A DNA stretch of 64,000 nt, taken from assembly GCA_016788705.1 (NCBI GenBank), contig JAEUSQ010000065.1, forward strand, positions 1 to 64,000, read 5' to 3'. This document shows, one piece after another, positions 1-64,000 of the stretch. Within the stretch, counting starts at the first letter, position 1; the number at the start of each line of letters is the position of its first letter. The DNA is from Bacteroidetes Order II. bacterium. Its GTDB lineage: Bacteria > Bacteroidota > Rhodothermia > Rhodothermales > UBA2364. Position numbers and translations under genes: made by a program. The notes below the pieces were generated by a model. That model did no database searches. It had not been told where the DNA came from and saw only the letters and a program-made list of their open reading frames with translations.

Positions 1-1
1 T

Positions 2-130
2 GCGAAACGCTATGCCCGTATCGAATCCTTTATCCAAACCGCACGAAAACAAAAGCATAATGTCTTTCTACAACTCAAATATGCCTTACAAGGACACACT
101 TTCTTGACACATCCAAACCTGACCTCCTAA
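2..130 (+). CDS. Transposase C-terminal fragment (IS66-like), cut by window edge
   Basis: An open frame enters from the left edge and stops at 128-130, giving the last 42 residues of a protein. It begins AKRYARIESFIQTARKQ and ends with HTFLTHPNLTS. A basic helix followed by an FLQLKYALQGHTF-like tail resembles the extreme C-terminus of IS66-family (TnpC) transposases, recalled from family knowledge and not searched. The start and the DDE catalytic residues lie outside the window, so activity cannot be judged. A strong hairpin and a MITE follow directly, which fits a mobile-element neighbourhood. It could also be another DNA-binding protein with a similar tail. Confidence 0.5.
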   Translation, partial: AKRYARIESFIQTARKQKHNVFLQLKYALQGHTFLTHPNLTS

Positions 131-222
131 ATAGATACAAATAAAAAGATTTTATCTTACATAAAAATACTTAATATCTATCAAAATTATTTTTATAAAC
201 CATTATAATTAAAAAAAATAAA

Positions 223-272
223 TATAATTAATACTGAGGACTTGATTTTGCAAGTCCTCAGTATTAATTATA
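223..272. terminator. Perfect 22-bp stem hairpin
   Basis: Bases 223-244 and 251-272 are exact reverse complements separated by the 6-base loop ATTTTG; the core is ACTGAGGACTTG. It lies 93 bases after the transposase-like stop and could stop read-through from it. A stem this long and perfect, with A/T runs at its base, could also be the remnant of a palindromic mobile element. No clear T-tract follows the stem on the + strand. Confidence 0.5.
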
Positions 273-364
273 AAGTATTTCTATACAAGTAGGCTGTACT
301 AATTAGTTTATGTTAAGCATTTTACAAAATGATTTCCACTTTCGCGAGAATGACGTACTCGGCA

Positions 365-373
365 CTTAAAAGC
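365..373 (+). repeat. Left 9-bp target-site duplication of MITE
   Basis: CTTAAAAGC directly abuts the left terminal inverted repeat of the 374-475 element. The same nine bases recur at 476-484 directly after the right terminal repeat. Confidence 0.8.
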
Positions 374-475
374 GGGTGCATTTCAAAATTTCCTGTAATC
401 AGCCTTACACATGCTATCTACATTGCACTTTAATAGGTGTAGGCTGTATGTGTCGTGCATTTTTGAAATGCACCC
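374..475. mobile_element. 102-bp MITE-like element with 15-bp terminal inverted repeats
   Basis: The ends are perfect inverted repeats, GGGTGCATTTCAAAA at 374-388 and its reverse complement at 461-475. Complementarity stops exactly at the element boundary, and a 9-bp direct repeat (CTTAAAAGC) flanks both sides. The interior holds a second imperfect inverted repeat (401-410 with 437-445, one bulge), so the transcript would fold into a long hairpin. There is no coding capacity. This is the textbook structure of a non-autonomous miniature element mobilised in trans by a transposase that makes 9-bp duplications. IS66 elements are known for 8-bp duplications, so the adjacent transposase fragment is probably not its partner. 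Confidence 0.85.
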
Positions 476-484
476 CTTAAAAGC
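476..484 (+). repeat. Right 9-bp target-site duplication of MITE
   Basis: This is the second copy of CTTAAAAGC, directly following the right terminal repeat. It is identical to 365-373, which suggests a recent insertion. Confidence 0.8.
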
Positions 485-550
485 CCGTCATGCCCAACTG
501 GATTGGACATCCATAACATAATAAACTATTCAAAAGAACCTACTTATTAT

Positions 551-1099
551 TTATTGTTTACACTCAAGTCTATTATAACTACCGGGGTCTAGTTGAACCC
601 AACCTCCCCCACCTGTAACTGTATCAACTGAGAAAAGCCTAGTGCTAACATTGTATTTTAATTTAATATCTGAATACCATAAAATGATTAAAGCAGAGTT
701 TAAAGCATCACATGTGGTAATACGATATCCATCAGCCTGATCAAAATAACCATTCCAGTCATACATCCCACCACCTTCCCAAGGCTCTGCTTCTCCTACT
801 AAGTTTGAATGCCACGTACTACCACCGGAGGTCCACCGAGATAGACCATGAAGTTCAACTTGCTCTTCTTGAGCATATGCCCAAAAATCTTTATCTCCAA
901 TTTTTTGTCCTTGACCATTTACAACATCTATAGCAAATTCAATATCATGACTTGGTGGTGAACTTTTTTGTGTCCGATTACCCTTATCAACTAAGTCATT
1001 AACATCGCAGCCATTCAAAACAGCCATGCATAAAACAATAAACAGACTAAAAATAGCTATTAATCGCTTACTAACTTGAGTTAAGAATAAATATAGCAT
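551..1099 (-). CDS. Hypothetical lipoprotein
   Basis: This 182-residue protein has a hydrophobic N-terminal segment (about residues 13-30) ending in the lipobox-like AVLNGC with C31, so it is predicted to be lipid-anchored. The mature part is polar, with a Gly/Trp-rich middle (EPWEGGGMYDWNGY) and a GGGGWVQLDPGSYN motif near the end. I do not recognise a family. The GTAACCTCC just upstream of the start on the coding strand's complement gives a GGAGG ribosome-binding site (1103-1107). It stands alone, is AT-rich like the mobile-element region beside it, and points away from the PorV cluster's terminator. It is probably an orphan accessory gene. Confidence 0.7.
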   Translation of the reverse strand: MLYLFLTQVSKRLIAIFSLFIVLCMAVLNGCDVNDLVDKGNRTQKSSPPSHDIEFAIDVVNGQGQKIGDKDFWAYAQEEQVELHGLSRWTSGGSTWHSNLVGEAEPWEGGGMYDWNGYFDQADGYRITTCDALNSALIILWYSDIKLKYNVSTRLFSVDTVTGGGGWVQLDPGSYNRLECKQ

Positions 1100-1288
1100 G
1101 GTAACCTCCGTCGTTTATTTTATTTATAATGTCTATTCCCCTTAACAAGAAGAACAGGCGATCTTTGCTTTTGAAAATATTTTAATTGTTAACAAAAAAC
1201 TTTAACTGTTTTGACTAAAACGTTGTATTATATATTGATTTAGAGATGTATTTAAAATACTTACACAAGCCTTATTAACTAAGCACAA

Positions 1289-1321
1289 AAAATGGGGTAT
1301 AACACAGTTACACCCCATTTT
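1289..1321 (-). terminator. Intrinsic terminator after the PorV-like gene
   Basis: Bases 1289-1303 pair with 1307-1321 (15 bp, one mismatch, 3-base loop). Read leftward, the stem ends in CCCCATTTTTT, a GC stem followed by a T-run. It lies 28 bases past the stop of the PorV-like gene and probably ends the whole leftward outer-membrane cluster. Confidence 0.75.
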
Positions 1322-1348
1322 AACACTAAGCTATTATAATTATAAAAC

Positions 1349-2383
1349 TTATAGCTTCATCGAGACCGTAAGACGGTTGATGGCATTGAAGTATTTTTGG
1401 GCTTCATAGGCATAGTCCACACCAAGGTTGATGCCACCAAACCGATACCGAATACCCGCTCCTGCACTTAAACCACGGACACTATCGGTCATCAGCAATT
1501 CATTGTAGCCCCCCCGTAAGATCACCAGATCTCCGAGTAAGCCCAGTTCTGCCCCCAGATTGAGGAACTGCTCCGAATTATTGGGGCTAAGTGCATCCAC
1601 CGCAAGGGTTAGACGGGCTTGTTTGGTTTTGATTACCTCGCCCGCCAAACCGATACGCATCATCAGGGGCATCCCAAATTTATCGGTCCGCAGAAAACCG
1701 CGTTGGCTTTCGTTGTTCCCTTCCGCATTTTGGTCAATATCGGTCGTAATGAGCAAATCATCCCCACCCATTTGGAGTTTCGTCCCAAAATTGGTGATGG
1801 CGGCTCCCAAACGAACCCCACGGAATGGCGTAATAAACAAGGTCCCAATATCTATGGCCACCCCATTGGCGCTAGAGTGCCAAATGCGTTCCGAGACCAA
1901 TTTGGCAGTCCCACCAATGGAGAAGCGATCGGTTAGTTTGCGTGCATAAGAAACAGAAACCGCATAAGAAGCCGCGTTAAAGGTCTCCCCGGTTCCATCT
2001 TGTTCTTCAACGGTAATCACCTCCATTTCTGGGGTACGGATAGAGGTCATGCCGATCCCTAACGTTCCTCCGGCCAATGGGGTACTGAAAGCACCATAGT
2101 TGAAGTTAATTTGATTAATCCATTTTGCGGTCTCGAAACTCAGGCTGGGTTTGTCCAAGCTTGTAAGGCCCGCCGGATTCCAGTAGATCGAGGATAGATC
2201 ATCCACCTGCGCGGTCACCGCATTTCCCATCCCTGTAGAACGAGCGCCCACGGGAATCGAAAGAAATTCGGCGGCAGTGGTTCCCCGGTTGGTGACATTT
2301 CGGGTGTCTTGCGCCGAGGCCGTTACAGCCATAAGCAGCATCAGGCAAACCGCAAGTCCTTGTTTGAAAAGTTGGTTTTTCAT
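1349..2383 (-). CDS. PorV/PorQ-family outer-membrane barrel protein
   Basis: This 344-residue protein has a signal peptide (MKNQLFKQGLAVCLMLL, cleavage near AQ at 24-25). A PorV-type N-terminal motif, AAEFLSIPVGARSTGMGNA, is followed by SSIYWNPAGLTSL, the signature of the PorV/PorQ (UPF0164) barrel family. Alternating amphipathic strands rich in Gly and aromatics run to an aromatic-containing C-terminus. In type IX secretion PorV carries substrates at the outer membrane, and related barrels sit beside surface proteins in this phylum. A strong AGGAGG lies 8-13 bases upstream of the ATG. The gene is only 18 bases from the upstream 1284-residue protein gene, so the two are surely co-transcribed. 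Whether it acts as PorV or as a fatty-acid-porin-like barrel is not decided by sequence. Confidence 0.8.
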   Translation of the reverse strand: MKNQLFKQGLAVCLMLLMAVTASAQDTRNVTNRGTTAAEFLSIPVGARSTGMGNAVTAQVDDLSSIYWNPAGLTSLDKPSLSFETAKWINQINFNYGAFSTPLAGGTLGIGMTSIRTPEMEVITVEEQDGTGETFNAASYAVSVSYARKLTDRFSIGGTAKLVSERIWHSSANGVAIDIGTLFITPFRGVRLGAAITNFGTKLQMGGDDLLITTDIDQNAEGNNESQRGFLRTDKFGMPLMMRIGLAGEVIKTKQARLTLAVDALSPNNSEQFLNLGAELGLLGDLVILRGGYNELLMTDSVRGLSAGAGIRYRFGGINLGVDYAYEAQKYFNAINRLTVSMKL

Positions 2384-2401
2384 GTTGGTGTCCTCCTGCG
2401 G

Positions 2402-5400
2402 TTACTTAATAATGGCGAAAGTTCCGGTGGATTCCCCAAGTCCGGGCGCTTCTACGTGATAGACATATATTCCATACGCCACCGAGAGGCCGTCCTCGCT
2501 TTGGAGATCCCATTCCAAGGCCCCATCCAGCATATCACGAGAAGTGATATTTGCCCCATAGTCACGGTTCAGGGTTTTCACCAAGCGACCGCTTACGGTA
2601 TAAATACGGATGGTACAATTGGCTGGAAGGTTCATGAACTTAATGACACGCGGCCCACGTCCCGTAGAGAACGGATTCAGCGGTTCAAAGCGGTTGGTCG
2701 CCACATAAGGATTCGGAACCACCTTAATTTTGTCTAAGGCAGAAGTGGCTTTTTCGGTATCTATTTTTGATGCCTCGGTCGTGAACTCAAATTCATCCGA
2801 AGACAAAAGCGGTTTACGGAGGTTCAGCGTGATGTTATCGCCCGTAGCGGGATTCTTCCGGTCTTTAAAGGTGAAGTTTAGGCCGACACGCCATGTGATG
2901 ATTTTTTGACCGGAAGTATCTCCTACTTTGGGTTCATAGAAGATGATAAAGTCCGACTCACCAAATGTGGTATCATTACTAAACACCCCCGGAATGGCTG
3001 GATTCTCGGCTTCGGGTCCGGTCAAATCCCAAAAACCATACTCAATAGGCACTTCCCGGACGCCACCCGCTCCATCAGGTTCGAGGCGATACACCTGGAA
3101 GTTCGTTTTACGGGCAGGCAAGGTGACATTCGTCCGGACTTTAAGTTGAACAGATTGTCCTTGCCCCGGCTCTACAATTTTAATCCGATAGTCTGCCGGA
3201 TTTCGCAAACCCCGCACAAAAGTTCCCCCGACGTATGGTTCAAAAGTGATTGGATATACTTCATTATTGGCAGCACCTGAACTGTTTTTCCAAAACGATT
3301 CGGCACTGTTCAGGCTGACAAATGGCTCGTTCTGGAAAATTAACCGGAAGCCAAGCGCATTTCCAGCAGCATCAAACAAGGGGAATTCTGTACCTGTTTT
3401 TAACCCTGCACTTTGTTTTTCCAGCAGGAACTTCCCTCCAGTAACATCATACAGGGACCAGCTTTTGGTTGTGAGGGTATCCGGCAAGTTCGGATTGGGG
3501 GAAACAATCAACGTATCCCGGAACGTAATCCGGTACTTATTGTTGTTCTTAATCACCGTAGGGTCAATGATGCTATAATCAATTTTGGAAGACGTCAGCC
3601 CTTTGGTCCGAACAATGGGTGCCGTTCCGATAAATGTAGCGGGCGTATAACCAGCGGCGGTTGGGCCTGGTGTAATCTTTACCACGTTTTTCGCAGTCTC
3701 GATGGTTCCATCGGGCAAACGACGAATCCGTACGGGCGCTTCGGTTGGCGAGATATTCGCGGTTGCGGCACCAAAGTCATAAGACGTGATGGCATAATAA
3801 TACGTGATCCCATTTTCTACGGTGGTATCCACAAACTTGTGTACCAATCCACTATCGTTCCCCAAATAGAACTTCACCCCGTTTACGTCCACCGGATGGA
3901 AACCATTTACGCCGTTTTTGAGGTCGAACTGAGCAATCGGTTTTTTGTAACTCAGGTTGCCATAGCCATCCGTAATCTTAAGGGCATCCAAGAAGGCCGG
4001 ATCGGTGGCGCGGTAAATCCGGTAGCCTTCAAAGTCTTTGGCGGGTAAACCCAAACCCAAGAGGAACTGATCCACCGATTCTTCGGCGGCGCTATCCCAA
4101 TACAAGGTTACGGATTTATCACCCGGAACGGCGGTCAGGGCAGGAACCGCAGGCGCTTGTGCAAACTGGTAATCTTCGGCATAGGCTTGATAGGCATTAT
4201 CCCGTTTGCGCAGAACATTTGTCCGATCGGATCCAACCTGAATCGAGAGCGAAATCCTTTCGGTTTGTCCGGCTTTGAGCGGGAAGATACCACTCGAAAC
4301 CACGAGGTCATTTTCGCCGGGGGGCGGTTTTTGGGTATCCAGTTCCCCTGGTTTCATGTACTTATTGAACAACTCTTGATCGGACTGGCGGTTGAAGTCT
4401 AAAGTAAACGCCGGAATGATTTTTACGTTTGTCAAACCGATTTGGTCGGACTCGGAGACGTCGGTAACGTCTATGTTTTTCTCACCGGGGAAAGCCGTAC
4501 CAGCACCTGTGGTTGGAGAGCGGTCGCCATCACCGGTATCACCCGTAAACTGCACGCCATCCAAGCCCGTATCGTCCCGAAGCGGATCCCAGTCACAGTC
4601 ATTGTCTAAACCATCCGAGCGGCTTTCATCAATCATCTCATCTATCATTTCGTCTATGCCTTCATCAATGGCGCCATCTTTGTCGTTATCCACACCATCG
4701 GCATAGGGTTTTCCGAGGTCTTCCGGCCCCACTTGATAGAGAATAATATTCGTTCCGGGCACACGATAACGGCCATACGGATCATTCTTGGCAGCATCAA
4801 TCATGGCTTGGGTCACCAAAGGAGAACCCGGTTCGGAGAGGTATTCTTCGCAGGCATAGCGCGTTTTGCCTTTTGGGTCTCCTGCGGAGTTGTCATTATC
4901 AATCCCGTCTTTAAACCCTTTGCCCACATCGTCCTGCTCGATCATCAGCAAGTGCGTTGGGCGGGGGGTTATAGTAGTCAGAAACGCATCATTTTCGGGG
5001 TTAGGCGGCCAGCGCAGCCATTTATCCGACGAACTGGCAGCCACCATCTCAGGCGTAACAACGGGGCTATCTTGTTCTCCGTCACCGTCGTTGTCCACAA
5101 AATCGGCATAACCCACCCCACGACTGGAGGCCTGTGCATCGGTGAAGGCAATATGGGCGCGGTTCTCGTCAATAAGACCGTTCCCGTTATCGTCAATCCC
5201 ATTCGTAGGATCTTCGGTAGCAATCATGGCATCGGTTACAATGGGGCTGCTACACTCACCTGTCGTAATATCACAATCATTGGTAGAGCCGTCGCCATCG
5301 TTGTCAATACGGTCCACCGAGTTGCCCGGTGTTTCGAGGAAAGCAATGGCGGCCACCCCCACTTTTTCGGAGCCGAACGGCTCGGTCCCAATACCATCGG

Positions 5401-6256
5401 CATCGGTCATAAACGCCACATCCTCGGCCAGATCAAAGAATGGAATATCGTCCGAAGCATCTCCCCCCACCAAGTCGGCCAGCCAAATGGAAACGCCTAC
5501 TTTGTTCAGGTCTTTAGAGCCATCGTTTTTAATCCCGTGTAACAGGAAGACCACATCCTGAATCAGAATTTGGCTCCAAGCCAGTACGCGGGCATCTACC
5601 ACCAAACCAAGCCCTTTGCGGGTCCGGTCGGTATCATCCGGAAAGAAGTTGGGGTAGCGGTCATATTGGTCATCCCCAGCTTTATAGAAGAATTCTTGGT
5701 CTGCATTAAAAATGTCTTTACCAAAGAGGCCATTCCAACTGCCCCGCCATCCCGGATCGGTGGTATCGTTGGCTTTATCCGGCCAAGTTGCGGGCCACGA
5801 ATTGGGTTCATCGGACTGTGCGATGCCAAAGGCACGCCCAGCCGGATTCACATAGCCCTTGATAGGCCGGAAGTTCCAAGAATTGGTTCCATTGTTCAGG
5901 TTATTCCGGAAATTGGCCACATCCACAATGTAGAGTGGTTTACCGTCGGTAGCAGCCACTTCTGCGCCCACCCACATTTGAGACAGGGCCACATAGATGC
6001 GGTTGGTGTTTTTGGGCCATTCATAGAAAATATCTCCCGGCTCACCCGACTGTGCGGTTTGCAGGAAGTTCGTGATTGTTGCGCGGAGGTTATTGCCATC
6101 CACTACGTCTTTTCGGCGCTGCAAGTCGTCCACGCGCTCTTTACTGGGCACATGGTTCCGATCTACCACGCCTTGCGCCCGTACCTGCCCCACCATGAGG
6201 AGGGCCACCGGAACGAGGAGGTATCTGAGAAAAACTGATCGCATATGGTTATTCAT
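2402..6256 (-). CDS. Large secreted Ca-loop/FN3 protein with T9SS-like C-terminal domain
   Basis: This 1284-residue protein has a signal peptide ending near VRAQ. The first 250 residues are an unrecognised surface domain. Residues about 310-550 hold several aspartate-rich loops of thrombospondin type-3/dockerin style (DNDGDGSTND, NGIDDNGNGLIDE, DNDGDGEQD, DNDKDGAIDE). These alternate with three copies of an SP-x-VT-x-x-M unit. An FN3-like domain follows (VTLYWDSAAEE...FEGYRIYRAT...TYYYAITSYDFG). The last 100 residues (VVPNPYVATNRFEP...CTIRIYTVSGRLVKTL...YGIYVYHVEA) are a FlgD-like/type IX sorting-like domain. The likely place is the cell surface, exported with help from the PorV-like protein encoded 18 bases downstream. 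A second possible start is M5. The substrate or function is unknown. Confidence 0.8.
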   Translation of the reverse strand: MNNHMRSVFLRYLLVPVALLMVGQVRAQGVVDRNHVPSKERVDDLQRRKDVVDGNNLRATITNFLQTAQSGEPGDIFYEWPKNTNRIYVALSQMWVGAEVAATDGKPLYIVDVANFRNNLNNGTNSWNFRPIKGYVNPAGRAFGIAQSDEPNSWPATWPDKANDTTDPGWRGSWNGLFGKDIFNADQEFFYKAGDDQYDRYPNFFPDDTDRTRKGLGLVVDARVLAWSQILIQDVVFLLHGIKNDGSKDLNKVGVSIWLADLVGGDASDDIPFFDLAEDVAFMTDADGIGTEPFGSEKVGVAAIAFLETPGNSVDRIDNDGDGSTNDCDITTGECSSPIVTDAMIATEDPTNGIDDNGNGLIDENRAHIAFTDAQASSRGVGYADFVDNDGDGEQDSPVVTPEMVAASSSDKWLRWPPNPENDAFLTTITPRPTHLLMIEQDDVGKGFKDGIDNDNSAGDPKGKTRYACEEYLSEPGSPLVTQAMIDAAKNDPYGRYRVPGTNIILYQVGPEDLGKPYADGVDNDKDGAIDEGIDEMIDEMIDESRSDGLDNDCDWDPLRDDTGLDGVQFTGDTGDGDRSPTTGAGTAFPGEKNIDVTDVSESDQIGLTNVKIIPAFTLDFNRQSDQELFNKYMKPGELDTQKPPPGENDLVVSSGIFPLKAGQTERISLSIQVGSDRTNVLRKRDNAYQAYAEDYQFAQAPAVPALTAVPGDKSVTLYWDSAAEESVDQFLLGLGLPAKDFEGYRIYRATDPAFLDALKITDGYGNLSYKKPIAQFDLKNGVNGFHPVDVNGVKFYLGNDSGLVHKFVDTTVENGITYYYAITSYDFGAATANISPTEAPVRIRRLPDGTIETAKNVVKITPGPTAAGYTPATFIGTAPIVRTKGLTSSKIDYSIIDPTVIKNNNKYRITFRDTLIVSPNPNLPDTLTTKSWSLYDVTGGKFLLEKQSAGLKTGTEFPLFDAAGNALGFRLIFQNEPFVSLNSAESFWKNSSGAANNEVYPITFEPYVGGTFVRGLRNPADYRIKIVEPGQGQSVQLKVRTNVTLPARKTNFQVYRLEPDGAGGVREVPIEYGFWDLTGPEAENPAIPGVFSNDTTFGESDFIIFYEPKVGDTSGQKIITWRVGLNFTFKDRKNPATGDNITLNLRKPLLSSDEFEFTTEASKIDTEKATSALDKIKVVPNPYVATNRFEPLNPFSTGRGPRVIKFMNLPANCTIRIYTVSGRLVKTLNRDYGANITSRDMLDGALEWDLQSEDGLSVAYGIYVYHVEAPGLGESTGTFAIIK

Positions 6257-6299
6257 TAAGGCTTTGGGGCCTCCTTATCAGCCCCTTGGCGCGTCTGCT

Positions 6300-9149
6300 T
6301 TAAAATTTAAACTCTACACCCAAGTGAGCACGACGAGGTTCGGAATAGTTGAACGGCCGAATCCAAAATCCCGGATCGAAACTGGCGGCATCCCGCACCT
6401 GAAGCTGGATATTGGGCTTTCCAGTATCTCCATAAACGCCCGTTACGTTCCGGCGGTCCAACAAGTTAAAGACCTGTAAGAAGACCTTCGGCTTCACAGC
6501 GCCCAGTTTGAACTCGCGGTTGATGTTCAGGTCAACCTGAAATTCTGCGGGCATCCGACGAGAGTTACGCGCAAACTCTGGCTGAACATTGGCCCCAAAA
6601 AGAGAGGCTTTCCCAAAACTTGGCGTAAAGGGGAATCCGGTTCCATAATTAAAGAGCATTGACGCCCCCCAACCAGCAATGTTGGTGTAGGCAGATCCAG
6701 CCAAACGGTGGCGTTGGTCCCAATCCAAGGGCAATAAAGCGATCGTAGGCTGAGAATTGCTCAGTAGCGAAAAGAATTCGTCATTTGGGTTGGAGTTCGA
6801 GCCTTCAACTACTTGGAACGTATAGCTCAGGTCTGCACCCCAATTGTTCGAGTAGGATTTATTAAATGAGAACGTCACCCCACGTGTATTGGCATAGTCC
6901 CGGTTGGCAAAGTTCACATACGTAGTCCCCGGAATCTCGGTGGTAATGATAGGCGAGGTGGCTACCCAATTGCGTACATCACGGTAATAGGCCGTTACGT
7001 CCACCACATAATCCCCAAATCCCTGACGAACCCCAATTTCGTACATCACGGTTTTTTGGGCTTTTAAGTCTGGATTTCCGAAAGGCCCGTAGGTACCAGA
7101 GTTGGTGCGGATTTTGTACCCGTAGTTATCAAAAAGACGGTTGAGGGTTGGGATTTGGAGGAAATGCCCATACGAAAAGTGAATCACCCCCTTGGCTGTA
7201 ATCGGATAGGCAACCCCAAGACGTGGTGAAAATTGGAACTTGGGTGTGGCATCCTTATACCAATAGGCCAATCGCTCTTCCAGTGTCTTTTTATTACTAT
7301 CCACTTCCTCCGCTGCATCAATCACCCCATTGTTATTGGTGTCTTTGTAAATATTCGTTTTTTTGAACGGTGCATACACGTTTGGATCGGCTGGATCGGC
7401 CAAGACCTGACCATTAGAGTTAAAATAATCAAACCGAAGGCCCGCATTAATAATCAGGTCTTCATACTCCATCTTATCCTGGATGTAGGCACTTGCCGAG
7501 AAAGGCTTGATGTCACTAAAAGACGAATAATCAAGCGAGGTTGGATCTGGAACGGACGGTTGGAAGGGCACAATCGGGTTGCCATCTGCATCCACCTTTG
7601 GAATCAACCCATAAGCGATCAGGTTCATCAGGTCTTGTTTGGCCTCAAAACCCACCTTGATCAAATGGTGTTTCGAGACTTGACTTGTGAGTGCCCCCTG
7701 TAGAATTTGGCTGCGGGTATCCCGATCGTAACGGCCCAAGTCGGTACCACCCCGTTGAAAACGGCTTCCACCCCTTACGACCGTTTCCCAAACCCCGGGC
7801 ACGACCTGAACAGAATCCGGAGGCTGGTTTAAGAAATTGTTATAACGGCTGTCCAAAGGATCATCGTACAAACCTCCCTTGGCATTTCGGAAAAACATTC
7901 CGGCATCTATATTATAAAAAGTTTTGTTCGAGATCAAATGGGTAAACTTCACCTTCACATCGTAGCCTAAGTCTTGGTTACGGCCACGGCCATCCGGTGC
8001 CCAACGCAGGTTAAAATCTCCATTCCGAGATTCCGACTGGTTGGCCAATCCAATAACATTGATAAACATTTTATCATTGAGCCGAACCTTAAAATTGGCC
8101 TGAAGACTTAAGCGCTCGAAGTTATTCATCGGGACCAATGCACTATCCCCCCGCGTTCCGTCTATATTGTATTTACGTACACCGTAAAACCAGCCATCAT
8201 TCTTGAAATAGCGGGCCAAGGCAAAGACAGACACGCGGTCTTTAAGAATAGGGCCATCCAGCGATATTTTGGCATTCTGGTAATGCAAAGGATTCGCAGG
8301 CAAATATCCATAGGGATCTACATCTCGGTATTGCACCCCACGAATGGTATAGTCCTCTGCATTAATTCCACGCAAATAGTCTTCTCCACCCTTTCCACTC
8401 ACCAGATAAGACCCGGAATACCATTCAGCAGAACCGCCCCACTTGGTGGGACTTCCTTCTTTCGTCACCACATTGATGACTCCCGACATGGCATTGCCGT
8501 GTTCGGCATTGAACGTGCCCGAAATCACCTGTAGTTCCTGAATCCCTTCATTTTCGATTTGTACCGATTGGGATCCGTCGTAGCTATCAGTAACTGCCAC
8601 ACCGTCCACCAAAACCTTCACTTCGCTGGAACGACCGCCCCGGATGTGTAAGGAACCATTTTTTGATGTTACGCCCGCTTGAGCACCTACCAACTGACCC
8701 AATTCCTGCACGGGCATGTTGTCAATGGTTTGGGCAGAAACACGGGATTCTGAACTGGTGACGTCTTTGCGCACTTTAATCGCATCTGCAATAATGACAA
8801 CTTCTTTTTCCGAAGCGATTACCTGCTCACGGAGTTTGAAGTCGGCAGTGGTGGTCAAGCCGATATTAACATTCACTTGTTCGCGTTTCTCGGTTATATA
8901 ACCGACAAAAGACGCTTCGAGTGTGTAAACACCTGGTCTGACCCCAATAATGACAAATTCACCATTGGGATCCGTCACCGTGCCCTGGGTAGTGCCCAGA
9001 ATCCGGATGGTCGCCCCTGGCAAAGGAGAGTTAAATTGGGCGTCGAATACTTTTCCGGTGATCTTGCCCGTAGTCTGTGCCCATAGTGGCACAAGTCCGA
9101 CAAGAAACAACGAAAAAACACCGATCCAACGTTTGGGTAATCGCATCAT
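6300..9149 (-). CDS. TonB-dependent receptor with carboxypeptidase-regulatory domain
   Basis: This 949-residue outer-membrane transporter has a signal peptide (cleavage near LWAQ), then a CarboxypepD_reg-like domain at about 28-110 (GKITGKVFDAQFNSPLPGATI...GVRPGVYTLEASFVGY). A plug domain follows at about 125-230 (QELGQLVGAQAGV, LHIRGGRSSEVKVLVDGVAV, SGTFNAEHGNAMSGVINVVTK). The rest is a 22-strand-type barrel ending in LGVEFKF, an aromatic C-terminal strand. Such receptors import large substrates using TonB energy. No SusD-like partner follows; the next gene, 43 bases on, is the large secreted Ca-loop protein, which may be its surface partner. Two adjacent ATGs are possible. No substrate can be named. 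Confidence 0.92.
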   Translation of the reverse strand: MMRLPKRWIGVFSLFLVGLVPLWAQTTGKITGKVFDAQFNSPLPGATIRILGTTQGTVTDPNGEFVIIGVRPGVYTLEASFVGYITEKREQVNVNIGLTTTADFKLREQVIASEKEVVIIADAIKVRKDVTSSESRVSAQTIDNMPVQELGQLVGAQAGVTSKNGSLHIRGGRSSEVKVLVDGVAVTDSYDGSQSVQIENEGIQELQVISGTFNAEHGNAMSGVINVVTKEGSPTKWGGSAEWYSGSYLVSGKGGEDYLRGINAEDYTIRGVQYRDVDPYGYLPANPLHYQNAKISLDGPILKDRVSVFALARYFKNDGWFYGVRKYNIDGTRGDSALVPMNNFERLSLQANFKVRLNDKMFINVIGLANQSESRNGDFNLRWAPDGRGRNQDLGYDVKVKFTHLISNKTFYNIDAGMFFRNAKGGLYDDPLDSRYNNFLNQPPDSVQVVPGVWETVVRGGSRFQRGGTDLGRYDRDTRSQILQGALTSQVSKHHLIKVGFEAKQDLMNLIAYGLIPKVDADGNPIVPFQPSVPDPTSLDYSSFSDIKPFSASAYIQDKMEYEDLIINAGLRFDYFNSNGQVLADPADPNVYAPFKKTNIYKDTNNNGVIDAAEEVDSNKKTLEERLAYWYKDATPKFQFSPRLGVAYPITAKGVIHFSYGHFLQIPTLNRLFDNYGYKIRTNSGTYGPFGNPDLKAQKTVMYEIGVRQGFGDYVVDVTAYYRDVRNWVATSPIITTEIPGTTYVNFANRDYANTRGVTFSFNKSYSNNWGADLSYTFQVVEGSNSNPNDEFFSLLSNSQPTIALLPLDWDQRHRLAGSAYTNIAGWGASMLFNYGTGFPFTPSFGKASLFGANVQPEFARNSRRMPAEFQVDLNINREFKLGAVKPKVFLQVFNLLDRRNVTGVYGDTGKPNIQLQVRDAASFDPGFWIRPFNYSEPRRAHLGVEFKF

Positions 9150-9331
9150 AGCTGCGTTGTTTGGGTGATTGAATTCAATTATTACTGGTGATGATCGTTT
9201 TAGCTAATAAACCTACGAAGGACAACTCCCTTCGCGTGCCCCCTCTTTTTGGGAAAGCATGTAGGGTATTTTCGTAACCCTTATTCACTTTTCCTGTTTG
9301 TGGGTCGTCCTGGTTTTTTAGTTCGCTTTTT

Positions 9332-11020
9332 TTAGTTATACAAAGACAGATCATACAATAAAGTATGATTTGTATTAATTTTATCTCGGTATTTTGCTTC
9401 GAGGCTTGCTCTATAACGGGCCATCACCCGTTCACTATAGGTATTCCAAAGCAACCTCCGGACATAAGGCTCGGCTTGTTCAAAGTTCATCGGCAATGGC
9501 GGCAATTTATCCCCCACTTTCAGCAATACATACTTTCCAGAGACCTCTAATGGTCCCAGAATAGTACCCTTTTCTGCATTCCAAACGGCTTCGGCCAAGC
9601 CTCCCAATTCTGCTTGTGTTACAAAGCCTAAATCTCCTTTTGCGTCCTTCCCGCCCAGACGTTCGGAATATCGCTGGGCGGTCTCTGCAAAGTTTTCCGA
9701 TGTAAGTTCCCGCTTTATCGCCCTTGCGGCATCAAGGGTAGAGACCAATATTTCCGAAACCTGCACTTTTTCATCCGAAACCATGTTGGCACGATGTTGC
9801 TCAAAATATGCCCGCATCGAGTCTGCGGGGATTTGAATGGCCTGATCTATACGCGCCATTTCTTCCCGCACCACCCAATCTTTCATATTCATACGAACAG
9901 ACTCTTCAAATTCGGGGAGTTGATGAATTTTCAGGTTAGTTGCCCGTCGAACCATCTCCTCTTGTAACAATAGTCCAAGAATAAAGCGCTCCAATGCTGG
10001 TTTATCCTGAATGACCGCACGCTGCTTGGCAGAAGTAAAAGCCTCTGCAACCGCCCGAAATTGTGCAACAGTCCAAGTACGACGCTCTCCCGAACGACCA
10101 AAAGTGACCAAGGGTTGTTTTTGCCAATTTGGTTGCTGAGTCAACGCCTGAAGTTCCCTCCTGCGGGCAGGATCTATGGCCCCACCGTCTAATTGCAACA
10201 CCAAACGATTTAAGGAAGCTTGATTCCAAACAGGCCGTATTTCGGATGCGAGTTGATCGGTATGTTGGGCACGGACTTCCCGCCGTTTTTGAATCAGGAA
10301 GTATTGCGTAAGCCGATCTTTTCGGGTGAGGAATTCCGACTCGGTGACAATCGGTTTTGTAAACTTCTCGTCTAAACGAATGATCGAATACCCCAGCGCT
10401 GTCCGAACGGGCTTCGATACTTCACCTGGTTTAAGCCGAAAAGCCGCCTTTTCAAATTCAGGATCCATATCCTCGAACCCAAAAGCCCCCAATGAGCCTC
10501 CACGATTCGCCAAAACCGTATCTGCAAAGACTTCTTTGGCCAGCGCGTTCCACTCTTCACCCGCCTGCACGCGGGCGTACAAACGGTCTGCCGATGCTTT
10601 ATCACGGGCAAACAAATGACTCGCCTTCATCGTGGTGTAGGCGCGTAAGAGGAGTTCTTGTAATTCGGCTTCGGAAGGGGCTATATCGCGATACATTACA
10701 CGGGACGTATAGGCTTCTATGCTTAATTTTCGGCGTACTTGTTGTTCCCACGCTTTGTATCCAGCCGTTTGAGAAATACCTCGTTCTTCTGCTGCCCGGA
10801 TGATCATCTCGGTCGAGACCATCGTCTCCAGCATCGCCTTTCTCAACCGTGGGTCATCTTTCAAGCCTGTTTTTAATAAATAATCGGTGTAACGTGTCTG
10901 GAATTGGGAAGCCGTAATGATATTGCCCGCCACCTCGGCCAAGGCTGGCTTCGGTTGGGCAATGGCATATTGAACCAGCACCATCAATCCTAGCAGTCCC
11001 AATCCTTTTTTGAAAAGCAT
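9332..11020 (-). CDS. SurA/PrsA-like periplasmic peptidylprolyl isomerase, two PPIC domains
   Basis: The chosen start at 11020 (MLFKKGLGLLGLMVLVQY) has an AGGT ribosome-binding site (TGAGGTACAAC) and gives a proper signal peptide ending near AIAQ; an upstream in-frame ATG at 11074 would add 18 residues that spoil it. The 562-residue product has a SurA-like helical N-terminus, one parvulin domain around residues 135-235 (SHLFARDK, GGSLGAFGFEDMDPEFEKAAF, VRTALGYSIIRL) and a second near the C-terminus (VQVSEILVS, GDLGFVTQAELGGLAEAVWNAEKG). It should help fold outer-membrane proteins. It sits between lacI and the TonB receptor, and a perfect LacI-type palindrome lies 70 bases upstream, so its control is probably tied to that cluster. 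Confidence 0.85.
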   Translation of the reverse strand: MLFKKGLGLLGLMVLVQYAIAQPKPALAEVAGNIITASQFQTRYTDYLLKTGLKDDPRLRKAMLETMVSTEMIIRAAEERGISQTAGYKAWEQQVRRKLSIEAYTSRVMYRDIAPSEAELQELLLRAYTTMKASHLFARDKASADRLYARVQAGEEWNALAKEVFADTVLANRGGSLGAFGFEDMDPEFEKAAFRLKPGEVSKPVRTALGYSIIRLDEKFTKPIVTESEFLTRKDRLTQYFLIQKRREVRAQHTDQLASEIRPVWNQASLNRLVLQLDGGAIDPARRRELQALTQQPNWQKQPLVTFGRSGERRTWTVAQFRAVAEAFTSAKQRAVIQDKPALERFILGLLLQEEMVRRATNLKIHQLPEFEESVRMNMKDWVVREEMARIDQAIQIPADSMRAYFEQHRANMVSDEKVQVSEILVSTLDAARAIKRELTSENFAETAQRYSERLGGKDAKGDLGFVTQAELGGLAEAVWNAEKGTILGPLEVSGKYVLLKVGDKLPPLPMNFEQAEPYVRRLLWNTYSERVMARYRASLEAKYRDKINTNHTLLYDLSLYN

Positions 11021-11089
11021 GTTGTACCTCAGTTGGAGCGATTCTGTGCGCTGTACAAGTAACAATAGATCCAAAATGAATCCTAAAAG

Positions 11090-11103
11090 TGTAAGCGCTT
11101 ACA
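11090..11103. promoter_or_regulatory. LacI-type operator upstream of the PPIase gene
   Basis: TGTAAGCGCTTACA is a perfect 14-bp palindrome with the central CG typical of LacI/GalR-family sites. It is identical to the copy at 12234-12247. It lies 70 bases before the PPIase start and 75 bases after the lacI stop. Confidence 0.8.
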
Positions 11104-11178
11104 ATATATCAAGATTAAAATGTATTCTCTATAAAGAACAAACCAATTACCCGTAAACTATGGTTTCGATCGCTGTAT

Positions 11179-12186
11179 TCAGCCTTTCATGGATGTATTA
11201 CGGGCCACCAACTCTGGCTCCAAACTGAGATGTGTCACCTCCGAATTTGGATCTTGAAGCCGTTTAAAAAAATGCTCGACCGCCAAACCGCCTAAGAAAT
11301 TCATGGGCTGCCTGATGGTACTCAGGCCTGCAAAGGCCGCAAGCTTTACATCATCATAGCCGATCAAGGCAATATCTTCGGGGCAACGCAGTCCCAAGTC
11401 GCGAAATGCCCGTAAAGCGCCTAATGCTTGGACATCGGACGTTGCAAAAATTGCTTCTGGCTTTTCGGACTGTTCTAATAGGCGTAACGTGTCTTCATAC
11501 CCACATTCTTCACTAAAGCCATGTACTACCAAATCTCTGCTCTCAACCACCAACGAGGAGTCGAAAGAAATTCCAGCTTTTTGCAAGGCACGTTGATAGC
11601 CAATTTTACGATCTCGGGCCGGAACTGCTGCCAAATTTGCAGCAACCAAGCCAATCTTACGATAACCCACCTGAAGCAAGTGCTCGACGGCCATTTCCCC
11701 CCCCTTTCGGTTGTCAACGGCAATCGAGTCGAATAATTCATGGTGGGAATCTACCAAAATAACAGGTTGGGAGAAGGAGTGCAGCCAATCGGCTTGTTCA
11801 TCGGTGAGCCAAGTAGAAAACAACATCATTCCCTCGCTTCTTCCCCGCTGCATGGCACGTTCCAATTGTGCCGGGGCCTGATCCGGATCAATGACGGGAT
11901 AGATCGTCAGGTCAAAATCTGTTCCGAAAATCCGTTCTTGAAGTCCACGAATCACTTCTAAGAAAAAATAATTGGCCATCATGGGAATTATGGCCGAGAT
12001 CAGAAAAGTGTTTTTACGGGCAAGACTTTGGGCAGAGGCATTGGGCTGGTAGTTGTGGCGCTCCGCTATTTCAAAAATACGTTTGCGGGTTTTTGAAGAA
12101 ACCCGAGGATGGTTGTTGAAGGCACGAGACACCGTCGCAATGGAAACGTCGGCTTCTTCGGCAATATCGTAGATGGTCACAGACAC
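11179..12186 (-). CDS. LacI-family transcriptional regulator
   Basis: This 335-residue protein has the LacI helix-turn-helix and hinge at residues 3-58 (TIYDIAEEADVSIATVSRAFN, then VSSKTRKRIFEIAERHNYQPNA). A periplasmic-binding-protein-like ligand domain follows (ISAIIPMMANYFF, PVILVDSHHELFDSIAVDNRKGG, GYDDVKLAAFAGLSTIRQP). Members bind palindromes and usually release on a sugar or nucleoside effector. Identical TGTAAGCGCTTACA sites sit 48 bases before its own start and before the PPIase gene downstream, so autoregulation and control of the downstream outer-membrane cluster are inferred. The start codon has no strong ribosome-binding site. The effector is unknown. Confidence 0.93.
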   Translation of the reverse strand: MSVTIYDIAEEADVSIATVSRAFNNHPRVSSKTRKRIFEIAERHNYQPNASAQSLARKNTFLISAIIPMMANYFFLEVIRGLQERIFGTDFDLTIYPVIDPDQAPAQLERAMQRGRSEGMMLFSTWLTDEQADWLHSFSQPVILVDSHHELFDSIAVDNRKGGEMAVEHLLQVGYRKIGLVAANLAAVPARDRKIGYQRALQKAGISFDSSLVVESRDLVVHGFSEECGYEDTLRLLEQSEKPEAIFATSDVQALGALRAFRDLGLRCPEDIALIGYDDVKLAAFAGLSTIRQPMNFLGGLAVEHFFKRLQDPNSEVTHLSLEPELVARNTSMKG

Positions 12187-12233
12187 GATGAAGCGGGATT
12201 AAGCGATAAAGGGGTACAAATGGGCACAAAATA

Positions 12234-12247
12234 TGTAAGCGCTTACA
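12234..12247. promoter_or_regulatory. LacI-type operator upstream of lacI (autoregulatory)
   Basis: This is a second perfect TGTAAGCGCTTACA palindrome, identical to 11090-11103, placed 48 bases upstream of the lacI start where it could block its own promoter. Confidence 0.8.
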
Positions 12248-12316
12248 AATTAGGGCGCATCGCATGGAATTTCAAGTCATTAACCAAATATTTTTGGTAC
12301 CATCTATTTAGTCACC

Positions 12317-12342
12317 AAAAGAGGCTCCAATGAGCCTCTTTT
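12317..12342 (-). terminator. Intrinsic terminator after ispG
   Basis: AAAAGAGGCTC (12317-12327) pairs perfectly with 12332-12342 across the loop CAAT. Read leftward the stem ends in a short T-run. It lies 17 bases past the ispG stop. The A/T flanks make it potentially bidirectional. Confidence 0.8.
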
Positions 12343-12358
12343 TACGATTATCAGGGAT

Positions 12359-13435
12359 TTAAGCCGCTTCCTCTTCCCAATCTTCAATGGTTTCCAAAAT
12401 GGCTTGAACAATCTGACTTTCTTGTACCGTCCGAATAACCTGGCCGCGCTTAAACAGGTGGGCGCGCCCACGCCCACAGGCAACACCCAAGTCGGCTCCT
12501 GCCGCCTCGCCCGGTCCATTTACGGCACACCCCATCAATGCGACATTTAAGTTTTTACTAAACTTACGTGCATTGACGGCTTGTTCCACCTCTTCTGCGA
12601 TCTTAAACAAGTCCACCTCTAAACGTCCACAGGTGGGACAAGCAATGATGTTAACGCCCGGTCTTCCCAACCGCAATGATTTTAAAATCTGATGAGCAAT
12701 TTCTACTTCTTTTACCGATTCAGTAGTGAGTGATACACGAATGGTATCCCCAATGCCATCGGCCAGCAATGAACCGATGCCAATGGCTGATTTGATAGAA
12801 CCTGTTTGCCAAGTTCCGGCCTCGGTCACTCCTAGATGTAGGGGGATATCGGTCCGCTCAGCCAACAACCGATAGGCTTGAATCATAAAAAACACGTCCG
12901 AGTGTTTGACCGACACGATCAGATCGCGGTAATCATGTTTATGACAAATCTCGATATGGCGCATAGCACTCTCGAACAGGGCTTCGGGCTGAGGATACCC
13001 ATATTTATCCAGAATATCCCGTTCTAGTGAACCCGAATTCACTCCGATCCGAATGGGCACACCTTTAGCCTTGGCAGCGAGTAGCACCTCTTGCTCCCAT
13101 TCAGGCTTCCCAATGTTACCGGGATTAATCCGAATTTTTGCACATCCGGCCTCGATGGCTTTAAGGGCATATTGATAATTAAAATGGATATCGGCGACAA
13201 TAGGAACTGGCGAACCTTGGACAATATCTGACAAAGCGGCCACATCTTCCGGACGCGGTACGGCCACACGAACAATATCGGCGCCTGCTTTGGCCAAGCC
13301 GTCAATTTCGGCAAGTGTAGCGACGACATCATGGGTTTTGGAAACGGTCATAGATTGAACGGAGACGGGCGCGCCCCCACCAATTTGGACATTTCCGACA
13401 TGAACGGCTCTTGAAATCCGACGGGGTCTCTGCAT
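12359..13435 (-). CDS. ispG: 4-hydroxy-3-methylbut-2-enyl-diphosphate synthase
   Basis: This enzyme of the MEP isoprenoid pathway reductively converts MEcPP to HMBPP using a [4Fe-4S] cluster. The 358-residue protein matches the short bacterial form: a TIM-barrel start (VQIGGGAPVSVQSMT), ADIHFNYQYALKAIEAG, KIRINPGNIG, LHLGVTEAG and the C-terminal cluster domain. The cluster ligands are visible as C266 and C269 (CPTCGR), C303 and E310 (MGCAVNGPGEA), at the spacing of the E. coli enzyme. The longer plant/Chlamydia-type insertion is absent. It stands between a terminator and the EEP gene, so it is probably the last gene of a short leftward transcript. Confidence 0.97.
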   Translation of the reverse strand: MQRPRRISRAVHVGNVQIGGGAPVSVQSMTVSKTHDVVATLAEIDGLAKAGADIVRVAVPRPEDVAALSDIVQGSPVPIVADIHFNYQYALKAIEAGCAKIRINPGNIGKPEWEQEVLLAAKAKGVPIRIGVNSGSLERDILDKYGYPQPEALFESAMRHIEICHKHDYRDLIVSVKHSDVFFMIQAYRLLAERTDIPLHLGVTEAGTWQTGSIKSAIGIGSLLADGIGDTIRVSLTTESVKEVEIAHQILKSLRLGRPGVNIIACPTCGRLEVDLFKIAEEVEQAVNARKFSKNLNVALMGCAVNGPGEAAGADLGVACGRGRAHLFKRGQVIRTVQESQIVQAILETIEDWEEEAA

Positions 13436-13482
13436 GGATGTTTTAGGTCTGAAGGAATGAGAAATAGGTTAAGCCCTCGCTT

Positions 13483-14667
13483 CTACGGATGAAGGGGTGT
13501 TTTGGCTCCGTTTGGCATTTTTTTCATGATTTCGGCCTTTAGGCGCAGCCAAGCAACCACTGGCCGATGGTCCGAATATTCAGCGGATAATACTTTTGCC
13601 AAAACAGGCTGCCAATGCTGGCTTGCCAAAATATGGTCTATCCTAAACAACGGCTGATGGCTATGATATGTCCCCCCCCATCCCGGTCCCGTTGCAATAT
13701 ATACATCTGTCATCCCACTGGCAAATTCGGCATATGCCCAGTTGTGGATGGTATTATTAAAATCTCCTACTACCAAATAGGGTAAAGTTTCTTTTTCAAG
13801 GGCTTTTTTCAATAACCGAACCTCATTTGCCTGTATTTTGTATGCCCGTTCATACTGAAGGCTTAGGCGTTCGAGGATATCCCTTAGTGGCTTCTCGCTA
13901 GCCATTAGCTTCCAAGGTTTTTGTTCTCCCAAAGACTGCAAGTGGACATTGTACACCGCAAACCGAAAATTCTTGTTTTGAACAATAGACCTACTGGCAA
14001 AGTTCTGGATTAAGACGCCATCATCAACTTGATAGGCTTGAACGGTATCGGGTCGGAGCAATCCACGGGTCAAAATGGGATTACTAATCGCGCGAACCTT
14101 TTTAAATAATGCACCCGGCGCAATCGAATATGATAGAGAGTCTCTCAAATACCGTGTATAAAGCGTTGCTTCGGTACCTTTAGGCAGTTGCCAAAAATAT
14201 GACTCCTGAAAAAACAAGAGTTCTGGATTATGCCCCTCAAACAATCTTGCCCATCCATCAGCAGGAACGTTTGCAACATTGTAGGTCATCAACTTTAGGT
14301 CGCTGGTAGTAGGCGTAGTAGCAACCAAGCCAAAAGGCCACAGCCGAAGGGCAAGCAGACAAAAACCTGTTATGGATAGCACAACAGGGAACCACTTCCT
14401 TTTCCAAGCCAAGATAAACGCACCGGGAACCAACCCAGCCCACCAAAACGGCAATAAGATTCCGGCAATTTGTAATGGCCAAAAGACATCGGAGGGTACA
14501 TAACGGGCTGCAAGTCCACCCCAAAACACAACCAACCATCCAACTTGCCACATGAACATGAAGCGAACCCACCAAGAGGTTTTTTTGCGGGGCTTTTTCA
14601 AAGGTAATTCTGTTCGTAAGGGATTAGAACGGCCAGACAAGGAACGGTCATTTTTTACTGGCATCAT
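13483..14667 (-). CDS. Membrane-anchored endonuclease/exonuclease/phosphatase-family protein
   Basis: This 394-residue protein has a basic N-terminus, then three hydrophobic segments between about residues 33 and 115. A C-terminal EEP (DNase I-like) domain follows, with LKLMTYNVA, LFFQESYFW, YLVVGDFNN and a final SDHRPVVAWL. These supply the usual Asn, Glu, Asp/Asn and Asp-His catalytic positions. Family members cleave phosphodiesters in nucleic acids or lipids/inositol phosphates, and the domain here should face the periplasm. It overlaps the upstream rhomboid-like gene by 20 bases, so translation is probably coupled. The substrate is not predictable. Confidence 0.85.
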   Translation of the reverse strand: MMPVKNDRSLSGRSNPLRTELPLKKPRKKTSWWVRFMFMWQVGWLVVFWGGLAARYVPSDVFWPLQIAGILLPFWWAGLVPGAFILAWKRKWFPVVLSITGFCLLALRLWPFGLVATTPTTSDLKLMTYNVANVPADGWARLFEGHNPELLFFQESYFWQLPKGTEATLYTRYLRDSLSYSIAPGALFKKVRAISNPILTRGLLRPDTVQAYQVDDGVLIQNFASRSIVQNKNFRFAVYNVHLQSLGEQKPWKLMASEKPLRDILERLSLQYERAYKIQANEVRLLKKALEKETLPYLVVGDFNNTIHNWAYAEFASGMTDVYIATGPGWGGTYHSHQPLFRIDHILASQHWQPVLAKVLSAEYSDHRPVVAWLRLKAEIMKKMPNGAKTPLHP

Positions 14668-15541
14668 ACAAAGCCTGTTTTTCTTCAGGCGTCAGAGATT
14701 CATACCCTTGTTCATTGATTTTATCTAAAAGTCGGTCTATAATTTCGTTATCAGACTTTTCTGCATTTTTTTCAATTTTGCGCTCTTCTTTCACCTGATA
14801 AGCCTTTCTATCTGGAATGCTATAAGGTGAAAGTGCTGGTTCGCGACGCATAGACGGACGAGAGGCAGGAGACTTCCGAACGGGCGAGAAAAATACCCTT
14901 GCCCACGAATGTACGTCCACACCACGTTTTACCAATTCCGAGGTTCCCCACCCAAAAGCGGCCGCAGCAGCAGCTCCCAACAATCCTCCCGGCATGGTTG
15001 CATATAATACCAAAATTAGAAACGCCATTACCCAAAATGGAACTTCAAAGAAAAACAACGGAATCCGGGCTGTGGGAGACTGGTGGGCCACCGAGAAAGC
15101 GACTGCAATAATACCCAAGTGTGCGCCATAAACGGCCCCGCCCTGATCCAAAATAAAAGTGGCAACCAGCCAGTAAATGATTCCTGCAAAAATACCACCA
15201 CCCAGAAACTGTCCCACGAGTTGGTGTGGCGGGGCAAAATCCGAGGCCATCTGTGTAATAATAAAAAACCAACCCAGCAAAAAGAAAAAACTGATCAGGC
15301 CAAACAAGCCCGTTAACGGATTAACAAAAAGATGTGTAACGAATTGAAGCGGAGTCAGCCAAGAGATACCCGGTGCCAATACAAAAGCCTGAAAATAAAC
15401 CTCTCGAAGTCCAGGAATAAGCAAGGCGACCAATCCCACGATATACGTCACAACCAAAACCGCAAAAATTTCGCGAAACCCCTTCCTTTGCATTAAATAC
15501 CAAAGACGCAGTTTATCTGCCCATGACGATGTATGTCCCAT
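14648..15541 (-). CDS. Rhomboid-fold membrane protein lacking the catalytic serine
   Basis: This 297-residue protein has six or so hydrophobic segments in residues 25-200 with a rhomboid layout (YFQAFVLAPGISWLTPLQFVTHLFVNP in L1/H2; then GQFLGGGIFAGIIYWL). Where active rhomboids have GxSG, this one reads GAHLG (139-143), so serine is replaced by histidine and it should be proteolytically dead. The cytoplasmic tail carries a charged stretch and ends IIDRLLDKINEQGYESLTPEEKQAL, a small helical domain (DUF6576-like) common on rhomboid proteins of this phylum. An intact rhomboid is encoded 94 bases upstream on the same strand, so the two could act together. Its role is unknown. Confidence 0.8.
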   Translation of the reverse strand: MGHTSSWADKLRLWYLMQRKGFREIFAVLVVTYIVGLVALLIPGLREVYFQAFVLAPGISWLTPLQFVTHLFVNPLTGLFGLISFFFLLGWFFIITQMASDFAPPHQLVGQFLGGGIFAGIIYWLVATFILDQGGAVYGAHLGIIAVAFSVAHQSPTARIPLFFFEVPFWVMAFLILVLYATMPGGLLGAAAAAAFGWGTSELVKRGVDVHSWARVFFSPVRKSPASRPSMRREPALSPYSIPDRKAYQVKEERKIEKNAEKSDNEIIDRLLDKINEQGYESLTPEEKQALYDASKK

Positions 15542-15635
15542 ATCAATTATGTATTTACTGCTTCCTTCGATTTATGGCTTGCCCAATTGGTTTATAAAAT
15601 ACCATTTTTTTCCCTTTGTCAAACGACTCTGTTCA

Positions 15636-16319
15636 TCACGTGCGTTTTTTTCCGAATGGAAGCCGATACCCCCACTTGAGCATGAGTATCAGACCCGCTA
15701 CCATGCCACCCAAATGTGCAAAATGCGCAATATTGGAGGCCCCACCAGTAACCCCATTCATTAATTCGATGACACCATAGATTAACACAAACCATTTGGC
15801 CTTTATAGGCACTGGAAACGGAAAGAAATAAATTTCATACTCCGGATACATCATACCAAAAGCAAGTAAAATGCCAAAAACGCCCCCACTGGCCCCTACT
15901 GTCGGTGCAATATAACGCAGGTCTAACCAATGTATTTCGTACCAACTCACGGATAATTGTGCAACGGCAGCCCCTACTACACAGATAAAATAGTACAGCG
16001 TAAAGCGACGCGGCCCCCACACCGTCTCTATTTGCGCACCAAACATCCATAGTGCATACATGTTAAGAATCAGGTGAAACAACCCTCCATGCAAAAAAGA
16101 ATAACTCACCACCTGCCAAGGATAAAACGAGACATCTCCGGCCAAGTGGGCATCCAAAGGCCATAGTGCCAGATACTTTTCCAGAAAAGAGAACATTCCC
16201 CCCATCCCAGAAAAGGTTATTTGGGCAAAATAAAAAAGGCCATTCAAGATCAGTAAATTCTTGACAACAGGAGGGAAAAGCGAAAACTGCGAAGGAGGAC
16301 GGTACGAATATGAATTCAT
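15636..16319 (-). CDS. Rhomboid intramembrane serine protease
   Basis: This 227-residue polytopic protein has rhomboid signatures: the L1 W/R region (WGPRRFTLYYF), HGGLFHLILNMYALWMFG in H2, the catalytic GASG at 142-145 with S144, and AHFAHLGG with the catalytic His at 202. It should cleave transmembrane helices in the inner membrane. It precedes the serine-less paralogue (14648-15541) on the same strand and is divergent from lpxH across 120 bases. Confidence 0.93.
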   Translation of the reverse strand: MNSYSYRPPSQFSLFPPVVKNLLILNGLFYFAQITFSGMGGMFSFLEKYLALWPLDAHLAGDVSFYPWQVVSYSFLHGGLFHLILNMYALWMFGAQIETVWGPRRFTLYYFICVVGAAVAQLSVSWYEIHWLDLRYIAPTVGASGGVFGILLAFGMMYPEYEIYFFPFPVPIKAKWFVLIYGVIELMNGVTGGASNIAHFAHLGGMVAGLILMLKWGYRLPFGKKRT

Positions 16320-16439
16320 GTATCAGTTGGAATATTTTTTTTATTTTGAAACCCTAATACAAAGGATCGGGATAAATCGTTCCACAGTAGCATCATTTTA
16401 AGACCAAAGTCCTGCGCTTACCCGGCAATCTTACCGATT

Positions 16440-17210
16440 ATGGTCATACTTGTATCCGATGCCCATCTGGGGCGCGGAGGTCACCATACAGACCCAACGG
16501 CAGAACGTGATTTGGTTCAGGTTTTGGAGTATGCGGCCAAACACCAAGCCCGTATCTATCTGCTCGGAGATGTATTCGAGCAGTTCATTGAATATCGGTA
16601 CCTCATTCCTAAAGGCGCCACCCGTTTACTGGGTGCTTTGGCCCACCATGCCGATTCTGGGCTTCAGATCCGATATATAACAGGAAATAGGGATCCGTGG
16701 CACCTGAATTACTTTGAATCTGAATTGGGGATACCCGTTTTTTTTGATTATCTTATAGAATCTTTTTTTGGAAAACGGGTACTGTTGACACACGGGGATC
16801 TCTTTGAATCAACCAAACGTCTTTACCAGAAGTTAAGATCGGTACTGAGGCACCCGATTCCAACAACCTTGTACCGAAACCTATTTCCGGGGGATGTTGG
16901 CTACGCACTGGCAAGAAGGTTCAGCCTCCTGACCCTTAGCCCCCAACCAGACCCTAAAACCATTGCTGCACTTGAAGAAGCGGCACAAAAAATGTTTATA
17001 AAGTTTCATTGTGAAATGGTGGTGATGGGACACAGCCATTCAATGGAACTTCGTGTATTTAAAGAAGGTACGTATATAAATTGCGGATTTTGGTATAAAA
17101 ACAGAACGTTTGCCGTCCTAAATGCCAATTCCATAACCTTGAACGAGTGGAAAAACGGCACTGTCCGCCAACTTCAATCTTACCACCACCAGAACGTGCA
17201 TAACTCATAG
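16440..17210 (+). CDS. lpxH: UDP-2,3-diacylglucosamine diphosphatase-like (LpxH)
   Basis: This is a calcineurin-like metallophosphoesterase of 256 residues, predicted to remove UMP from UDP-diacylglucosamine in lipid A synthesis at the inner membrane. Metal-binding motifs are visible in order: D7-x-H9 (SDAHLG), GDVFEQ with D44, GNRD at 82-85, LTHGD, and MGHSH. The GNRD in place of the usual GNHD is a mark of the LpxH group. It ends 5 bases before the penicillin-binding-protein gene, so an envelope-biosynthesis operon is likely. A divergent relative with another substrate is possible. Confidence 0.85.
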   Translation: MVILVSDAHLGRGGHHTDPTAERDLVQVLEYAAKHQARIYLLGDVFEQFIEYRYLIPKGATRLLGALAHHADSGLQIRYITGNRDPWHLNYFESELGIPVFFDYLIESFFGKRVLLTHGDLFESTKRLYQKLRSVLRHPIPTTLYRNLFPGDVGYALARRFSLLTLSPQPDPKTIAALEEAAQKMFIKFHCEMVVMGHSHSMELRVFKEGTYINCGFWYKNRTFAVLNANSITLNEWKNGTVRQLQSYHHQNVHNS

Positions 17211-17215
17211 ACCAT

Positions 17216-19537
17216 ATGTGGGGATCTTCACCAACAGAATACACGCAGGATGAACTGCGGCGCTACTTTAACGATCCGGAACGGCGGCATCTTGGCTCCG
17301 AAGCCCGCCAGAAAGAACGTATCCAACAATTGGCATTACTGGGGGTTGCCTCGGTTGCTGGTTTTATTGCCTTCTGTTCCCTTATCGTTACGATTTTTAT
17401 GATCTTCATGGTAAATGATTTGCCTTCCCTTGATGATCTGCAAAATCCAAAAATCAATCTAGCCTCTATTGTGTATTCGCAAGACGGCAAAGAAATGGCC
17501 CGTTATATCAAGGCCAACCGGAAATGGGTAGAATTAGAAAGTGTTTCCCCTTATGTCCGTAAGGCTCTCATTGCCACCGAGGACAAACGGTTCTTTGACC
17601 ATTGGGGCATAGACCTACAAAGCACCCTCTCTTTACCGTTCAAGTGGGCACAGGGTAAATCACAAGGAGGCTCCACCATTACCCAACAGTTGGCACGGAA
17701 TATGTACGAAGAGATCGGGCGTGCAAAAACCTTTACCCGAAAACTCAAGGAAATGATGACAGCCATCGAGCTGGAACGGAATTATACCAAAGATGAAATT
17801 ATCGAACTTTATTTGAATACAACCGCGTATATGTATGACGCGCACGGCATCGAAGCGGCGGCCAGTACCTATTTCAACAAATCCCAGAAAGACCTCTCCT
17901 TGGCGGAAAGCGCCCTCTTGGTTGGGATGCTTCAAAACCCTTTCCTCTACAATCCTGCACGCGAAGACCGAATTGAAATCTGTGCCCGTCGCCGGAATAC
18001 TGTTCTGGATTTGATGGTGGAACAAGGATTTATTAAACCCGACGAGGCTGCCACAGCGAAGGAAGAAACCATTCAGGTCAATATCCAACGGATTACGCCA
18101 CAAAGCAATTTTGCACCATACTTTGCAGAGTATGTCCGTCAATGGTTGGATGAATGGAGCAAAGACAAAGGCTATAATATTTATACAGATGGACTTCGGA
18201 TCATTACGACTTTAGACTCGCAAATGCAAGAGGCAGCGGAGTTGGCTTCGGATAAACAAGGAACTTTCCTACAAGGCATTGCCAATGGTGAGCACCCGAA
18301 AAGCCGTTTTGAGAATTCCAGAGACCTCACCGAATTTATCAAAGAGTCGCACCATTACCGCACCCTCAAAAAACAGCTTGGAGAGGTAGGGGCCTTGGAA
18401 AAACTGCGTAAAGACACCGCCTATATGGATTCGCTTAAAACCACGAAAACCAGAATCGAATTGGGCTTAATTGCGATAGACCCCAATAATGGTTTTATCC
18501 GTGCATGGGTGGGAGGACGCGACTTTTCCATTGACCAATACGACCACGTGGCGATTGCAAAGCGCCAACCCGGTTCTACATTTAAGCCTTTTGTCTATGC
18601 TACGGCTTGGGAAAATGGCTTTGGGTTGGATTATAAGTTTATTGATGCTGCCGTTACCCTTAATTGTGAAGGTGCCGGACGTTGGCAACCCAAGAACTCC
18701 GGAAGTAGGGGTAGTGGTGCCTATGTCCCACTAAAAAGTGCATTGATTAAATCTTTAAATACGGTTACGGCACAGTTGGCGTGTAAAGTTGGAAGCCGGA
18801 AATTTGTCAAATATGCCCAAGACCTTGGCATCAACGAAAGCTATAAAAAGGTGATTCCTTCACCAGCGATGGCTTTGGGAACAGGCGAGGTTACGTTATT
18901 AGAAATGGCACAGGCCTATACCTCTTTTGCAAGCGGGGGTGTTTTACACCTTGCCACACCCATCAAGCAAATTCAGGACCGATATGGCAACGTCATTGCA
19001 GACTTCTACCCCACCTACCGCGAAGTATTAAATCCCAACACGGCCTATACCGTCGTGGATGTATTGCGTGGGGTTATCTCGCAAGGAACGGCCAAAAGCC
19101 TACGTGGTTCATTCGGAATTTCAGGAAACTACGATATCGCTGGGAAAACAGGAACAACACAGGAAGCATCTGACGGTTGGTTTATGATGATGCATCCGGA
19201 TGTGGTACTTGGATCTTGGGTCGGGTTTAATGATCGTAGGGTCACTCTGAGTGGCTCTTGGGGGCAAGGCGCGCGGACGGGGATGCGGGTTGTGGGTGAT
19301 TATTTCAAGCGACTGATAGATGAACAATTGGTCTCGACCCGTAAGTTCACCAAGCCTCAGAACTATAAACCACCGAAGAACACCGTCAAACAGGTTTATA
19401 ATTCGTATGGTGCAAAGGGTTTTTGGAAGCCTCGGCCTAAAAACCAAAACAATGCCAAGCCTAAAGCAGGTTCTGAGGGCCAACGCTTTACACCACCGCC
19501 AGCACCACCAGCAGAGGAACGTAGATTTGACTGGTAA
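17216..19537 (+). CDS. mrcA: Bifunctional class A penicillin-binding protein 1A
   Basis: This 773-residue protein polymerises and cross-links peptidoglycan. A cytoplasmic N-terminus and one membrane anchor (about 38-65) precede a GT51 transglycosylase domain with catalytic E122 (ATEDKRFFDHWGID) and GGSTITQQLARN. The transpeptidase domain has the nucleophile S454 in GSTFK, an SLN motif (KSLNTVTAQL) and KTGT at 644-647. A proline-rich, basic C-terminal tail follows. The gene starts 5 bases after lpxH and ends at a strong terminator. Confidence 0.96.
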   Translation: MWGSSPTEYTQDELRRYFNDPERRHLGSEARQKERIQQLALLGVASVAGFIAFCSLIVTIFMIFMVNDLPSLDDLQNPKINLASIVYSQDGKEMARYIKANRKWVELESVSPYVRKALIATEDKRFFDHWGIDLQSTLSLPFKWAQGKSQGGSTITQQLARNMYEEIGRAKTFTRKLKEMMTAIELERNYTKDEIIELYLNTTAYMYDAHGIEAAASTYFNKSQKDLSLAESALLVGMLQNPFLYNPAREDRIEICARRRNTVLDLMVEQGFIKPDEAATAKEETIQVNIQRITPQSNFAPYFAEYVRQWLDEWSKDKGYNIYTDGLRIITTLDSQMQEAAELASDKQGTFLQGIANGEHPKSRFENSRDLTEFIKESHHYRTLKKQLGEVGALEKLRKDTAYMDSLKTTKTRIELGLIAIDPNNGFIRAWVGGRDFSIDQYDHVAIAKRQPGSTFKPFVYATAWENGFGLDYKFIDAAVTLNCEGAGRWQPKNSGSRGSGAYVPLKSALIKSLNTVTAQLACKVGSRKFVKYAQDLGINESYKKVIPSPAMALGTGEVTLLEMAQAYTSFASGGVLHLATPIKQIQDRYGNVIADFYPTYREVLNPNTAYTVVDVLRGVISQGTAKSLRGSFGISGNYDIAGKTGTTQEASDGWFMMMHPDVVLGSWVGFNDRRVTLSGSWGQGARTGMRVVGDYFKRLIDEQLVSTRKFTKPQNYKPPKNTVKQVYNSYGAKGFWKPRPKNQNNAKPKAGSEGQRFTPPPAPPAEERRFDW

Positions 19538-19549
19538 GCAATGATTACT

Positions 19550-19580
19550 TAAGCCGAGCAAGTTGCTCGGCTTATTTTTT
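19550..19580 (+). terminator. Intrinsic terminator after the PBP1A gene
   Basis: TAAGCCGAGCA (19550-19560) pairs perfectly with 19564-19574 over a 3-base loop and is followed by six T residues. It lies 13 bases past the PBP1A stop and faces the convergent metalloprotease gene. Confidence 0.88.
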
Positions 19581-21399
19581 ATGGGCGGCACTTCCCTTCG
19601 AAATAGGGTTTTAGCTGTGACCATGTTAGACCAAATGCCCGGATGACCTGTTTTACGGGCATTCCCTCCGCGCTCAAGCACCCCATTTCTAAGAGACCGC
19701 CCTGCTTAAACCGGATTTTCGCACCGGGCAAGAACCCAAATCGAGCAGGCGATGCAAAAACCAGGTTGTCCTTCAGCAAAAACCGACCACCCAATAACCA
19801 GAAGGCACTGTCATTCCTTCCAACGGCATCGCCATCGAACGCCAACGGACTTGTCAATGGTTTCTCGAAAGCACTCTGATATCGGAGGTAATCGGAATAC
19901 ACCGAAAACCGGAAGGTATTTCCAAAACGTTTGATATGTGCAATACCCAAATTTTTATCCATTTCCGGGTTTCGATGAAAAGGAAAACGCATGGCAGAAA
20001 AGGGTGAATATACTTTATCCGACACAAAGGCCGGACGCGCCAAAGCCCCCTTTACCCCTTCAACAAAAAGCTGCTTGTGGTGTACGTCCCATCCGGTATT
20101 TTCTAAACTCATAAAGGGTGCGCCACCACAATTGTTGCCTGCGGCTTTATGCAGATACAATCCTTCTTGTGGCAGGGAAGCATCCCCACCATCTCCGTCC
20201 GCGTTTAGGCCATTTGAGGGTTGATCGAAAAAATTATCCCAAAACCGCGCTTCCACAATCAAGTCACCACATCGAGGCATCCCGTCAATAATTCGTAGTA
20301 CTTTGTTGGTGCGCACCCCAGCCAGCCCCAAACGCATGACATTTACTCCCCGTTGCCGCATCGTTGCCAGATCGAGGGTATCGGCCTGTACCCATCCCAG
20401 TTGTAACCGATTTCCGGCCCCATAAAAGGCATAAGAGCCATACCCCATCACATCAAAGGCCGAATTGGTGTGTCCACCATAATAACGATGCCCAATCTCG
20501 TGTACGATGACGCGAAGCGCTTCTTTGTGTGAATTGCCCCTTGCAATTACACCGGAACCATGCGGATACCCTTCCACAACGTCCAGATCGCCCAACTTTA
20601 TCGGCGACACCGCGAAACCATCTTCCCCACCTGATGTCCCAAACGAACTAATCCCGCTTCCCTGAATGACGTCCCGAAACGCATTGAACCGATAAACCAA
20701 AATGATCATATCAAACTTACCATCCGGTGTCCGATCTGCTCCAACCCCGTTGCGATAAGTGTCCCACAGCGCAGAATGGTCTAGTGGCAGGTTTTCGGGA
20801 TGCGCCCCTACAAACGTGATGACTTCGTGCGCCATTTTTACGACCCCGTTCGTGAACGGCGCAGGCCGCTCAAAATAGTGCTTTTGGGGGTGACGATGGA
20901 CATACACATAGGGATATACCACACCCCTGAAATCAAGACGATTTCCGGACATTAGATGGTAAAAATCTGTCAATGAACCGGATGTTACGGTACGTTTACC
21001 AGGCGGATCTATCAGTCGGCCTCCTTTCGCCCAATAAGGTAGCTTACGGCGGTTAGGCAAAATATCTAAGGTGTCTAAAGGCCATTCGGTTCTCGGATCG
21101 TCTGTCCATGACTGAAAAGATCCAATTTTCCATTGATCCTTGTGTCCTTTCCTTTCTGAACAGTGGGGTACATAGGCCACGCCCTGATACTTCGGGACCC
21201 CATCTTCATCATGTGTATATTGAGCACAATGTTCAAAACGGTCTTCTTGTGTTTGCACCAATACAACAAGTGCGTTCACTTTTCCAGTATATGGAAAATG
21301 CCGAGGTGCAGCCCCCTCTTGTGCCAATACCATCTTGCTCATTAAAAGAAAGACAGCCACGCAGCCATTTATCGCCAAGAGGCATTTTTTTATTTTCAT
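19579..21399 (-). CDS. Secreted zinc metalloprotease (metzincin/M6-like)
   Basis: The start at 21399 (MKIKKCLLAINGCVAVFLL) gives a signal peptide ending near VLAQ and an AAAAGG ribosome-binding site; a longer frame to 21540 would overlap the divergent DinB gene. The 606-residue product contains HEIGHRYYGGH (H300, E301, H304, H310), a zinc site with a third histidine six residues after the second. About seven residues later comes FDVMGYGS, a Met-turn-like segment, so a metzincin or M6 (immune-inhibitor A-like) peptidase is the best guess. A DGDGG loop may bind calcium. Substrates are probably extracellular proteins; no sorting domain is obvious at the C-terminus. Confidence 0.75.
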   Translation of the reverse strand: MKIKKCLLAINGCVAVFLLMSKMVLAQEGAAPRHFPYTGKVNALVVLVQTQEDRFEHCAQYTHDEDGVPKYQGVAYVPHCSERKGHKDQWKIGSFQSWTDDPRTEWPLDTLDILPNRRKLPYWAKGGRLIDPPGKRTVTSGSLTDFYHLMSGNRLDFRGVVYPYVYVHRHPQKHYFERPAPFTNGVVKMAHEVITFVGAHPENLPLDHSALWDTYRNGVGADRTPDGKFDMIILVYRFNAFRDVIQGSGISSFGTSGGEDGFAVSPIKLGDLDVVEGYPHGSGVIARGNSHKEALRVIVHEIGHRYYGGHTNSAFDVMGYGSYAFYGAGNRLQLGWVQADTLDLATMRQRGVNVMRLGLAGVRTNKVLRIIDGMPRCGDLIVEARFWDNFFDQPSNGLNADGDGGDASLPQEGLYLHKAAGNNCGGAPFMSLENTGWDVHHKQLFVEGVKGALARPAFVSDKVYSPFSAMRFPFHRNPEMDKNLGIAHIKRFGNTFRFSVYSDYLRYQSAFEKPLTSPLAFDGDAVGRNDSAFWLLGGRFLLKDNLVFASPARFGFLPGAKIRFKQGGLLEMGCLSAEGMPVKQVIRAFGLTWSQLKPYFEGKCRP

Positions 21400-21456
21400 T
21401 TTTTGCCTTTTCCCATTGTATATTTCTGTATCCTTACCCCAAAAGATTGACCATCT

Positions 21457-22011
21457 ATGACACCCCCCTGCACCCAAGAATATGCCCCATATTTTGAGCA
21501 TTATATTCAAATAGCCCTCCAACATGGCGATTTGACCCATACATTGAAGTCACAAATGGGCGAAGTTCAATTGCTCTTTGGTGGCTTATCCGATGAAATG
21601 GCCCATTTTCGTTACGCAGATACTAAATGGAGCCTGAAAGAAGTACTCGGACACCTCACAGACACCGAACAGATTTTTGCTTATCGGGCACTCCGCATTG
21701 CAAGAGGCGACCAGACAAATTTGCCCGGATTCGACGAAAACCAATATGTGGCCTGTGCCCGTTTTAATAAATTCTCGATGGGCCGTTTAGTGGCACGTTT
21801 TATACATATGCGAAGGGCCAGTTTAGATCTAATAACCACGTTCAATCCGGATGAGGTTGTACGAATGGGTATCTCCAATGGCCATTCTACCAGTGTACGC
21901 GCCCTTGCCTATATGATGGCGGGCCATGTAGAACATCATATGGAAGTGGTTCGGGTACGATACCTCAATATTTTATCTACTACCAGCAGCATACAATCAT
22001 CAGCGGTTTAG
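21457..22011 (+). CDS. DinB-family putative metalloenzyme
   Basis: This 184-residue protein has the DinB four-helix-bundle pattern: WSLKEVLGHLTDTEQIFAYRALRIARGD, then ISNGHSTSVRALAYMMAGHVEHHMEVVRVRYL. The histidines in GHLTDTE and GHVEHH are the likely metal ligands. Family members include bacillithiol- or mycothiol-dependent transferases and many of unknown role. It is divergent from the metalloprotease (57 bases apart), and its stop overlaps the convergent trkA stop (22008-22011). No thiol cofactor genes are nearby, so its reaction is not predicted. Confidence 0.85.
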   Translation: MTPPCTQEYAPYFEHYIQIALQHGDLTHTLKSQMGEVQLLFGGLSDEMAHFRYADTKWSLKEVLGHLTDTEQIFAYRALRIARGDQTNLPGFDENQYVACARFNKFSMGRLVARFIHMRRASLDLITTFNPDEVVRMGISNGHSTSVRALAYMMAGHVEHHMEVVRVRYLNILSTTSSIQSSAV

Positions 22012-23375
22012 CGAATCCCTTCAAAATAATAACGTGCTTCTTCTACCAAGTGTGGTAAGACAAAAAGTACCACCTGATCTCCTTCGTGTATCTGCGTATT
22101 GGCAGTGGCCACTTCAGCTTTGTCCCCACTTTGGACATATCCAATCACCATCCCCCTTGGTAAAATCAGTGAACGGAGTGGTCCTTTGGTAATAGAAGCT
22201 CGCTCCCCCGCAACCAATTCCAATATCTCGGCGTCCACATCTGGAACAGCTGCAATACTGTTTTGCCCTTGGCTACGGATAAAGTTCATGATGTCTCGCG
22301 AAGTTGCATAATTTGCATTTACCATAGAATCCAATTCTACTGCATTGGTAAGGGGTATATAACTGCTCTGCGAGACCCCCGCAATCGTTTTTTTAACCCC
22401 ATAGTGGGCGGCCAACAGGCTGGTCATCAGGTTCAATTCGGCATCATCGGTAACAGCAACCAAAACATCAACACTGTCTAAGCCTTCCGATGTCAACATG
22501 TCTATATTGTACAAAGGCGCATGGATGATCAGTACATGCTCCAGTTCATTGGAGATTTTCTCGGCGCGGTTGCGGTCTGGCTCAATCATTTTGATGTGCT
22601 TCCGGCGGTCTCGTCCTCCGCCCACATAGAGATTATTAAGCACCCTGGCAACATTTCGGGAAACCTCCGAATTCCCCAGAATCATAATGTCCTGAACCTG
22701 TTGTTCGGTGTTTCCGGTAAGCTTAATAACAGCTGGTACGTCATCGGATTTTGCTAGGAAAAACAGGTGATCATTTCGCTTTAGGATGGTATCGGCTTGT
22801 GGAATCAAGGTCTGGGTATTCCGTTGTATCACCACTAAACGGAAAGTTGCATGGGCGTTACTCATCACCATCTGGCGCACGGTCTGATTAATCAGTTCCT
22901 TAGAGGTCAACCGAAGGCCAATCAACATAACCTGTCCGTCTGCAAATGGGGTAATATCGGTAGCTCCAGCCCGCCGCATAAGCCGTAGAATTTGGTTTGC
23001 CGTACTTTCCTCTGGATGCACCACATAGTCTATATCCCATTCGGCAAATGGGGCTTGCTCGAACATCTCCGCTGAAAATAAACAGGCGATGGTACGCACC
23101 TGCTCATTCATACGCTTGGTGAGCATGCACGCAATAATGTTATTCTGTTCATCCCCTGTAACCGCAATCACATAATCGGCCCGGTTCACACCTGAAATCC
23201 GTAAATCGGAAACAGAGGTGCCATATCCTTGATGGGTAAAAACTTCCAACTGATCCCGAACATTTTGTAAACGATCGTCGGATTCATCGAGCACCGTTAC
23301 TTCGTGGTTCTCGTTACTAAGCATCCGGGCTATTTCAACGCCAATTTGCGTAGCCCCTATTACGACAACTTTCAT
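22008..23375 (-). CDS. trkA: Trk potassium-uptake regulatory protein TrkA
   Basis: The start at 23375 (MKVVVIGATQIGVEIARML) begins exactly at the first Rossmann strand; the longer frame to 23450 adds 25 unlikely residues. The 455-residue protein has the tandem RCK layout: NAD-binding domain 1 (ending DSDDRLQ-like acidic strand, then AVTGDEQNNIIACML), a TrkA-C domain (residues about 140-215), a second Rossmann domain (QDIMILGNSEVSRNVARVL) and a second TrkA-C (about 370-455). It gates a TrkH/TrkG K+ channel from the cytoplasm. No trkH gene is in the window. Confidence 0.9.
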   Translation of the reverse strand: MKVVVIGATQIGVEIARMLSNENHEVTVLDESDDRLQNVRDQLEVFTHQGYGTSVSDLRISGVNRADYVIAVTGDEQNNIIACMLTKRMNEQVRTIACLFSAEMFEQAPFAEWDIDYVVHPEESTANQILRLMRRAGATDITPFADGQVMLIGLRLTSKELINQTVRQMVMSNAHATFRLVVIQRNTQTLIPQADTILKRNDHLFFLAKSDDVPAVIKLTGNTEQQVQDIMILGNSEVSRNVARVLNNLYVGGGRDRRKHIKMIEPDRNRAEKISNELEHVLIIHAPLYNIDMLTSEGLDSVDVLVAVTDDAELNLMTSLLAAHYGVKKTIAGVSQSSYIPLTNAVELDSMVNANYATSRDIMNFIRSQGQNSIAAVPDVDAEILELVAGERASITKGPLRSLILPRGMVIGYVQSGDKAEVATANTQIHEGDQVVLFVLPHLVEEARYYFEGIR

Positions 23376-23578
23376 GATGGTTTGTGTGGAACAATGGGTA
23401 TGGCATTTTCGGAATGGTGGGAGGTATCCGAAGATAAGCCAAACCGCCACGAATCAAAACAGCACGTTGGTTTTTGGCAACCGCAAGCACCTTATAACAT
23501 CATATTTTCGCAAAGCCAACACCTGTGCCTCTTGGCAGTACCCTTCCTGAAGACAGTAAGTTTGTCTTGATCCCCCGA

Positions 23579-24340
23579 TTAGATCAGCCCACGATTGACG
23601 AAAGAAGTAAAAGATCGTCCGGCGATAATAAGGTGGTCATGAACCCGTACATCCATGATTTTACCTGCCTCCACTAATTTTTGGGTCACTTTAATGTCTT
23701 CCCGACTTGGTTCCGGATTTCCAGAAGGATGATTGTGCAGACAAATAATGCCCGTTGCTTTTTCCAAAAGGGCATGTCGGAAGACTTCCCGAACATCCAC
23801 GAGGCTTGCCGCCAATCCACCCCGGTGAATTTCTTTGTCGCCCAGGATTCGGTTTGAAGAATTTAACAAGACCACCCGAAATATTTCTACGGGTAAATCC
23901 CGCATCCGTGGCCCATAAATACGTGCGACATCCTCCGGTCCGGTGATTTTAGGCCGCTCTTCCGGGATTTCGGCCTCTACCCGTTTACCAATCTCGAATG
24001 CGGCCAACAACTGGGAGGCTTTGGCCGTACCGATGCCCTTCATTCCCGTTAATTCCTTTAAACTCCTATGCGAAAGGCCACCCAACGTTTTATATTCGTT
24101 TAACAACTGTTGTCCTAACTGCAACGCAGAAAGAGAACCCGATTTCGTGGTTGTCCCATTACCAAAAATCAAGGCAATCAGTTCGGAATCGGATAAATTT
24201 CTTACCCCACCCACCACCAACTTTTCCCTTGGTCTGTCTGAAACATGCCATTGGTGGATGGGGAGGTATGGGCGAACCTCAGTTTGATCTGGCAGGGCCT
24301 CTTGTTGTGTGTCCTTTGCTTCGTAGGGAACGGATTTCAT
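23579..24340 (-). CDS. radC: RadC-family JAB/MPN domain protein
   Basis: This 253-residue protein has a helix-hairpin-helix region (LTGMKGIGTAKASQLLAAFEIGKRV) before a JAMM metal site, LHNHPSGNPEPSREDIKVT, with both histidines, serine and aspartate present. RadC proteins were linked to DNA repair but their true reaction is unsettled. The length is slightly above the usual 220-230 because of a polar N-terminal extension of about 30 residues. It is divergent from the lipoprotein gene at 24392. Confidence 0.92.
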   Translation of the reverse strand: MKSVPYEAKDTQQEALPDQTEVRPYLPIHQWHVSDRPREKLVVGGVRNLSDSELIALIFGNGTTTKSGSLSALQLGQQLLNEYKTLGGLSHRSLKELTGMKGIGTAKASQLLAAFEIGKRVEAEIPEERPKITGPEDVARIYGPRMRDLPVEIFRVVLLNSSNRILGDKEIHRGGLAASLVDVREVFRHALLEKATGIICLHNHPSGNPEPSREDIKVTQKLVEAGKIMDVRVHDHLIIAGRSFTSFVNRGLI

Positions 24341-24391
24341 GGATTGTTGTATCTAAGTTCAAAAAATACCCGATTTAGCATTTCAGACAAG

Positions 24392-24922
24392 ATGCAGCAT
24401 AATTTTATAACCTACTACGGCGAAAAACTTCCCATCTTTTTGGCATTTCTATTGGTATGGTTGCTCTCATCCTGCCAAGCGCCCCCCGACACCGCATCTG
24501 CAACAGCCATTAAAACCCGTGAAACCGTTTCAGAAAGAAATAATCGGTTCCGAGAAGCGATCCAAAGCAGAAATCCCGCACAAATAGCAGCCTTATATAC
24601 CTCCCAAGCACGATTTTCCGCTCCCAATCAAGGTTTTGTTGTTGGTAAAAACCATTTGGAAGGATGGTGGAAAAAACAGATAGATGAGGTGTTGGACCTG
24701 CGCAAACAAAGCCTTACAGTGAATGGCAATGAATTCATGATTTATGAAACAGGGCTGGCCTATTGGAAAGTACGGTCACACCTGTCCCTACGAAAATGGC
24801 GGGTAACCGCCTATCTTCAGGTTTGGCGGGTACAATCTGACGGGATGTTCTTGCTCGATGCCGAAGTTTGGAACTTTCACAGGCCCCATCTTATTGACGA
24901 AGACAAAATTCCACGATTTTAA
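24392..24922 (+). CDS. NTF2/SnoaL-like lipoprotein
   Basis: The start at 24392 (MQHNFITYYGEKLPIFLAFLL) yields a 176-residue protein with lipobox LLSSC; an upstream in-frame start at 24245 would run through the radC gene and is rejected. The mature part (RETVSERNNRFREAIQSRNPAQIAALYTSQARFSAPNQGFVVGKNHLEGWW) follows the DUF4440/SnoaL-like pattern: a helix pair, then a strand-rich cone ending with QVWRVQSDGMFLLDAEVWN. It is probably periplasmic or outer-membrane anchored. Ligand unknown. The next gene starts 2 bases after its stop. Confidence 0.75.
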   Translation: MQHNFITYYGEKLPIFLAFLLVWLLSSCQAPPDTASATAIKTRETVSERNNRFREAIQSRNPAQIAALYTSQARFSAPNQGFVVGKNHLEGWWKKQIDEVLDLRKQSLTVNGNEFMIYETGLAYWKVRSHLSLRKWRVTAYLQVWRVQSDGMFLLDAEVWNFHRPHLIDEDKIPRF

Positions 24923-24924
24923 CC

Positions 24925-25215
24925 ATGCCCGAAGCGATAGAACCTGATTGGGAAACCCTGGCACAGGCAAATTGGCACCGAAAAAAATGGCGACGCAGCG
25001 AAGCCTCGTGTAGTATTTGCTGTGTTTATGGTACACCAATTCATTATGAAGGGACGTATTACTTACGACCCGCTTATACAGATGGGCAACGCTGGATGAG
25101 CGCCCGTGCATATCGGGAAATGTGTTATAGAGTGGGGCAGCACTTTTCCAATCGGTATGGGCGAGGTGAAGCAACAAAAAGCCCCGCCACCGAGAAGATG
25201 GACGGGGATCTATAA
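24925..25215 (+). CDS. Small hypothetical protein with a CxxC motif
   Basis: This 96-residue, Trp/Arg/Tyr-rich cytoplasmic protein starts 2 bases after the lipoprotein gene, which supports it being real. It contains CSICC near residue 31 and a later MCYRVGQHF, enough for a possible metal site. No family is recognised. Its last codons overlap the terminator hairpin of the convergent HhH gene. Confidence 0.6.
   Translation: MPEAIEPDWETLAQANWHRKKWRRSEASCSICCVYGTPIHYEGTYYLRPAYTDGQRWMSARAYREMCYRVGQHFSNRYGRGEATKSPATEKMDGDL
25176..25207 (-). terminator. Intrinsic terminator after the HhH protein gene
   Basis: Read leftward, CCCCG-T-CCA pairs with TGG-CGGGG (8 bp with one bulge) and is followed by CTTTTTG. 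It is 24 bases past the stop of the gene at 25231 and lies inside the 3' end of the convergent 24925-25215 gene. Confidence 0.65.
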
Positions 25216-25230
25216 GCCAAAATAAGTGCC

Positions 25231-25899
25231 TTAATTTGAAAACTTAGGCAATTCTTCGCCGCCATGATATTTGGCGTGTAATTCGCGGGCTTGACGTGCC
25301 CACTCCTCCCGCTCGATACGATCTGGAAACGCACCAAATGTTGCACCAACCTCTTTAATGTTGTCTTTCGTGAGTGCAGCCACTTGACGGAAGGTATAAA
25401 TGCCATAGGCATTAAGCTTTTTCTCCAAGAAGGGGCCTACCCCCACAATTTCTTTTAGGTCTTCTTTTTCCCCAACTCCGGCACGCGGCATCCATGTGGG
25501 CAATTCAGGAGGTGCAGACGGGAGACCTTCGTCTTCTTCCGTAAACGCTGTAAATCCAGAAACCACAGTGGCACCCCCCGAAGGGAACGCTGGCATGACG
25601 GATGTGGGGGCAGATGCCGCAAGTTCGGTGTTTGCACGTGTAAGGCCGACCACTTTATCATTGCAAGCTGAAAGGTCCGCAGAAAGTCTGTTTACTTTGC
25701 TACGAAGACCACTTAGTTCTTCGTCTTTGGAAGACAACTTAGCCCGAAGGTCTGCTTCCAAGTTACGCCAATGGGTATCATCTGCCGGGACTTCTTGAAC
25801 CGTTTCTTTCCGGCGGCTCCAAATCCACCAGCCAATCAAAAGGCCCAATAAAAAAGCAAGCAGGAGACAAATAAGTATTTCAGACCAAAGTAACGTCAT
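25231..25899 (-). CDS. Membrane-anchored coiled-coil protein with HhH/H3TH-like domain
   Basis: This 222-residue protein has one N-terminal membrane helix (SEILICLLLAFLLGLLIGWWIW), a charged coiled coil at about 35-95, a Pro/Ala linker and a C-terminal helix-hairpin-helix domain (DLKEIVGVGPFLEKKLNAYGIYTFRQVAALTKDNIKEVG). This domain is often annotated as flap-endonuclease-1-like or DUF4332-like, but no nuclease active site is visible. It probably acts by binding a partner at the inner membrane. It lies 41 bases downstream of the OmpA-family gene, so the two are likely co-transcribed. Confidence 0.8.
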   Translation of the reverse strand: MTLLWSEILICLLLAFLLGLLIGWWIWSRRKETVQEVPADDTHWRNLEADLRAKLSSKDEELSGLRSKVNRLSADLSACNDKVVGLTRANTELAASAPTSVMPAFPSGGATVVSGFTAFTEEDEGLPSAPPELPTWMPRAGVGEKEDLKEIVGVGPFLEKKLNAYGIYTFRQVAALTKDNIKEVGATFGAFPDRIEREEWARQARELHAKYHGGEELPKFSN

Positions 25900-25940
25900 G
25901 ATATTTCAAAGTTTAGAAGGTGACAAAGGGATGGTTTAGG

Positions 25941-26984
25941 TTAACGCAAGACAAACATTACGCGCCTGTTCTTCTGACGACCCGAAGCGGTTTTATTATC
26001 CGCTACGGGATTGGATTGACCATAGCCCTTGGCCGTCAACCGATCTGGATTGGGGACTCCCTGAGCGACAAGTGCGGCTTTAACTGCTTCGGCCCGTTGC
26101 TGGCTGAGGGTCAGGTTTTTCGCTGCATCGCCTTGGCTGTCTGTATGCCCTTGAATTTCAACGGCATTGGCGGCATATTGCTTTAGATAACCCGCTGCCT
26201 TGGTGACAAGCGTCATCGAAGCAGGTTTGATCACTGCACTCGCTGTCTCAAACTCAATATTTTGAAGGGTAAGTTCATTTAGGTCGGATTGTAATTGCGT
26301 ATTTTCAGGGGCCTTAACCACTAAATTATTTTGTATCCTTGCTTTTGGATAGGCCGATTTCGCAGCACTTTCCAACTCTGTCCTTATGGCATCCGACTGC
26401 ACCTCGCCGTCCAAACTGACCGTATCGCCCGTGATATTCAATTTTCCACCCTTCAATAGCGCTCCTTTGGAGAGAAAAGTTCCAACCAATGGCCCGACAT
26501 CGGCACCAAAATCAGTAATACCGGGCTTTACAACCAATTGATTTAATACTTTTTCGGCACCAAATTTTTCTTGAGCAGCCTTTAGCACTTTATTTTTCGT
26601 GTCTTCATCCGGTACAATTCCAGAAAGAACCACCATGCCATTGGCATCAAAGCCGACATTTAAACTGGCAATCTCTCCGTTATCCGCAGCTAATGAGGTA
26701 CCGGCAATGGAAAGGTTGTTTTTAATAGGAAACAGAAACCCAGCAGCATGCTGTGCAGCAGCTAGGGCCGCATCAGCAGCCGTTTTTGTAGGAACGCTCC
26801 CGGTCAACGTCCCCACTGCCCCGTCAAAAACAGGGGTAACCCCCGTAAATTCCGGCGATTGAAGGTTTGCACTAACCGCCCTTTGTAACTTGGCCTCTAT
26901 CGCAGAATGATGACAAGAAGTACAAAGAAACGACAATATCAACACCCCCAACAACCCCAGAAGGAGTTTCATCAGGTTAGACAT
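25941..26984 (-). CDS. BON- and OmpA-domain lipoprotein
   Basis: This 347-residue protein has a hydrophobic leader ending LCTSC (lipobox), then two or three BON-like repeats (TGSVPTKTAADAALAAA..., LNVGFDANGMVVLSGIVPDEDTKNKVLKAA, GDTVSLDGEVQSDAIRTELESAA). A C-terminal OmpA domain follows (VEIQGHTDSQGDAAKNLTLSQQRAEAVKAAL, then ASGRQKNRRVMFVLR). The OmpA domain binds peptidoglycan non-covalently, so it probably ties the outer membrane to the wall. M5 is an alternative start. The HhH coiled-coil gene follows on the same strand. Confidence 0.9.
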   Translation of the reverse strand: MSNLMKLLLGLLGVLILSFLCTSCHHSAIEAKLQRAVSANLQSPEFTGVTPVFDGAVGTLTGSVPTKTAADAALAAAQHAAGFLFPIKNNLSIAGTSLAADNGEIASLNVGFDANGMVVLSGIVPDEDTKNKVLKAAQEKFGAEKVLNQLVVKPGITDFGADVGPLVGTFLSKGALLKGGKLNITGDTVSLDGEVQSDAIRTELESAAKSAYPKARIQNNLVVKAPENTQLQSDLNELTLQNIEFETASAVIKPASMTLVTKAAGYLKQYAANAVEIQGHTDSQGDAAKNLTLSQQRAEAVKAALVAQGVPNPDRLTAKGYGQSNPVADNKTASGRQKNRRVMFVLR

Positions 26985-27245
26985 ATATTCAATTTGGTTT
27001 AAGGGTGGACAAGAATTACAATATGATTAGGTGTTTGGATATAGGAAAAAGTTTAGCTTAGACATAAATTAACCTGAATGCCACTTAATGATCTAAGCCC
27101 CCTTTAACCCTTTCTGCATTATAGTACACAACCATAAAGAAAACAATACATTAGGGATAATATTTTACACATAAGTTGTTTGTCTGAACAAATTTTGTAA
27201 ATTGGTGAAAGATTTTCTTCAGCCCCCCCAAAAAAAATAAGGCAT

Positions 27246-29426
27246 TTATAGAGTAGAACTGTCCTGAAAAAAACGTTGCAAATTTCCCCGAATCCGATCT
27301 TCCGGACATGGATCGGCATCAGGGACAAACGCCCTCCCTGTAATTCGTTCAAAGAGTTCCATATACCGCAATGCGACCATTTCGCGAAAGGCTTCGTCTA
27401 AGTGTGGCATGTTTTCCCCTGTTTTCCCCTGAAACCCACGTTCCATCAGCCATTCCCGTACAAATTCTTTAGAGAGTTGCCTTGGCGATTCGCCCTTATG
27501 CAAAAAGGCTTCATAAGATTCTGCCAAATAATAGCGGGAAGAGTCCGGGGTATGCACTTCATCTGCCACCACAAAACGTCCCATTGGGTCTCTTCCGAAT
27601 TCGTACTTCGTATCCACCAACAAAAGCCCACGCTCCAGCGCCATTTCGGTACCGCGATTAAACAGGCGCAACGCCATAACCTTCAATGTATCAAACTCCG
27701 CTTCGGTCAGGATCCCCAATTCAAGGATTTCTTCACGGCTGATGTCCATATCGTGGCCTTCGGCTGCCTTTGTAGTAGGGGTTAAAATGGGATGGGGGAG
27801 TTTTTGGTGTGGAATTAGGCCATCTACTAATGAAACCCCACACAATTCTCGTTTTCCCGTTTGGTACGTTCGGGCTGCATGCCCAGCCAAGTACCCTCTC
27901 ACGACAAATTCTATCGGCACAATTTGGCACTGCACCCCAATGGTCACATTCGGGTCTGGAACCGCCAATACATGATTGGGCACGACATCGGCGGTATGTT
28001 CAAAAAAATACGCAGCCAATTGGTTTAATACCTGCCCTTTAAATGGGATGGCTTCAGCCAGAACATGGTCAAACGCCGAAATACGATCGGTCGAGACCAG
28101 AATCAATTTCCCATGTACTGCATAGGTATCTCGGACCTTTCCCCGATACTGGATGCCAAAGTCGCCCAGTTCGGTCTTGACCAATGCATGTTCCATATGA
28201 TCCTGTATGGCAGATTTCAGACTGGGTTCCACCGAGAAGGTGGCCTTTTGGCGGTTCACAAACACAGGCTCTTCAGTTGGTTCAAAGGGAAGTTCTTTTC
28301 CAGCAATACGCATTAAGGCAACGGTATATAACACCGCATTCAGGTAGGCTTTTCCATTCTGACCTGTGTTCCTCAGCCGATACCAAGTAGCCTGTTCGTC
28401 CCGTAAGAATATCCATTCCGGCATCTCTGGCTGCTCAAACAACTGTATATCTGCGGCAGCACCTTGCGAAGAAACCAGCCAATTTTTGCCCTCAGAAAAA
28501 AGGGCATCTTTTTCGGTTCTCGGATCATCTGCATGAAAAACTACCGCGTCTTGATGCCTTACGGTGCGTAACACAACGGATAATGTGGTATCTTCGGGCG
28601 ATGTGGGCAGAACCAACACCACGTCTGGAGACCATAAACGATGTAGTTTTTGAAACGCAGAAAGTTCGGCTTTGTGCTCGGTTTCACACCCAACCAAGAC
28701 GACAGCCAGCCGGTGTTCCGGCTTTAGGTCATTTTCCAGATAGAGGGCCACCTCTTCCGGAAAGGTGCAATAATCATGGGTATATAGCATTGGAATATAC
28801 GCATGCAAGTAGCGAACAAAGGTTAAATAATCTTCTTTGTTTCCCCACACAAATACCCGCCCCAAGTCTTTTCTGGTACGCAAGATGCGTTTAAGATTTC
28901 GGATGCTTTTTTTTGAGCTTGATCGTTCTTTCCACCCCATGATACGTGCCGCCATGTTCACCCAAAGCGGAATCGCAATATCGGCAATCACCAATCCTAA
29001 AATATAAAATGCCCAACCCATTGCCTTGATAGAAATCCACCACAATGCTCCGCCCATTAGGATCGGAAGTAAAAGAAATACCAGCGATGCTTTAAAGATC
29101 CATTTCCTTCTATGCGGGGCTATAGTGGTTAAAGAACAGGCCGGGAACCTTTGTTTTGGTATAAACAAACTGGCAATAACCAGCACCAGCAGACCTGCCA
29201 CCGCCATATCCCCATGCCCAATAGCAAATGCGGTTCCGCCAGAAACAATCACCCCTAAAATATGACGAATCGCCAAAACCATAGAGGACACCTCTCCCAG
29301 CCTGAATCGGAAAACAAAGCGGTCATAGCCAGAAGCAGCCAACAGGTCCACAAATGCGCGAAGTCGGGACACCGAATGACGCAACAGAATCATGGTAGCC
29401 ACTACTGAAATCGTAACCATAAACAT
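27246..29426 (-). CDS. purC: Fusion: membrane-bound P-loop-less MurF-like module + SAICAR synthase (PurC)
   Basis: The start at 29426 has a strong AAGGAAGGA ribosome-binding site; an ATG 13 codons upstream has none. The 726-residue product ends in a complete PurC (about 411-717: YRGKVRDTY, LILVSTDRISAFD, EFVVRGYLAG, LTPTTKAAEGHDMDIS, LVDTKYEFG, DSSRYYL). PurC joins CAIR and aspartate in purine synthesis. The first 400 residues have membrane segments (about 57-160), then a region that follows Mur-ligase order: GNKED (195-199) where GKT/S should be, LKPEHRLAVVLVGCE, HADDPR (298-303) and GKAYLNAVLYTVALM. I read it as a degenerate MurF-like ligase. M411 is preceded by AGGA, so free PurC might also be made. 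The fusion is one uninterrupted frame. Confidence 0.85.
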   Translation of the reverse strand: MFMVTISVVATMILLRHSVSRLRAFVDLLAASGYDRFVFRFRLGEVSSMVLAIRHILGVIVSGGTAFAIGHGDMAVAGLLVLVIASLFIPKQRFPACSLTTIAPHRRKWIFKASLVFLLLPILMGGALWWISIKAMGWAFYILGLVIADIAIPLWVNMAARIMGWKERSSSKKSIRNLKRILRTRKDLGRVFVWGNKEDYLTFVRYLHAYIPMLYTHDYCTFPEEVALYLENDLKPEHRLAVVLVGCETEHKAELSAFQKLHRLWSPDVVLVLPTSPEDTTLSVVLRTVRHQDAVVFHADDPRTEKDALFSEGKNWLVSSQGAAADIQLFEQPEMPEWIFLRDEQATWYRLRNTGQNGKAYLNAVLYTVALMRIAGKELPFEPTEEPVFVNRQKATFSVEPSLKSAIQDHMEHALVKTELGDFGIQYRGKVRDTYAVHGKLILVSTDRISAFDHVLAEAIPFKGQVLNQLAAYFFEHTADVVPNHVLAVPDPNVTIGVQCQIVPIEFVVRGYLAGHAARTYQTGKRELCGVSLVDGLIPHQKLPHPILTPTTKAAEGHDMDISREEILELGILTEAEFDTLKVMALRLFNRGTEMALERGLLLVDTKYEFGRDPMGRFVVADEVHTPDSSRYYLAESYEAFLHKGESPRQLSKEFVREWLMERGFQGKTGENMPHLDEAFREMVALRYMELFERITGRAFVPDADPCPEDRIRGNLQRFFQDSSTL

Positions 29427-29673
29427 TTTTTGTCCTTCCTTTGAATACTTTGCGGAACGAGACATTTTATTGCAAACAAATATCCATCCGCCTTATTTTG
29501 AGCGCATATCGGCCAATCATCCGCGCTTTCAAACGTATATGCCCGATTGATCCCATTGCGTATGATGACGTTTCCCTTCTCGGTTGTTCCGGCAAAATAA
29601 GCAACCGAAAGCCGTATTTCGCGGGATAAACAAAATCTTAGGCACCTGATAACCTAAAACCCGAATCGTTTTG

Positions 29674-30783
29674 ATGGAAGAACAATATTTTACCGGTCTG
29701 CTGGAGCTCATCGGGGATAAAAAATTTGGATTTGTACGAACCTTGCGCCACGACTTACCTAAAGGTGAGTTGGATCCATTTGTTCCCCCGCCCATGATTA
29801 AACGATTCCATTTGCGAGACGGTGTTACCATCGAAGGAACCGCCGTACCGGGTAAAAAAGGGGATATGGTCATTAAGACCGTAGAAAAAGTAATGGGTAT
29901 TCCAGTTGACCGCTGGGTAAAAATCCCTTTGGATGCAAACGAGCCCACGGTTTACCCCAACGAGAAATGGAATTTAGTCACCAATGCCAAAGACATTCCA
30001 ATGCGTATGATAGACATTGTTGCGCCTATTGGAAAAGGACAACGTGCGATGGTGGTTTCCCCGCCCCGAAGTGGGAAGACGATGATTTTGCACGGCATTG
30101 CACGCGGAATTCATCAAAATCATCCTCAAGCGGCCCTGGTAGCACTCTTGGTGGATGAACGTCCAGAAGAAGTGACTGACTTTAAACGCAACATTCCTGC
30201 AATGGTTTTTGCTTCCTCTAACGACCGAGAAGAAGACAACCATGTTCGGGTTTCCACCCTTGCGTTGGAGTACTGCTTGCGCCTAGTAGAAATGCGCCGT
30301 GATGTGGTTTTCTTAATTGACTCTCTTACCCGCCTTGGCAGAACGTTCAATCTTTTTAATGCAGGGAGTGGTCGCACGCTTTCAGGTGGTTTAGACTCAC
30401 GCGCACTCAACATCCCTCGGCGTATATTCGGTGCCGCAAAAAAATTAGAACGAGGAGGCTCGCTAACGATTGTGGCCACCGCACTCACCGATACAGGCAG
30501 CCGCATGGATGAGGTGATCTTAGAAGAATTTAAGGGAACGGGCAATTGCGAAATTGTTTTGGACCGCGAAATGGCCAATAAACGCATTTTTCCGGCCATT
30601 AATGTGCGACGTTCTGGAACGCGAAACGAAGACCAGTTGCTCGGCGACCTCACCTACCGGCAGCATACACTGATGCGGGTTTTGAACATGCGACACCCTA
30701 TAGAGGCTGGACAAGCGCTGATTAAACGCATCAACCAAACGAGTTCTAACGAGGAATTGCTGCACGACATTGCCCCAACACGG
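29674..30783 (+). CDS. rho: Transcription termination factor Rho, short form
   Basis: This hexameric RNA-dependent ATPase stops transcription. The ATG at 29674 is preferred to a TTG one codon earlier. The 369-370-residue protein starts directly with the RNA-binding cold-shock-like domain (FTGLLELIGDKKFGFVR, FHLRDGVTIEG) and lacks the helical N-terminal subdomain found in the 419-residue E. coli protein. The ATPase core is intact: P-loop PPRSGKT (130-136), VDERPEEVTD, VVFLIDSLTRLGR and the Q/R-loop segments SRALNIPRR and VLDREMANKRIFPAI. It is divergent from the PurC fusion gene. Confidence 0.96.
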
Positions 30784-30809
30784 TAAAAAATACGTAAACA
30801 GACACCCTT

Positions 30810-30849
30810 GAAAGCGACTTTCCAAAAGAAGGCCGCTTTCTTCTTTTTT
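30810..30849 (+). terminator. Intrinsic terminator after rho
   Basis: GAAAGCG at 30810-30816 pairs with CGCTTTC at 30834-30840, extended inward by a mismatch and four more pairs, followed by TTCTTTTTTA. It lies 24 bases past the rho stop. Confidence 0.75.
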
Positions 30850-30926
30850 ACCTCACATCGTTTTTGCAGGTGAACGGTCTTATCTTTGGTAAATGCATTC
30901 ATACAGAACCTTGACCTCCATAACCC

Positions 30927-32609
30927 ATGTCCGAAAAAACGCTCAACAAGTATAGTCGCTTGCTTACCCAAGACGAATCCCTACCCGCTGCCCAATCCAT
31001 GATCATCGGCTCTGGTGTTCCATATGAAGACCTTGACAAGCCATTCATTGGCATTGGAAGCACGGGCTTCGATGGTAATCCTTGCAATATGCACCTTGCC
31101 ATGTTTGCTTCTTTGCAAAAGAAAAGTGTACAGGAAGCCGGCATGGTAGGTCTCATCTTTAACACCATTGGTGTTAGTGATGGAATTACCAATGGCAACG
31201 ACGGAATGCGCTATTCGCTGCCTTCCCGCGAAATTATTGCCGACTCCATCGAATCTATCACGGGCGCGCATTTTTATGACGGCCTGCTCTTTACCGCCGG
31301 ATGTGATAAAAATATGCCGGGTGCAATCATGGCCATGCTTCGGATGAATCGCCCCGCCATTATGGTGTATGGCGGAACCATCAGTGGTGGTCATTATAAA
31401 GGGGAAAAACTAAACATTGTTTCGGCATTCGAAGCATATGGTAAAAAACTTCAGGGCAAAATTAATGAAGAAGACTACCGCGAAATCATCAAAAATGCCT
31501 GCCCCGGTCCGGGCGCTTGTGGGGGTATGTACACAGCAAACACCATGAGCTCGGCCATAGAAGCGATGGGCATGAGCCTGCCTTTCAGTTCTTCCAGCCC
31601 AGCACGAAGCGAAGCAAAAAGGCGTGAATGCCAAACAGTGGGGGACGCAATCAGGTTGCTAATTGAACAAGATATAAAACCAAAAGACATTATTACACGT
31701 GCCTCTTTGCTTAATGCCATGAAGGTGATTACGGTGCTGGGTGGCTCCACCAATGCCGTTTTACACCTAATTGCTATTGCCAGAACAGGAGGCATTGAAC
31801 TGTGCATGGATGACTTCCAACAGATTTCAAACACCACTCCGCTGCTTGCAGACATGAAACCCAGCGGCAAGTACCTCATGGAAGACCTCTTTCAAATTGG
31901 GGGCATTCCTGCTTTGATGAAATTCATGCTCCGCGAAGGCTTATTAGACGGAAGTTGTTTAACGGTTACAGGAAAAACCGTTGCCGAGAACCTAACTAAT
32001 GTTCCAGATTTTCCGGAAGACCAAGACCTGATTCGCCCGCTTTCAAATCCCATTAAATCAGAAGGGCACATTCAGATTTTGTATGGTAATATTGCAAAAG
32101 AAGGAGCTGTAGCAAAAATAACGGGGCACGAAGGCGATCGTTTTGTCGGAAAAGCCATTTGCTTCGACTCAGAGGCCGATCTTAATAATGGCATCTATGA
32201 TGGCCTTGTTAAACCGGGGCACGTCGTCGTGATCCGATACGTTGGACCAAAAGGTGGACCCGGTATGCCCGAAATGCTGAAACCTACATCGGCCATTATG
32301 GGTGCTGGTTTGGGTGACTCGGTAGCCCTAATTACCGACGGGCGCTTTTCGGGCGGAACCCACGGATTCGTGGTCGGCCATGTGACACCCGAAGCGATGG
32401 AAGGAGGCGAAATCGCTCTCATCCAAGATGGCGATATCATTGTGCTCGATGCAAAAAACAACAGCATCTCTGTCGAAATTTCAGAAGAAGTGCTCGCAAC
32501 CCGAAAAGCGGCTTGGAACAAACCACCCTACCGGGTTTCGAGCGGCTATTTGTGGAAATATATCAAGAATGTAGAAAATGCCAGCGAGGGTTGTATCACT
32601 GATTTGTAA
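30927..32609 (+). CDS. ilvD: Dihydroxy-acid dehydratase
   Basis: This 560-residue IlvD/Edd-family enzyme makes 2-keto acids in valine/isoleucine synthesis with an Fe-S cluster. Signatures present: [88 protein letters not shown] and [22 protein letters not shown]. The cluster cysteines in GNPCN, GCDKN and GACGG are all there. No other ilv genes are adjacent, so it is an orphan member of the pathway here. It is followed by a strong terminator. Confidence 0.97.
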
Positions 32610-32618
32610 CAAAAAAAC

Positions 32619-32651
32619 AAGGCACGATGAATAAGCGCTTCATCGTGCCTT
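32619..32651 (+). terminator. Intrinsic terminator after ilvD
   Basis: AAGGCACGATGAA (32619-32631) pairs perfectly with 32639-32651 over a 7-base loop. It begins 9 bases past the ilvD stop. The T-run is short, but the preceding A-run makes it plausible in both directions. Confidence 0.8.
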
Positions 32652-33011
32652 TCCAACCATAGCCTCTGAGACGGACTTTCATCCCACCGAAAATCTTAAG
32701 AGACTATACTATCCACGTTGGCAAATCAAAGACCATATTCCCGGATTATGGTTACAGGTTTTGCGATCAATGACCATACCTTTAGACGCAAAAACAATCA
32801 TGGTCTATCACCACGTTTGGTAGTACAGATAGTGCTACCAAACCCATAAACCGCTTTCTCTTCGGCCAAATGTACATCCGGCATCGTCCCGCGAAGGTCA
32901 TGAAGACGGGTGGTATCCGTCAAAGAGCAAAAAAACAAGTCAGAAAACACTAATTATGCTCAAAAGACCGTTGCAAATAGCCTAAAATGCCTCAACGAAT
33001 AAACAGACAAT
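32652..33011. other. 360-base gene-free stretch
   Basis: I see no open frame with a start, and no RNA gene that I recognise. It holds a small hairpin (32815-32823 with 32835-32843, GTTTGGTAG arms) and two imperfect copies of an AATCAAAGACCATA-like 14-mer (32724-32737 and 32765-32778). Together with the sudden loss of coding it looks like decayed or regulatory DNA. Confidence 0.5.
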
Positions 33012-33596
33012 TCATTTAAGCGGATTGTTACCCACATATTGGTCCGATAACAACAGCACCTTCAACGCTTTTTTCGCATCAACATAGTTACGAATCCCAA
33101 AAAAACACATTTCCAAATCTACCTTTCGATGATCGTCTTCCTCGCGAAGTCGTTCAAAAAACACCTCTCCCCATCCATTTGGGTGTACTTCCACTCGAAT
33201 TTCGGTTTCTGGGTCAGGAAACAGGTCATCGGTATGTGTGATAAAATGGCCCTTTGCAACAACAATGCATCGGCGGTCTGTCACAAAATACCATACTTCT
33301 TCATAGGCCATTTCGAGCATCCAGAGCAGTCGCCCAATAGACCACAAAACAAGTCCTATTCCAACCCAATTGGGGAACGTAGGAAATTCACCCCACCTTG
33401 GCGGCCAATCGGGGTTGAGCAGCCATAAAAAAACCAAAATAAATACAAGCCATGCCAATGCCAGAAAGAGCGGTTTTCGGAGGTCAAGTAACATGGCTTC
33501 CCGAACGCTTGAATCGGCAAAGCGAATTTCTTCTTGCGGTTCCAAGAAATCATCAAGTGCTTTTTGAACAAAAGCAGGAAAGGATAACTGGGTCAT
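33012..33596 (-). CDS. Membrane protein with PH-like (bPH2-type) domain
   Basis: This 194-residue protein has two hydrophobic segments (about 41-62 and 76-95) framed by Trp-rich loops. A soluble C-terminal part has YFVTDRRCIVVAKGHF, the hallmark first strands of bacterial PH (bPH2/YdbT-like) domains. The rest (ETEIRVEVHPNGWGEVFFERL, MCFFGIRNYVDAKKALKVLL) resembles the closing strands and helix. It is probably an inner-membrane protein facing the cytoplasm. No function is assigned. It follows the terminator of the upstream lipoprotein gene. Confidence 0.65.
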   Translation of the reverse strand: MTQLSFPAFVQKALDDFLEPQEEIRFADSSVREAMLLDLRKPLFLALAWLVFILVFLWLLNPDWPPRWGEFPTFPNWVGIGLVLWSIGRLLWMLEMAYEEVWYFVTDRRCIVVAKGHFITHTDDLFPDPETEIRVEVHPNGWGEVFFERLREEDDHRKVDLEMCFFGIRNYVDAKKALKVLLLSDQYVGNNPLK

Positions 33597-33600
33597 ACAT

Positions 33601-33628
33601 AAAAAAAGCGGCTCTCTCGAACCGCTTT
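33601..33628 (-). terminator. Intrinsic terminator after the 33644-34477 lipoprotein gene
   Basis: Read leftward, AAAGCGG (33628-33622) pairs with CCGCTTT (33611-33605), followed by more T residues to 33601. It lies 15 bases past the stop at 33644 and directly before the next start at 33596. Confidence 0.75.
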
Positions 33629-33643
33629 CAAAATTGGTTGTTT

Positions 33644-34477
33644 TTAACGGGCCGCCCCCAGTAAATAATCTATGGTATTCAGAAATAGCACTTCGTTGGT
33701 ACTATACAGCCCTGTTGCTTTATCATCAACAAAACTGCTCACATCAGAGAAAAAAACAGCTGCACCCGCGATGTTCGAGATCACACGGGGTTCAAAGACC
33801 ACCAAAGCATCTCCTTGCTGGTTTCCAGCAATGCGAAGGGCATTTGAAGGCACACGTGAAAAGCCACCAGACCAATTTTGCGAAAAACTATTTACAATCC
33901 CAAAACGGCCATTGGTAACGGCATTGCTTCTGGGTGAAGTCACCGTAACCACACTCATGTCCCGCACCACTCCTCTGCTACTCATATTGAAGGGTGTCAG
34001 CAGGCTCTGGTTGGCATCATTAAAGTCAATATGATCCGTCATTACCAAAACCGAACCTCCGTTGGCCACAAAATTGATCAGGTTTTGCCGCTCTGCAACG
34101 CTTAAAGCCGTCATCTGTTGACGTTGACCTTTTAAAACGTGCAAAATCAAAAGTTTAACACTGTCTAAATTCTCTGCTGCAAGGGTTTGCAGAGCTACTA
34201 AGCGAACTTTAGGAAAGCGCGATAACAATGCCGAACGTGCCTGACTAAACGACGGACTCGTAGCAAAAGACATCCCACCTGTCCGAATGTCATCGAAAGT
34301 GCCCACATAAACGGTTTGCTGCATGGGTGGATTTACCGTCGTGGGCGGCGGATTAACCACCGCACTTCCACTCCCGTTAGAATTTGTAACCGGTTTACGC
34401 TTGAACAGATTACACCCACTTGTCCACAAAATCAAACTGAGCATACCCAGCATAATAAAAGAGCGATTCAACCTCAT
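33644..34477 (-). CDS. Lipoprotein with GATase/DUF4350-like fold
   Basis: The start at 34477 (MRLNRSFIMLGMLSLI) has an AGGA ribosome-binding site and leads to a lipobox (WTSGC); the longer frame from 34534 adds 19 polar residues before the signal. A Ser/Pro-rich linker is followed by TVYVGTFDDIRTGG, then LLILHVLKGQRQQMTALSVAERQNLINFVANGGSVLVMTDHIDF. This recalls class I glutamine-amidotransferase-like or DUF4350 sensor folds, in which an ANGG turn precedes a strand. No catalytic triad is evident, so a binding role is likelier. It is lipid-anchored in the envelope and its role is unknown. Confidence 0.65.
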   Translation of the reverse strand: MRLNRSFIMLGMLSLILWTSGCNLFKRKPVTNSNGSGSAVVNPPPTTVNPPMQQTVYVGTFDDIRTGGMSFATSPSFSQARSALLSRFPKVRLVALQTLAAENLDSVKLLILHVLKGQRQQMTALSVAERQNLINFVANGGSVLVMTDHIDFNDANQSLLTPFNMSSRGVVRDMSVVTVTSPRSNAVTNGRFGIVNSFSQNWSGGFSRVPSNALRIAGNQQGDALVVFEPRVISNIAGAAVFFSDVSSFVDDKATGLYSTNEVLFLNTIDYLLGAAR

Positions 34478-34611
34478 AATGGTTCCTGTTTTTTTGGTGG
34501 ATTGATTGGGGTGGGTATCGTTATCGAAAGCCAAAAGGTTTTTTTCCAGACATTGCCCGTATTAGACTTTACGTTAAATCCCTGTAAATATACTATTCGC
34601 ATTGTCCGAAC

Positions 34612-35436
34612 TCAATGGGTCGCCTCCACCGGGGACCATGATTGGGTCAATGGAACAACCGAAATCTCTTCCAGATTCACCTCAGAAAGCAACCTTAACC
34701 TACCTTGTTCAAATCGTACTGGAAAAGACACCAAATCTTCACGAATTTTCTGATCTGTATTTTCGGTATCCGCATAGTTCTCGTAGTCCGCAAAACGTAC
34801 CCCCAACCGATCACGCACCCGAACCGCTTTACGAAAACGTGATCCGGTTTCATTGGTATGATAATAGTAAGCCAAGTAGTCCATCGTACCGCTACTTTGA
34901 TGGAACCAATAAATATACCGATCTTGCCAATCTTTGCCACCATTGGAGGGGGTAAAACGAACTTCAATCTTGTGATATGGTTCACCTGCTATTTCTGCCT
35001 GCCCCAAATACTCCGACTGTACTGCTTCGTCCGCTAAATTGAATGGCAACAAAGCAAAATAAACCACCGAATTGAGATCAGTTTCTATTTTCGCTTTTAC
35101 CTTTTCATCTAGTAGCTGCGGTTTGCCATTGATGGATTGGGTGATGCCACTATTCGACAGGGTTTCTTCTACCGTTCCAGCAGCGTCTGTATAACGTCTT
35201 TTGTAGAGAAATAACCCATCAAAGCGTCGAACCTCAAAAGATTTTCCTCGGAACACGAACCGCACAATTGCACGTTTGAGCATTTCGGACCCATGTGCTT
35301 TTCGGGCTTGCCAAAGGATTTCTTTTGCTTCAGGAGGATTTGAGGGCCGACATCCTGTAATACCAACCAAAACCAGAAGCATACCCATCCCATACATAGA
35401 CAAGTGAGAAGCCAAACAATGCCGCACTTTATTCAT
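34612..35436 (-). CDS. Envelope lipoprotein (DUF6503-like)
   Basis: The start at 35436 overlaps the stop of the upstream gene (GATGAATAA), which implies translational coupling; a start at 35463 is less likely. The 274-residue protein has a lipobox VGITGC and a beta-rich body (FRGKSFEVRRFDGLFLYKRRY, YHKIEVRFTPSNGGKDWQDRYIYWFHQSSGTMDYLAYYYHTN, RVRDRLGVRFADYENY). This pattern of curved-sheet lipoprotein resembles the DUF6503/LolA-like family. It may carry a hydrophobic ligand. The pairing with another LolA-like protein is notable. Confidence 0.7.
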   Translation of the reverse strand: MNKVRHCLASHLSMYGMGMLLVLVGITGCRPSNPPEAKEILWQARKAHGSEMLKRAIVRFVFRGKSFEVRRFDGLFLYKRRYTDAAGTVEETLSNSGITQSINGKPQLLDEKVKAKIETDLNSVVYFALLPFNLADEAVQSEYLGQAEIAGEPYHKIEVRFTPSNGGKDWQDRYIYWFHQSSGTMDYLAYYYHTNETGSRFRKAVRVRDRLGVRFADYENYADTENTDQKIREDLVSFPVRFEQGRLRLLSEVNLEEISVVPLTQSWSPVEATH

Positions 35437-36187
35437 CTGAATTACCCGTAAAAATGGCTTCATCCACTTCAGGATTGATCATAACAGCATCCCATTGGGT
35501 TTCCTGAATGGCTTTATCATTCGTAAATAACGTAACTTTATGCGGCAAACGTAGGCCACCCGTTTTGCGCCAATCTCCGAAATTCCAATAAACTGCGGAT
35601 CGTTGCGGGTTGCTTTGGTCTGCCAAAATCAAGGTAATGGGGCGGCCTGTTTCGGTTTCCAAATAGAGCTGAACCACCTCTTTTTCCCCTGGTGGGAGAA
35701 TGAGCACAACGTCCACAGGTTTTTCTTCGACGGTACTTGTACCAGCAAATTCAACCTTAAGAGACGGGTCATTGGCATGTATGAAAAGGAATGGCAATTC
35801 GGCCCACAACAAGGAACGCATCCGCCGGGCCTCGGCACGAGGTAATTCAAATCGTACCCCATTCACCACGTGGAAAGCCTGTTCGCCGACTAGAATTTCG
35901 GAGGCCAATTGTCCCGTCATATACATACGGGTGGCCACACGGGTCGGAAAAACTTGCACACGATCGGTCTTGACTTCTACTGGGGGAGCCGTTTGAAACA
36001 TTTTGGAAGTTGCCTGAACCTGTAAAACTTTTAGGGATTTGAAGGCCTCTGGCGATCCACAATATTGCACCGCACGCAGTAAAAGGGCGCGTCCTGCTTC
36101 GGAGGCATTGGCCCCTGTCTGTGCCCACATCAATGGGGGAAAGAAGACCAGCAAGCTCCAATAAAGCGTTTTCCGTAATAGGTTCAT
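35429..36187 (-). CDS. LolA/LolB-like periplasmic protein
   Basis: This 252-residue protein has a signal peptide (MNLLRKTLYWSLLVFFPPLMWAQ). A body of repeated antiparallel strands follows (KSLKVLQVQATSKMFQTAPPVEVKTDRVQVFPTRVATRMYM, EKEVVQLYLETETGRPITLILADQ, LRLPHKVTLFTNDKAIQETQWDAVMINPEVDEAIF). The layout, an unclosed barrel with a final 'NPEVDEAIF' strand, matches outer-membrane lipoprotein-sorting-like proteins. It is coupled to the lipoprotein gene downstream by an 8-base overlap. Carrying lipid or lipoprotein is an inference from fold only. Confidence 0.65.
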   Translation of the reverse strand: MNLLRKTLYWSLLVFFPPLMWAQTGANASEAGRALLLRAVQYCGSPEAFKSLKVLQVQATSKMFQTAPPVEVKTDRVQVFPTRVATRMYMTGQLASEILVGEQAFHVVNGVRFELPRAEARRMRSLLWAELPFLFIHANDPSLKVEFAGTSTVEEKPVDVVLILPPGEKEVVQLYLETETGRPITLILADQSNPQRSAVYWNFGDWRKTGGLRLPHKVTLFTNDKAIQETQWDAVMINPEVDEAIFTGNSDE

Positions 36188-36281
36188 ATGGATATGAGAA
36201 TAGGATGGTTTGGATGATCTGAAAATTACGTAATTTAGTTTGTCCTTACCATCAATCTTTAACGACTTTAATTAAACAAAA

Positions 36282-36821
36282 ATGGGACGCATAATTCGGT
36301 TTCACCCCCTCACCCTTGGTGTAATCTTTCTTTTGACGACGCTAACAAGCTGTACAGATTCTACCCAACCACAACCGCCCGGATCTCAAGCCAAGCAACA
36401 GACCCAACTACTGATTTCCAGCCCTGAAGTAAAAAAATGGATTGGAGAACAAAAAGGCAAGGTGGTCTTTCTAAACCTTTGGGCCACTTGGTGTCCGCCT
36501 TGCATCCGTGAATTACCTGCCTTGGCCACCTTTGCAGAAAAAAATCCCGATGTGGCGGTCTTGGCCTTGTCATTAGATGACCCCGTAGATAAGGGTGCAG
36601 AGGTACAGCAATTCCTTAAAAAAAACAACCTTAAACTTACGTTCAGGCAATTAGATAGCCAAGCACCAGACCAAGACCTGTCTTTTCTGGATCCATCCCT
36701 TTCCGATGTCCTCCCAACCACTTATGTCATTCGTAAAGACGGATCGGTGATGGTAGGCGTACAGGGTGAACAAAGCCTACTGGCCTTTCAAGCTCTTTTG
36801 GCACAAGCCATAGGTTCATAA
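36282..36821 (+). CDS. TlpA-type thioredoxin lipoprotein
   Basis: This 179-residue protein has a hydrophobic leader ending LTSC (C24 as lipid anchor) and a thioredoxin domain with the active site WATWCPPC (C71, C74). VFLNLW precedes it, and a cis-Pro segment LPTTYVIRKDGS follows. It is a periplasmic membrane-tethered thiol reductase of the TlpA/ResA group, which reduce cysteines in apocytochromes c or CuA sites. The many haem-c and CuA proteins encoded in the window are plausible clients. It precedes mpl by 27 bases. Confidence 0.9.
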   Translation: MGRIIRFHPLTLGVIFLLTTLTSCTDSTQPQPPGSQAKQQTQLLISSPEVKKWIGEQKGKVVFLNLWATWCPPCIRELPALATFAEKNPDVAVLALSLDDPVDKGAEVQQFLKKNNLKLTFRQLDSQAPDQDLSFLDPSLSDVLPTTYVIRKDGSVMVGVQGEQSLLAFQALLAQAIGS

Positions 36822-36848
36822 TTTACAAACACGTTTTTTCTAACCATT

Positions 36849-38351
36849 ATGAGAGCATTGTCCGACTTTCCGGATGCCCATCTTCGCATATTTCAAAGAC
36901 CCGAAGTTCCCCCTGCTTCCGAAATCCAATCGGTATATCTTATTGGTATTTGCGGCACAGGAATGGGCTCGATGGCAGGATTGTTCAAAGAGGCTGGCTA
37001 CCATGTATCTGGCGCAGATGAGGCCGCATGGCCTCCGATGAGTACACGACTGCGCGAGATGGGCGTGGACTTCCATGAAGGCTATGATGAAGCCCATTTG
37101 ACCCCCCCGCCCGACTTGATTATCACGGGCAATGCCTGTATTCCTACCCACCCAGAAGCCCAGTATGCACGCCAAAAAGGGTTGGTACAACAGTCTTTTC
37201 CAGAAGCCCTTGCCCACTTCTTCCTCAAAGACAAACGTGCCTTGGTTGTGGCAGGAACGCATGGAAAAACCACCACAACGGGTATTCTGGCACATACATT
37301 CCTCCATGCGGGCAAAGACCCTGGATACCTGGTGGGGGGTGTGATGACCAACACCGGAACCAGCTATCAGGTTGGAAAAGGTACTCATTTTATCGTCGAA
37401 GGAGACGAATACGACAGTGCGTATTTCGACAAACGTCCAAAATTCCTGCATTATCAGCCCACATGCGCCATTGTGACGGCTATGGAGTATGACCATGCAG
37501 ATATCTACGACTCCTGGGAGATGTATCGCGAGGCATTTGAACAATTTGCAGGAATTGTGAACCCTAAAGGAACTTTGGCACTTTGTGGCGACGAAGAGGC
37601 TGTACGGAACATTGCCCCATTTACCCAAGCCCAGATCCGCTATTATGGAGTACATTTCAAGGAGAATCATGTATCTGCGATCAACATCCGACCTGTAGAT
37701 GGAGGACAATTTTTTACGCCTATCGTGGATGGGTTACCTCTTACTGAAATGTTTTTTCCGATGTCCGGTAAACACAACCTGACCAATGCTCTCGGCGTTT
37801 TGACCATTGCGCTGGCAGAAGGCTTAACACCTGAAGAAATTGCCGCTGCCTTTTTATCCTTTAAAGGACTGAAGCGGCGTCAGGAAGTGCGCGGTATCGA
37901 AAATGACGTGGTTGTAATAGATGATTTTGCCCACCACCCCACTGCGGTTGAAGCCACCCTCTCCGCCATACGGGAGCACTGGCCCAGTCGAAGGGTGATT
38001 GCTGTTTTTGAACCTCGTTCTAACTCTAGCCGACGAAAGGTTTTTGAAGATGCCTACGCACAGGCATTTCACCACGCCGATGCTGTTTTCATCAGTGCAC
38101 CGCCCTTGCGCCATAACGATGACCCTGCTAATTTTATGGATGTACAACAGGTAACCGATCGTATTGGTGCATCTGGCATCAGCGCCGCACATTTCCCCCA
38201 TGCCGAGGCACTCCTTCCTGCCCTTGTTCAAATGGTTCGCCCAGGTGATGTCGTGCTCATTATGTCTAATGGCGGATTTGGTGGCATCCACGACAAATTG
38301 CTCCACATACTTCGGGAAAACACATCGTTTGTACCACGTAAAGAAGGGTAA
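36849..38351 (+). CDS. mpl: UDP-N-acetylmuramate:L-Ala-gamma-D-Glu-mDAP ligase
   Basis: This 500-residue Mur ligase recycles the tripeptide of peptidoglycan by joining it to UDP-MurNAc. The N-terminal Rossmann motif VYLIGICGTGMGSMAGLFKEAG, the P-loop GTHGKTTT (136-143), FIVEGDEYDSAYFDKRPKF, the NALG segment and DDFAHHPTAVEATLSAI (the Mpl group's signature in the C-terminal domain) are all intact. EFDSAFFD-like wording separates Mpl from MurC. It lies 27 bases after the TlpA-like gene. Confidence 0.94.
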   Translation: MRALSDFPDAHLRIFQRPEVPPASEIQSVYLIGICGTGMGSMAGLFKEAGYHVSGADEAAWPPMSTRLREMGVDFHEGYDEAHLTPPPDLIITGNACIPTHPEAQYARQKGLVQQSFPEALAHFFLKDKRALVVAGTHGKTTTTGILAHTFLHAGKDPGYLVGGVMTNTGTSYQVGKGTHFIVEGDEYDSAYFDKRPKFLHYQPTCAIVTAMEYDHADIYDSWEMYREAFEQFAGIVNPKGTLALCGDEEAVRNIAPFTQAQIRYYGVHFKENHVSAINIRPVDGGQFFTPIVDGLPLTEMFFPMSGKHNLTNALGVLTIALAEGLTPEEIAAAFLSFKGLKRRQEVRGIENDVVVIDDFAHHPTAVEATLSAIREHWPSRRVIAVFEPRSNSSRRKVFEDAYAQAFHHADAVFISAPPLRHNDDPANFMDVQQVTDRIGASGISAAHFPHAEALLPALVQMVRPGDVVLIMSNGGFGGIHDKLLHILRENTSFVPRKEG

Positions 38352-38528
38352 TCGGACTAATTTTTACCTATAAACCATTTACATAGCAAAGAGCAATGTC
38401 CTATTTTTTACGGCTATTATATTCTTTTTACGCCCCTTCTTCCTTTTGCGTTCACAGATGTGCAATTGCGTAACCTAATACTGTATATTTCAGTCTTTCA
38501 TTCGTCACAATCCCAAATTTATTATCCA

Positions 38529-39974
38529 ATGAAACGACTCTTTTTTCTTTTGATTGCACTGTCGGTATCTGTACCGGTATTTGCTCAACCTACCATACCG
38601 GACTATCCGGCACGCTATGACGTGGGCCTCTCGGCGGCCTTCACCAAAAACCGCCGCGAAGCCGTTATGGCCAAATTACCGCCAGATGCCCTTGCACTTT
38701 TCCTAAACAATCCGCTCCGCAATCGTTCTAACGATACCGATTTTGAATACCAACCAGACAGGAACACCTATTACCTCACGGGCTCTCATGAAGAAGGAAC
38801 CTTTTTGCTCCTTGCACCCAGTGGCGTAGAAGTGGATGGCAAAACGGTAAAAGAAATACTTTTTGTCCCCCCCAGAAACCCTCAAACCGAAACGTGGAAC
38901 GGACGTCTTTTTGGAGCAGATCGGGCAATCAAGGAATTGGGCGTTGCCCACGCTATAGACAATACCCGATTCGAGGAAGTGGTTGGGAAGTTATTGGAAA
39001 GCAATAAGTTCAAAATATACCACATGCCTTTTCAAGATGGTCTGGAAGGCGCTGATGCACCCAACCCACGTTGGATGCCTGTCATTACCAAGACCATTAC
39101 TTATCTAAAAACACAGTTTACCGAACGAAAACTTGCCCCTAACCGCGATCTCTTGCCACAAATTCTACGAGACCTTCGCGGCATTAAGCAACCGGAAGAA
39201 ATGCAAGTTCTCCAAAAAGCCATAGACATTTCGGCTACGGCACACCTTGAAGCCATGCAAAGCGCAGAGCCAGGCATGTTTGAGTACCAATTAGAAGCAG
39301 TGCTTGAATATGTATATCAACTAAACGGTGCTGCCTTCCCCGGATATCCGTCCATTGTTGGAAGCGGTGAAAACACCACCATCCTCCACTACAATACCAA
39401 TCGCCGTCAGATCAAAGATGGAGACATGGTCTTAATTGATGCCGCTGCCGAATATATGGGCTATACCGCCGACATTACCCGAACCTTCCCCGCAAACGGG
39501 AAATTCACCCCTGAACAAAAAGCCATCTACGAATTGTGTTTGAAGGCACAAAATGCCGCTGCCGAGGCAGGCAAAATCGGCACTCCGCTCAATCAATTGT
39601 CTATCGTAGCACACAATGTCATTGCTGATGGGTTGATGGAAATGGGGCTACTAAAAGAACGTAGCAAGTTCCGGAATTTCACCCTACACGGAGTTGCGCA
39701 CCATATTGGATTAGATGTGCATGATTGGGGCGGCAATAAAATCGAAGAAGGCATGGTCTTTACCATCGAGCCAGGTATTTATATCAAACCATCTGAAGAC
39801 GTGGACCCTAAGTGGTGGAATATTGGCGTAAGGATTGAAGATGATTACCTTGCCACGAAAGACGGGTTGAAGCTCTTGTCTGGTATTGCACCCCGTTCGG
39901 TTTCAGACATAGAAGCAGCTATGCGCAAGAAAGGAATCGGCAACCTTTCCAACGGAAAACTTTCCGGCAAATAG
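38529..39974 (+). CDS. Secreted Xaa-Pro aminopeptidase (M24)
   Basis: The start at 38529 (MKRLFFLLIALSVSVPVFAQ) gives a clean signal peptide; a frame from 38460 adds 23 residues before it. The 481-residue product has an aminopeptidase P N-terminal domain and a pita-bread M24 domain. Its metal ligands are visible in DAAAEYMGYTADITRTFP (two Asp), HGVAHHIGLDVHD (His), FTIEPGIYI (Glu) and GVRIEDDYL (Glu). It removes N-terminal residues before proline, here in the periplasm or outside the cell, unlike the cytosolic enzyme of E. coli. A perfect terminator follows. Confidence 0.92.
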   Translation: MKRLFFLLIALSVSVPVFAQPTIPDYPARYDVGLSAAFTKNRREAVMAKLPPDALALFLNNPLRNRSNDTDFEYQPDRNTYYLTGSHEEGTFLLLAPSGVEVDGKTVKEILFVPPRNPQTETWNGRLFGADRAIKELGVAHAIDNTRFEEVVGKLLESNKFKIYHMPFQDGLEGADAPNPRWMPVITKTITYLKTQFTERKLAPNRDLLPQILRDLRGIKQPEEMQVLQKAIDISATAHLEAMQSAEPGMFEYQLEAVLEYVYQLNGAAFPGYPSIVGSGENTTILHYNTNRRQIKDGDMVLIDAAAEYMGYTADITRTFPANGKFTPEQKAIYELCLKAQNAAAEAGKIGTPLNQLSIVAHNVIADGLMEMGLLKERSKFRNFTLHGVAHHIGLDVHDWGGNKIEEGMVFTIEPGIYIKPSEDVDPKWWNIGVRIEDDYLATKDGLKLLSGIAPRSVSDIEAAMRKKGIGNLSNGKLSGK

Positions 39975-39997
39975 TACACGTAAACAAGAAATATCCA

Positions 39998-40040
39998 TGG
40001 CGTACTTGTTAACCTTATGACAAGTACGCCATTTTTATTA
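39998..40040 (+). terminator. Intrinsic terminator after the aminopeptidase P gene
   Basis: ATGGCGTACTTGT (39998-40010) pairs perfectly with 40021-40033 over a 10-base loop and is followed by TTTTATT. It may also serve the convergent metF gene, which stops at 40062. Confidence 0.85.
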
Positions 40041-40061
40041 TTAACCAGACACCTGCCTATC

Positions 40062-41015
40062 CTATGCCATCTTATGAAGCATGTCCACCACAGGTACAAT
40101 ATGTTTGGCTTGTTGCATGATGTAGAAATGGACATTATGCCCATTCGAGAGTAATTCTTCCGCCTGACGTATCGCCCAACGCATTCCAATTTCGGGCACT
40201 TGCTCTTTTGTTGCAGCTTCCACTTCCATCACCAAGGGTTCCGGTAATTCTAAATAAAAACTCTTTGGCAATGATTTAAGATGGGTTTTACTTGTCAGTA
40301 CCTTTAGACCCGGAATAATGGGAACCGTAATACCTGCTGCCCTACAGGCATCCACAAAGGCAAAAAAATGACGATTCTCAAAAAACATCTGCGTCACAAT
40401 ATAATCTGCACCCGCCTCCACTTTTAGCTTAAGATGCTGAATATCCCGCTGCATATTGGGCGCTTCAAAGTGCTTTTCCGGATAACCCGCCACCCCAATA
40501 CAAAAATCTGTTTTGGCAGCATCCAACATTTCTTCCAAATATTCTCCTCTATTCATCGCGGTAATCTGATGAACCAAATCGGCTGCATAAGTATTTCTTG
40601 ACCGATTACTAGCAAGCGGTTTTAAAAATCCATGATGGTCTCCCCGTAACGCCAAAACATTTTGAATGCCAAGATAGTTTAGCTCAATCAGAGCATCCTC
40701 CGTTTCCTCTCTGGTAAATCCTTCACAAAGCAAGTGGGGAACCGTCTCAATTCCGAACTTGCTCTTGATTGCGGCACAAAGTCCCAATGTTCCAGGACGT
40801 TTACGCTTCACCGTTCGTTTAACCACCCCGTTTGCCAATTCCTCGAACTGAACCTCCGCTGCATGACTCGTCACATCTATAAACGGCGGAGTGTATTTTT
40901 GCAAAGGTTCAATCAGTTCAAATATCTGTTGAATAGTTCCACCACGTTTTGGGGGAATAATTTCATATGAGACCAAGGGATTTTTGGCACGCTGAATGAT
41001 GTCTATTACTTTCAT
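40062..41015 (-). CDS. metF: Methylenetetrahydrofolate reductase
   Basis: The start at 41015 (MKVIDIIQRAKNPLVSYEIIPP) fits the family; the frame from 41066 would run into the divergent gene. The 317-residue flavoprotein reduces 5,10-methylene- to 5-methyl-THF for methionine synthesis. Signatures seen: SYEIIPPKRG, IDVTSHAAEVQ, CEGFTREETEDALIELNYLGIQNVLALRGDHHG, VAGYPEKHFEAP, KVEAGADYIVTQMFFENRHFFAFVDACRAAGITVPIIPG. The ALRGD (FAD-binding) and YPEKH motifs are intact. It is divergent, 40 bases away, from a nucleosidase-like gene. Confidence 0.95.
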   Translation of the reverse strand: MKVIDIIQRAKNPLVSYEIIPPKRGGTIQQIFELIEPLQKYTPPFIDVTSHAAEVQFEELANGVVKRTVKRKRPGTLGLCAAIKSKFGIETVPHLLCEGFTREETEDALIELNYLGIQNVLALRGDHHGFLKPLASNRSRNTYAADLVHQITAMNRGEYLEEMLDAAKTDFCIGVAGYPEKHFEAPNMQRDIQHLKLKVEAGADYIVTQMFFENRHFFAFVDACRAAGITVPIIPGLKVLTSKTHLKSLPKSFYLELPEPLVMEVEAATKEQVPEIGMRWAIRQAEELLSNGHNVHFYIMQQAKHIVPVVDMLHKMA

Positions 41016-41055
41016 AATATCTTTTTTTGTATCCTCGGAAGTAATTAATATCATT

Positions 41056-41658
41056 ATGACAGCCATTATCTTTTCAACCCAGCAGGAGGCACAATATTTT
41101 CTTAAACAGTATCATGCCGGACGTTTTGATGGCCTCACCGAGGGTCAATATGATCAGGACAACAACCTGATTGTGGCCATTACTGGGGTTGGAAAAATTA
41201 AGGCAACCTTAAGATCGGAACAGATTATTAAAAGTACCAAGCCGTCTAAAGTTCTTCATATTGGAACTGCTACCAAATACAATCCGCAATTTGAGAATAA
41301 CGAATTTATTGCTTGTACCCAAGTCTTTGAAGGAGACCGAAGTGAGTTCACCATGCCCATTTATCCCCGACTTTCCTTAGAAACCCCGTTTAAGCACCTT
41401 AAAGAAGGCATTTTGGTAACCCAAGAACACGTTTCAAAAGATCCAAAAGATCGGGTGTACTGGCAAAAAATTGCCGACCTCAGCGATATGGAGTCCTATG
41501 CCATTGTATTTGTTGCCGCCTCTAATGGTGTGCCGTGTTATGTAACAAAAGTGGCTATCGGTGAATCCAAAAATGTGCCCATTAAAACTGTCCTTCAGAA
41601 GGGTTATCAACAAATAAGCACATTTTTGTTAGATGCTTTGGCACAGAAGATGATCTGA
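41056..41658 (+). CDS. MTA/SAH nucleosidase-like phosphorylase-superfamily protein
   Basis: The start at 41056 (MTAIIFSTQQEAQYFLKQY) is the only one that does not overlap metF; the 200-residue product begins with the family's first beta strand. GVGKIKATLRSEQII, VLHIGTATKY and LSDMESYAIVFVAASNGVPCYVTKVAIGESK align with the order in MTA/SAH nucleosidases: phosphate/ribose loop, then an (D)ME signature binding ribose. It should cleave a nucleoside. Next to metF, S-adenosylhomocysteine or methylthioadenosine is the natural guess, but the sequence is divergent (GTA for the usual GTAGG) and the substrate is open. Confidence 0.7.
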   Translation: MTAIIFSTQQEAQYFLKQYHAGRFDGLTEGQYDQDNNLIVAITGVGKIKATLRSEQIIKSTKPSKVLHIGTATKYNPQFENNEFIACTQVFEGDRSEFTMPIYPRLSLETPFKHLKEGILVTQEHVSKDPKDRVYWQKIADLSDMESYAIVFVAASNGVPCYVTKVAIGESKNVPIKTVLQKGYQQISTFLLDALAQKMI

Positions 41659-41711
41659 GCAGGTGTTGGCCAAAACGTTAGGTTTTTCGGAATCATTGTG
41701 ATATAAAAGTC

Positions 41712-42023
41712 TCAATTTCTCCTTTCCCACAACTCGCACTCCCATTCTGTCGGAAATCCCTCAGAAGGACCTCCATCATATTCATAATATACAGGAGGTC
41801 TTTCCCGCCTAAGTCGTAGCTGGTCCTCAAAAATATCTTGAACGCCCACGGGAACCATTAAGCCTTTTCGGGTAGCCTCGCGCCGCCGCCAAGCTGGATC
41901 GTAATGGATCGGTAACATCTTTTCCGGGAAGTACAAGCGAAAAACCGATGTAAGAAACCAAGCCAGTATAATGAAAAATACTGGGGCAAACATCAGGATA
42001 AACAAAAATACAAAAGTTGCCAT
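41712..42023 (-). CDS. Small single-span membrane protein at the end of the cox cluster
   Basis: This 103-residue protein has one N-terminal membrane helix (about 2-32, VFLFILMFAPVFFIILAWFL). A charged, Arg- and Glu-rich cytoplasmic tail follows, with IHYDPAWRRREATRKGLMVP and ERPPVYYEYDGGPSEGFPTEWE. I do not recognise a family. It follows coxD by 75 bases on the same strand and may be an oxidase accessory subunit or an unrelated gene carried along. Confidence 0.55.
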   Translation of the reverse strand: MATFVFLFILMFAPVFFIILAWFLTSVFRLYFPEKMLPIHYDPAWRRREATRKGLMVPVGVQDIFEDQLRLRRERPPVYYEYDGGPSEGFPTEWECELWERRN

Positions 42024-42098
42024 TCCACAAATAAAATACGGTGATACAGTTTAACACCATATCACCGCGTAATCAAGCCCCCATATAACAAAAATTCT

Positions 42099-42584
42099 TT
42101 ATTGTTTGGCAGTTGTATCTACGGGGGCCGCCCCCAAGCGTTGATAATCTGCGGGGGTCAAAGGCACTTTTTTTGCGCCTTCCAAAATTTCTTTTTCGCG
42201 CGCTTTTAATTCTTTCCAATGTTCAGCATCTTCCATCTTGGTGGTCCCAAACCGGTCTCCGAATGCTTTCCGGGTGGTTGTGTCTAACATGGTAAATACC
42301 ATAAAAATGATCACAAACAGCACCATGCCAACCGCAATAACGCCATTTATGGGTTTGTCGTACTTAATGCCCATAAAGTACATAACTACCAGACTGGCCT
42401 TTCCCGTAGCCAGTAGAATAGCGAGTGGAATACCAAGGAATCCTAATGAGGGTACTGCATGCAAAAACATGGAAGTCCCAACAGTAATTAGTGTGAGAAC
42501 TAAAAGCGCAAGAAAGGTGTTTCTTAAAACGCTTTGCGGAATAATGTGGTGTCCGCCGCCTTCGTGGCTATGTCCGTGTGCCAT
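42099..42584 (-). CDS. coxD: caa3 oxidase subunit IV
   Basis: This 161-residue protein has a His-rich N-terminus (MAHGHSHEGGGHH), then three membrane helices (NTFLALLVLTLITVGTSMFL; GIPLAILLATGKASLVVMYFMG; INGVIAVGMVLFVIIFMVFTML). This is the usual bacterial COX4 form, followed by a charged cytoplasmic tail of about 60 residues that is longer than usual. It stabilises the haem-copper oxidase. It lies 52 bases after coxC. Confidence 0.85.
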   Translation of the reverse strand: MAHGHSHEGGGHHIIPQSVLRNTFLALLVLTLITVGTSMFLHAVPSLGFLGIPLAILLATGKASLVVMYFMGIKYDKPINGVIAVGMVLFVIIFMVFTMLDTTTRKAFGDRFGTTKMEDAEHWKELKAREKEILEGAKKVPLTPADYQRLGAAPVDTTAKQ

Positions 42585-42636
42585 ACTAAAGGAATTATTG
42601 GAGTGTTTAAAATCTGTTTTCGTAACGCCTTAAAAA

Positions 42637-43335
42637 TCAGGATGTTAAATAAAGCAATGGGAACAGGAAAATCCAAATGATGTCCACCAAATGCCAGTAC
42701 AAACCTGATACTTCAACATAGTTATAATAATCAGAAGACCAGCGACCTTCTTTGCCTTTCCAAGCAACCCACAGCAACAGGAACATTCCAATTAGAACGT
42801 GTAGGCCATGAATACCCGTTGCCACAAAATATAGCTTCATAAAAATAGAAGCATAAGCGACATTTGCCAGATGCTCATAATGATGTCCATGTGGTTCCCA
42901 GAGCCAAAAGAAAATACCACCATCATACTTTTCTTTGTACTCCAAGGTTTTCACAAGCATAAAGACCGAACCCAGAGCAACTGTTGTAAACAGGTAGTTT
43001 ACCATTTTGTCCACCTGATTATTCTGAATGCTATTGATCGCCATCACCATCGTATAAGACGAGGTGAGCAGTACACAGGTGTTCACAAACCCATATACAA
43101 TGTTAAGCGTGGAAAAAGTCTCGTGAAACGATTCAGGATACCAGTTCCGGAAAACCGCGTATGCCACAAAGATTCCACTGAACAATAGCACTTCGGTCAC
43201 CAAAAAGAGCCAAATACCCATCTTGGCAGAGTCGAACTGCTGGTCTGCACTCACGAAATGGTGTTGCAGATATTCCGGATGATCATGATCGTGGTCGTGA
43301 TGACCGGTATCAATTGCGGTTGCTGTGCTGCTCAT
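42637..43335 (-). CDS. coxC: Cytochrome c oxidase subunit III
   Basis: This 232-residue protein has a His/Asp-rich cytosolic start (HHDHDHDHPEYLQHHF) and five membrane segments (KMGIWLFLVTEVLLFSGIFVAYAVFR; NIVYGFVNTCVLLTSSYTMVMAI; YLFTTVALGSVFMLVKTLEYKEK; YFVATGIHGLHVLIGMFLLLWVAW; YWHLVDIIWIFLFPLLYL). The EYKEK, HGLHV and LYWHLVDIIWIFLFPLLY motifs are those of subunit III. It supports proton uptake and stability of the oxidase. It lies between coxA and coxD. Confidence 0.95.
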   Translation of the reverse strand: MSSTATAIDTGHHDHDHDHPEYLQHHFVSADQQFDSAKMGIWLFLVTEVLLFSGIFVAYAVFRNWYPESFHETFSTLNIVYGFVNTCVLLTSSYTMVMAINSIQNNQVDKMVNYLFTTVALGSVFMLVKTLEYKEKYDGGIFFWLWEPHGHHYEHLANVAYASIFMKLYFVATGIHGLHVLIGMFLLLWVAWKGKEGRWSSDYYNYVEVSGLYWHLVDIIWIFLFPLLYLTS

Positions 43336-43389
43336 AAAACTTGTTGGTCGGAAAATCTTTCAAAATTACAAATTGGTTTGGTCGCCTTT

Positions 43390-45078
43390 TTAAGAACGAC
43401 TGGGGCTTACAACGGGCGTTCTGGAAGCGCCATCCCCCATTCCATCCCCCAGGAGATCATCATAGGCCGCATCATAGTCATACGGATTACGTGTAACCAA
43501 GGGTACTCGCTTAAAGTTATGGGCATCCGGAGGGGAAGTTGTGAGCCACTCGAGGGTAGTCCCCCCCCATGGATCTGCGCCTACTTGCTCTCCTTTAATC
43601 AACGAGTGGATAAAGCAAATAAACGCGATTAACAAGCCAAGGCCCAAAATCCAAGATCCATACGTTGAAAAGGCATGCAAACTAGCATACTCTGGAACAT
43701 AGTCGTAATAACGACGGGGCATCCCTTGGCTACCCAAAATAAACTGAGTAAAGAACGTAACATTGAACCCGATAAAAATTAGACCCGCAGCCCATTTTGC
43801 CAGAGATTCATTGTACATTTTTCCCGTCATCTTGGGCCACCAATAATGTAGGCCACCAAGGAAAGCAATAACGGTACCGCCCATCATCACATAATGAAAA
43901 TGCGCTACCACATAATAGGTGTCATGAAGGTGAACATCCACATTTAGAGAACCGAGCATAATACCCGTCAATCCACCGATGGTGAATAAAAACAAAAACA
44001 TCTGGGCATAGATCATTGGTGCGCGTAGCGAGATAGAACCTTTATACATCGTCCCCACCCAACTGATCACCTTGATCCCTGTTGGCACACCCACCAGATA
44101 TGTAATCGCGGAGAAGATAATAGCGGCTACTTCAGATTGACCCGCTACGAACATGTGATGGCCCCAAACCAAGAAACTTACCAAAGCAATGGCCATAGAA
44201 GAAAGAGCAATGGCTTTATAACCAAATATCTTTTGTCGAGAAAAAGTGGCCATCAATTCCGAAATAACACCCATCGCAGGCAAAATCATGATATAAACCG
44301 CAGGATGGGAATAGAACCAGAAAAAGTGTTGATATAGAACGGGATCTCCTCCCAGCTTGGGGTCGAAGATGCCAATTCCAATCACTTTTTCCATCATCAA
44401 CAACAACATTGTAATCCCAATTACGGGAGTAGCCAATACCTGAATAATGGCCGTAGCATAAATGCCCCAGAGGAAGAGTGGGAGCCGCGTCCATGTCATA
44501 CCAGGCGCACGCATCTTGTGGATTGTCACCACAAAATTTAAACCCGTAAGAATGGACGAGAAACCAGCAACAAAGACCGCTAACGTCATCCAAACCACCG
44601 TTGTAGTAGTGGTGGAATAAGGTGCATAAAATGTCCAGCCCGTGTCAACCGATCCTGAAAGCATACCGATGATCCCTAAAATACCCCCAGCCCAGTAAAT
44701 ATAGAAACTGGCAAGGTTGAGTCTTGGGAAGGCTACATCTTTCGCCCCAATCATGATCGGCAATAAAAAGTTTCCTAATGATGCCGGAATAGAGGGAATG
44801 ATGAATAGAAATACCATTACAATCCCGTGCGCACTAAACACCCGGTTGTACATGGCTGCATCCATTATGGTTCGTCCTGGCGTAAGCAGTTCTAAGCGAA
44901 CAAATACTGCCAACAGACCTCCTACGGCAAAAAAGAGTACCACCGAAATGAGATACATGATCCCAATCCGCTTATGGTCAACTGTTGTTAACCAACTCTT
45001 GATTCCCTTTTCAGCATTCAGGTAGTGGTGTTCGATTGCGGGCATTGTTTGACCCGGCTCAATCATGGTGACGCTCAT
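43390..45078 (-). CDS. coxA: Cytochrome c oxidase subunit I, A2-type
   Basis: This 562-residue catalytic subunit holds haem a, haem a3 and CuB and reduces O2 while pumping protons. Twelve hydrophobic helices are visible. Key residues: [10 protein letters not shown] (low-spin haem His), [18 protein letters not shown] (CuB His cross-linked to Tyr), GHHMFVAG (CuB His pair), and [17 protein letters not shown] (haem ligands). The motif is YSHPAV rather than GHPEV: the helix-VI glutamate is missing and a Tyr-Ser pair precedes the histidine, which marks A2-type oxidases such as that of Rhodothermus. It stands 25 bases after coxB. Confidence 0.97.
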
Positions 45079-45103
45079 GTTTCTCCTAATTTCAATAAAG
45101 GGA

Positions 45104-46180
45104 TTACTTCAAGGTTTTCATGTATTCGATAATGGCCTTTATTTCGCCATCTTTAATCAGACCCGTAAAATTGGTCATCGCATTTGGAAAGCCATTCGCT
45201 ACTTTAGCACCCGGATTCAAAATGGATTCACGGATATAGTTTTCGTCAGCCGGAACAGAACCGCCCGGGCTTACACTCCGATTACTCCCCCAAAGCCCTT
45301 TCCAAGTGGGGCCAATTCCCGGCGTACCATCCGCAGAGTGGCAAGACTGACATTTACTTTCAAATACTTTTTTTCCTCCTTCTGCCGACTCATCTACTTT
45401 GGTCAACTCTTCTAACCATGTTTCAAAGTCATTGTATGCCATCACCTGAACGTTCCGATCCATTCCAGAGTGTGACGTTCCACAATACTCGGTACAGTGC
45501 AGAATATGTTTGCGGTCTAAGCTAGAGACCGTTAAAGTTGAATCATTGGGCCGACTATACTTCAGAGTGGGCTTAGGTGCATTAAACCACACATATGTAA
45601 AACGGTTAGGGATCACATCTTGCTTCACCCGAAAGTCAGGGATATAAAAACTATGTAACACGTCATTACTGGTCATCACCATCCGGACGGGTTGATTGGC
45701 AGGAACCACAAGGCTATCAGATGTACCGCCATTGGGATAGGTAAAGGTCCATCCCCATTGAAATGCCGTGGCCTGAATTTCGTACACGTTTTTAGGGGTT
45801 ACACGATGTCCCATATAATCTCTTGCCCCCAAAACAAATACCACCATCACAAGCAATGTAGGAAATATTACCCAAAACATTTCAAAAGCAATGCTGTCCT
45901 TTACCTTCTCAGTCCGATCGGAATCCGATTTACGCTGATATTTGTAGATAAAATAGCCCATTGCCGCGACTACCCCGATGAAGAATAGGTAGTTCCAGTA
46001 ATTGATAAAGTTGAACACCCAGTCGGTTCCTTCAGCCAGTGTTGATGAAGCACGTGGTGTCCACCCTTGAATATGTCCCCCTTGTGGAGCCACCATCACA
46101 TAGATCATGTAGATGATCGCCAGAATCCCGGCAGCCAGGACTCCTATCATTGTGCGGTTATTGTTGTGTTTCGGCGTCAT
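45104..46180 (-). CDS. coxB: caa3 oxidase subunit II with fused cytochrome c
   Basis: This 358-residue protein has membrane helices at about 13-30, 63-80 and 103-118, the family's [10 protein letters not shown], and a complete CuA site (H176, C229, C233, H237, M240 in [13 protein letters not shown]). A C-terminal mono-haem domain follows with CQSCH at 277-281 and [11 protein letters not shown]. It takes electrons from the ActE/ActA cytochromes and passes them to subunit I. It lies 30 bases after the SCO1 gene, whose product metallates CuA. Confidence 0.96.
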
Positions 46181-46210
46181 TCGACTATTCAGGTTAATTC
46201 AATTATTTTG

Positions 46211-47116
46211 TCAGATTTTATCGGATCGAACAAAATCTTCTGGTTGAACAGACTTTGTTCTGGTTTCGCTTTTCCAGTACCATACCAAGCCAACTGCAAC
46301 CAAAGACAGTACGATTCCCATGCCAATTTGCATGAGGCGATACGCATTTAACACATACGATTTTTCTTGTGGATCATAGTGGTAACACCACAAGAATACT
46401 TTATCAATCGTAGTTCCCACTTTTCCGTCGGCTGCTTCCATTAGGCCATTGCGTAGGTCTTTACCACTATAGCGAATGCCATAAAGATAACGGCTCACTT
46501 TTCCATTCCCACTTAGGAGCATAATGGCTGCGGAGTGCGAAAACTGCTTGGATGCTTCATCCCATTTGTACCGAAAGCCAACGGCGTCTGCTACTTTCCG
46601 GATTTCTGCTTCTTCACCAGTCAAAAAGTGCCACCCTTTTTCTGCCCCAGCTTTGTTTAATTTGGCCATATAACTTTTTTTCTGTCGTTTGGCCAATGCG
46701 GGAGTCTCTGTGGGCTGTATGCTGATCGAGACCACTTCATACTCATTGCCGGGGGTCCAAGGCATGCTTTTGGCCCCCGATACAATGCCATCTAATACAT
46801 AATGGCATAATAGAGCGCAAGTATGGTACGCAAAATTTAAAAGAACAGGTTTGTCTCCTTTAAAATAGGATGACAACTGAACAACATTTCCTTCTTCGTC
46901 TCGAAACGTGGCATCGAGCGGGAGAAATCCCCCAAGTTTTTCCTCAATCCCGGTTTCTTTTTGTATTTGCGGCGCTTCGTTACGGACTTTATCTCCGAAA
47001 GTACGCGCACTCCCCAATGCTTGCGGCCAGACCCACTGCACCCCACCTAAAACCAAAAACAAACAGGCTAAAAGGTGTCTCATAAACATACACGGTCCGT
47101 TAAGGCGGCCAATCAA
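46211..47116 (-). CDS. SCO1/SenC-type CuA assembly protein
   Basis: This 301-residue protein has a membrane signal near residues 13-31 and a thioredoxin-fold SCO domain with the copper-binding pair C100/C104 (YHTCALLC) and H194 (QFSHSAAIML). A C-terminal hydrophobic helix (MGIVLSLVAVGLVWYWK) follows, so it is anchored at both ends. It delivers copper to CuA of CoxB. The ATG shares an ATGA overlap with the stop of the preceding gene; starts at M10 or M12 are possible. It is placed between act and cox genes. Confidence 0.92.
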   Translation of the reverse strand: MIGRLNGPCMFMRHLLACLFLVLGGVQWVWPQALGSARTFGDKVRNEAPQIQKETGIEEKLGGFLPLDATFRDEEGNVVQLSSYFKGDKPVLLNFAYHTCALLCHYVLDGIVSGAKSMPWTPGNEYEVVSISIQPTETPALAKRQKKSYMAKLNKAGAEKGWHFLTGEEAEIRKVADAVGFRYKWDEASKQFSHSAAIMLLSGNGKVSRYLYGIRYSGKDLRNGLMEAADGKVGTTIDKVFLWCYHYDPQEKSYVLNAYRLMQIGMGIVLSLVAVGLVWYWKSETRTKSVQPEDFVRSDKI

Positions 47117-47496
47117 TTTCCCACTTTGGGTGTTGCGGATCGGTTTTTGGCTTCTCTGAGTATCAGTTCCGCAGCCCGGTCAACTGGAATTTGATATTTC
47201 CCATTTACCGCATCTACTACTGCGTACTGCTTAAGCTTCTGCTCTACCCTTTCAAGTTGTTTGGCTTGTTCTGCATAAACATAGCCTGTAGAAAGTTTAT
47301 CATTGGCTGCATTGCGCTCAAAATTGATGTATTGATACACCACCACCAAAATCAAAGCTACGGCAAATACAATCACACCTACAATTCGCCCGAGCCAACC
47401 TGTACTAATGCCCTCTTCCTGTACCTCGGTGTACTCTTCAAGACCTTCGTATTCAGGTTCTACAACCTGTAGATAACGTGGATAAGATTCTGACAT
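47113..47496 (-). CDS. Small membrane protein between actF and SCO1
   Basis: This 127-residue protein has a Glu-rich cytoplasmic N-terminus (EPEYEGLEEYTEVQEE), one membrane helix (IVGVIVFAVALILVVVYQYI) and an external helical tail with QAKQLERVEQKLKQY and YQIPVDRAAELILREA. The last segment resembles the short motif found in ACIII/oxidase-associated small proteins, 'YQIPIDRAMELV'-like. I infer an assembly or accessory subunit because it is wedged, with a 4-base overlap, between ACIII and SCO1. Confidence 0.65.
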   Translation of the reverse strand: MSESYPRYLQVVEPEYEGLEEYTEVQEEGISTGWLGRIVGVIVFAVALILVVVYQYINFERNAANDKLSTGYVYAEQAKQLERVEQKLKQYAVVDAVNGKYQIPVDRAAELILREAKNRSATPKVGN

Positions 47497-47536
47497 ACTT
47501 GTTGTTGTTTTACCCCAAAGTAAAAAGGGTTATTCC

Positions 47537-48820
47537 TTAAAAACTTTGATGGAAATGGAGCGATTTTTGGAAGTAAATATCGTTGTAAGGTACTAAACTG
47601 TGTTGCCGAATTTTGTAGAAAAAGAGTCCTACAAAAAGGAAGACAAAACCAAGCCAACAAGTCAGATCCAGAATGCTATAATGAGGACCTGTTTTGTAAA
47701 GTGCAGGCATAGCATTCCAATACAAATCCGCAAAATGAATCACCAAGAACCAAACAGCCATTGCTGCAAGTGCTTCTTTCCGGCGTTTAATGGCACGACC
47801 AATGAGCAATAAAAAAGGCATCACAAAATGACCAAACAACAAGAACCAACTCCAACCCAACCAGCCGCTTTCAAATCGGATCTTGTAGAAGATTGTTTCT
47901 TCAGGTAAATTTGCATACCAGTATAACAACGCCTGACTTACCCCGATGTATGCCCAAAAAACGGTGAAGGCAAACATTAATTTCCCCATATCGTGGAAAT
48001 GTTCATCTGAAATCACATCTGCCAATTTTCCATTACGGACAAAATACAACGCAATGAGCAATAGTACAGCATGTGAGGTAACCCATCCACCGATAAAAAA
48101 GTTGATACCAAAAATGGTTGAGAACCAGTGTGGCTGTAAAGACATTAAAAAGTCGAAAGAAGCAAAAGCTACGCAGAGCGCCGCGATAGGAATGCCCCAT
48201 GCAGAGGTGAGCCGACGAAGTTGGAAGTACTCTAAACGATTTTCCAACACTTCTCCCGTCCCAGCGATATGCAACTTAAGACCCAAACGAGTAAGCGGTC
48301 CTATATTGAGGTTGCTTGGATCTGGATTTTCATCTTCCTGGGTAGAAAGTTTGTGCAGCCGAAAAGCAAGCCAACTCCACACAAAGAAATAGATGACATA
48401 TCGAATCGCAAAAAAAGTTGGGTTTAGATAGCCCGACTTTCCCTGTAAGATAAGGTCTTTGGCTACCACATCTTTATGTGCCCATTCAAAAAGTGGGTGA
48501 TGGTCTGAAGTGAAAAGTAAAATCACCATCGGTAGTCCCGCTAAAGCAAGAACGGGAAAAGACCAAGCAATTGTTTCATGAAATCTACGAATGACAATAT
48601 GCCAATGCGCTTTGGCGATGGTCATGATCATAACGAGAAACAATGCTCCAATGGTAATCCCCAGCGTAAAGAGAAATCCGACATGATATGATGCCCAAAA
48701 GCCATGCATATCGCCCGCGATAACCCCATAAATGCCGCTCACCAAAAGGAGACCAACACCTGCAATCATGGGCAATTGCCATGTTTTGTTCTCGGTAGTA
48801 AACTGATATTTCGTACTCAT
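47537..48820 (-). CDS. actF: Alternative complex III subunit ActF
   Basis: This 427-residue polytopic protein has ten or so helices and starts WQLPMIAGVGLLLVSGIYGVI. ACIII ActF is an NrfD-like paralogue of ActC. Features: GFWASYHVGFLFTLGITIGALFLVMI, AWSFPVLALAGLPMVILLF, LPEETIFYKIRFESGWLGWSWFLLFGHFVMPFLLLI. It forms part of the quinol-oxidising membrane core. It lies 30 bases after actE and 40 bases before the small membrane protein. Confidence 0.9.
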   Translation of the reverse strand: MSTKYQFTTENKTWQLPMIAGVGLLLVSGIYGVIAGDMHGFWASYHVGFLFTLGITIGALFLVMIMTIAKAHWHIVIRRFHETIAWSFPVLALAGLPMVILLFTSDHHPLFEWAHKDVVAKDLILQGKSGYLNPTFFAIRYVIYFFVWSWLAFRLHKLSTQEDENPDPSNLNIGPLTRLGLKLHIAGTGEVLENRLEYFQLRRLTSAWGIPIAALCVAFASFDFLMSLQPHWFSTIFGINFFIGGWVTSHAVLLLIALYFVRNGKLADVISDEHFHDMGKLMFAFTVFWAYIGVSQALLYWYANLPEETIFYKIRFESGWLGWSWFLLFGHFVMPFLLLIGRAIKRRKEALAAMAVWFLVIHFADLYWNAMPALYKTGPHYSILDLTCWLGFVFLFVGLFFYKIRQHSLVPYNDIYFQKSLHFHQSF

Positions 48821-48850
48821 AGTTGGCAGTCTTTAAGGCAAACGGTTTAT

Positions 48851-49483
48851 TTACTTACGAATTTTAGCTTTTTCTTCGGCAGGTACATCAGATTCATTCG
48901 CATACTGGCTACGTTGAAGTACCCGAACCCATGCCACAATCGCCCAACGATCGGTAGCGTTTGGAAGTTGGGCGGCATATCCAGGCATGTTGTTAATCCC
49001 ATTAGAGATCACGTCATAGAGATAGCCGTCCCGCTCCTGACGCAATCGGTCTTGGTGTACCGACGCCGGAATGGTGTACCCATTGGAGCGTTGACCATAT
49101 ACCGCGATCACTCCTTTACCATCACCAATTTCCGAATGACAGGGCGCACAATAAATATGAAAACGCTCTTGTCCTCGTTTCAAAAGTGCGGCATCAATCG
49201 TCAAAGGGTTGTTCTGTACAAAACCGCCAGAAGCATCTTTTCCAGTCTTAACGGTACGATCGGCTTCGGTCGCCAGATGACTGCCCCGAGCGACAGTATT
49301 TTCAACGGGCATCCGCATAGAACGCCCATCTTTGAAAAGAGGGTTATCCGATTGCGCTTTGAACTTTTCCTGAAAATCCATGTTCAGGTTCAGATGAATC
49401 GGGGGTTGATCGCTTGTAGTACCTCTGCAACCAGCAAGTACCAGCATGGTCAGCCCTAAACCGATGGCAAAAATATTCCTCAT
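48851..49483 (-). CDS. actE: Alternative complex III mono-haem cytochrome c, ActE
   Basis: This 210-residue lipoprotein (lipobox VLAGC, C19) carries one haem c site, CAPCH at 112-116 in a RFHIYCAPCHSEIGDGKG context. A distal Met is probably in NGINNMPGYAAQL. It transfers electrons from ACIII to the oxidase. The frame lies 61 bases after actD. Confidence 0.92.
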   Translation of the reverse strand: MRNIFAIGLGLTMLVLAGCRGTTSDQPPIHLNLNMDFQEKFKAQSDNPLFKDGRSMRMPVENTVARGSHLATEADRTVKTGKDASGGFVQNNPLTIDAALLKRGQERFHIYCAPCHSEIGDGKGVIAVYGQRSNGYTIPASVHQDRLRQERDGYLYDVISNGINNMPGYAAQLPNATDRWAIVAWVRVLQRSQYANESDVPAEEKAKIRK

Positions 49484-49544
49484 TATGTTGTCTTACGAAT
49501 ACAGGTTTCTGGAAAGATGCTGTAGGTTCTGGTAGTAAACCAAA

Positions 49545-50108
49545 TCATTCATACTCTGGCACGGCTTCTACCTGAACGGCGCCAATGCTTTTGAGGAATG
49601 ATTCTGTTTTATGGTCATCATATTTATCATCGCCGGACTCAATGTAGATAAAGAATTTATCATCTGTCACCCGTGCAAATTCGGCCACATTAAATAGTGG
49701 ATTGTATGGCTTCGGCAAGTTGTTTAAAGCCAGCATCGTACCAATGTTGGTGAAAACCGAAAACAACACCGTACATTCAAACATGACCGGAATCACTGGC
49801 CATACCGAAAAAAGTGGTTTGTTACTGATGCTGACGGGATAATCGTAGGAGTTCATCCACCACATCATTAGCAGAGCCAAGCATAATCCGGTTAGTCCTC
49901 CGACAAAAACAATGTATCCCAAAGGCGAAGGCTTAAGCCCCATTGCCTTGTCTAATCCGTGAATCGGAAAAGGCGTGTAACAATCCCATTTTTTGAACCC
50001 TGCTTCACGTACTTGCTTCGCGGCATCGGTTAATGTTTTGGGATTCGCAAACTCGGCAACGACTCCGGTAAAGCGAAGTGGCGGGGCGGTTTTAACTGCT
50101 GCTGCCAT
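49545..50108 (-). CDS. actD: Alternative complex III subunit ActD
   Basis: This 187-residue protein of the DUF3341 family has a soluble start (RFTGVVAEFANPKTLTDAAKQVREAGFKKWDCYTPFPIHGLD). Two membrane helices follow (GYIVFVGGLTGLCLALLMMWWM; WPVIPVMFECTVLFSVFTNI) and an exposed tail. It is a structural subunit of ACIII. It lies between actC and actE. Confidence 0.93.
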   Translation of the reverse strand: MAAAVKTAPPLRFTGVVAEFANPKTLTDAAKQVREAGFKKWDCYTPFPIHGLDKAMGLKPSPLGYIVFVGGLTGLCLALLMMWWMNSYDYPVSISNKPLFSVWPVIPVMFECTVLFSVFTNIGTMLALNNLPKPYNPLFNVAEFARVTDDKFFIYIESGDDKYDDHKTESFLKSIGAVQVEAVPEYE

Positions 50109-50151
50109 AAAAGTAATATGCTAAGCGGTTGTGTCTTGTGAACGATAAAAT

Positions 50152-51588
50152 TTAGGAATGACTCGGTTTCACCGTTGGTGTCGGCTCATGAGAATGATGC
50201 CCATCTCCGGCATGGTCTTCATAAAAATGCGGATCTGATTGGGGTAGAATCATTTTCACCTCGGCTACAGCAATTACTGGCAGGTGACGCATAAAGATAA
50301 AGAACAGGAAGAAGAACAACCCAAAACTACCTATGAACGTGAGGATATCTATTATCGTCGGACTGTAATAATCCCACGAGGACGGCAGAAAATCACGGTG
50401 CAACGATGTAACCGTTATCACGAACCGCTCAAACCACATCCCTATATTGACGAAGATTGACAAGACAAAGGTGGCGGTCATGCTGGTTCGGAGTTTTTTA
50501 AACCAGAATAGCTGCGGAGTAACAACGTTGCAAGTAAACATCGTCCAATATGCCCACCAGTACTGGCCAAAAGCCCGGTTTACGAAGGCGTAAATTTCAT
50601 ATTGAACACCAGAATACCACGCCATAAAAAACTCCATCATGTATGCAAACCCTACCATGGAACCCGTCACCAAAATGATGATATTCATTTTTTCGATGTG
50701 GCGGATGGTAATGATGTTTTCTAGGTTATACAATTTTCGGAGCGGCACAAGCAATGTGGCTACCATGGCAAATCCGGAGAAAATGGCACCCGCAACAAAG
50801 TATGGCGGGAAGATCGTGGTATGCCATCCTGGAAGCTGTGATACAGCAAAGTCAAACGAAACTACCGAGTGTACCGACAGAACCAGCGGGGTGGATAGCG
50901 CTGCAAAAATAGTATAGGCTTTTTCGTAATGGAGCCAATTTTTCATGCTTCCAGACCAACCTAACGAAAGGAAGGCCATGGTTTTTTGGCGCAAACTGCC
51001 CAATTTTGCACGGTCCCTTAAGGTGGCAATATCTGGGATAAGACCTGTGTACCAGAAAATAAGGGAAGTAGTGAAGTATGTACCTACGGCAAATACGTCC
51101 CAGAGCAATGGACTTCTAAAGTTAGGCCACATCCCCATCTGCCCTGGAATAGGGAACAGATAATACGCCATCCATTGCCGACCAATGTGGAAGGCCGGAA
51201 AGATGAGGGCGCAGATAACGGCGAAAATGGTCATGGCCTCGGCTGAACGGTTGATAGCCGTCCGCCATTCCTGACGAAACAGGAAAAGTACCGCAGAGAT
51301 CAAGGTTCCCGCATGACCAATACCGACCCAGAACACAAAGTTTACGATGTCCCAAGCCCAACCGACCGGATTGTTGTTCCCCCAAACCCCAATCCCATTC
51401 CAAAACAGGTATAGGAAGCAGGTCACTAACATGATGGTCAACATGGCAGCGATTGAAAATCCAGCCCACCAATAGGGTTTGGCTTTCCGTTCGTTATGGA
51501 CCGACACCCACTCCGTAATGTCGTGGAAAGACGGGTTTCCATCAACCAATGGTGGATCGTAGGACGTATGTGTTGCAAGATTGCTCAT
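50152..51588 (-). CDS. actC: Alternative complex III NrfD-like subunit ActC
   Basis: This 478-residue polytopic protein of the NrfD/PsrC family has about ten helices ([96 protein letters not shown]). It binds the quinol and works with the Fe-S protein ActB. A His-rich tail ([13 protein letters not shown]) ends it. It lies 48 bases after actB. Confidence 0.94.
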
Positions 51589-51635
51589 GCGCGTTTTGGG
51601 TATGCTGTGTTTACGGTTGGAGGCTTTCTAAATTT

Positions 51636-54600
51636 TTAGGCGTGCTCGGTATGCTCTTCATGATGGTGTACCCCATCACGATATTCAGGACCTTTCAACG
51701 CCGTATTGGGGTTGGTAATACGGGCGAAATAGGAAACACGTGGGCGGTTGGCCAAATCAGCAAGTACCTCATAATTACGGTCATGCTTTTTCATCTTGGC
51801 AACGGCACTGTTTTTATCGCGAATATTACCGAACGTAATCGCTTGCGAAGGACACACTTGTTGACAGGCAGTGAGAAAATCCCCTTCTTTAAGGTTTTTT
51901 TGCTCTCGACGGGCATCAAGTCCGGCTTCACGAATGCGTTGTACACAGAAGGTACATTTTTCCATTACCCCACGGAAACGAACAGTAACATTGGGGTTAT
52001 TGGTCATTTGCACGGTTGCAGGAAGGTCTTTTGTCCAGTTCAAGAAATTATACCGACGTACTTTATACGGGCAGTTATTCGCACAATAACGGGTTCCAAC
52101 GCAACGGTTATAGGTCATCTCATTCAACCCGTCTGGTGAATGAGAGGTCGCATTGATGGGGCAAACCTGTTCACAAGGTGCATTTTCGCAATGATGACAA
52201 AGCATCGGCTGAATCACCATGCCAGGGTCTTCTTGCTCTCCATAAAAATATCGGTCGAGACGCATCCAGTACATATCCCGCCCCATAGATACCTGTTCTT
52301 TGCCCACAACTGGAATATTATTTTCGCTCTGACATGCCGTTATACAGGCAGAGCACCCCGTACACGTATTTAGGTCTATGACCATTCCCCACTGGTACTG
52401 ATACCAAGGACTGGTTGAAACATGTTCTTGAATATCGGCACGTTCATCTTCCCACAAAGAAGGATACTGACTCCAGTTCACTTCTTTTCCATCCACTTTA
52501 TGCTCATAATCTTTGGCAAACCGAGGCTTCTTTTTATACTCTTCCAGCGACTGCATCCGCACAATACGGCGATTTTGTTGGTGCTGAACGGCTCCTTGAG
52601 ATTCCCAATCTTCCGGCAAGGCCCCATGATCTTGGGTGGTTACAATCTGATAGGTTTCTCCAGTTTTGGCCACTTCGGCATGTAAGCCAATTTGCATGGC
52701 TTGAGAGGTGCGTAATTTCTCTACCGATACCCCAATGCCATTACAAACAGGTCCATTTTGATAGATTCCTACTTCTTTAGAGAAGAAATCATGCGACCAC
52801 ATCTCGTTATCTGATTTTATTTGCCTGCCATAGCCTAACGAGACCGAAATAGAGTTATCCACAAATCCCGGCACCATCCAGACCGGAATGCTGATGCTCC
52901 GATCGTTCACTTTCAAGCTAATGGTATCCACATAGTGGTTTCCGGATTTGTTTACAACACTCAAGCCAAGCCGTTGAGCTGTAGAAGGACTCATCACAGC
53001 AACGTTGTCCCAAACAATTTTGGTAATATGTTCAGGCAATTCCTGCATCCAAGCATTATTGGAAAAGGCTCCGTCATATAATCCCAAATGAGGTTTAAAT
53101 ACCACCTCAATTGTATTTTTATCAACTGTATTGATCGTATTTAAGGCTTCCGCAGGAATATTAGCAACTCCAACGGTACTCGCTACAAAGCCAGTTCCTT
53201 CTACAAAGCCATCATGTAACGTTTTTTCCCAGTTAACGGTGCTATTGGCTGCTTTAACAAGATCGAATCCGCTTTTCTGCGTACCTGTTGACATCCAGTT
53301 GACCAACTCAATATCGGATTTGCTATCCCAAAGCGGTGCAATAAGGGGTTGGATAATAGAACGAACGCCTGTGTAAGAAAGGCCATCTCCCCATGCTTCC
53401 AAATAATAAGACAAAGGTAAATGCCAAGTGGCAGCCTGACCACTCTCATCCATAAGATGACCCGCATGAACCGAAACGGGGACTTTTTTCAAGGCTGCTG
53501 TAAAATCTAAATCGGACGGTGCATTATAAACAGGATTTACACCCAACATTAATAATACATCCACTTGGCCTGCTTTCATTGCTGCCGTCAAGGCCCCTAA
53601 CTGATTCATTTGAGGAACCAAGGTACTGCCAGCCGGATGGTCATAAAGCGTAACCGTAGTACCAAAAGCACCCAATGTACTATTTATGGCAGCGGCCAAA
53701 GCATGAACAACGGGCGGTTGATTGGCTCCGGCCACAACCACGGCCTTGCCCGCATTTCGGCGAAGGTCAGAAGCGATTTCCTTTACCCACTGATGATTCG
53801 CAAATGCGGTAGCCTTCGGTGCAGCCGCCACAACTCCTGTAGCCGCTGCAAGTGCAGCCGCAAAAGCAGGGACTTCCGACGAACGTAGTTTAAGGCGGTT
53901 ATCCGCCATACCTCCCGTTGTGGTGTAAGCACTTTCCACAACATAGAGCCGGCTCATCTCATCATTAGGCGACATCACGCGACGCCCTGCGGCAAATTCG
54001 CGTGCATTATGAACCATGTTTTTGTCTGTAGCAGCAAGGAAGTCAGCATCCAAGCTTACAATCACCTTGGCCTGTGAAAACTGATATACTGGCCGTAAAG
54101 CACGTCCAAACGCCATTTGATAACCCAAGGCCTCCACATCATCACCCGCCGCATCATAGGTATAAGACGTCCAACCATTGTTCCGTGCAGTAGCGAGCAG
54201 GGCAGCCAAGGTGGGGGAAGCAAGACTGGGCGCGAGTACGGCTACCCGCTTTCCGGCAAGGTCAGATACAACTTCTTGTTGGAATTTATTCCAATTAGAA
54301 GATTGGCCTTTGAACTTCGGCAATCGAATCCGTTCAGGGTCAAACATATTGAGGATAGAAGCCTGTTCAAATGGACTTGTTGCTCCCACCCCTTTGCTCT
54401 GGGGATGATCCGGATTGCCTTCCACTTTCGTGGGCCGCCCTTCATGGCTCTCGACCAAGACAGGACGTACATGGTCTCCAAAAGGCATGGCCGTTGCATA
54501 CATTAATGGACGCCCCGGTATGATTTGTTCGGGTTGTCTCGTATAGGGCAATACCTTTTCAAACGGTTTACGGCAAGCAGCCAAACCCATCATCGCAGCC

Positions 54601-54827
54601 GAAGCCCCCATTAATTGGAGGAAGCGCCGACGCGAGCCGGGAACCATATCCGCTGTATCCAATGCACCTGCTTTGAATTCGCTTTTTACGAATTCTTTGT
54701 ATTGCGGCGAGCTTTCCAAGTGCTCCATGCTCCGCCAAAAAGTTCTTTTCGGCTTTTCGACAGACAAGTCGGGATTGGATACCTCGTCCTTTTCAGACGA
54801 ATCCAGAATATCTAATTCAAGAAACAT
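51636..54827 (-). CDS. actB: Alternative complex III Fe-S/molybdopterin-like subunit ActB
   Basis: This 1063-residue fusion has a TAT signal (SRRRFLQL at 65-72). An N-terminal half resembles a molybdopterin oxidoreductase that has lost its cofactor. A C-terminal half is a NrfC/PsrB-like ferredoxin with clusters in CTGCSACITACQSEN, CHHCENAPCEQVCP, CVGTRYCANNCPYKVRR and CTFCVQRIREAG. It carries electrons from quinol in ActC to haem c in ActA/ActE. The tail is His-rich (HHHEEHTEHA). It is the second act gene. Confidence 0.95.
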   Translation of the reverse strand: MFLELDILDSSEKDEVSNPDLSVEKPKRTFWRSMEHLESSPQYKEFVKSEFKAGALDTADMVPGSRRRFLQLMGASAAMMGLAACRKPFEKVLPYTRQPEQIIPGRPLMYATAMPFGDHVRPVLVESHEGRPTKVEGNPDHPQSKGVGATSPFEQASILNMFDPERIRLPKFKGQSSNWNKFQQEVVSDLAGKRVAVLAPSLASPTLAALLATARNNGWTSYTYDAAGDDVEALGYQMAFGRALRPVYQFSQAKVIVSLDADFLAATDKNMVHNAREFAAGRRVMSPNDEMSRLYVVESAYTTTGGMADNRLKLRSSEVPAFAAALAAATGVVAAAPKATAFANHQWVKEIASDLRRNAGKAVVVAGANQPPVVHALAAAINSTLGAFGTTVTLYDHPAGSTLVPQMNQLGALTAAMKAGQVDVLLMLGVNPVYNAPSDLDFTAALKKVPVSVHAGHLMDESGQAATWHLPLSYYLEAWGDGLSYTGVRSIIQPLIAPLWDSKSDIELVNWMSTGTQKSGFDLVKAANSTVNWEKTLHDGFVEGTGFVASTVGVANIPAEALNTINTVDKNTIEVVFKPHLGLYDGAFSNNAWMQELPEHITKIVWDNVAVMSPSTAQRLGLSVVNKSGNHYVDTISLKVNDRSISIPVWMVPGFVDNSISVSLGYGRQIKSDNEMWSHDFFSKEVGIYQNGPVCNGIGVSVEKLRTSQAMQIGLHAEVAKTGETYQIVTTQDHGALPEDWESQGAVQHQQNRRIVRMQSLEEYKKKPRFAKDYEHKVDGKEVNWSQYPSLWEDERADIQEHVSTSPWYQYQWGMVIDLNTCTGCSACITACQSENNIPVVGKEQVSMGRDMYWMRLDRYFYGEQEDPGMVIQPMLCHHCENAPCEQVCPINATSHSPDGLNEMTYNRCVGTRYCANNCPYKVRRYNFLNWTKDLPATVQMTNNPNVTVRFRGVMEKCTFCVQRIREAGLDARREQKNLKEGDFLTACQQVCPSQAITFGNIRDKNSAVAKMKKHDRNYEVLADLANRPRVSYFARITNPNTALKGPEYRDGVHHHEEHTEHA

Positions 54828-54893
54828 GATTTATTTGGGCGATGTTCAAAAGACTGAACGATATTTCCAAGAATACCAGACGAACCAACGAAA

Positions 54894-55565
54894 TTAATAA
54901 TGGCAGGCCGAGCAATTGGTAGGCGGTACAATACCCTTTTTCTTAATCACTTCCAAGTTCTTTGCCTCCTGATCGGCAGGGCGGCTTTGGTCATAACCCA
55001 TTTTGGTGATTAATTCAGCAGGGCGAAGGAATTTTTCTGGGGTAGCATGACACTCAAGACACCAACTCATAGAAAGAGGCTGTACTTGGCTAACCACCTC
55101 CATCTCATCTACACGGCCATGGCACGTCTCGCAACCAACTGCCAATCCACCTTTTGAGCCTGCATTCACGTGTACCGAGTGGTTAAAGTGGGCGTATTCC
55201 GGCAACATGTGTACCTTTACCCATTCGATTGGCTTGCCACTTGCCCAACTTTCACGAACAGGAAGCAACTTCACAGACTCCGGCTTGATCTGGTTATGGC
55301 AATTCATGCAGGTTTGGGTAGCAGGTAAGTTGGCAATGGCGCCATTTTCTACATTGCTGTGGCAATAACGACAATCCATCCCCAGTTCGCCAGCATGAAA
55401 CTGATGACTATAAGGTACGGGCTGCTTCGGCGCATATCCTACATCGGTATATTTTGGAGAGAAATAATACGAAATAAACCAAATTGTAAACAGTAAGAAA
55501 CCGAGTCCACCAACGAGGGCGATCAATGGAAGCCGATTAGACGCCTTGCTGAAAACTTGTGCCAT
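54894..55565 (-). CDS. actA: Alternative complex III pentahaem cytochrome c, ActA
   Basis: The start at 55565 (MAQVFSKASNRLPLIALVGG) has an AAAAGG ribosome-binding site; a frame to 55616 is longer but lacks one. The 223-residue protein has a membrane anchor at about 12-34 and five CxxCH haem sites (CRYCH, CMNCH, CETCH, CLECH, CSACH). It is the electron exit of ACIII. It is the first gene of the long leftward respiratory block. Confidence 0.95.
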   Translation of the reverse strand: MAQVFSKASNRLPLIALVGGLGFLLFTIWFISYYFSPKYTDVGYAPKQPVPYSHQFHAGELGMDCRYCHSNVENGAIANLPATQTCMNCHNQIKPESVKLLPVRESWASGKPIEWVKVHMLPEYAHFNHSVHVNAGSKGGLAVGCETCHGRVDEMEVVSQVQPLSMSWCLECHATPEKFLRPAELITKMGYDQSRPADQEAKNLEVIKKKGIVPPTNCSACHY

Positions 55566-55924
55566 ATACCTTTTGGGGGTTAAAGAAAAAAGCAAATTGT
55601 GGCCTTGACCACACAATTTTTACCGAAGCATGGCCAATGTACAACCATAGTTGCATGTCGAGATTGAAAACCGATTGAAATAAAAGTCAGAATTCAGTCA
55701 AGTTTTAGATTCAATCTAAATTACAACAAGGTCGTATTGTGACAAACAGAACAACGAATCAAATGTGGCAGGTGGGGTTAAGATACGTGTTTTTTAGGGC
55801 AATACAAACGATGCTTCACGACAAAATTAAAAACAAACTTTTTGGGAACCAAAGACGGAACTGCTTATTCGCTTTGATCTAAGCGTATCTTAAAGGTCTA
55901 TCTTTTTCATTAACAGTAGTTTTT
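55566..55924. promoter_or_regulatory. Divergent control region between actA and the malic enzyme gene
   Basis: These 359 bases hold no gene. They contain a 17-bp palindrome (55704-55720, listed apart) and a hairpin with 8-bp arms AAATTGTG/CACAATTT (55594-55619). Promoters of the leftward act operon and the rightward malic enzyme gene must lie here; I cannot place them exactly. Confidence 0.6.
55704..55720. promoter_or_regulatory. 17-bp palindrome, putative operator
   Basis: TTTAGATT-C-AATCTAAA is an exact odd palindrome about 139 bases before the actA start and 204 bases before the malic enzyme start. The size fits a dimeric winged-helix repressor or activator, but the regulator cannot be named. 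Confidence 0.5.
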
Positions 55925-57343
55925 ATGCCATCATTTAGATCAACGAGTGCGAGTAATTCCATCACCTTTCGGCTTCGTTTAGACAATATCCCGGGCACAC
56001 TTGCCAAGGCCATGTCTGCCATTGGAGAAGCTGGCGGCAACATCGGCGCTATTGATATCGTCCGGGTTGAGCAAAACAAACTGATACGCGACATCACCGT
56101 AAATACTGGTGGCGACGATCACATCGAAGAAATAACCCATGTGCTCAACGGAATTGAGGGGGTAGATGTGCTTCATTGGTCGGATCAAACCTTCATAATG
56201 CATTTGGGTGGAAAGTTAGACATCCGGAGCAAAGTGCCACTTAAATCCCGCGACCAACTTGCGATGGCCTATACCCCTGGTGTAGCCCGTGTTTGCATGG
56301 CCATCCATCATGCACCAGAAAAGGTGTATAAGCTGACCATCAAAGGCAATACGGTGGCCGTAGTTTCCGACGGAACGGCGGTATTGGGTCTTGGTGACAT
56401 TGGCCCAGAGGCAGCGATGCCCGTGATGGAAGGAAAAGCACAGCTTTTCAAGGAATTTGCAGGCGTCAATGCGTTTCCAATTTGTCTGGCCACCAAAGAC
56501 GTAGATGAAATTGTGGAAACCGTAAAACGTTTGGCCCCTACATTTGGTGGTATCAATCTGGAGGACATTTCGGCACCTCGGTGTTTTGAAATTGAGCGCC
56601 GTTTAAAAGAAGAACTGGACATTCCCGTTTTTCATGATGACCAGCACGGGACAGCGGTTGTTATGGCAGCAGGTATTATCAACGCCTTAAAGATTGTCAA
56701 GAAAAAACCCCAAGACCTAAAAGTGGTGATGCTCGGAATTGGGGCAGCCGGAACGGCCTGTACCAATATGCTCATCGAAATGGGGGTAACCAATATTATT
56801 GGCGCTGATAGAAGCGGCGCGATTCATAGAGGGCGCACCGACCTGACAAAAGAAAAAATGGATTATGCGCAACGTACAAATCCTCATTTGCTTTCCGGCA
56901 GCATCCACGAAATCTTACAAGATGCCGACGTCTTTATCGGACTTTCTGCCCCGAACCAAATCACGGTAGAGGATTTAAAAAAGATGGCGCCGGATCCCAT
57001 TGTATTTGCGATGGCGAACCCAGATCCAGAAATCAAGCCCGAATTGGCCTACCCTCATGTGGCTGTTATGGCAACGGGCAGGAGCGATTACCCGAACCAA
57101 ATTAACAATGTGTTATGTTTTCCAGGGTTATTTAAAGGAGTCCTCGAATGCCGTGCAAAAGACATTAATATGGAGATGAAAATGGCTGCTGCTTATGCCA
57201 TCGCAGCCTCCATTTCTGATGAAGAACTCTACCCCTCGTATATCATACCGAGTGTATTCGACAAGCGGGTTGCGACAAAAGTAGCGGAAGCGGTTAAGAA
57301 TGCGGCCTATGTGTCTGGAGCTGCACGTAGAAATAAGAACTAA
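55925..57343 (+). CDS. NAD(P)-dependent malic enzyme with N-terminal ACT domain
   Basis: This 472-residue enzyme oxidatively decarboxylates malate to pyruvate. The N-terminal 80 residues are an ACT-type regulatory domain (FRLRLDNIPGTLAKAMSAIGEAGGNIGAIDIV). The catalytic part has YTPGVARVCMAI, VAVVSDGTAVLGLGDIGPEAAMPVMEGKA, GGINLEDISAPRCFEIERRLKE, IPVFHDDQHGTAVVM (metal site) and VMLGIGAAGTACTNML (nucleotide fold). The GIGAAG motif and ACT domain are those of the short bacterial type. ACT domains usually bind amino acids, so allosteric control is inferred. Confidence 0.93.
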   Translation: MPSFRSTSASNSITFRLRLDNIPGTLAKAMSAIGEAGGNIGAIDIVRVEQNKLIRDITVNTGGDDHIEEITHVLNGIEGVDVLHWSDQTFIMHLGGKLDIRSKVPLKSRDQLAMAYTPGVARVCMAIHHAPEKVYKLTIKGNTVAVVSDGTAVLGLGDIGPEAAMPVMEGKAQLFKEFAGVNAFPICLATKDVDEIVETVKRLAPTFGGINLEDISAPRCFEIERRLKEELDIPVFHDDQHGTAVVMAAGIINALKIVKKKPQDLKVVMLGIGAAGTACTNMLIEMGVTNIIGADRSGAIHRGRTDLTKEKMDYAQRTNPHLLSGSIHEILQDADVFIGLSAPNQITVEDLKKMAPDPIVFAMANPDPEIKPELAYPHVAVMATGRSDYPNQINNVLCFPGLFKGVLECRAKDINMEMKMAAAYAIAASISDEELYPSYIIPSVFDKRVATKVAEAVKNAAYVSGAARRNKN

Positions 57344-57364
57344 CTTGTTTTTTGACAAGGATAA

Positions 57365-57394
57365 AACACCTCTCTTGCTTTCAAGGGAGGTGTT
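57365..57394 (+). terminator. Hairpin terminator after the malic enzyme gene
   Basis: AACACCTCTCTTG (57365-57377) pairs with 57382-57394 with one G-T pair and a 4-base loop. It starts 22 bases past the stop. The following T-content is modest, so it may need help. Confidence 0.65.
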
Positions 57395-57603
57395 GTTGAT
57401 ATTTCAGATACCCCTCCGCTTAACCGGAAAAGTGTCGAATTTTTCTGGAGAGGTACAAAGGACATTTCTTGCGGCATTGAGACTTTTTTAGACCCGCCTT
57501 TATTGCAATAGCCTTAAATATCCTGTATTTTGACACTGCACTTCAACCGAAGTTCAACTCCACCACCAACACCAGCTACCTTCCATATTTTATCCTCATT
57601 TTT

Positions 57604-58194
57604 ATGAAGTTGAACTGTGTTCCTCGCGCAGGTTTCTGCTACCTGCTATTATTCCTCCTCCCCGGTATTGTGTTTGCACAAGCCAAAAGTCTTGGTACGC
57701 CTCCGAGCGATGCAGATCGGCAATTATTGGATCAATTGGTTGCACGTTATTACGAAAAACAACGCATTCTAACTGAGAAACAATTACTCTTGGCAACCAT
57801 TCAACCTCAAATTGCCCGCCTCGAAACAATCCAAAGCATTGCCGCTTTGGGTGCTGGCCCACGAACGACTGTAAGCAAAATTCGCCAAGCATTTCCAGAC
57901 GAGTTTGTGTCTATGGCTACCGAGGTTGCCTATGCGCTTTCGCTACGCCGGACAGTACTCGCGCCAGAGGTGTTTAGGTCCACGCTTCGGCAAGCCGGAT
58001 TTTCGGCTAATGAAACCGAAGCCGCTATCAAAAATCATGCTGGACTTCCGGAAAAATTGACTTCCCAAAAGCAATTAGAAGAGATTGAAGTCCGACAATT
58101 ATCCCAAGCCATTGCTGAAATCCGGGCACAGGTGGGTATGATAGCTCCCAAAGTAGGGCTTAAACCCGACGTTTTGCTGGGTTCAGGGAATTAA
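57604..58194 (+). CDS. Secreted hypothetical protein, helical
   Basis: This 196-residue protein has a signal peptide (MKLNCVPRAGFCYLLLFLLPGIVFAQ). The mature part is helical and charged (DRQLLDQLVARYYEKQRILTEKQLLLATIQPQIARLETIQSI), then RQAGFSANETEAAIKNHAGLPEKL and a coiled-coil-like end. No family is recognised. It is preceded by a 260-base gap and converges with the next gene with 1 base between the stops. Confidence 0.65.
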   Translation: MKLNCVPRAGFCYLLLFLLPGIVFAQAKSLGTPPSDADRQLLDQLVARYYEKQRILTEKQLLLATIQPQIARLETIQSIAALGAGPRTTVSKIRQAFPDEFVSMATEVAYALSLRRTVLAPEVFRSTLRQAGFSANETEAAIKNHAGLPEKLTSQKQLEEIEVRQLSQAIAEIRAQVGMIAPKVGLKPDVLLGSGN

Positions 58195-58195
58195 A

Positions 58196-58579
58196 TTAGG
58201 CGGTGCGTTGCCGTCCAATTCTTTTATCCAACTCATTGGCCATATCGGGTAATTCATCCGGTATGGCTTTGATCGGGGAGTCTGGGAATTGATTTTCGAT
58301 GGCACTAATACGTTCTTCCAACGGTTTACTCACTTCCAGCATGGTTTCCCGAATCATTTCTTGTAACTCCGAACGCGAAAGCGTTTTGTCATCTTGTTGT
58401 CCGTTTCGTTCAAATTCCATTTGAAAAAAAGGCAGTTTAATGTTTTTAGGCTGCGCCTGTGGGGATTGTAAACGCATCCGCTCTTTGGTTTCCATGGTAA
58501 ATTTTTCATGCTGGAGCGCCATTTTCACAATGGAAACAACTGCGGCAGCAATAATGGTGGTAATGACGATGTAGATCAT
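58196..58579 (-). CDS. Small single-span membrane protein
   Basis: This 127-residue protein has one N-terminal membrane helix (MIYIVITTIIAAAVVSIVKMAL) and a polar Gln/Glu-rich helical cytoplasmic tail (TLSRSELQEMIRETMLEVSKPLEERISAIENQF). It resembles coiled-coil anchored proteins of unknown role. It converges with the upstream secreted protein. Confidence 0.6.
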   Translation of the reverse strand: MIYIVITTIIAAAVVSIVKMALQHEKFTMETKERMRLQSPQAQPKNIKLPFFQMEFERNGQQDDKTLSRSELQEMIRETMLEVSKPLEERISAIENQFPDSPIKAIPDELPDMANELDKRIGRQRTA

Positions 58580-58689
58580 TTCTTTAAGACTTATAAAGTT
58601 CGGGGAACAATCGGATAATGTTACACATAGGAGATATTCAACTCCATTTGTAGAAAGACCATATCATACGTTGTGTGTTTACCAAGGTT

Positions 58690-59295
58690 TCAGAAAGATT
58701 GCGATTCAATATTCAACAGTAAGTCAAAACCAATGATGATATCATCTGTGGTACGCACCAATCCCCCAACAGAGACCGGAGGTATTACCCCAAAAGCGGT
58801 CATTTTAAGGGGTTGCTGCCCTTTTACCCTGAGCTTCCCTGATGACTTTTGTTGTACCGTAATAGGTATCCGATACCCCTTAGTATGACCATTAAGAGAT
58901 ACTTGGGCATAAAACCGACTGCCTCCGGAGGAATTTTTACCAAAGGTTATGGCCTCCACTTCACGAACATCTATTTCGATATTGGGGAATCGGTTTGCCT
59001 GAAGGGCGTCATACATCACACCGTTGAAAAGTCGGTTTCCGCAATCAAGTGTTCGGATGCGAATGGGTATTTGGACATGGGTTACTTTATAGCTCCCCTC
59101 CTTTGTCCAAGAAAAAGATTTTTTCGGAATCATCAGCGATGCGTTGCACCTAAAATCAGCAAGAGTGGTTTTACCCTTTATTTCTACGATGCTCCCTTGC
59201 AAAACCGCCCATTTCCCCATTTTATGATCCGAAAGCGCCTGGCCCAACGCAGGCTGGATCCCAAAACACAAAATCAATAGAATAAAATACCCCAT
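58690..59295 (-). CDS. YceI-like periplasmic lipocalin-fold protein
   Basis: This 201-residue protein has a signal peptide (MGYFILLILCFGIQPALGQ). The YceI-like body includes SIVEIKGKTTLADFRC, MYDALQANRFPNIEIDV, FYAQVSLNGHTKGYRIPITVQ, LRVKGQQPLKMTAFGVIPP and IIIGFDLLLNI. YceI proteins hold isoprenoid-type or other hydrophobic ligands in a lipocalin barrel. It is the third gene of a YceI-porin-YceI leftward set and is shorter and less conserved than the first YceI gene. Confidence 0.75.
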   Translation of the reverse strand: MGYFILLILCFGIQPALGQALSDHKMGKWAVLQGSIVEIKGKTTLADFRCNASLMIPKKSFSWTKEGSYKVTHVQIPIRIRTLDCGNRLFNGVMYDALQANRFPNIEIDVREVEAITFGKNSSGGSRFYAQVSLNGHTKGYRIPITVQQKSSGKLRVKGQQPLKMTAFGVIPPVSVGGLVRTTDDIIIGFDLLLNIESQSF

Positions 59296-59384
59296 ATGCG
59301 AATACCCAAACTTAAAAGAGGCGCCAAACGAACTGTCTGCGCCTCTCCTTCTATGGCAAATAGATGGTTCATTAGACGAAATGA

Positions 59385-60728
59385 TCAGAAGCCAACTGCC
59401 GCTTCGATCATCAGCCCTTTGAAGTTCGCTCCGTTACGTACATCCGTAGCTGGGAAGTCGCCGGAATAGTCTTGGTTTACATATTCCAATTTCGCCACCA
59501 TGTTTTTGGTAACAAACCAGCCCAACACACCCTGCATACGGGTTACACTTACGTCTTTGATCGCGCCACTAAAGAGAAATTGTGCATCTACTTTATTGTA
59601 GCGACCACCCACGTAAAAGTTTTCTTTTGTGCCAAAACGATAGATTAGTTCACCCGCCAATTGGCCAGCAGTACGTTCATCTTTTTCGGCATTGCTCCGT
59701 CCTTGCGCCGTTTCATACGTCCCGAAGAACTCAATCCCTTTGTATTTCAGGAAAAGGTTTCCCATGATGGCGGTTACTTTATCCGTAAAACCGGGTTGGA
59801 TATTACCAGACCAAGCTTGTGCGGTTGCATTGGTTGCCGTTCCACCAACAGATGCGGGTTCTACGACTAAGTAATATCGGGAGCCTGCACGGTCTCCATT
59901 ATACAGAACGTTTCGGGTTGTACTTGAAATAGTATATACACTTCCAGTTGCTCGAAGACGAAGATCGTCATTGATTTGTTTGTCGTAGCCCAATTTTGCG
60001 ATGTATGCAGGCTTCCGGCTGTTATCCGGATCGTTTGCTGTTTTGGCTGGACGGGTAATAACCCCATTTATTGCACCCGTGGTCATGGAAAAATCAGCCA
60101 GAATACCATTTTTTTGGTAGGTCACTTCGCCCCCAATTTCGGTATTGAAGGCATCAAGCACATAATTTCCGACAAAAGGATTATATACAGCGTTCCCATT
60201 ATCTGTTCTGCGATAATGAGCATCACCATAGTTTAGTTCATTATGGCCTACACGAATGGTCAGATTTTCCATTACCTTATCTGCCAAATCGCTTTTCAGG
60301 AAAGGTAATTTATCAAATTGGATATAACCACCTTTGACCCAAGATTCGTTATGATGTCGTGCTGATAGGTAGGTGATCAGGTTCATGCGCACGCCATCTG
60401 CGAGCCAGACATCTATGTTCAGATTTGCCGTTGCGAGGTTGAACCCTGGGGCCAGATTATAAAGGTTATCGTTAATTTTATCGTTATTGGTATCCGTAAA
60501 AAACTTACTGGAGTGGCTTAGGTGCTGGTATTGCTGGGTAAAATTCCCACCAAGCCGCACCTTAACATCGCCCTTCCAATTGGTTGGTTGTTTGGGGGTT
60601 TCAAAAACATAAAGCCCGTCTTGGTCATAGGGACGATAGTTTGTATAAACACTTTGTGCCGACGCCGACGCCATAACACCGAGAAGCACAACAATAAAAA
60701 CAATTGATTTAAAGATGAACGTTTTCAT
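59385..60728 (-). CDS. Outer-membrane porin-type barrel
   Basis: This 447-residue protein has a signal peptide ending ASASAQ. A beta-barrel with alternating strands follows (DVKVRLGGNFTQQYQHL, ANLNIDVWLADGVRMNLITYLSARHH, NLTIRVGHNELNYGDAHYRRTDNG), ending in IEAAVGF with C-terminal F. It resembles Bacteroidota porins whose closest relatives handle anions. It lies between two YceI genes on the same strand, with 48- and 89-base gaps, so the three are a probable operon. Its substrate is unknown. Confidence 0.75.
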   Translation of the reverse strand: MKTFIFKSIVFIVVLLGVMASASAQSVYTNYRPYDQDGLYVFETPKQPTNWKGDVKVRLGGNFTQQYQHLSHSSKFFTDTNNDKINDNLYNLAPGFNLATANLNIDVWLADGVRMNLITYLSARHHNESWVKGGYIQFDKLPFLKSDLADKVMENLTIRVGHNELNYGDAHYRRTDNGNAVYNPFVGNYVLDAFNTEIGGEVTYQKNGILADFSMTTGAINGVITRPAKTANDPDNSRKPAYIAKLGYDKQINDDLRLRATGSVYTISSTTRNVLYNGDRAGSRYYLVVEPASVGGTATNATAQAWSGNIQPGFTDKVTAIMGNLFLKYKGIEFFGTYETAQGRSNAEKDERTAGQLAGELIYRFGTKENFYVGGRYNKVDAQFLFSGAIKDVSVTRMQGVLGWFVTKNMVAKLEYVNQDYSGDFPATDVRNGANFKGLMIEAAVGF

Positions 60729-60776
60729 GATGGTAACAGTTAGTGGAAACAGGGAGGGATTAATGAATAGGGTGGG

Positions 60777-61343
60777 CTACTTGCCCATCGTAACATCTAA
60801 GGTGAGGGTGACATCGTCTGATGTTTTAAGCGTGCCCATAAACAAGACCGGGGCAGACATTTTGAACTCAGACATTTTAAGTTTTTTGGTACCTTTAAAT
60901 TGGACACTTCCATCGCCGGCTACCGTTCCGGTGACGTTCAGGTCAACAGGCTTGGTCACACCGTGCATGGTCAGGTTGCCTTTTGCAGCCACCTGATAGG
61001 CACTTCCTTGCTTCGTGATCTTGGCGGAAGTCATCTGGAAAACGATGGTGGCATATTTGGAAGCCTCGAAGGTGGACAGGATGTTTTTGTCCATCATTTG
61101 CCCTTTTGTACTTTTGATGGAAGCTACATCCATGGTAACAGAAAGACTATTAACGGCTTTCAATTCTCCGCCTTCGACTTTAACATCTCCGTTACCCCGC
61201 ACTCTGGTGACATTCGCAGCCCAGTCGTGGAGGGTGGAAGTGCCTTTCATGCCTACATTACTACGGTTTATTTTATAACCTTGCGCCATTGCAGAAAACG
61301 AAAGGAGTAGAAAGAAGGGAAGAATCCATAAAATGCGTTTCAT
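60777..61343 (-). CDS. YceI-family periplasmic lipid-binding protein
   Basis: The start at 61343 (MKRILWILPFFLLLSFSAMAQ) gives a signal peptide; the frame from 61445 is not needed. The 188-residue protein has typical YceI lines: INRSNVGMKGTSTLHDWAANV, GGELKAVNSLSVTMDVASIKSTKGQMMDKNILSTFEASKYATIVFQMTSAKI, AAKGNLTMHGVTKPVDLNVTG, KLKMSEFKMSAPVLFMGTLKTSDDVTLTLDV. It should carry a hydrophobic ligand such as a polyprenyl quinone in the periplasm. It heads the YceI-porin-YceI set. Confidence 0.92.
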   Translation of the reverse strand: MKRILWILPFFLLLSFSAMAQGYKINRSNVGMKGTSTLHDWAANVTRVRGNGDVKVEGGELKAVNSLSVTMDVASIKSTKGQMMDKNILSTFEASKYATIVFQMTSAKITKQGSAYQVAAKGNLTMHGVTKPVDLNVTGTVAGDGSVQFKGTKKLKMSEFKMSAPVLFMGTLKTSDDVTLTLDVTMGK

Positions 61344-61515
61344 AGCTTTAGGGGGTTTAATGAACGTATGGGTTATAAGTGGTTTTAATGCCGCTATTAC
61401 CTCTTGACAAAAGGATACGTAATTCACGAAGGTAAAGCCGACCATGAACTTCGGTGCTTTGTGTAAGGAAGAGTGGGCATGCTGTACGAATTTGGCCTAC
61501 AAACGCTTTCATTAA

Positions 61516-61856
61516 TCAAGGGCTTGCCCGAAAGGGATTACACAAATAAACATTCCTATCCTGATAAAGCCCTCTTTCTTCAGGAAGATATCCAATCTGA
61601 CTGACTTGTGGTAATTCGTTGGAATCCCTTTTTAAATCCCACTCTATCTGACCATTATCCGCTTTAATAATGTCAAGCAATATTCTAATGTTGTTGTTTT
61701 CCCTGCTCCATTAGGACCAAGAAAAGCAAAAATATCTCCTTGATTTATCGAAAATGAAATATTGTTGACTGCTTTAACATTTAAGAAATATTTGCTTAAT
61801 GATTTTACACTTAGGACAGTATTTTTCATAGTATCAATTATGTTTTTATTTTCCAA
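61516..61856 (-). pseudogene. ABC transporter ATPase remnant, frameshifted and truncated
   Basis: A frame from 61856 gives 70 residues with a normal ABC start (NTVLSVKSLSKYFLNVKAVNNISF, Walker A GPNGAGKTTT), then runs out of phase to a stop at 61644. In the next frame the sequence continues as IRILLDIIKADNGQIEWDL...QIGYLPEERGLYQD, the normal sequel of this ATPase group, until about 61560. So a 1-base deletion in the ACAACAACA run after Walker A broke the gene, and the part after the GYLPEERGLY region (signature motif, Walker B) is missing. It marks the left edge of the AT-rich segment. Confidence 0.8.
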
Positions 61857-62004
61857 GCATGAACGCTAATGGTTTCGGGCTTGGCGAAGGTAGGGATTAA
61901 AAAGTAGTAAAGCTCAAATTTAGTACAAAGCTAATAGAAAGTACAAAAGTTTCAATTTAGCACTTCTACCCGCCTTACCACAAATGTAATGTTGTGGGCA
62001 GGCA

Positions 62005-62691
62005 TTACTGTTTCCCTATTAGTTTAAAAAAATTCTCTCGCCTACTTTCACTAATGGGTATATATTTATCTTTGATGACAACCCTGTTTCGTTCTATAAA
62101 ATTAATTTTATCTATTGCCACTATAAAGGAATTATGCACTCGGCAAAAATTTGAAGTATTAAAAATCTCGGTAATTTCTTTGAAATTCATTAAAGTCATT
62201 ATCTGCTTGTTGGCGGTTACTATTCTTATATAGTCTTTCATTCCTTCCAGATACAACACCTCATTGAGCATTATTTTTTCTAAACGATATTCTGTTTTGA
62301 TAAAAACATAGTCTTTATCTAACGCAGTATTTTGATTTGGTTTGGGTAGTTTATTCAATGCCTGCAAAAAATCTGCAAATGAGTATGGCTTCAGCAAATA
62401 AGCATTGATGAAATATTGATAACTCTCTAAGGCGTATTCACTAAATGCAGTTGTGATAATCACTAAAGGCGTAAAATCAATGTTCTTGAGCAAATCGAAA
62501 CCAATAAGTTCGCCTAAATGCAAATCAAGAAAGATTAAATCTGTTTTATGGCTATTCAGCCAATTATAAGCATCTGTAACATTATCAAAAGATTCTAAAA
62601 GATTGAGATAATTAACCTTTTGAATAAAAGATGTCAGTTTTTGTGCTGCCGAAGACTCATCTTCGACAATAACGCAAGTTATTTTATCCAT
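62005..62691 (-). CDS. LytTR-family response regulator
   Basis: This 228-residue protein has a receiver domain (CVIVEDESSAAQKL, phospho-acceptor D56 in FLDLHLG, TTAFSEYALESYQYF, KPYSFADF) followed by a LytTR DNA-binding domain (about 128-228, KTEYRLEKIMLNEVLYLEGMKDYIRIVT, RVHNSFIVAIDKINFI). It is paired with the LytS-type kinase upstream with a 13-base overlap. The AT-rich codons resemble the island, not the respiratory block. Target genes are unknown; the broken ABC ATPase downstream was probably one, since this pairing is common. Confidence 0.93.
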   Translation of the reverse strand: MDKITCVIVEDESSAAQKLTSFIQKVNYLNLLESFDNVTDAYNWLNSHKTDLIFLDLHLGELIGFDLLKNIDFTPLVIITTAFSEYALESYQYFINAYLLKPYSFADFLQALNKLPKPNQNTALDKDYVFIKTEYRLEKIMLNEVLYLEGMKDYIRIVTANKQIMTLMNFKEITEIFNTSNFCRVHNSFIVAIDKINFIERNRVVIKDKYIPISESRRENFFKLIGKQ

Positions 62692-63704
62692 ACTTTTATT
62701 TCAACTGAAAATAAATTTTCCTGCTTATGGATAGATACCGAAAAACAGTTCGGGTAATACATTTGCAGTCGCCCTTTGGCAATTTCTAAACCTTTTCCAC
62801 CTTGTTTATACGATGAAACTTCTTGAAGAATAGGATTTTGAACTGAAAAAAAAATTAAATTACCTTCTTGTTTCAGTACAATAGAAACAATATTTATTTC
62901 CTTAGTTAAATCACAATATTTAAAGGCATTTTCGATATAGGGTAAAAAGATAGCTGGTGCTATCCAAACGTTTTCATTGTTAATTTCTTTTTCAAAATGA
63001 CAAGTAATTTTTGCCTGATTTCTCGCTGTTTGTAGTTCGGTGTATTCTTCTACAAATTTAATTTCTTTTGATAGTAGAACTTCTTTATCCTCATAAATTA
63101 TATATCGCATCAATTTTGAAAGCCGAATTAATAAATCAGAAGCAAAGGCTGGATTAGTCATTATTTCTGCATCAATGTTGTTAAGAACATTGAATAAAAA
63201 ATGTGGATTTAGTTGGTTTTTTAATGATGAGAGATTGAGTTCTTGCAGTTCTTTTTCACGAATTTGCAAATACTCTTTTTCAAGCAAAGAACTTTTATAA
63301 AAATAAACCAAAAAGCCTAATACTGACGAAAAACCGCACAAGAATAAGCTCCACAAAGGTTGAGATACTACACCAAATCTATGTGAAATTCTATCAAAAG
63401 GAAGTTCTAAAATGCTCAAAATGATTAAAAAATATATCGTGGCAAAAACGAAATTCAATAAAACTATTCCGCCTATTTTATATCTGAAATCAAAAAATAG
63501 TTTTGATAAAAAATAGTTACCTAAAAATAAGCATATAGAAGCAAACGCAGAAAATAGAAAAATCTGCTTTGCTTGTTCTATATTTAGTTTTATCCTGAAA
63601 GGACTTTCAAAATGTGGCAGAAAAAGCACCCAAAGATTGGTGATTAAGAAAATAATCACCAATGCTTCGGGAATATAATTTTGTAATTTTTTTAGAAACG
63701 CCAT
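62679..63704 (-). CDS. LytS-type sensor histidine kinase
   Basis: The start at 63704 (MAFLKKLQNYIPEALVIIFL) overlaps the upstream stop by 13 bases; a longer frame from 63791 exists. The 341-residue protein has four membrane segments (about 14-30, 47-66, 79-100, 117-137). The His_kinase motif LKNQLNPHFLFNVLNNID follows with H168, then the ATP-binding part (IWIAPAIFLPYIENAFKYC and GGKGLEIAKGRLQMYY). It signals to the LytTR regulator encoded next. Confidence 0.92.
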   Translation of the reverse strand: MAFLKKLQNYIPEALVIIFLITNLWVLFLPHFESPFRIKLNIEQAKQIFLFSAFASICLFLGNYFLSKLFFDFRYKIGGIVLLNFVFATIYFLIILSILELPFDRISHRFGVVSQPLWSLFLCGFSSVLGFLVYFYKSSLLEKEYLQIREKELQELNLSSLKNQLNPHFLFNVLNNIDAEIMTNPAFASDLLIRLSKLMRYIIYEDKEVLLSKEIKFVEEYTELQTARNQAKITCHFEKEINNENVWIAPAIFLPYIENAFKYCDLTKEINIVSIVLKQEGNLIFFSVQNPILQEVSSYKQGGKGLEIAKGRLQMYYPNCFSVSIHKQENLFSVEIKVWIK

Positions 63705-64000
63705 ATTTTCATTCGTCTTGTGTAGTTTCCGTATTTCAAGGTGATGAGTCTCCTTGTGATGTGGTAATGTGTACCGCCTCTTTGCACCCAATCTATATTG
63801 GCAATATTTTCTAAATCGTGGCTAATGTAGAGTTCACTTTTGCGCTCAGGGTTCGTAGGGTGCAACCAAGCCGTAATCAGAACCAAGTCATCGGCTTCAT
63901 AACTTCTATCAGCAACAAAGCCTTTTTGTGTAAATTTTACGGGCAAATTGGCGTAATGAGTTCTCAAAAAGGAATTATTTTGGAAGTTACCAAACACTAC
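63692..64000 (-). CDS. Unrecognised protein C-terminus, cut by window edge
   Basis: The frame enters from the right edge and stops at 63692, giving at least 102 residues. It starts VFGNFQNNSFLRTHYANLP and ends with GNYTRRMKIWRF. A YISHDLENIANIDWVQRGG stretch and alternating strands suggest a compact beta-rich domain, but I recognise no family. Its stop overlaps the kinase start by 13 bases, so it belongs to the same AT-rich operon. Confidence 0.6.
   Translation of the reverse strand, partial: VVFGNFQNNSFLRTHYANLPVKFTQKGFVADRSYEADDLVLITAWLHPTNPERKSELYISHDLENIANIDWVQRGGTHYHITRRLITLKYGNYTRRMKIWRF

Follow-up and report, generated by a model that had tools for sequence, protein, structure and literature searches.

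A PurC fused in frame to a membrane region and a degenerate MurF domain in a genus of Rhodothermales

Introduction

In Mur ligases, the P-loop, a glutamate, and a His...Lys motif make up the ATP, metal, and carbamylated-lysine sites. The reuse of such a ligase outside cell wall synthesis is illustrated by PAP11, a MurE-like protein of flowering plants that is part of the plastid RNA polymerase (PMC9434261). In Bordetella, MurE and MurF are joined in a single chain for which a membrane-side complex has been proposed (PMC6420597). MurG has been put forward as a membrane-side scaffold that binds MurF (PMC6420597).

Here we describe a bacterial protein, encoded in a 64,000-nucleotide stretch of DNA (the window) from a member of the Rhodothermales, in which a membrane region and a degenerate MurF domain precede a predicted complete PurC. 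It combines a gene fusion with the reuse of a pseudoenzyme. Like PAP11, it would represent a Mur ligase reused outside wall synthesis; PAP11, however, is a relative of MurE, works as part of a polymerase, is not membrane bound, and is not fused to a metabolic enzyme. The Bordetella protein likewise carries Mur domains in one chain, but the two ligases that make it up are both active and belong to one pathway. A PurC bound to the membrane or a fusion with a dead MurF is not known to us, and the papers searched, which cover part of the literature, contained neither of these and no PurC-MurF fusion.

Nearer comparisons come from related genomes. The membrane-anchored MurF of the same class (540 to 600 amino acids; loci L036 and L031) shares with the fusion a membrane region, the middle-domain fold, and a place beside rho. 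Unlike the fusion, it has an intact P-loop, the glutamate, the His...Lys motif, and the C domain, and it serves as the cell's MurF. The stand-alone PurC proteins of the order (NF009251/PRK12607 type) resemble the PurC half in having the full domain and the conserved motifs, with about 55 to 65% identity, but they are single-domain proteins without a membrane part and are encoded elsewhere in the genome.

Results

The fusion protein is 726 amino acids long and is encoded by a single open frame on the minus strand (27246 to 29426, stop codon included). Its ATG at 29426 is preceded by a ribosome-binding site, AGGAAGG (29434 to 29440, minus strand). An alternative in-frame ATG lies upstream at 29465, but that region is out of frame in the sister species, and the start at 29426 is therefore preferred. 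The frame, the motifs (LKPEHRLAVVLVGCE, HADDPR, and GNKED at residues 195 to 199), and the ribosome-binding site were all found where the original prediction had placed them. Residues 1 to 168 (28923 to 29426, minus strand) form a membrane region of four to five hydrophobic segments, homologous to that of the class's membrane MurF. Residues 169 to 384 (28275 to 28922, minus strand) are a degenerate MurF middle domain, or pseudo-ligase, recognized by profile match, model, and a match to MurF in the PDB. They are followed by a variable linker, residues 385 to 408 (28203 to 28274, minus strand), with a dN/dS of 0.34 over residues 375 to 410 and a pLDDT of about 50 from residue 391, and then by PurC, residues 409 to 726 (27246 to 28202, minus strand). 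The divergent neighbor of the fusion is rho (29671 to 30786, plus strand), and a gene for an OmpA-family protein (25941 to 26984, minus strand) lies downstream.

Among 60 related genomes searched, the same fusion was present in all three available members of the genus (G000, the window species; G001; and G002), and every other genome with a match had PurC without the N-terminal module. None of the relatives was a further genome of the same family, and the fusion sample is three species only, two of them close. In the two further species the fusion is intact and full length, at 83 to 84% and 57% identity to the window protein, and so does not look like a product of chance. In all three genomes it is bordered by the genes for rho, the OmpA-family protein, a helix-hairpin protein, and RadC. 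An assembly error, considered as a source of the fusion, was rejected, as three assemblies carry both the fusion and the same flanks. The original prediction of a fused frame is thereby borne out across the genus, and its alternative, that relatives would have purC alone, fails.

Residues 1 to 409 gave no hit to any Pfam or NCBIfam model and no sequence hit in the PDB. They do match membrane MurF proteins in related genomes, with a best E value of 9.3e-20 and 23 to 31% identity. The matched proteins are mostly 540 to 600 amino acids long and consist of a membrane region, Mur_ligase_M, and Mur_ligase_C, with MurF models scoring best. The order contains 72 further genomes with a homolog of the membrane region. 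Profiles built from the three fusions recovered membrane MurF separately with the membrane part (E value of 5e-12, score of 77; shuffled controls at most 17) and with the middle part (E value of 2.4e-9, score of 63), and reversed or shuffled controls of both profiles scored at most 18. The genus's own soluble MurF matched the fusion profiles far more poorly, with an E value of 0.09. By these comparisons, residues 1 to 384 descend from the membrane-anchored MurF of the class.

When MurF relatives were included in the alignment, the model of residues 1 to 409 reached a pLDDT of 84.5, and modeled residues 169 to 382 matched PaMurF (4cvm) with a Z score of 17.9, the highest among MurF structures, in a model whose alignment itself included MurFs. 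A PAP11 chain was also among the structural matches of the modeled module. A full-length model from the three fusions alone had a pLDDT of 38 and was unusable, so support for the fold runs through homology and is not independent of it. With that qualification, the model places a Mur middle-domain fold at residues 169 to 384. A non-Mur family for residues 1 to 410 was considered and rejected, as the region is Mur by sequence, profile, and modeled fold; the proposal of a membrane-embedded, MurF-derived module is supported.

The ligase sites of this module are gone in all three species. In the alignment, the fusions have WGNKE or WGDQA, and lack three residues, where the relatives have the P-loop TGSYGKTS; in the window protein the site reads WGNKED (residues 194 to 199; 28830 to 28847, minus strand). 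The metal-site glutamate of LEMG/LEYG is replaced in the fusions by VLVG or IWGA, and the motif HLETMGS...EK is replaced and shortened to LPTSPEDTTLS with deletions. The C-terminal ligase domain (Mur_ligase_C) is absent, and PurC comes after the middle domain and linker. Since the ATP, metal, and carbamylated-lysine sites are all lost, ligation by the usual Mur mechanism is, judging from the alignment, excluded for the module. The loss of the ATP loop had been recognized at the outset, but its extent was understated, the glutamate, the His/Lys motif, and the C-terminal domain having disappeared as well.

The PurC half, in contrast to the dead module, is predicted to be a complete SAICAR synthetase. 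Residues 409 to 726 match the Pfam family SAICAR_synt at 7.8e-69 (232 bits against a cutoff of 20) and NF009251 at 9.2e-130 (432 against a cutoff of 371), and they align along most of their length to the solved PurC structures 6yvq and 3r9r with the conserved motifs kept. A search for a second PurC in the genome returned this single match only.

Between G000 and G001, the membrane part had a dN/dS of 0.167, the pseudo-ligase part one of 0.165, and PurC one of 0.10; against G002, synonymous sites approach saturation. Identity to G002 is 43% in the N-terminal module versus 76% in PurC, and the frame is undamaged. The dead module is under purifying selection. Its dN/dS of 0.17 means that it still has some function, without pointing to a particular one.

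The genomic surroundings bear on the origin of the module. A membrane MurF gene adjoins rho in eight fetched relatives, and the fusion adjoins rho in the genus, a case of positional orthology. In the relatives that were read (L031, L038, L046, L047, and L049), an alpha/beta hydrolase gene lies between rho and the membrane MurF, directly upstream of the latter. It is absent from this spot in the fusion genus, where a search for an orthologue yielded no clear one and only weak family-level matches elsewhere. In the class-wide membrane-anchored MurF proteins (L031 to L040 and L044 to L050), membrane helices take the place of the usual N-terminal substrate domain; the papers searched, a partial coverage of the literature, contained no description of such a MurF.

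Across the 114 genomes of the order, a canonical full-length MurF was found in 35 and the membrane region in 75, and exactly three genomes, those with the fusion, have both. Within the phylum sample, the membrane region is spread across the whole class and absent outside it; it is therefore probably ancestral in the class, in most of which the membrane-anchored enzyme appears to be the sole MurF. No second membrane MurF was found in the genome, and no relics of a dead MurF were found in other families of the order that have a soluble MurF.

The canonical MurF of the genus (locus L063; G000:C18:49379-50680) lies on a different contig from MurC, MurD, and MurE. In the tree it sits on a long branch of 1.32, apart from the MurFs of other families, and it had no match at an E value of 1e-60 or below in the other genomes of the 148-genome phylum sample. 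The long branch and the lack of a strong match together suggest that this gene was acquired from elsewhere, likely from outside the phylum. The PurC tree groups the genus with G011 (97/96), which retains an intact membrane MurF; this affinity is a lead only, G011 being a long branch.

Discussion

The most economical order of events that we can infer begins with a soluble MurF. The ancestral gene would have been the class's membrane-anchored MurF beside rho. The soluble enzyme would have arrived first and taken over the ligase reaction, and the membrane MurF, thus freed, would then have lost its C domain, P-loop, and metal-site residues. After those losses, the purC gene of the genus would have been added in frame to the end of what was left, a membrane region and a middle domain.

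What the product does may be read in part from its topology. Hydropathy places membrane segments at about residues 1 to 19, 51 to 69, 72 to 90, 115 to 133, and 138 to 156, with positive loops at 20 to 50, at 91 to 114, and after 157. PurC would lie on the cytoplasmic face, because the ligase domain that follows the last segment in the relatives must meet cytoplasmic substrates. The protein would accordingly anchor PurC to the inner membrane, with the dead middle domain acting as a folded spacer and a docking surface that may retain contacts with the cell wall precursor machinery or bind partners from the purine pathway. We consider it fairly probable that a rho-side MurF was displaced and then turned into a membrane tether or scaffold for PurC, with localization and tethering read from sequence features. 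Of the roles first proposed for the module, a tie between purine synthesis and the envelope or the sensing of a cell wall metabolite, an attachment of PurC to the membrane stays as the best guess, and metabolite sensing found no support. In a bolder version, which strikes us as unlikely, contacts between the dead MurF domain and the precursor machinery would make the displaced essential wall enzyme a membrane scaffold that physically links purine synthesis with the envelope; if true, this would be a direct link from wall to nucleotides in one polypeptide.

The module might instead keep a structural role in wall synthesis, docking MurG, MraY, or the soluble MurF, with PurC as a passenger. MurF of other bacteria binds membrane-associated MurG (PMC6420597), selection maintains the middle domain, and the gene is still at the old MurF locus. 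There is, however, no tie to other mur genes here, and the module has diverged far more between species than PurC has; we hold this role, too, to be unlikely.

Two products, the full fusion and a mostly soluble free PurC, could also arise by initiation near M411 or by cleavage in the linker, which is variable and poorly ordered, leaving the membrane part with a job of its own. The internal AGGA-ATG that the original prediction had offered as a means of releasing PurC is real in the window, where M411 has its ATG at 28194 to 28196 (minus strand), and this ATG is conserved in all three species. The bases before the equivalent ATG in the three species read CAGGATCAT, CGAGATCAT, and CGTGCCAAT, and in G002 CAGGAACCTATG stands nine codons before it. 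But AGGA precedes the codon in G000 only, the ribosome-binding site not being conserved, and stand-alone PurCs begin about 10 residues further upstream. An internal start near M411 is possible on these data, not supported by them, and we rate the two-product arrangement as distinctly improbable. That the fusion merely gave purC a promoter, the module being tolerated ballast, fits its faster evolution relative to PurC but is highly implausible, as a dN/dS of 0.17 over 400 codons and undamaged frames in three species are far from neutral.

The membrane tether remains our preferred reading. If PurC is truly held at the membrane, the genus offers a natural test of whether membrane placement benefits a bacterial purine enzyme. 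The locus also looks to be a well-resolved instance of the replacement of an essential enzyme, its loss of catalysis, and its recycling in a fusion: the original locus, the gene that took over, and relatives with the intact enzyme can all be seen. Beyond the genus, it appears that a membrane-anchored enzyme carries out the MurF step in most of a bacterial class.

PurC has been joined in frame to another protein a second time, independently. In G049 (L016) and G026 (L028), PurC and an upstream LacI-family regulator share one frame of 670 and 668 codons, respectively, with no stop between them. In a third member of this family (G035, L126), a TGA separates the regulator from PurC.
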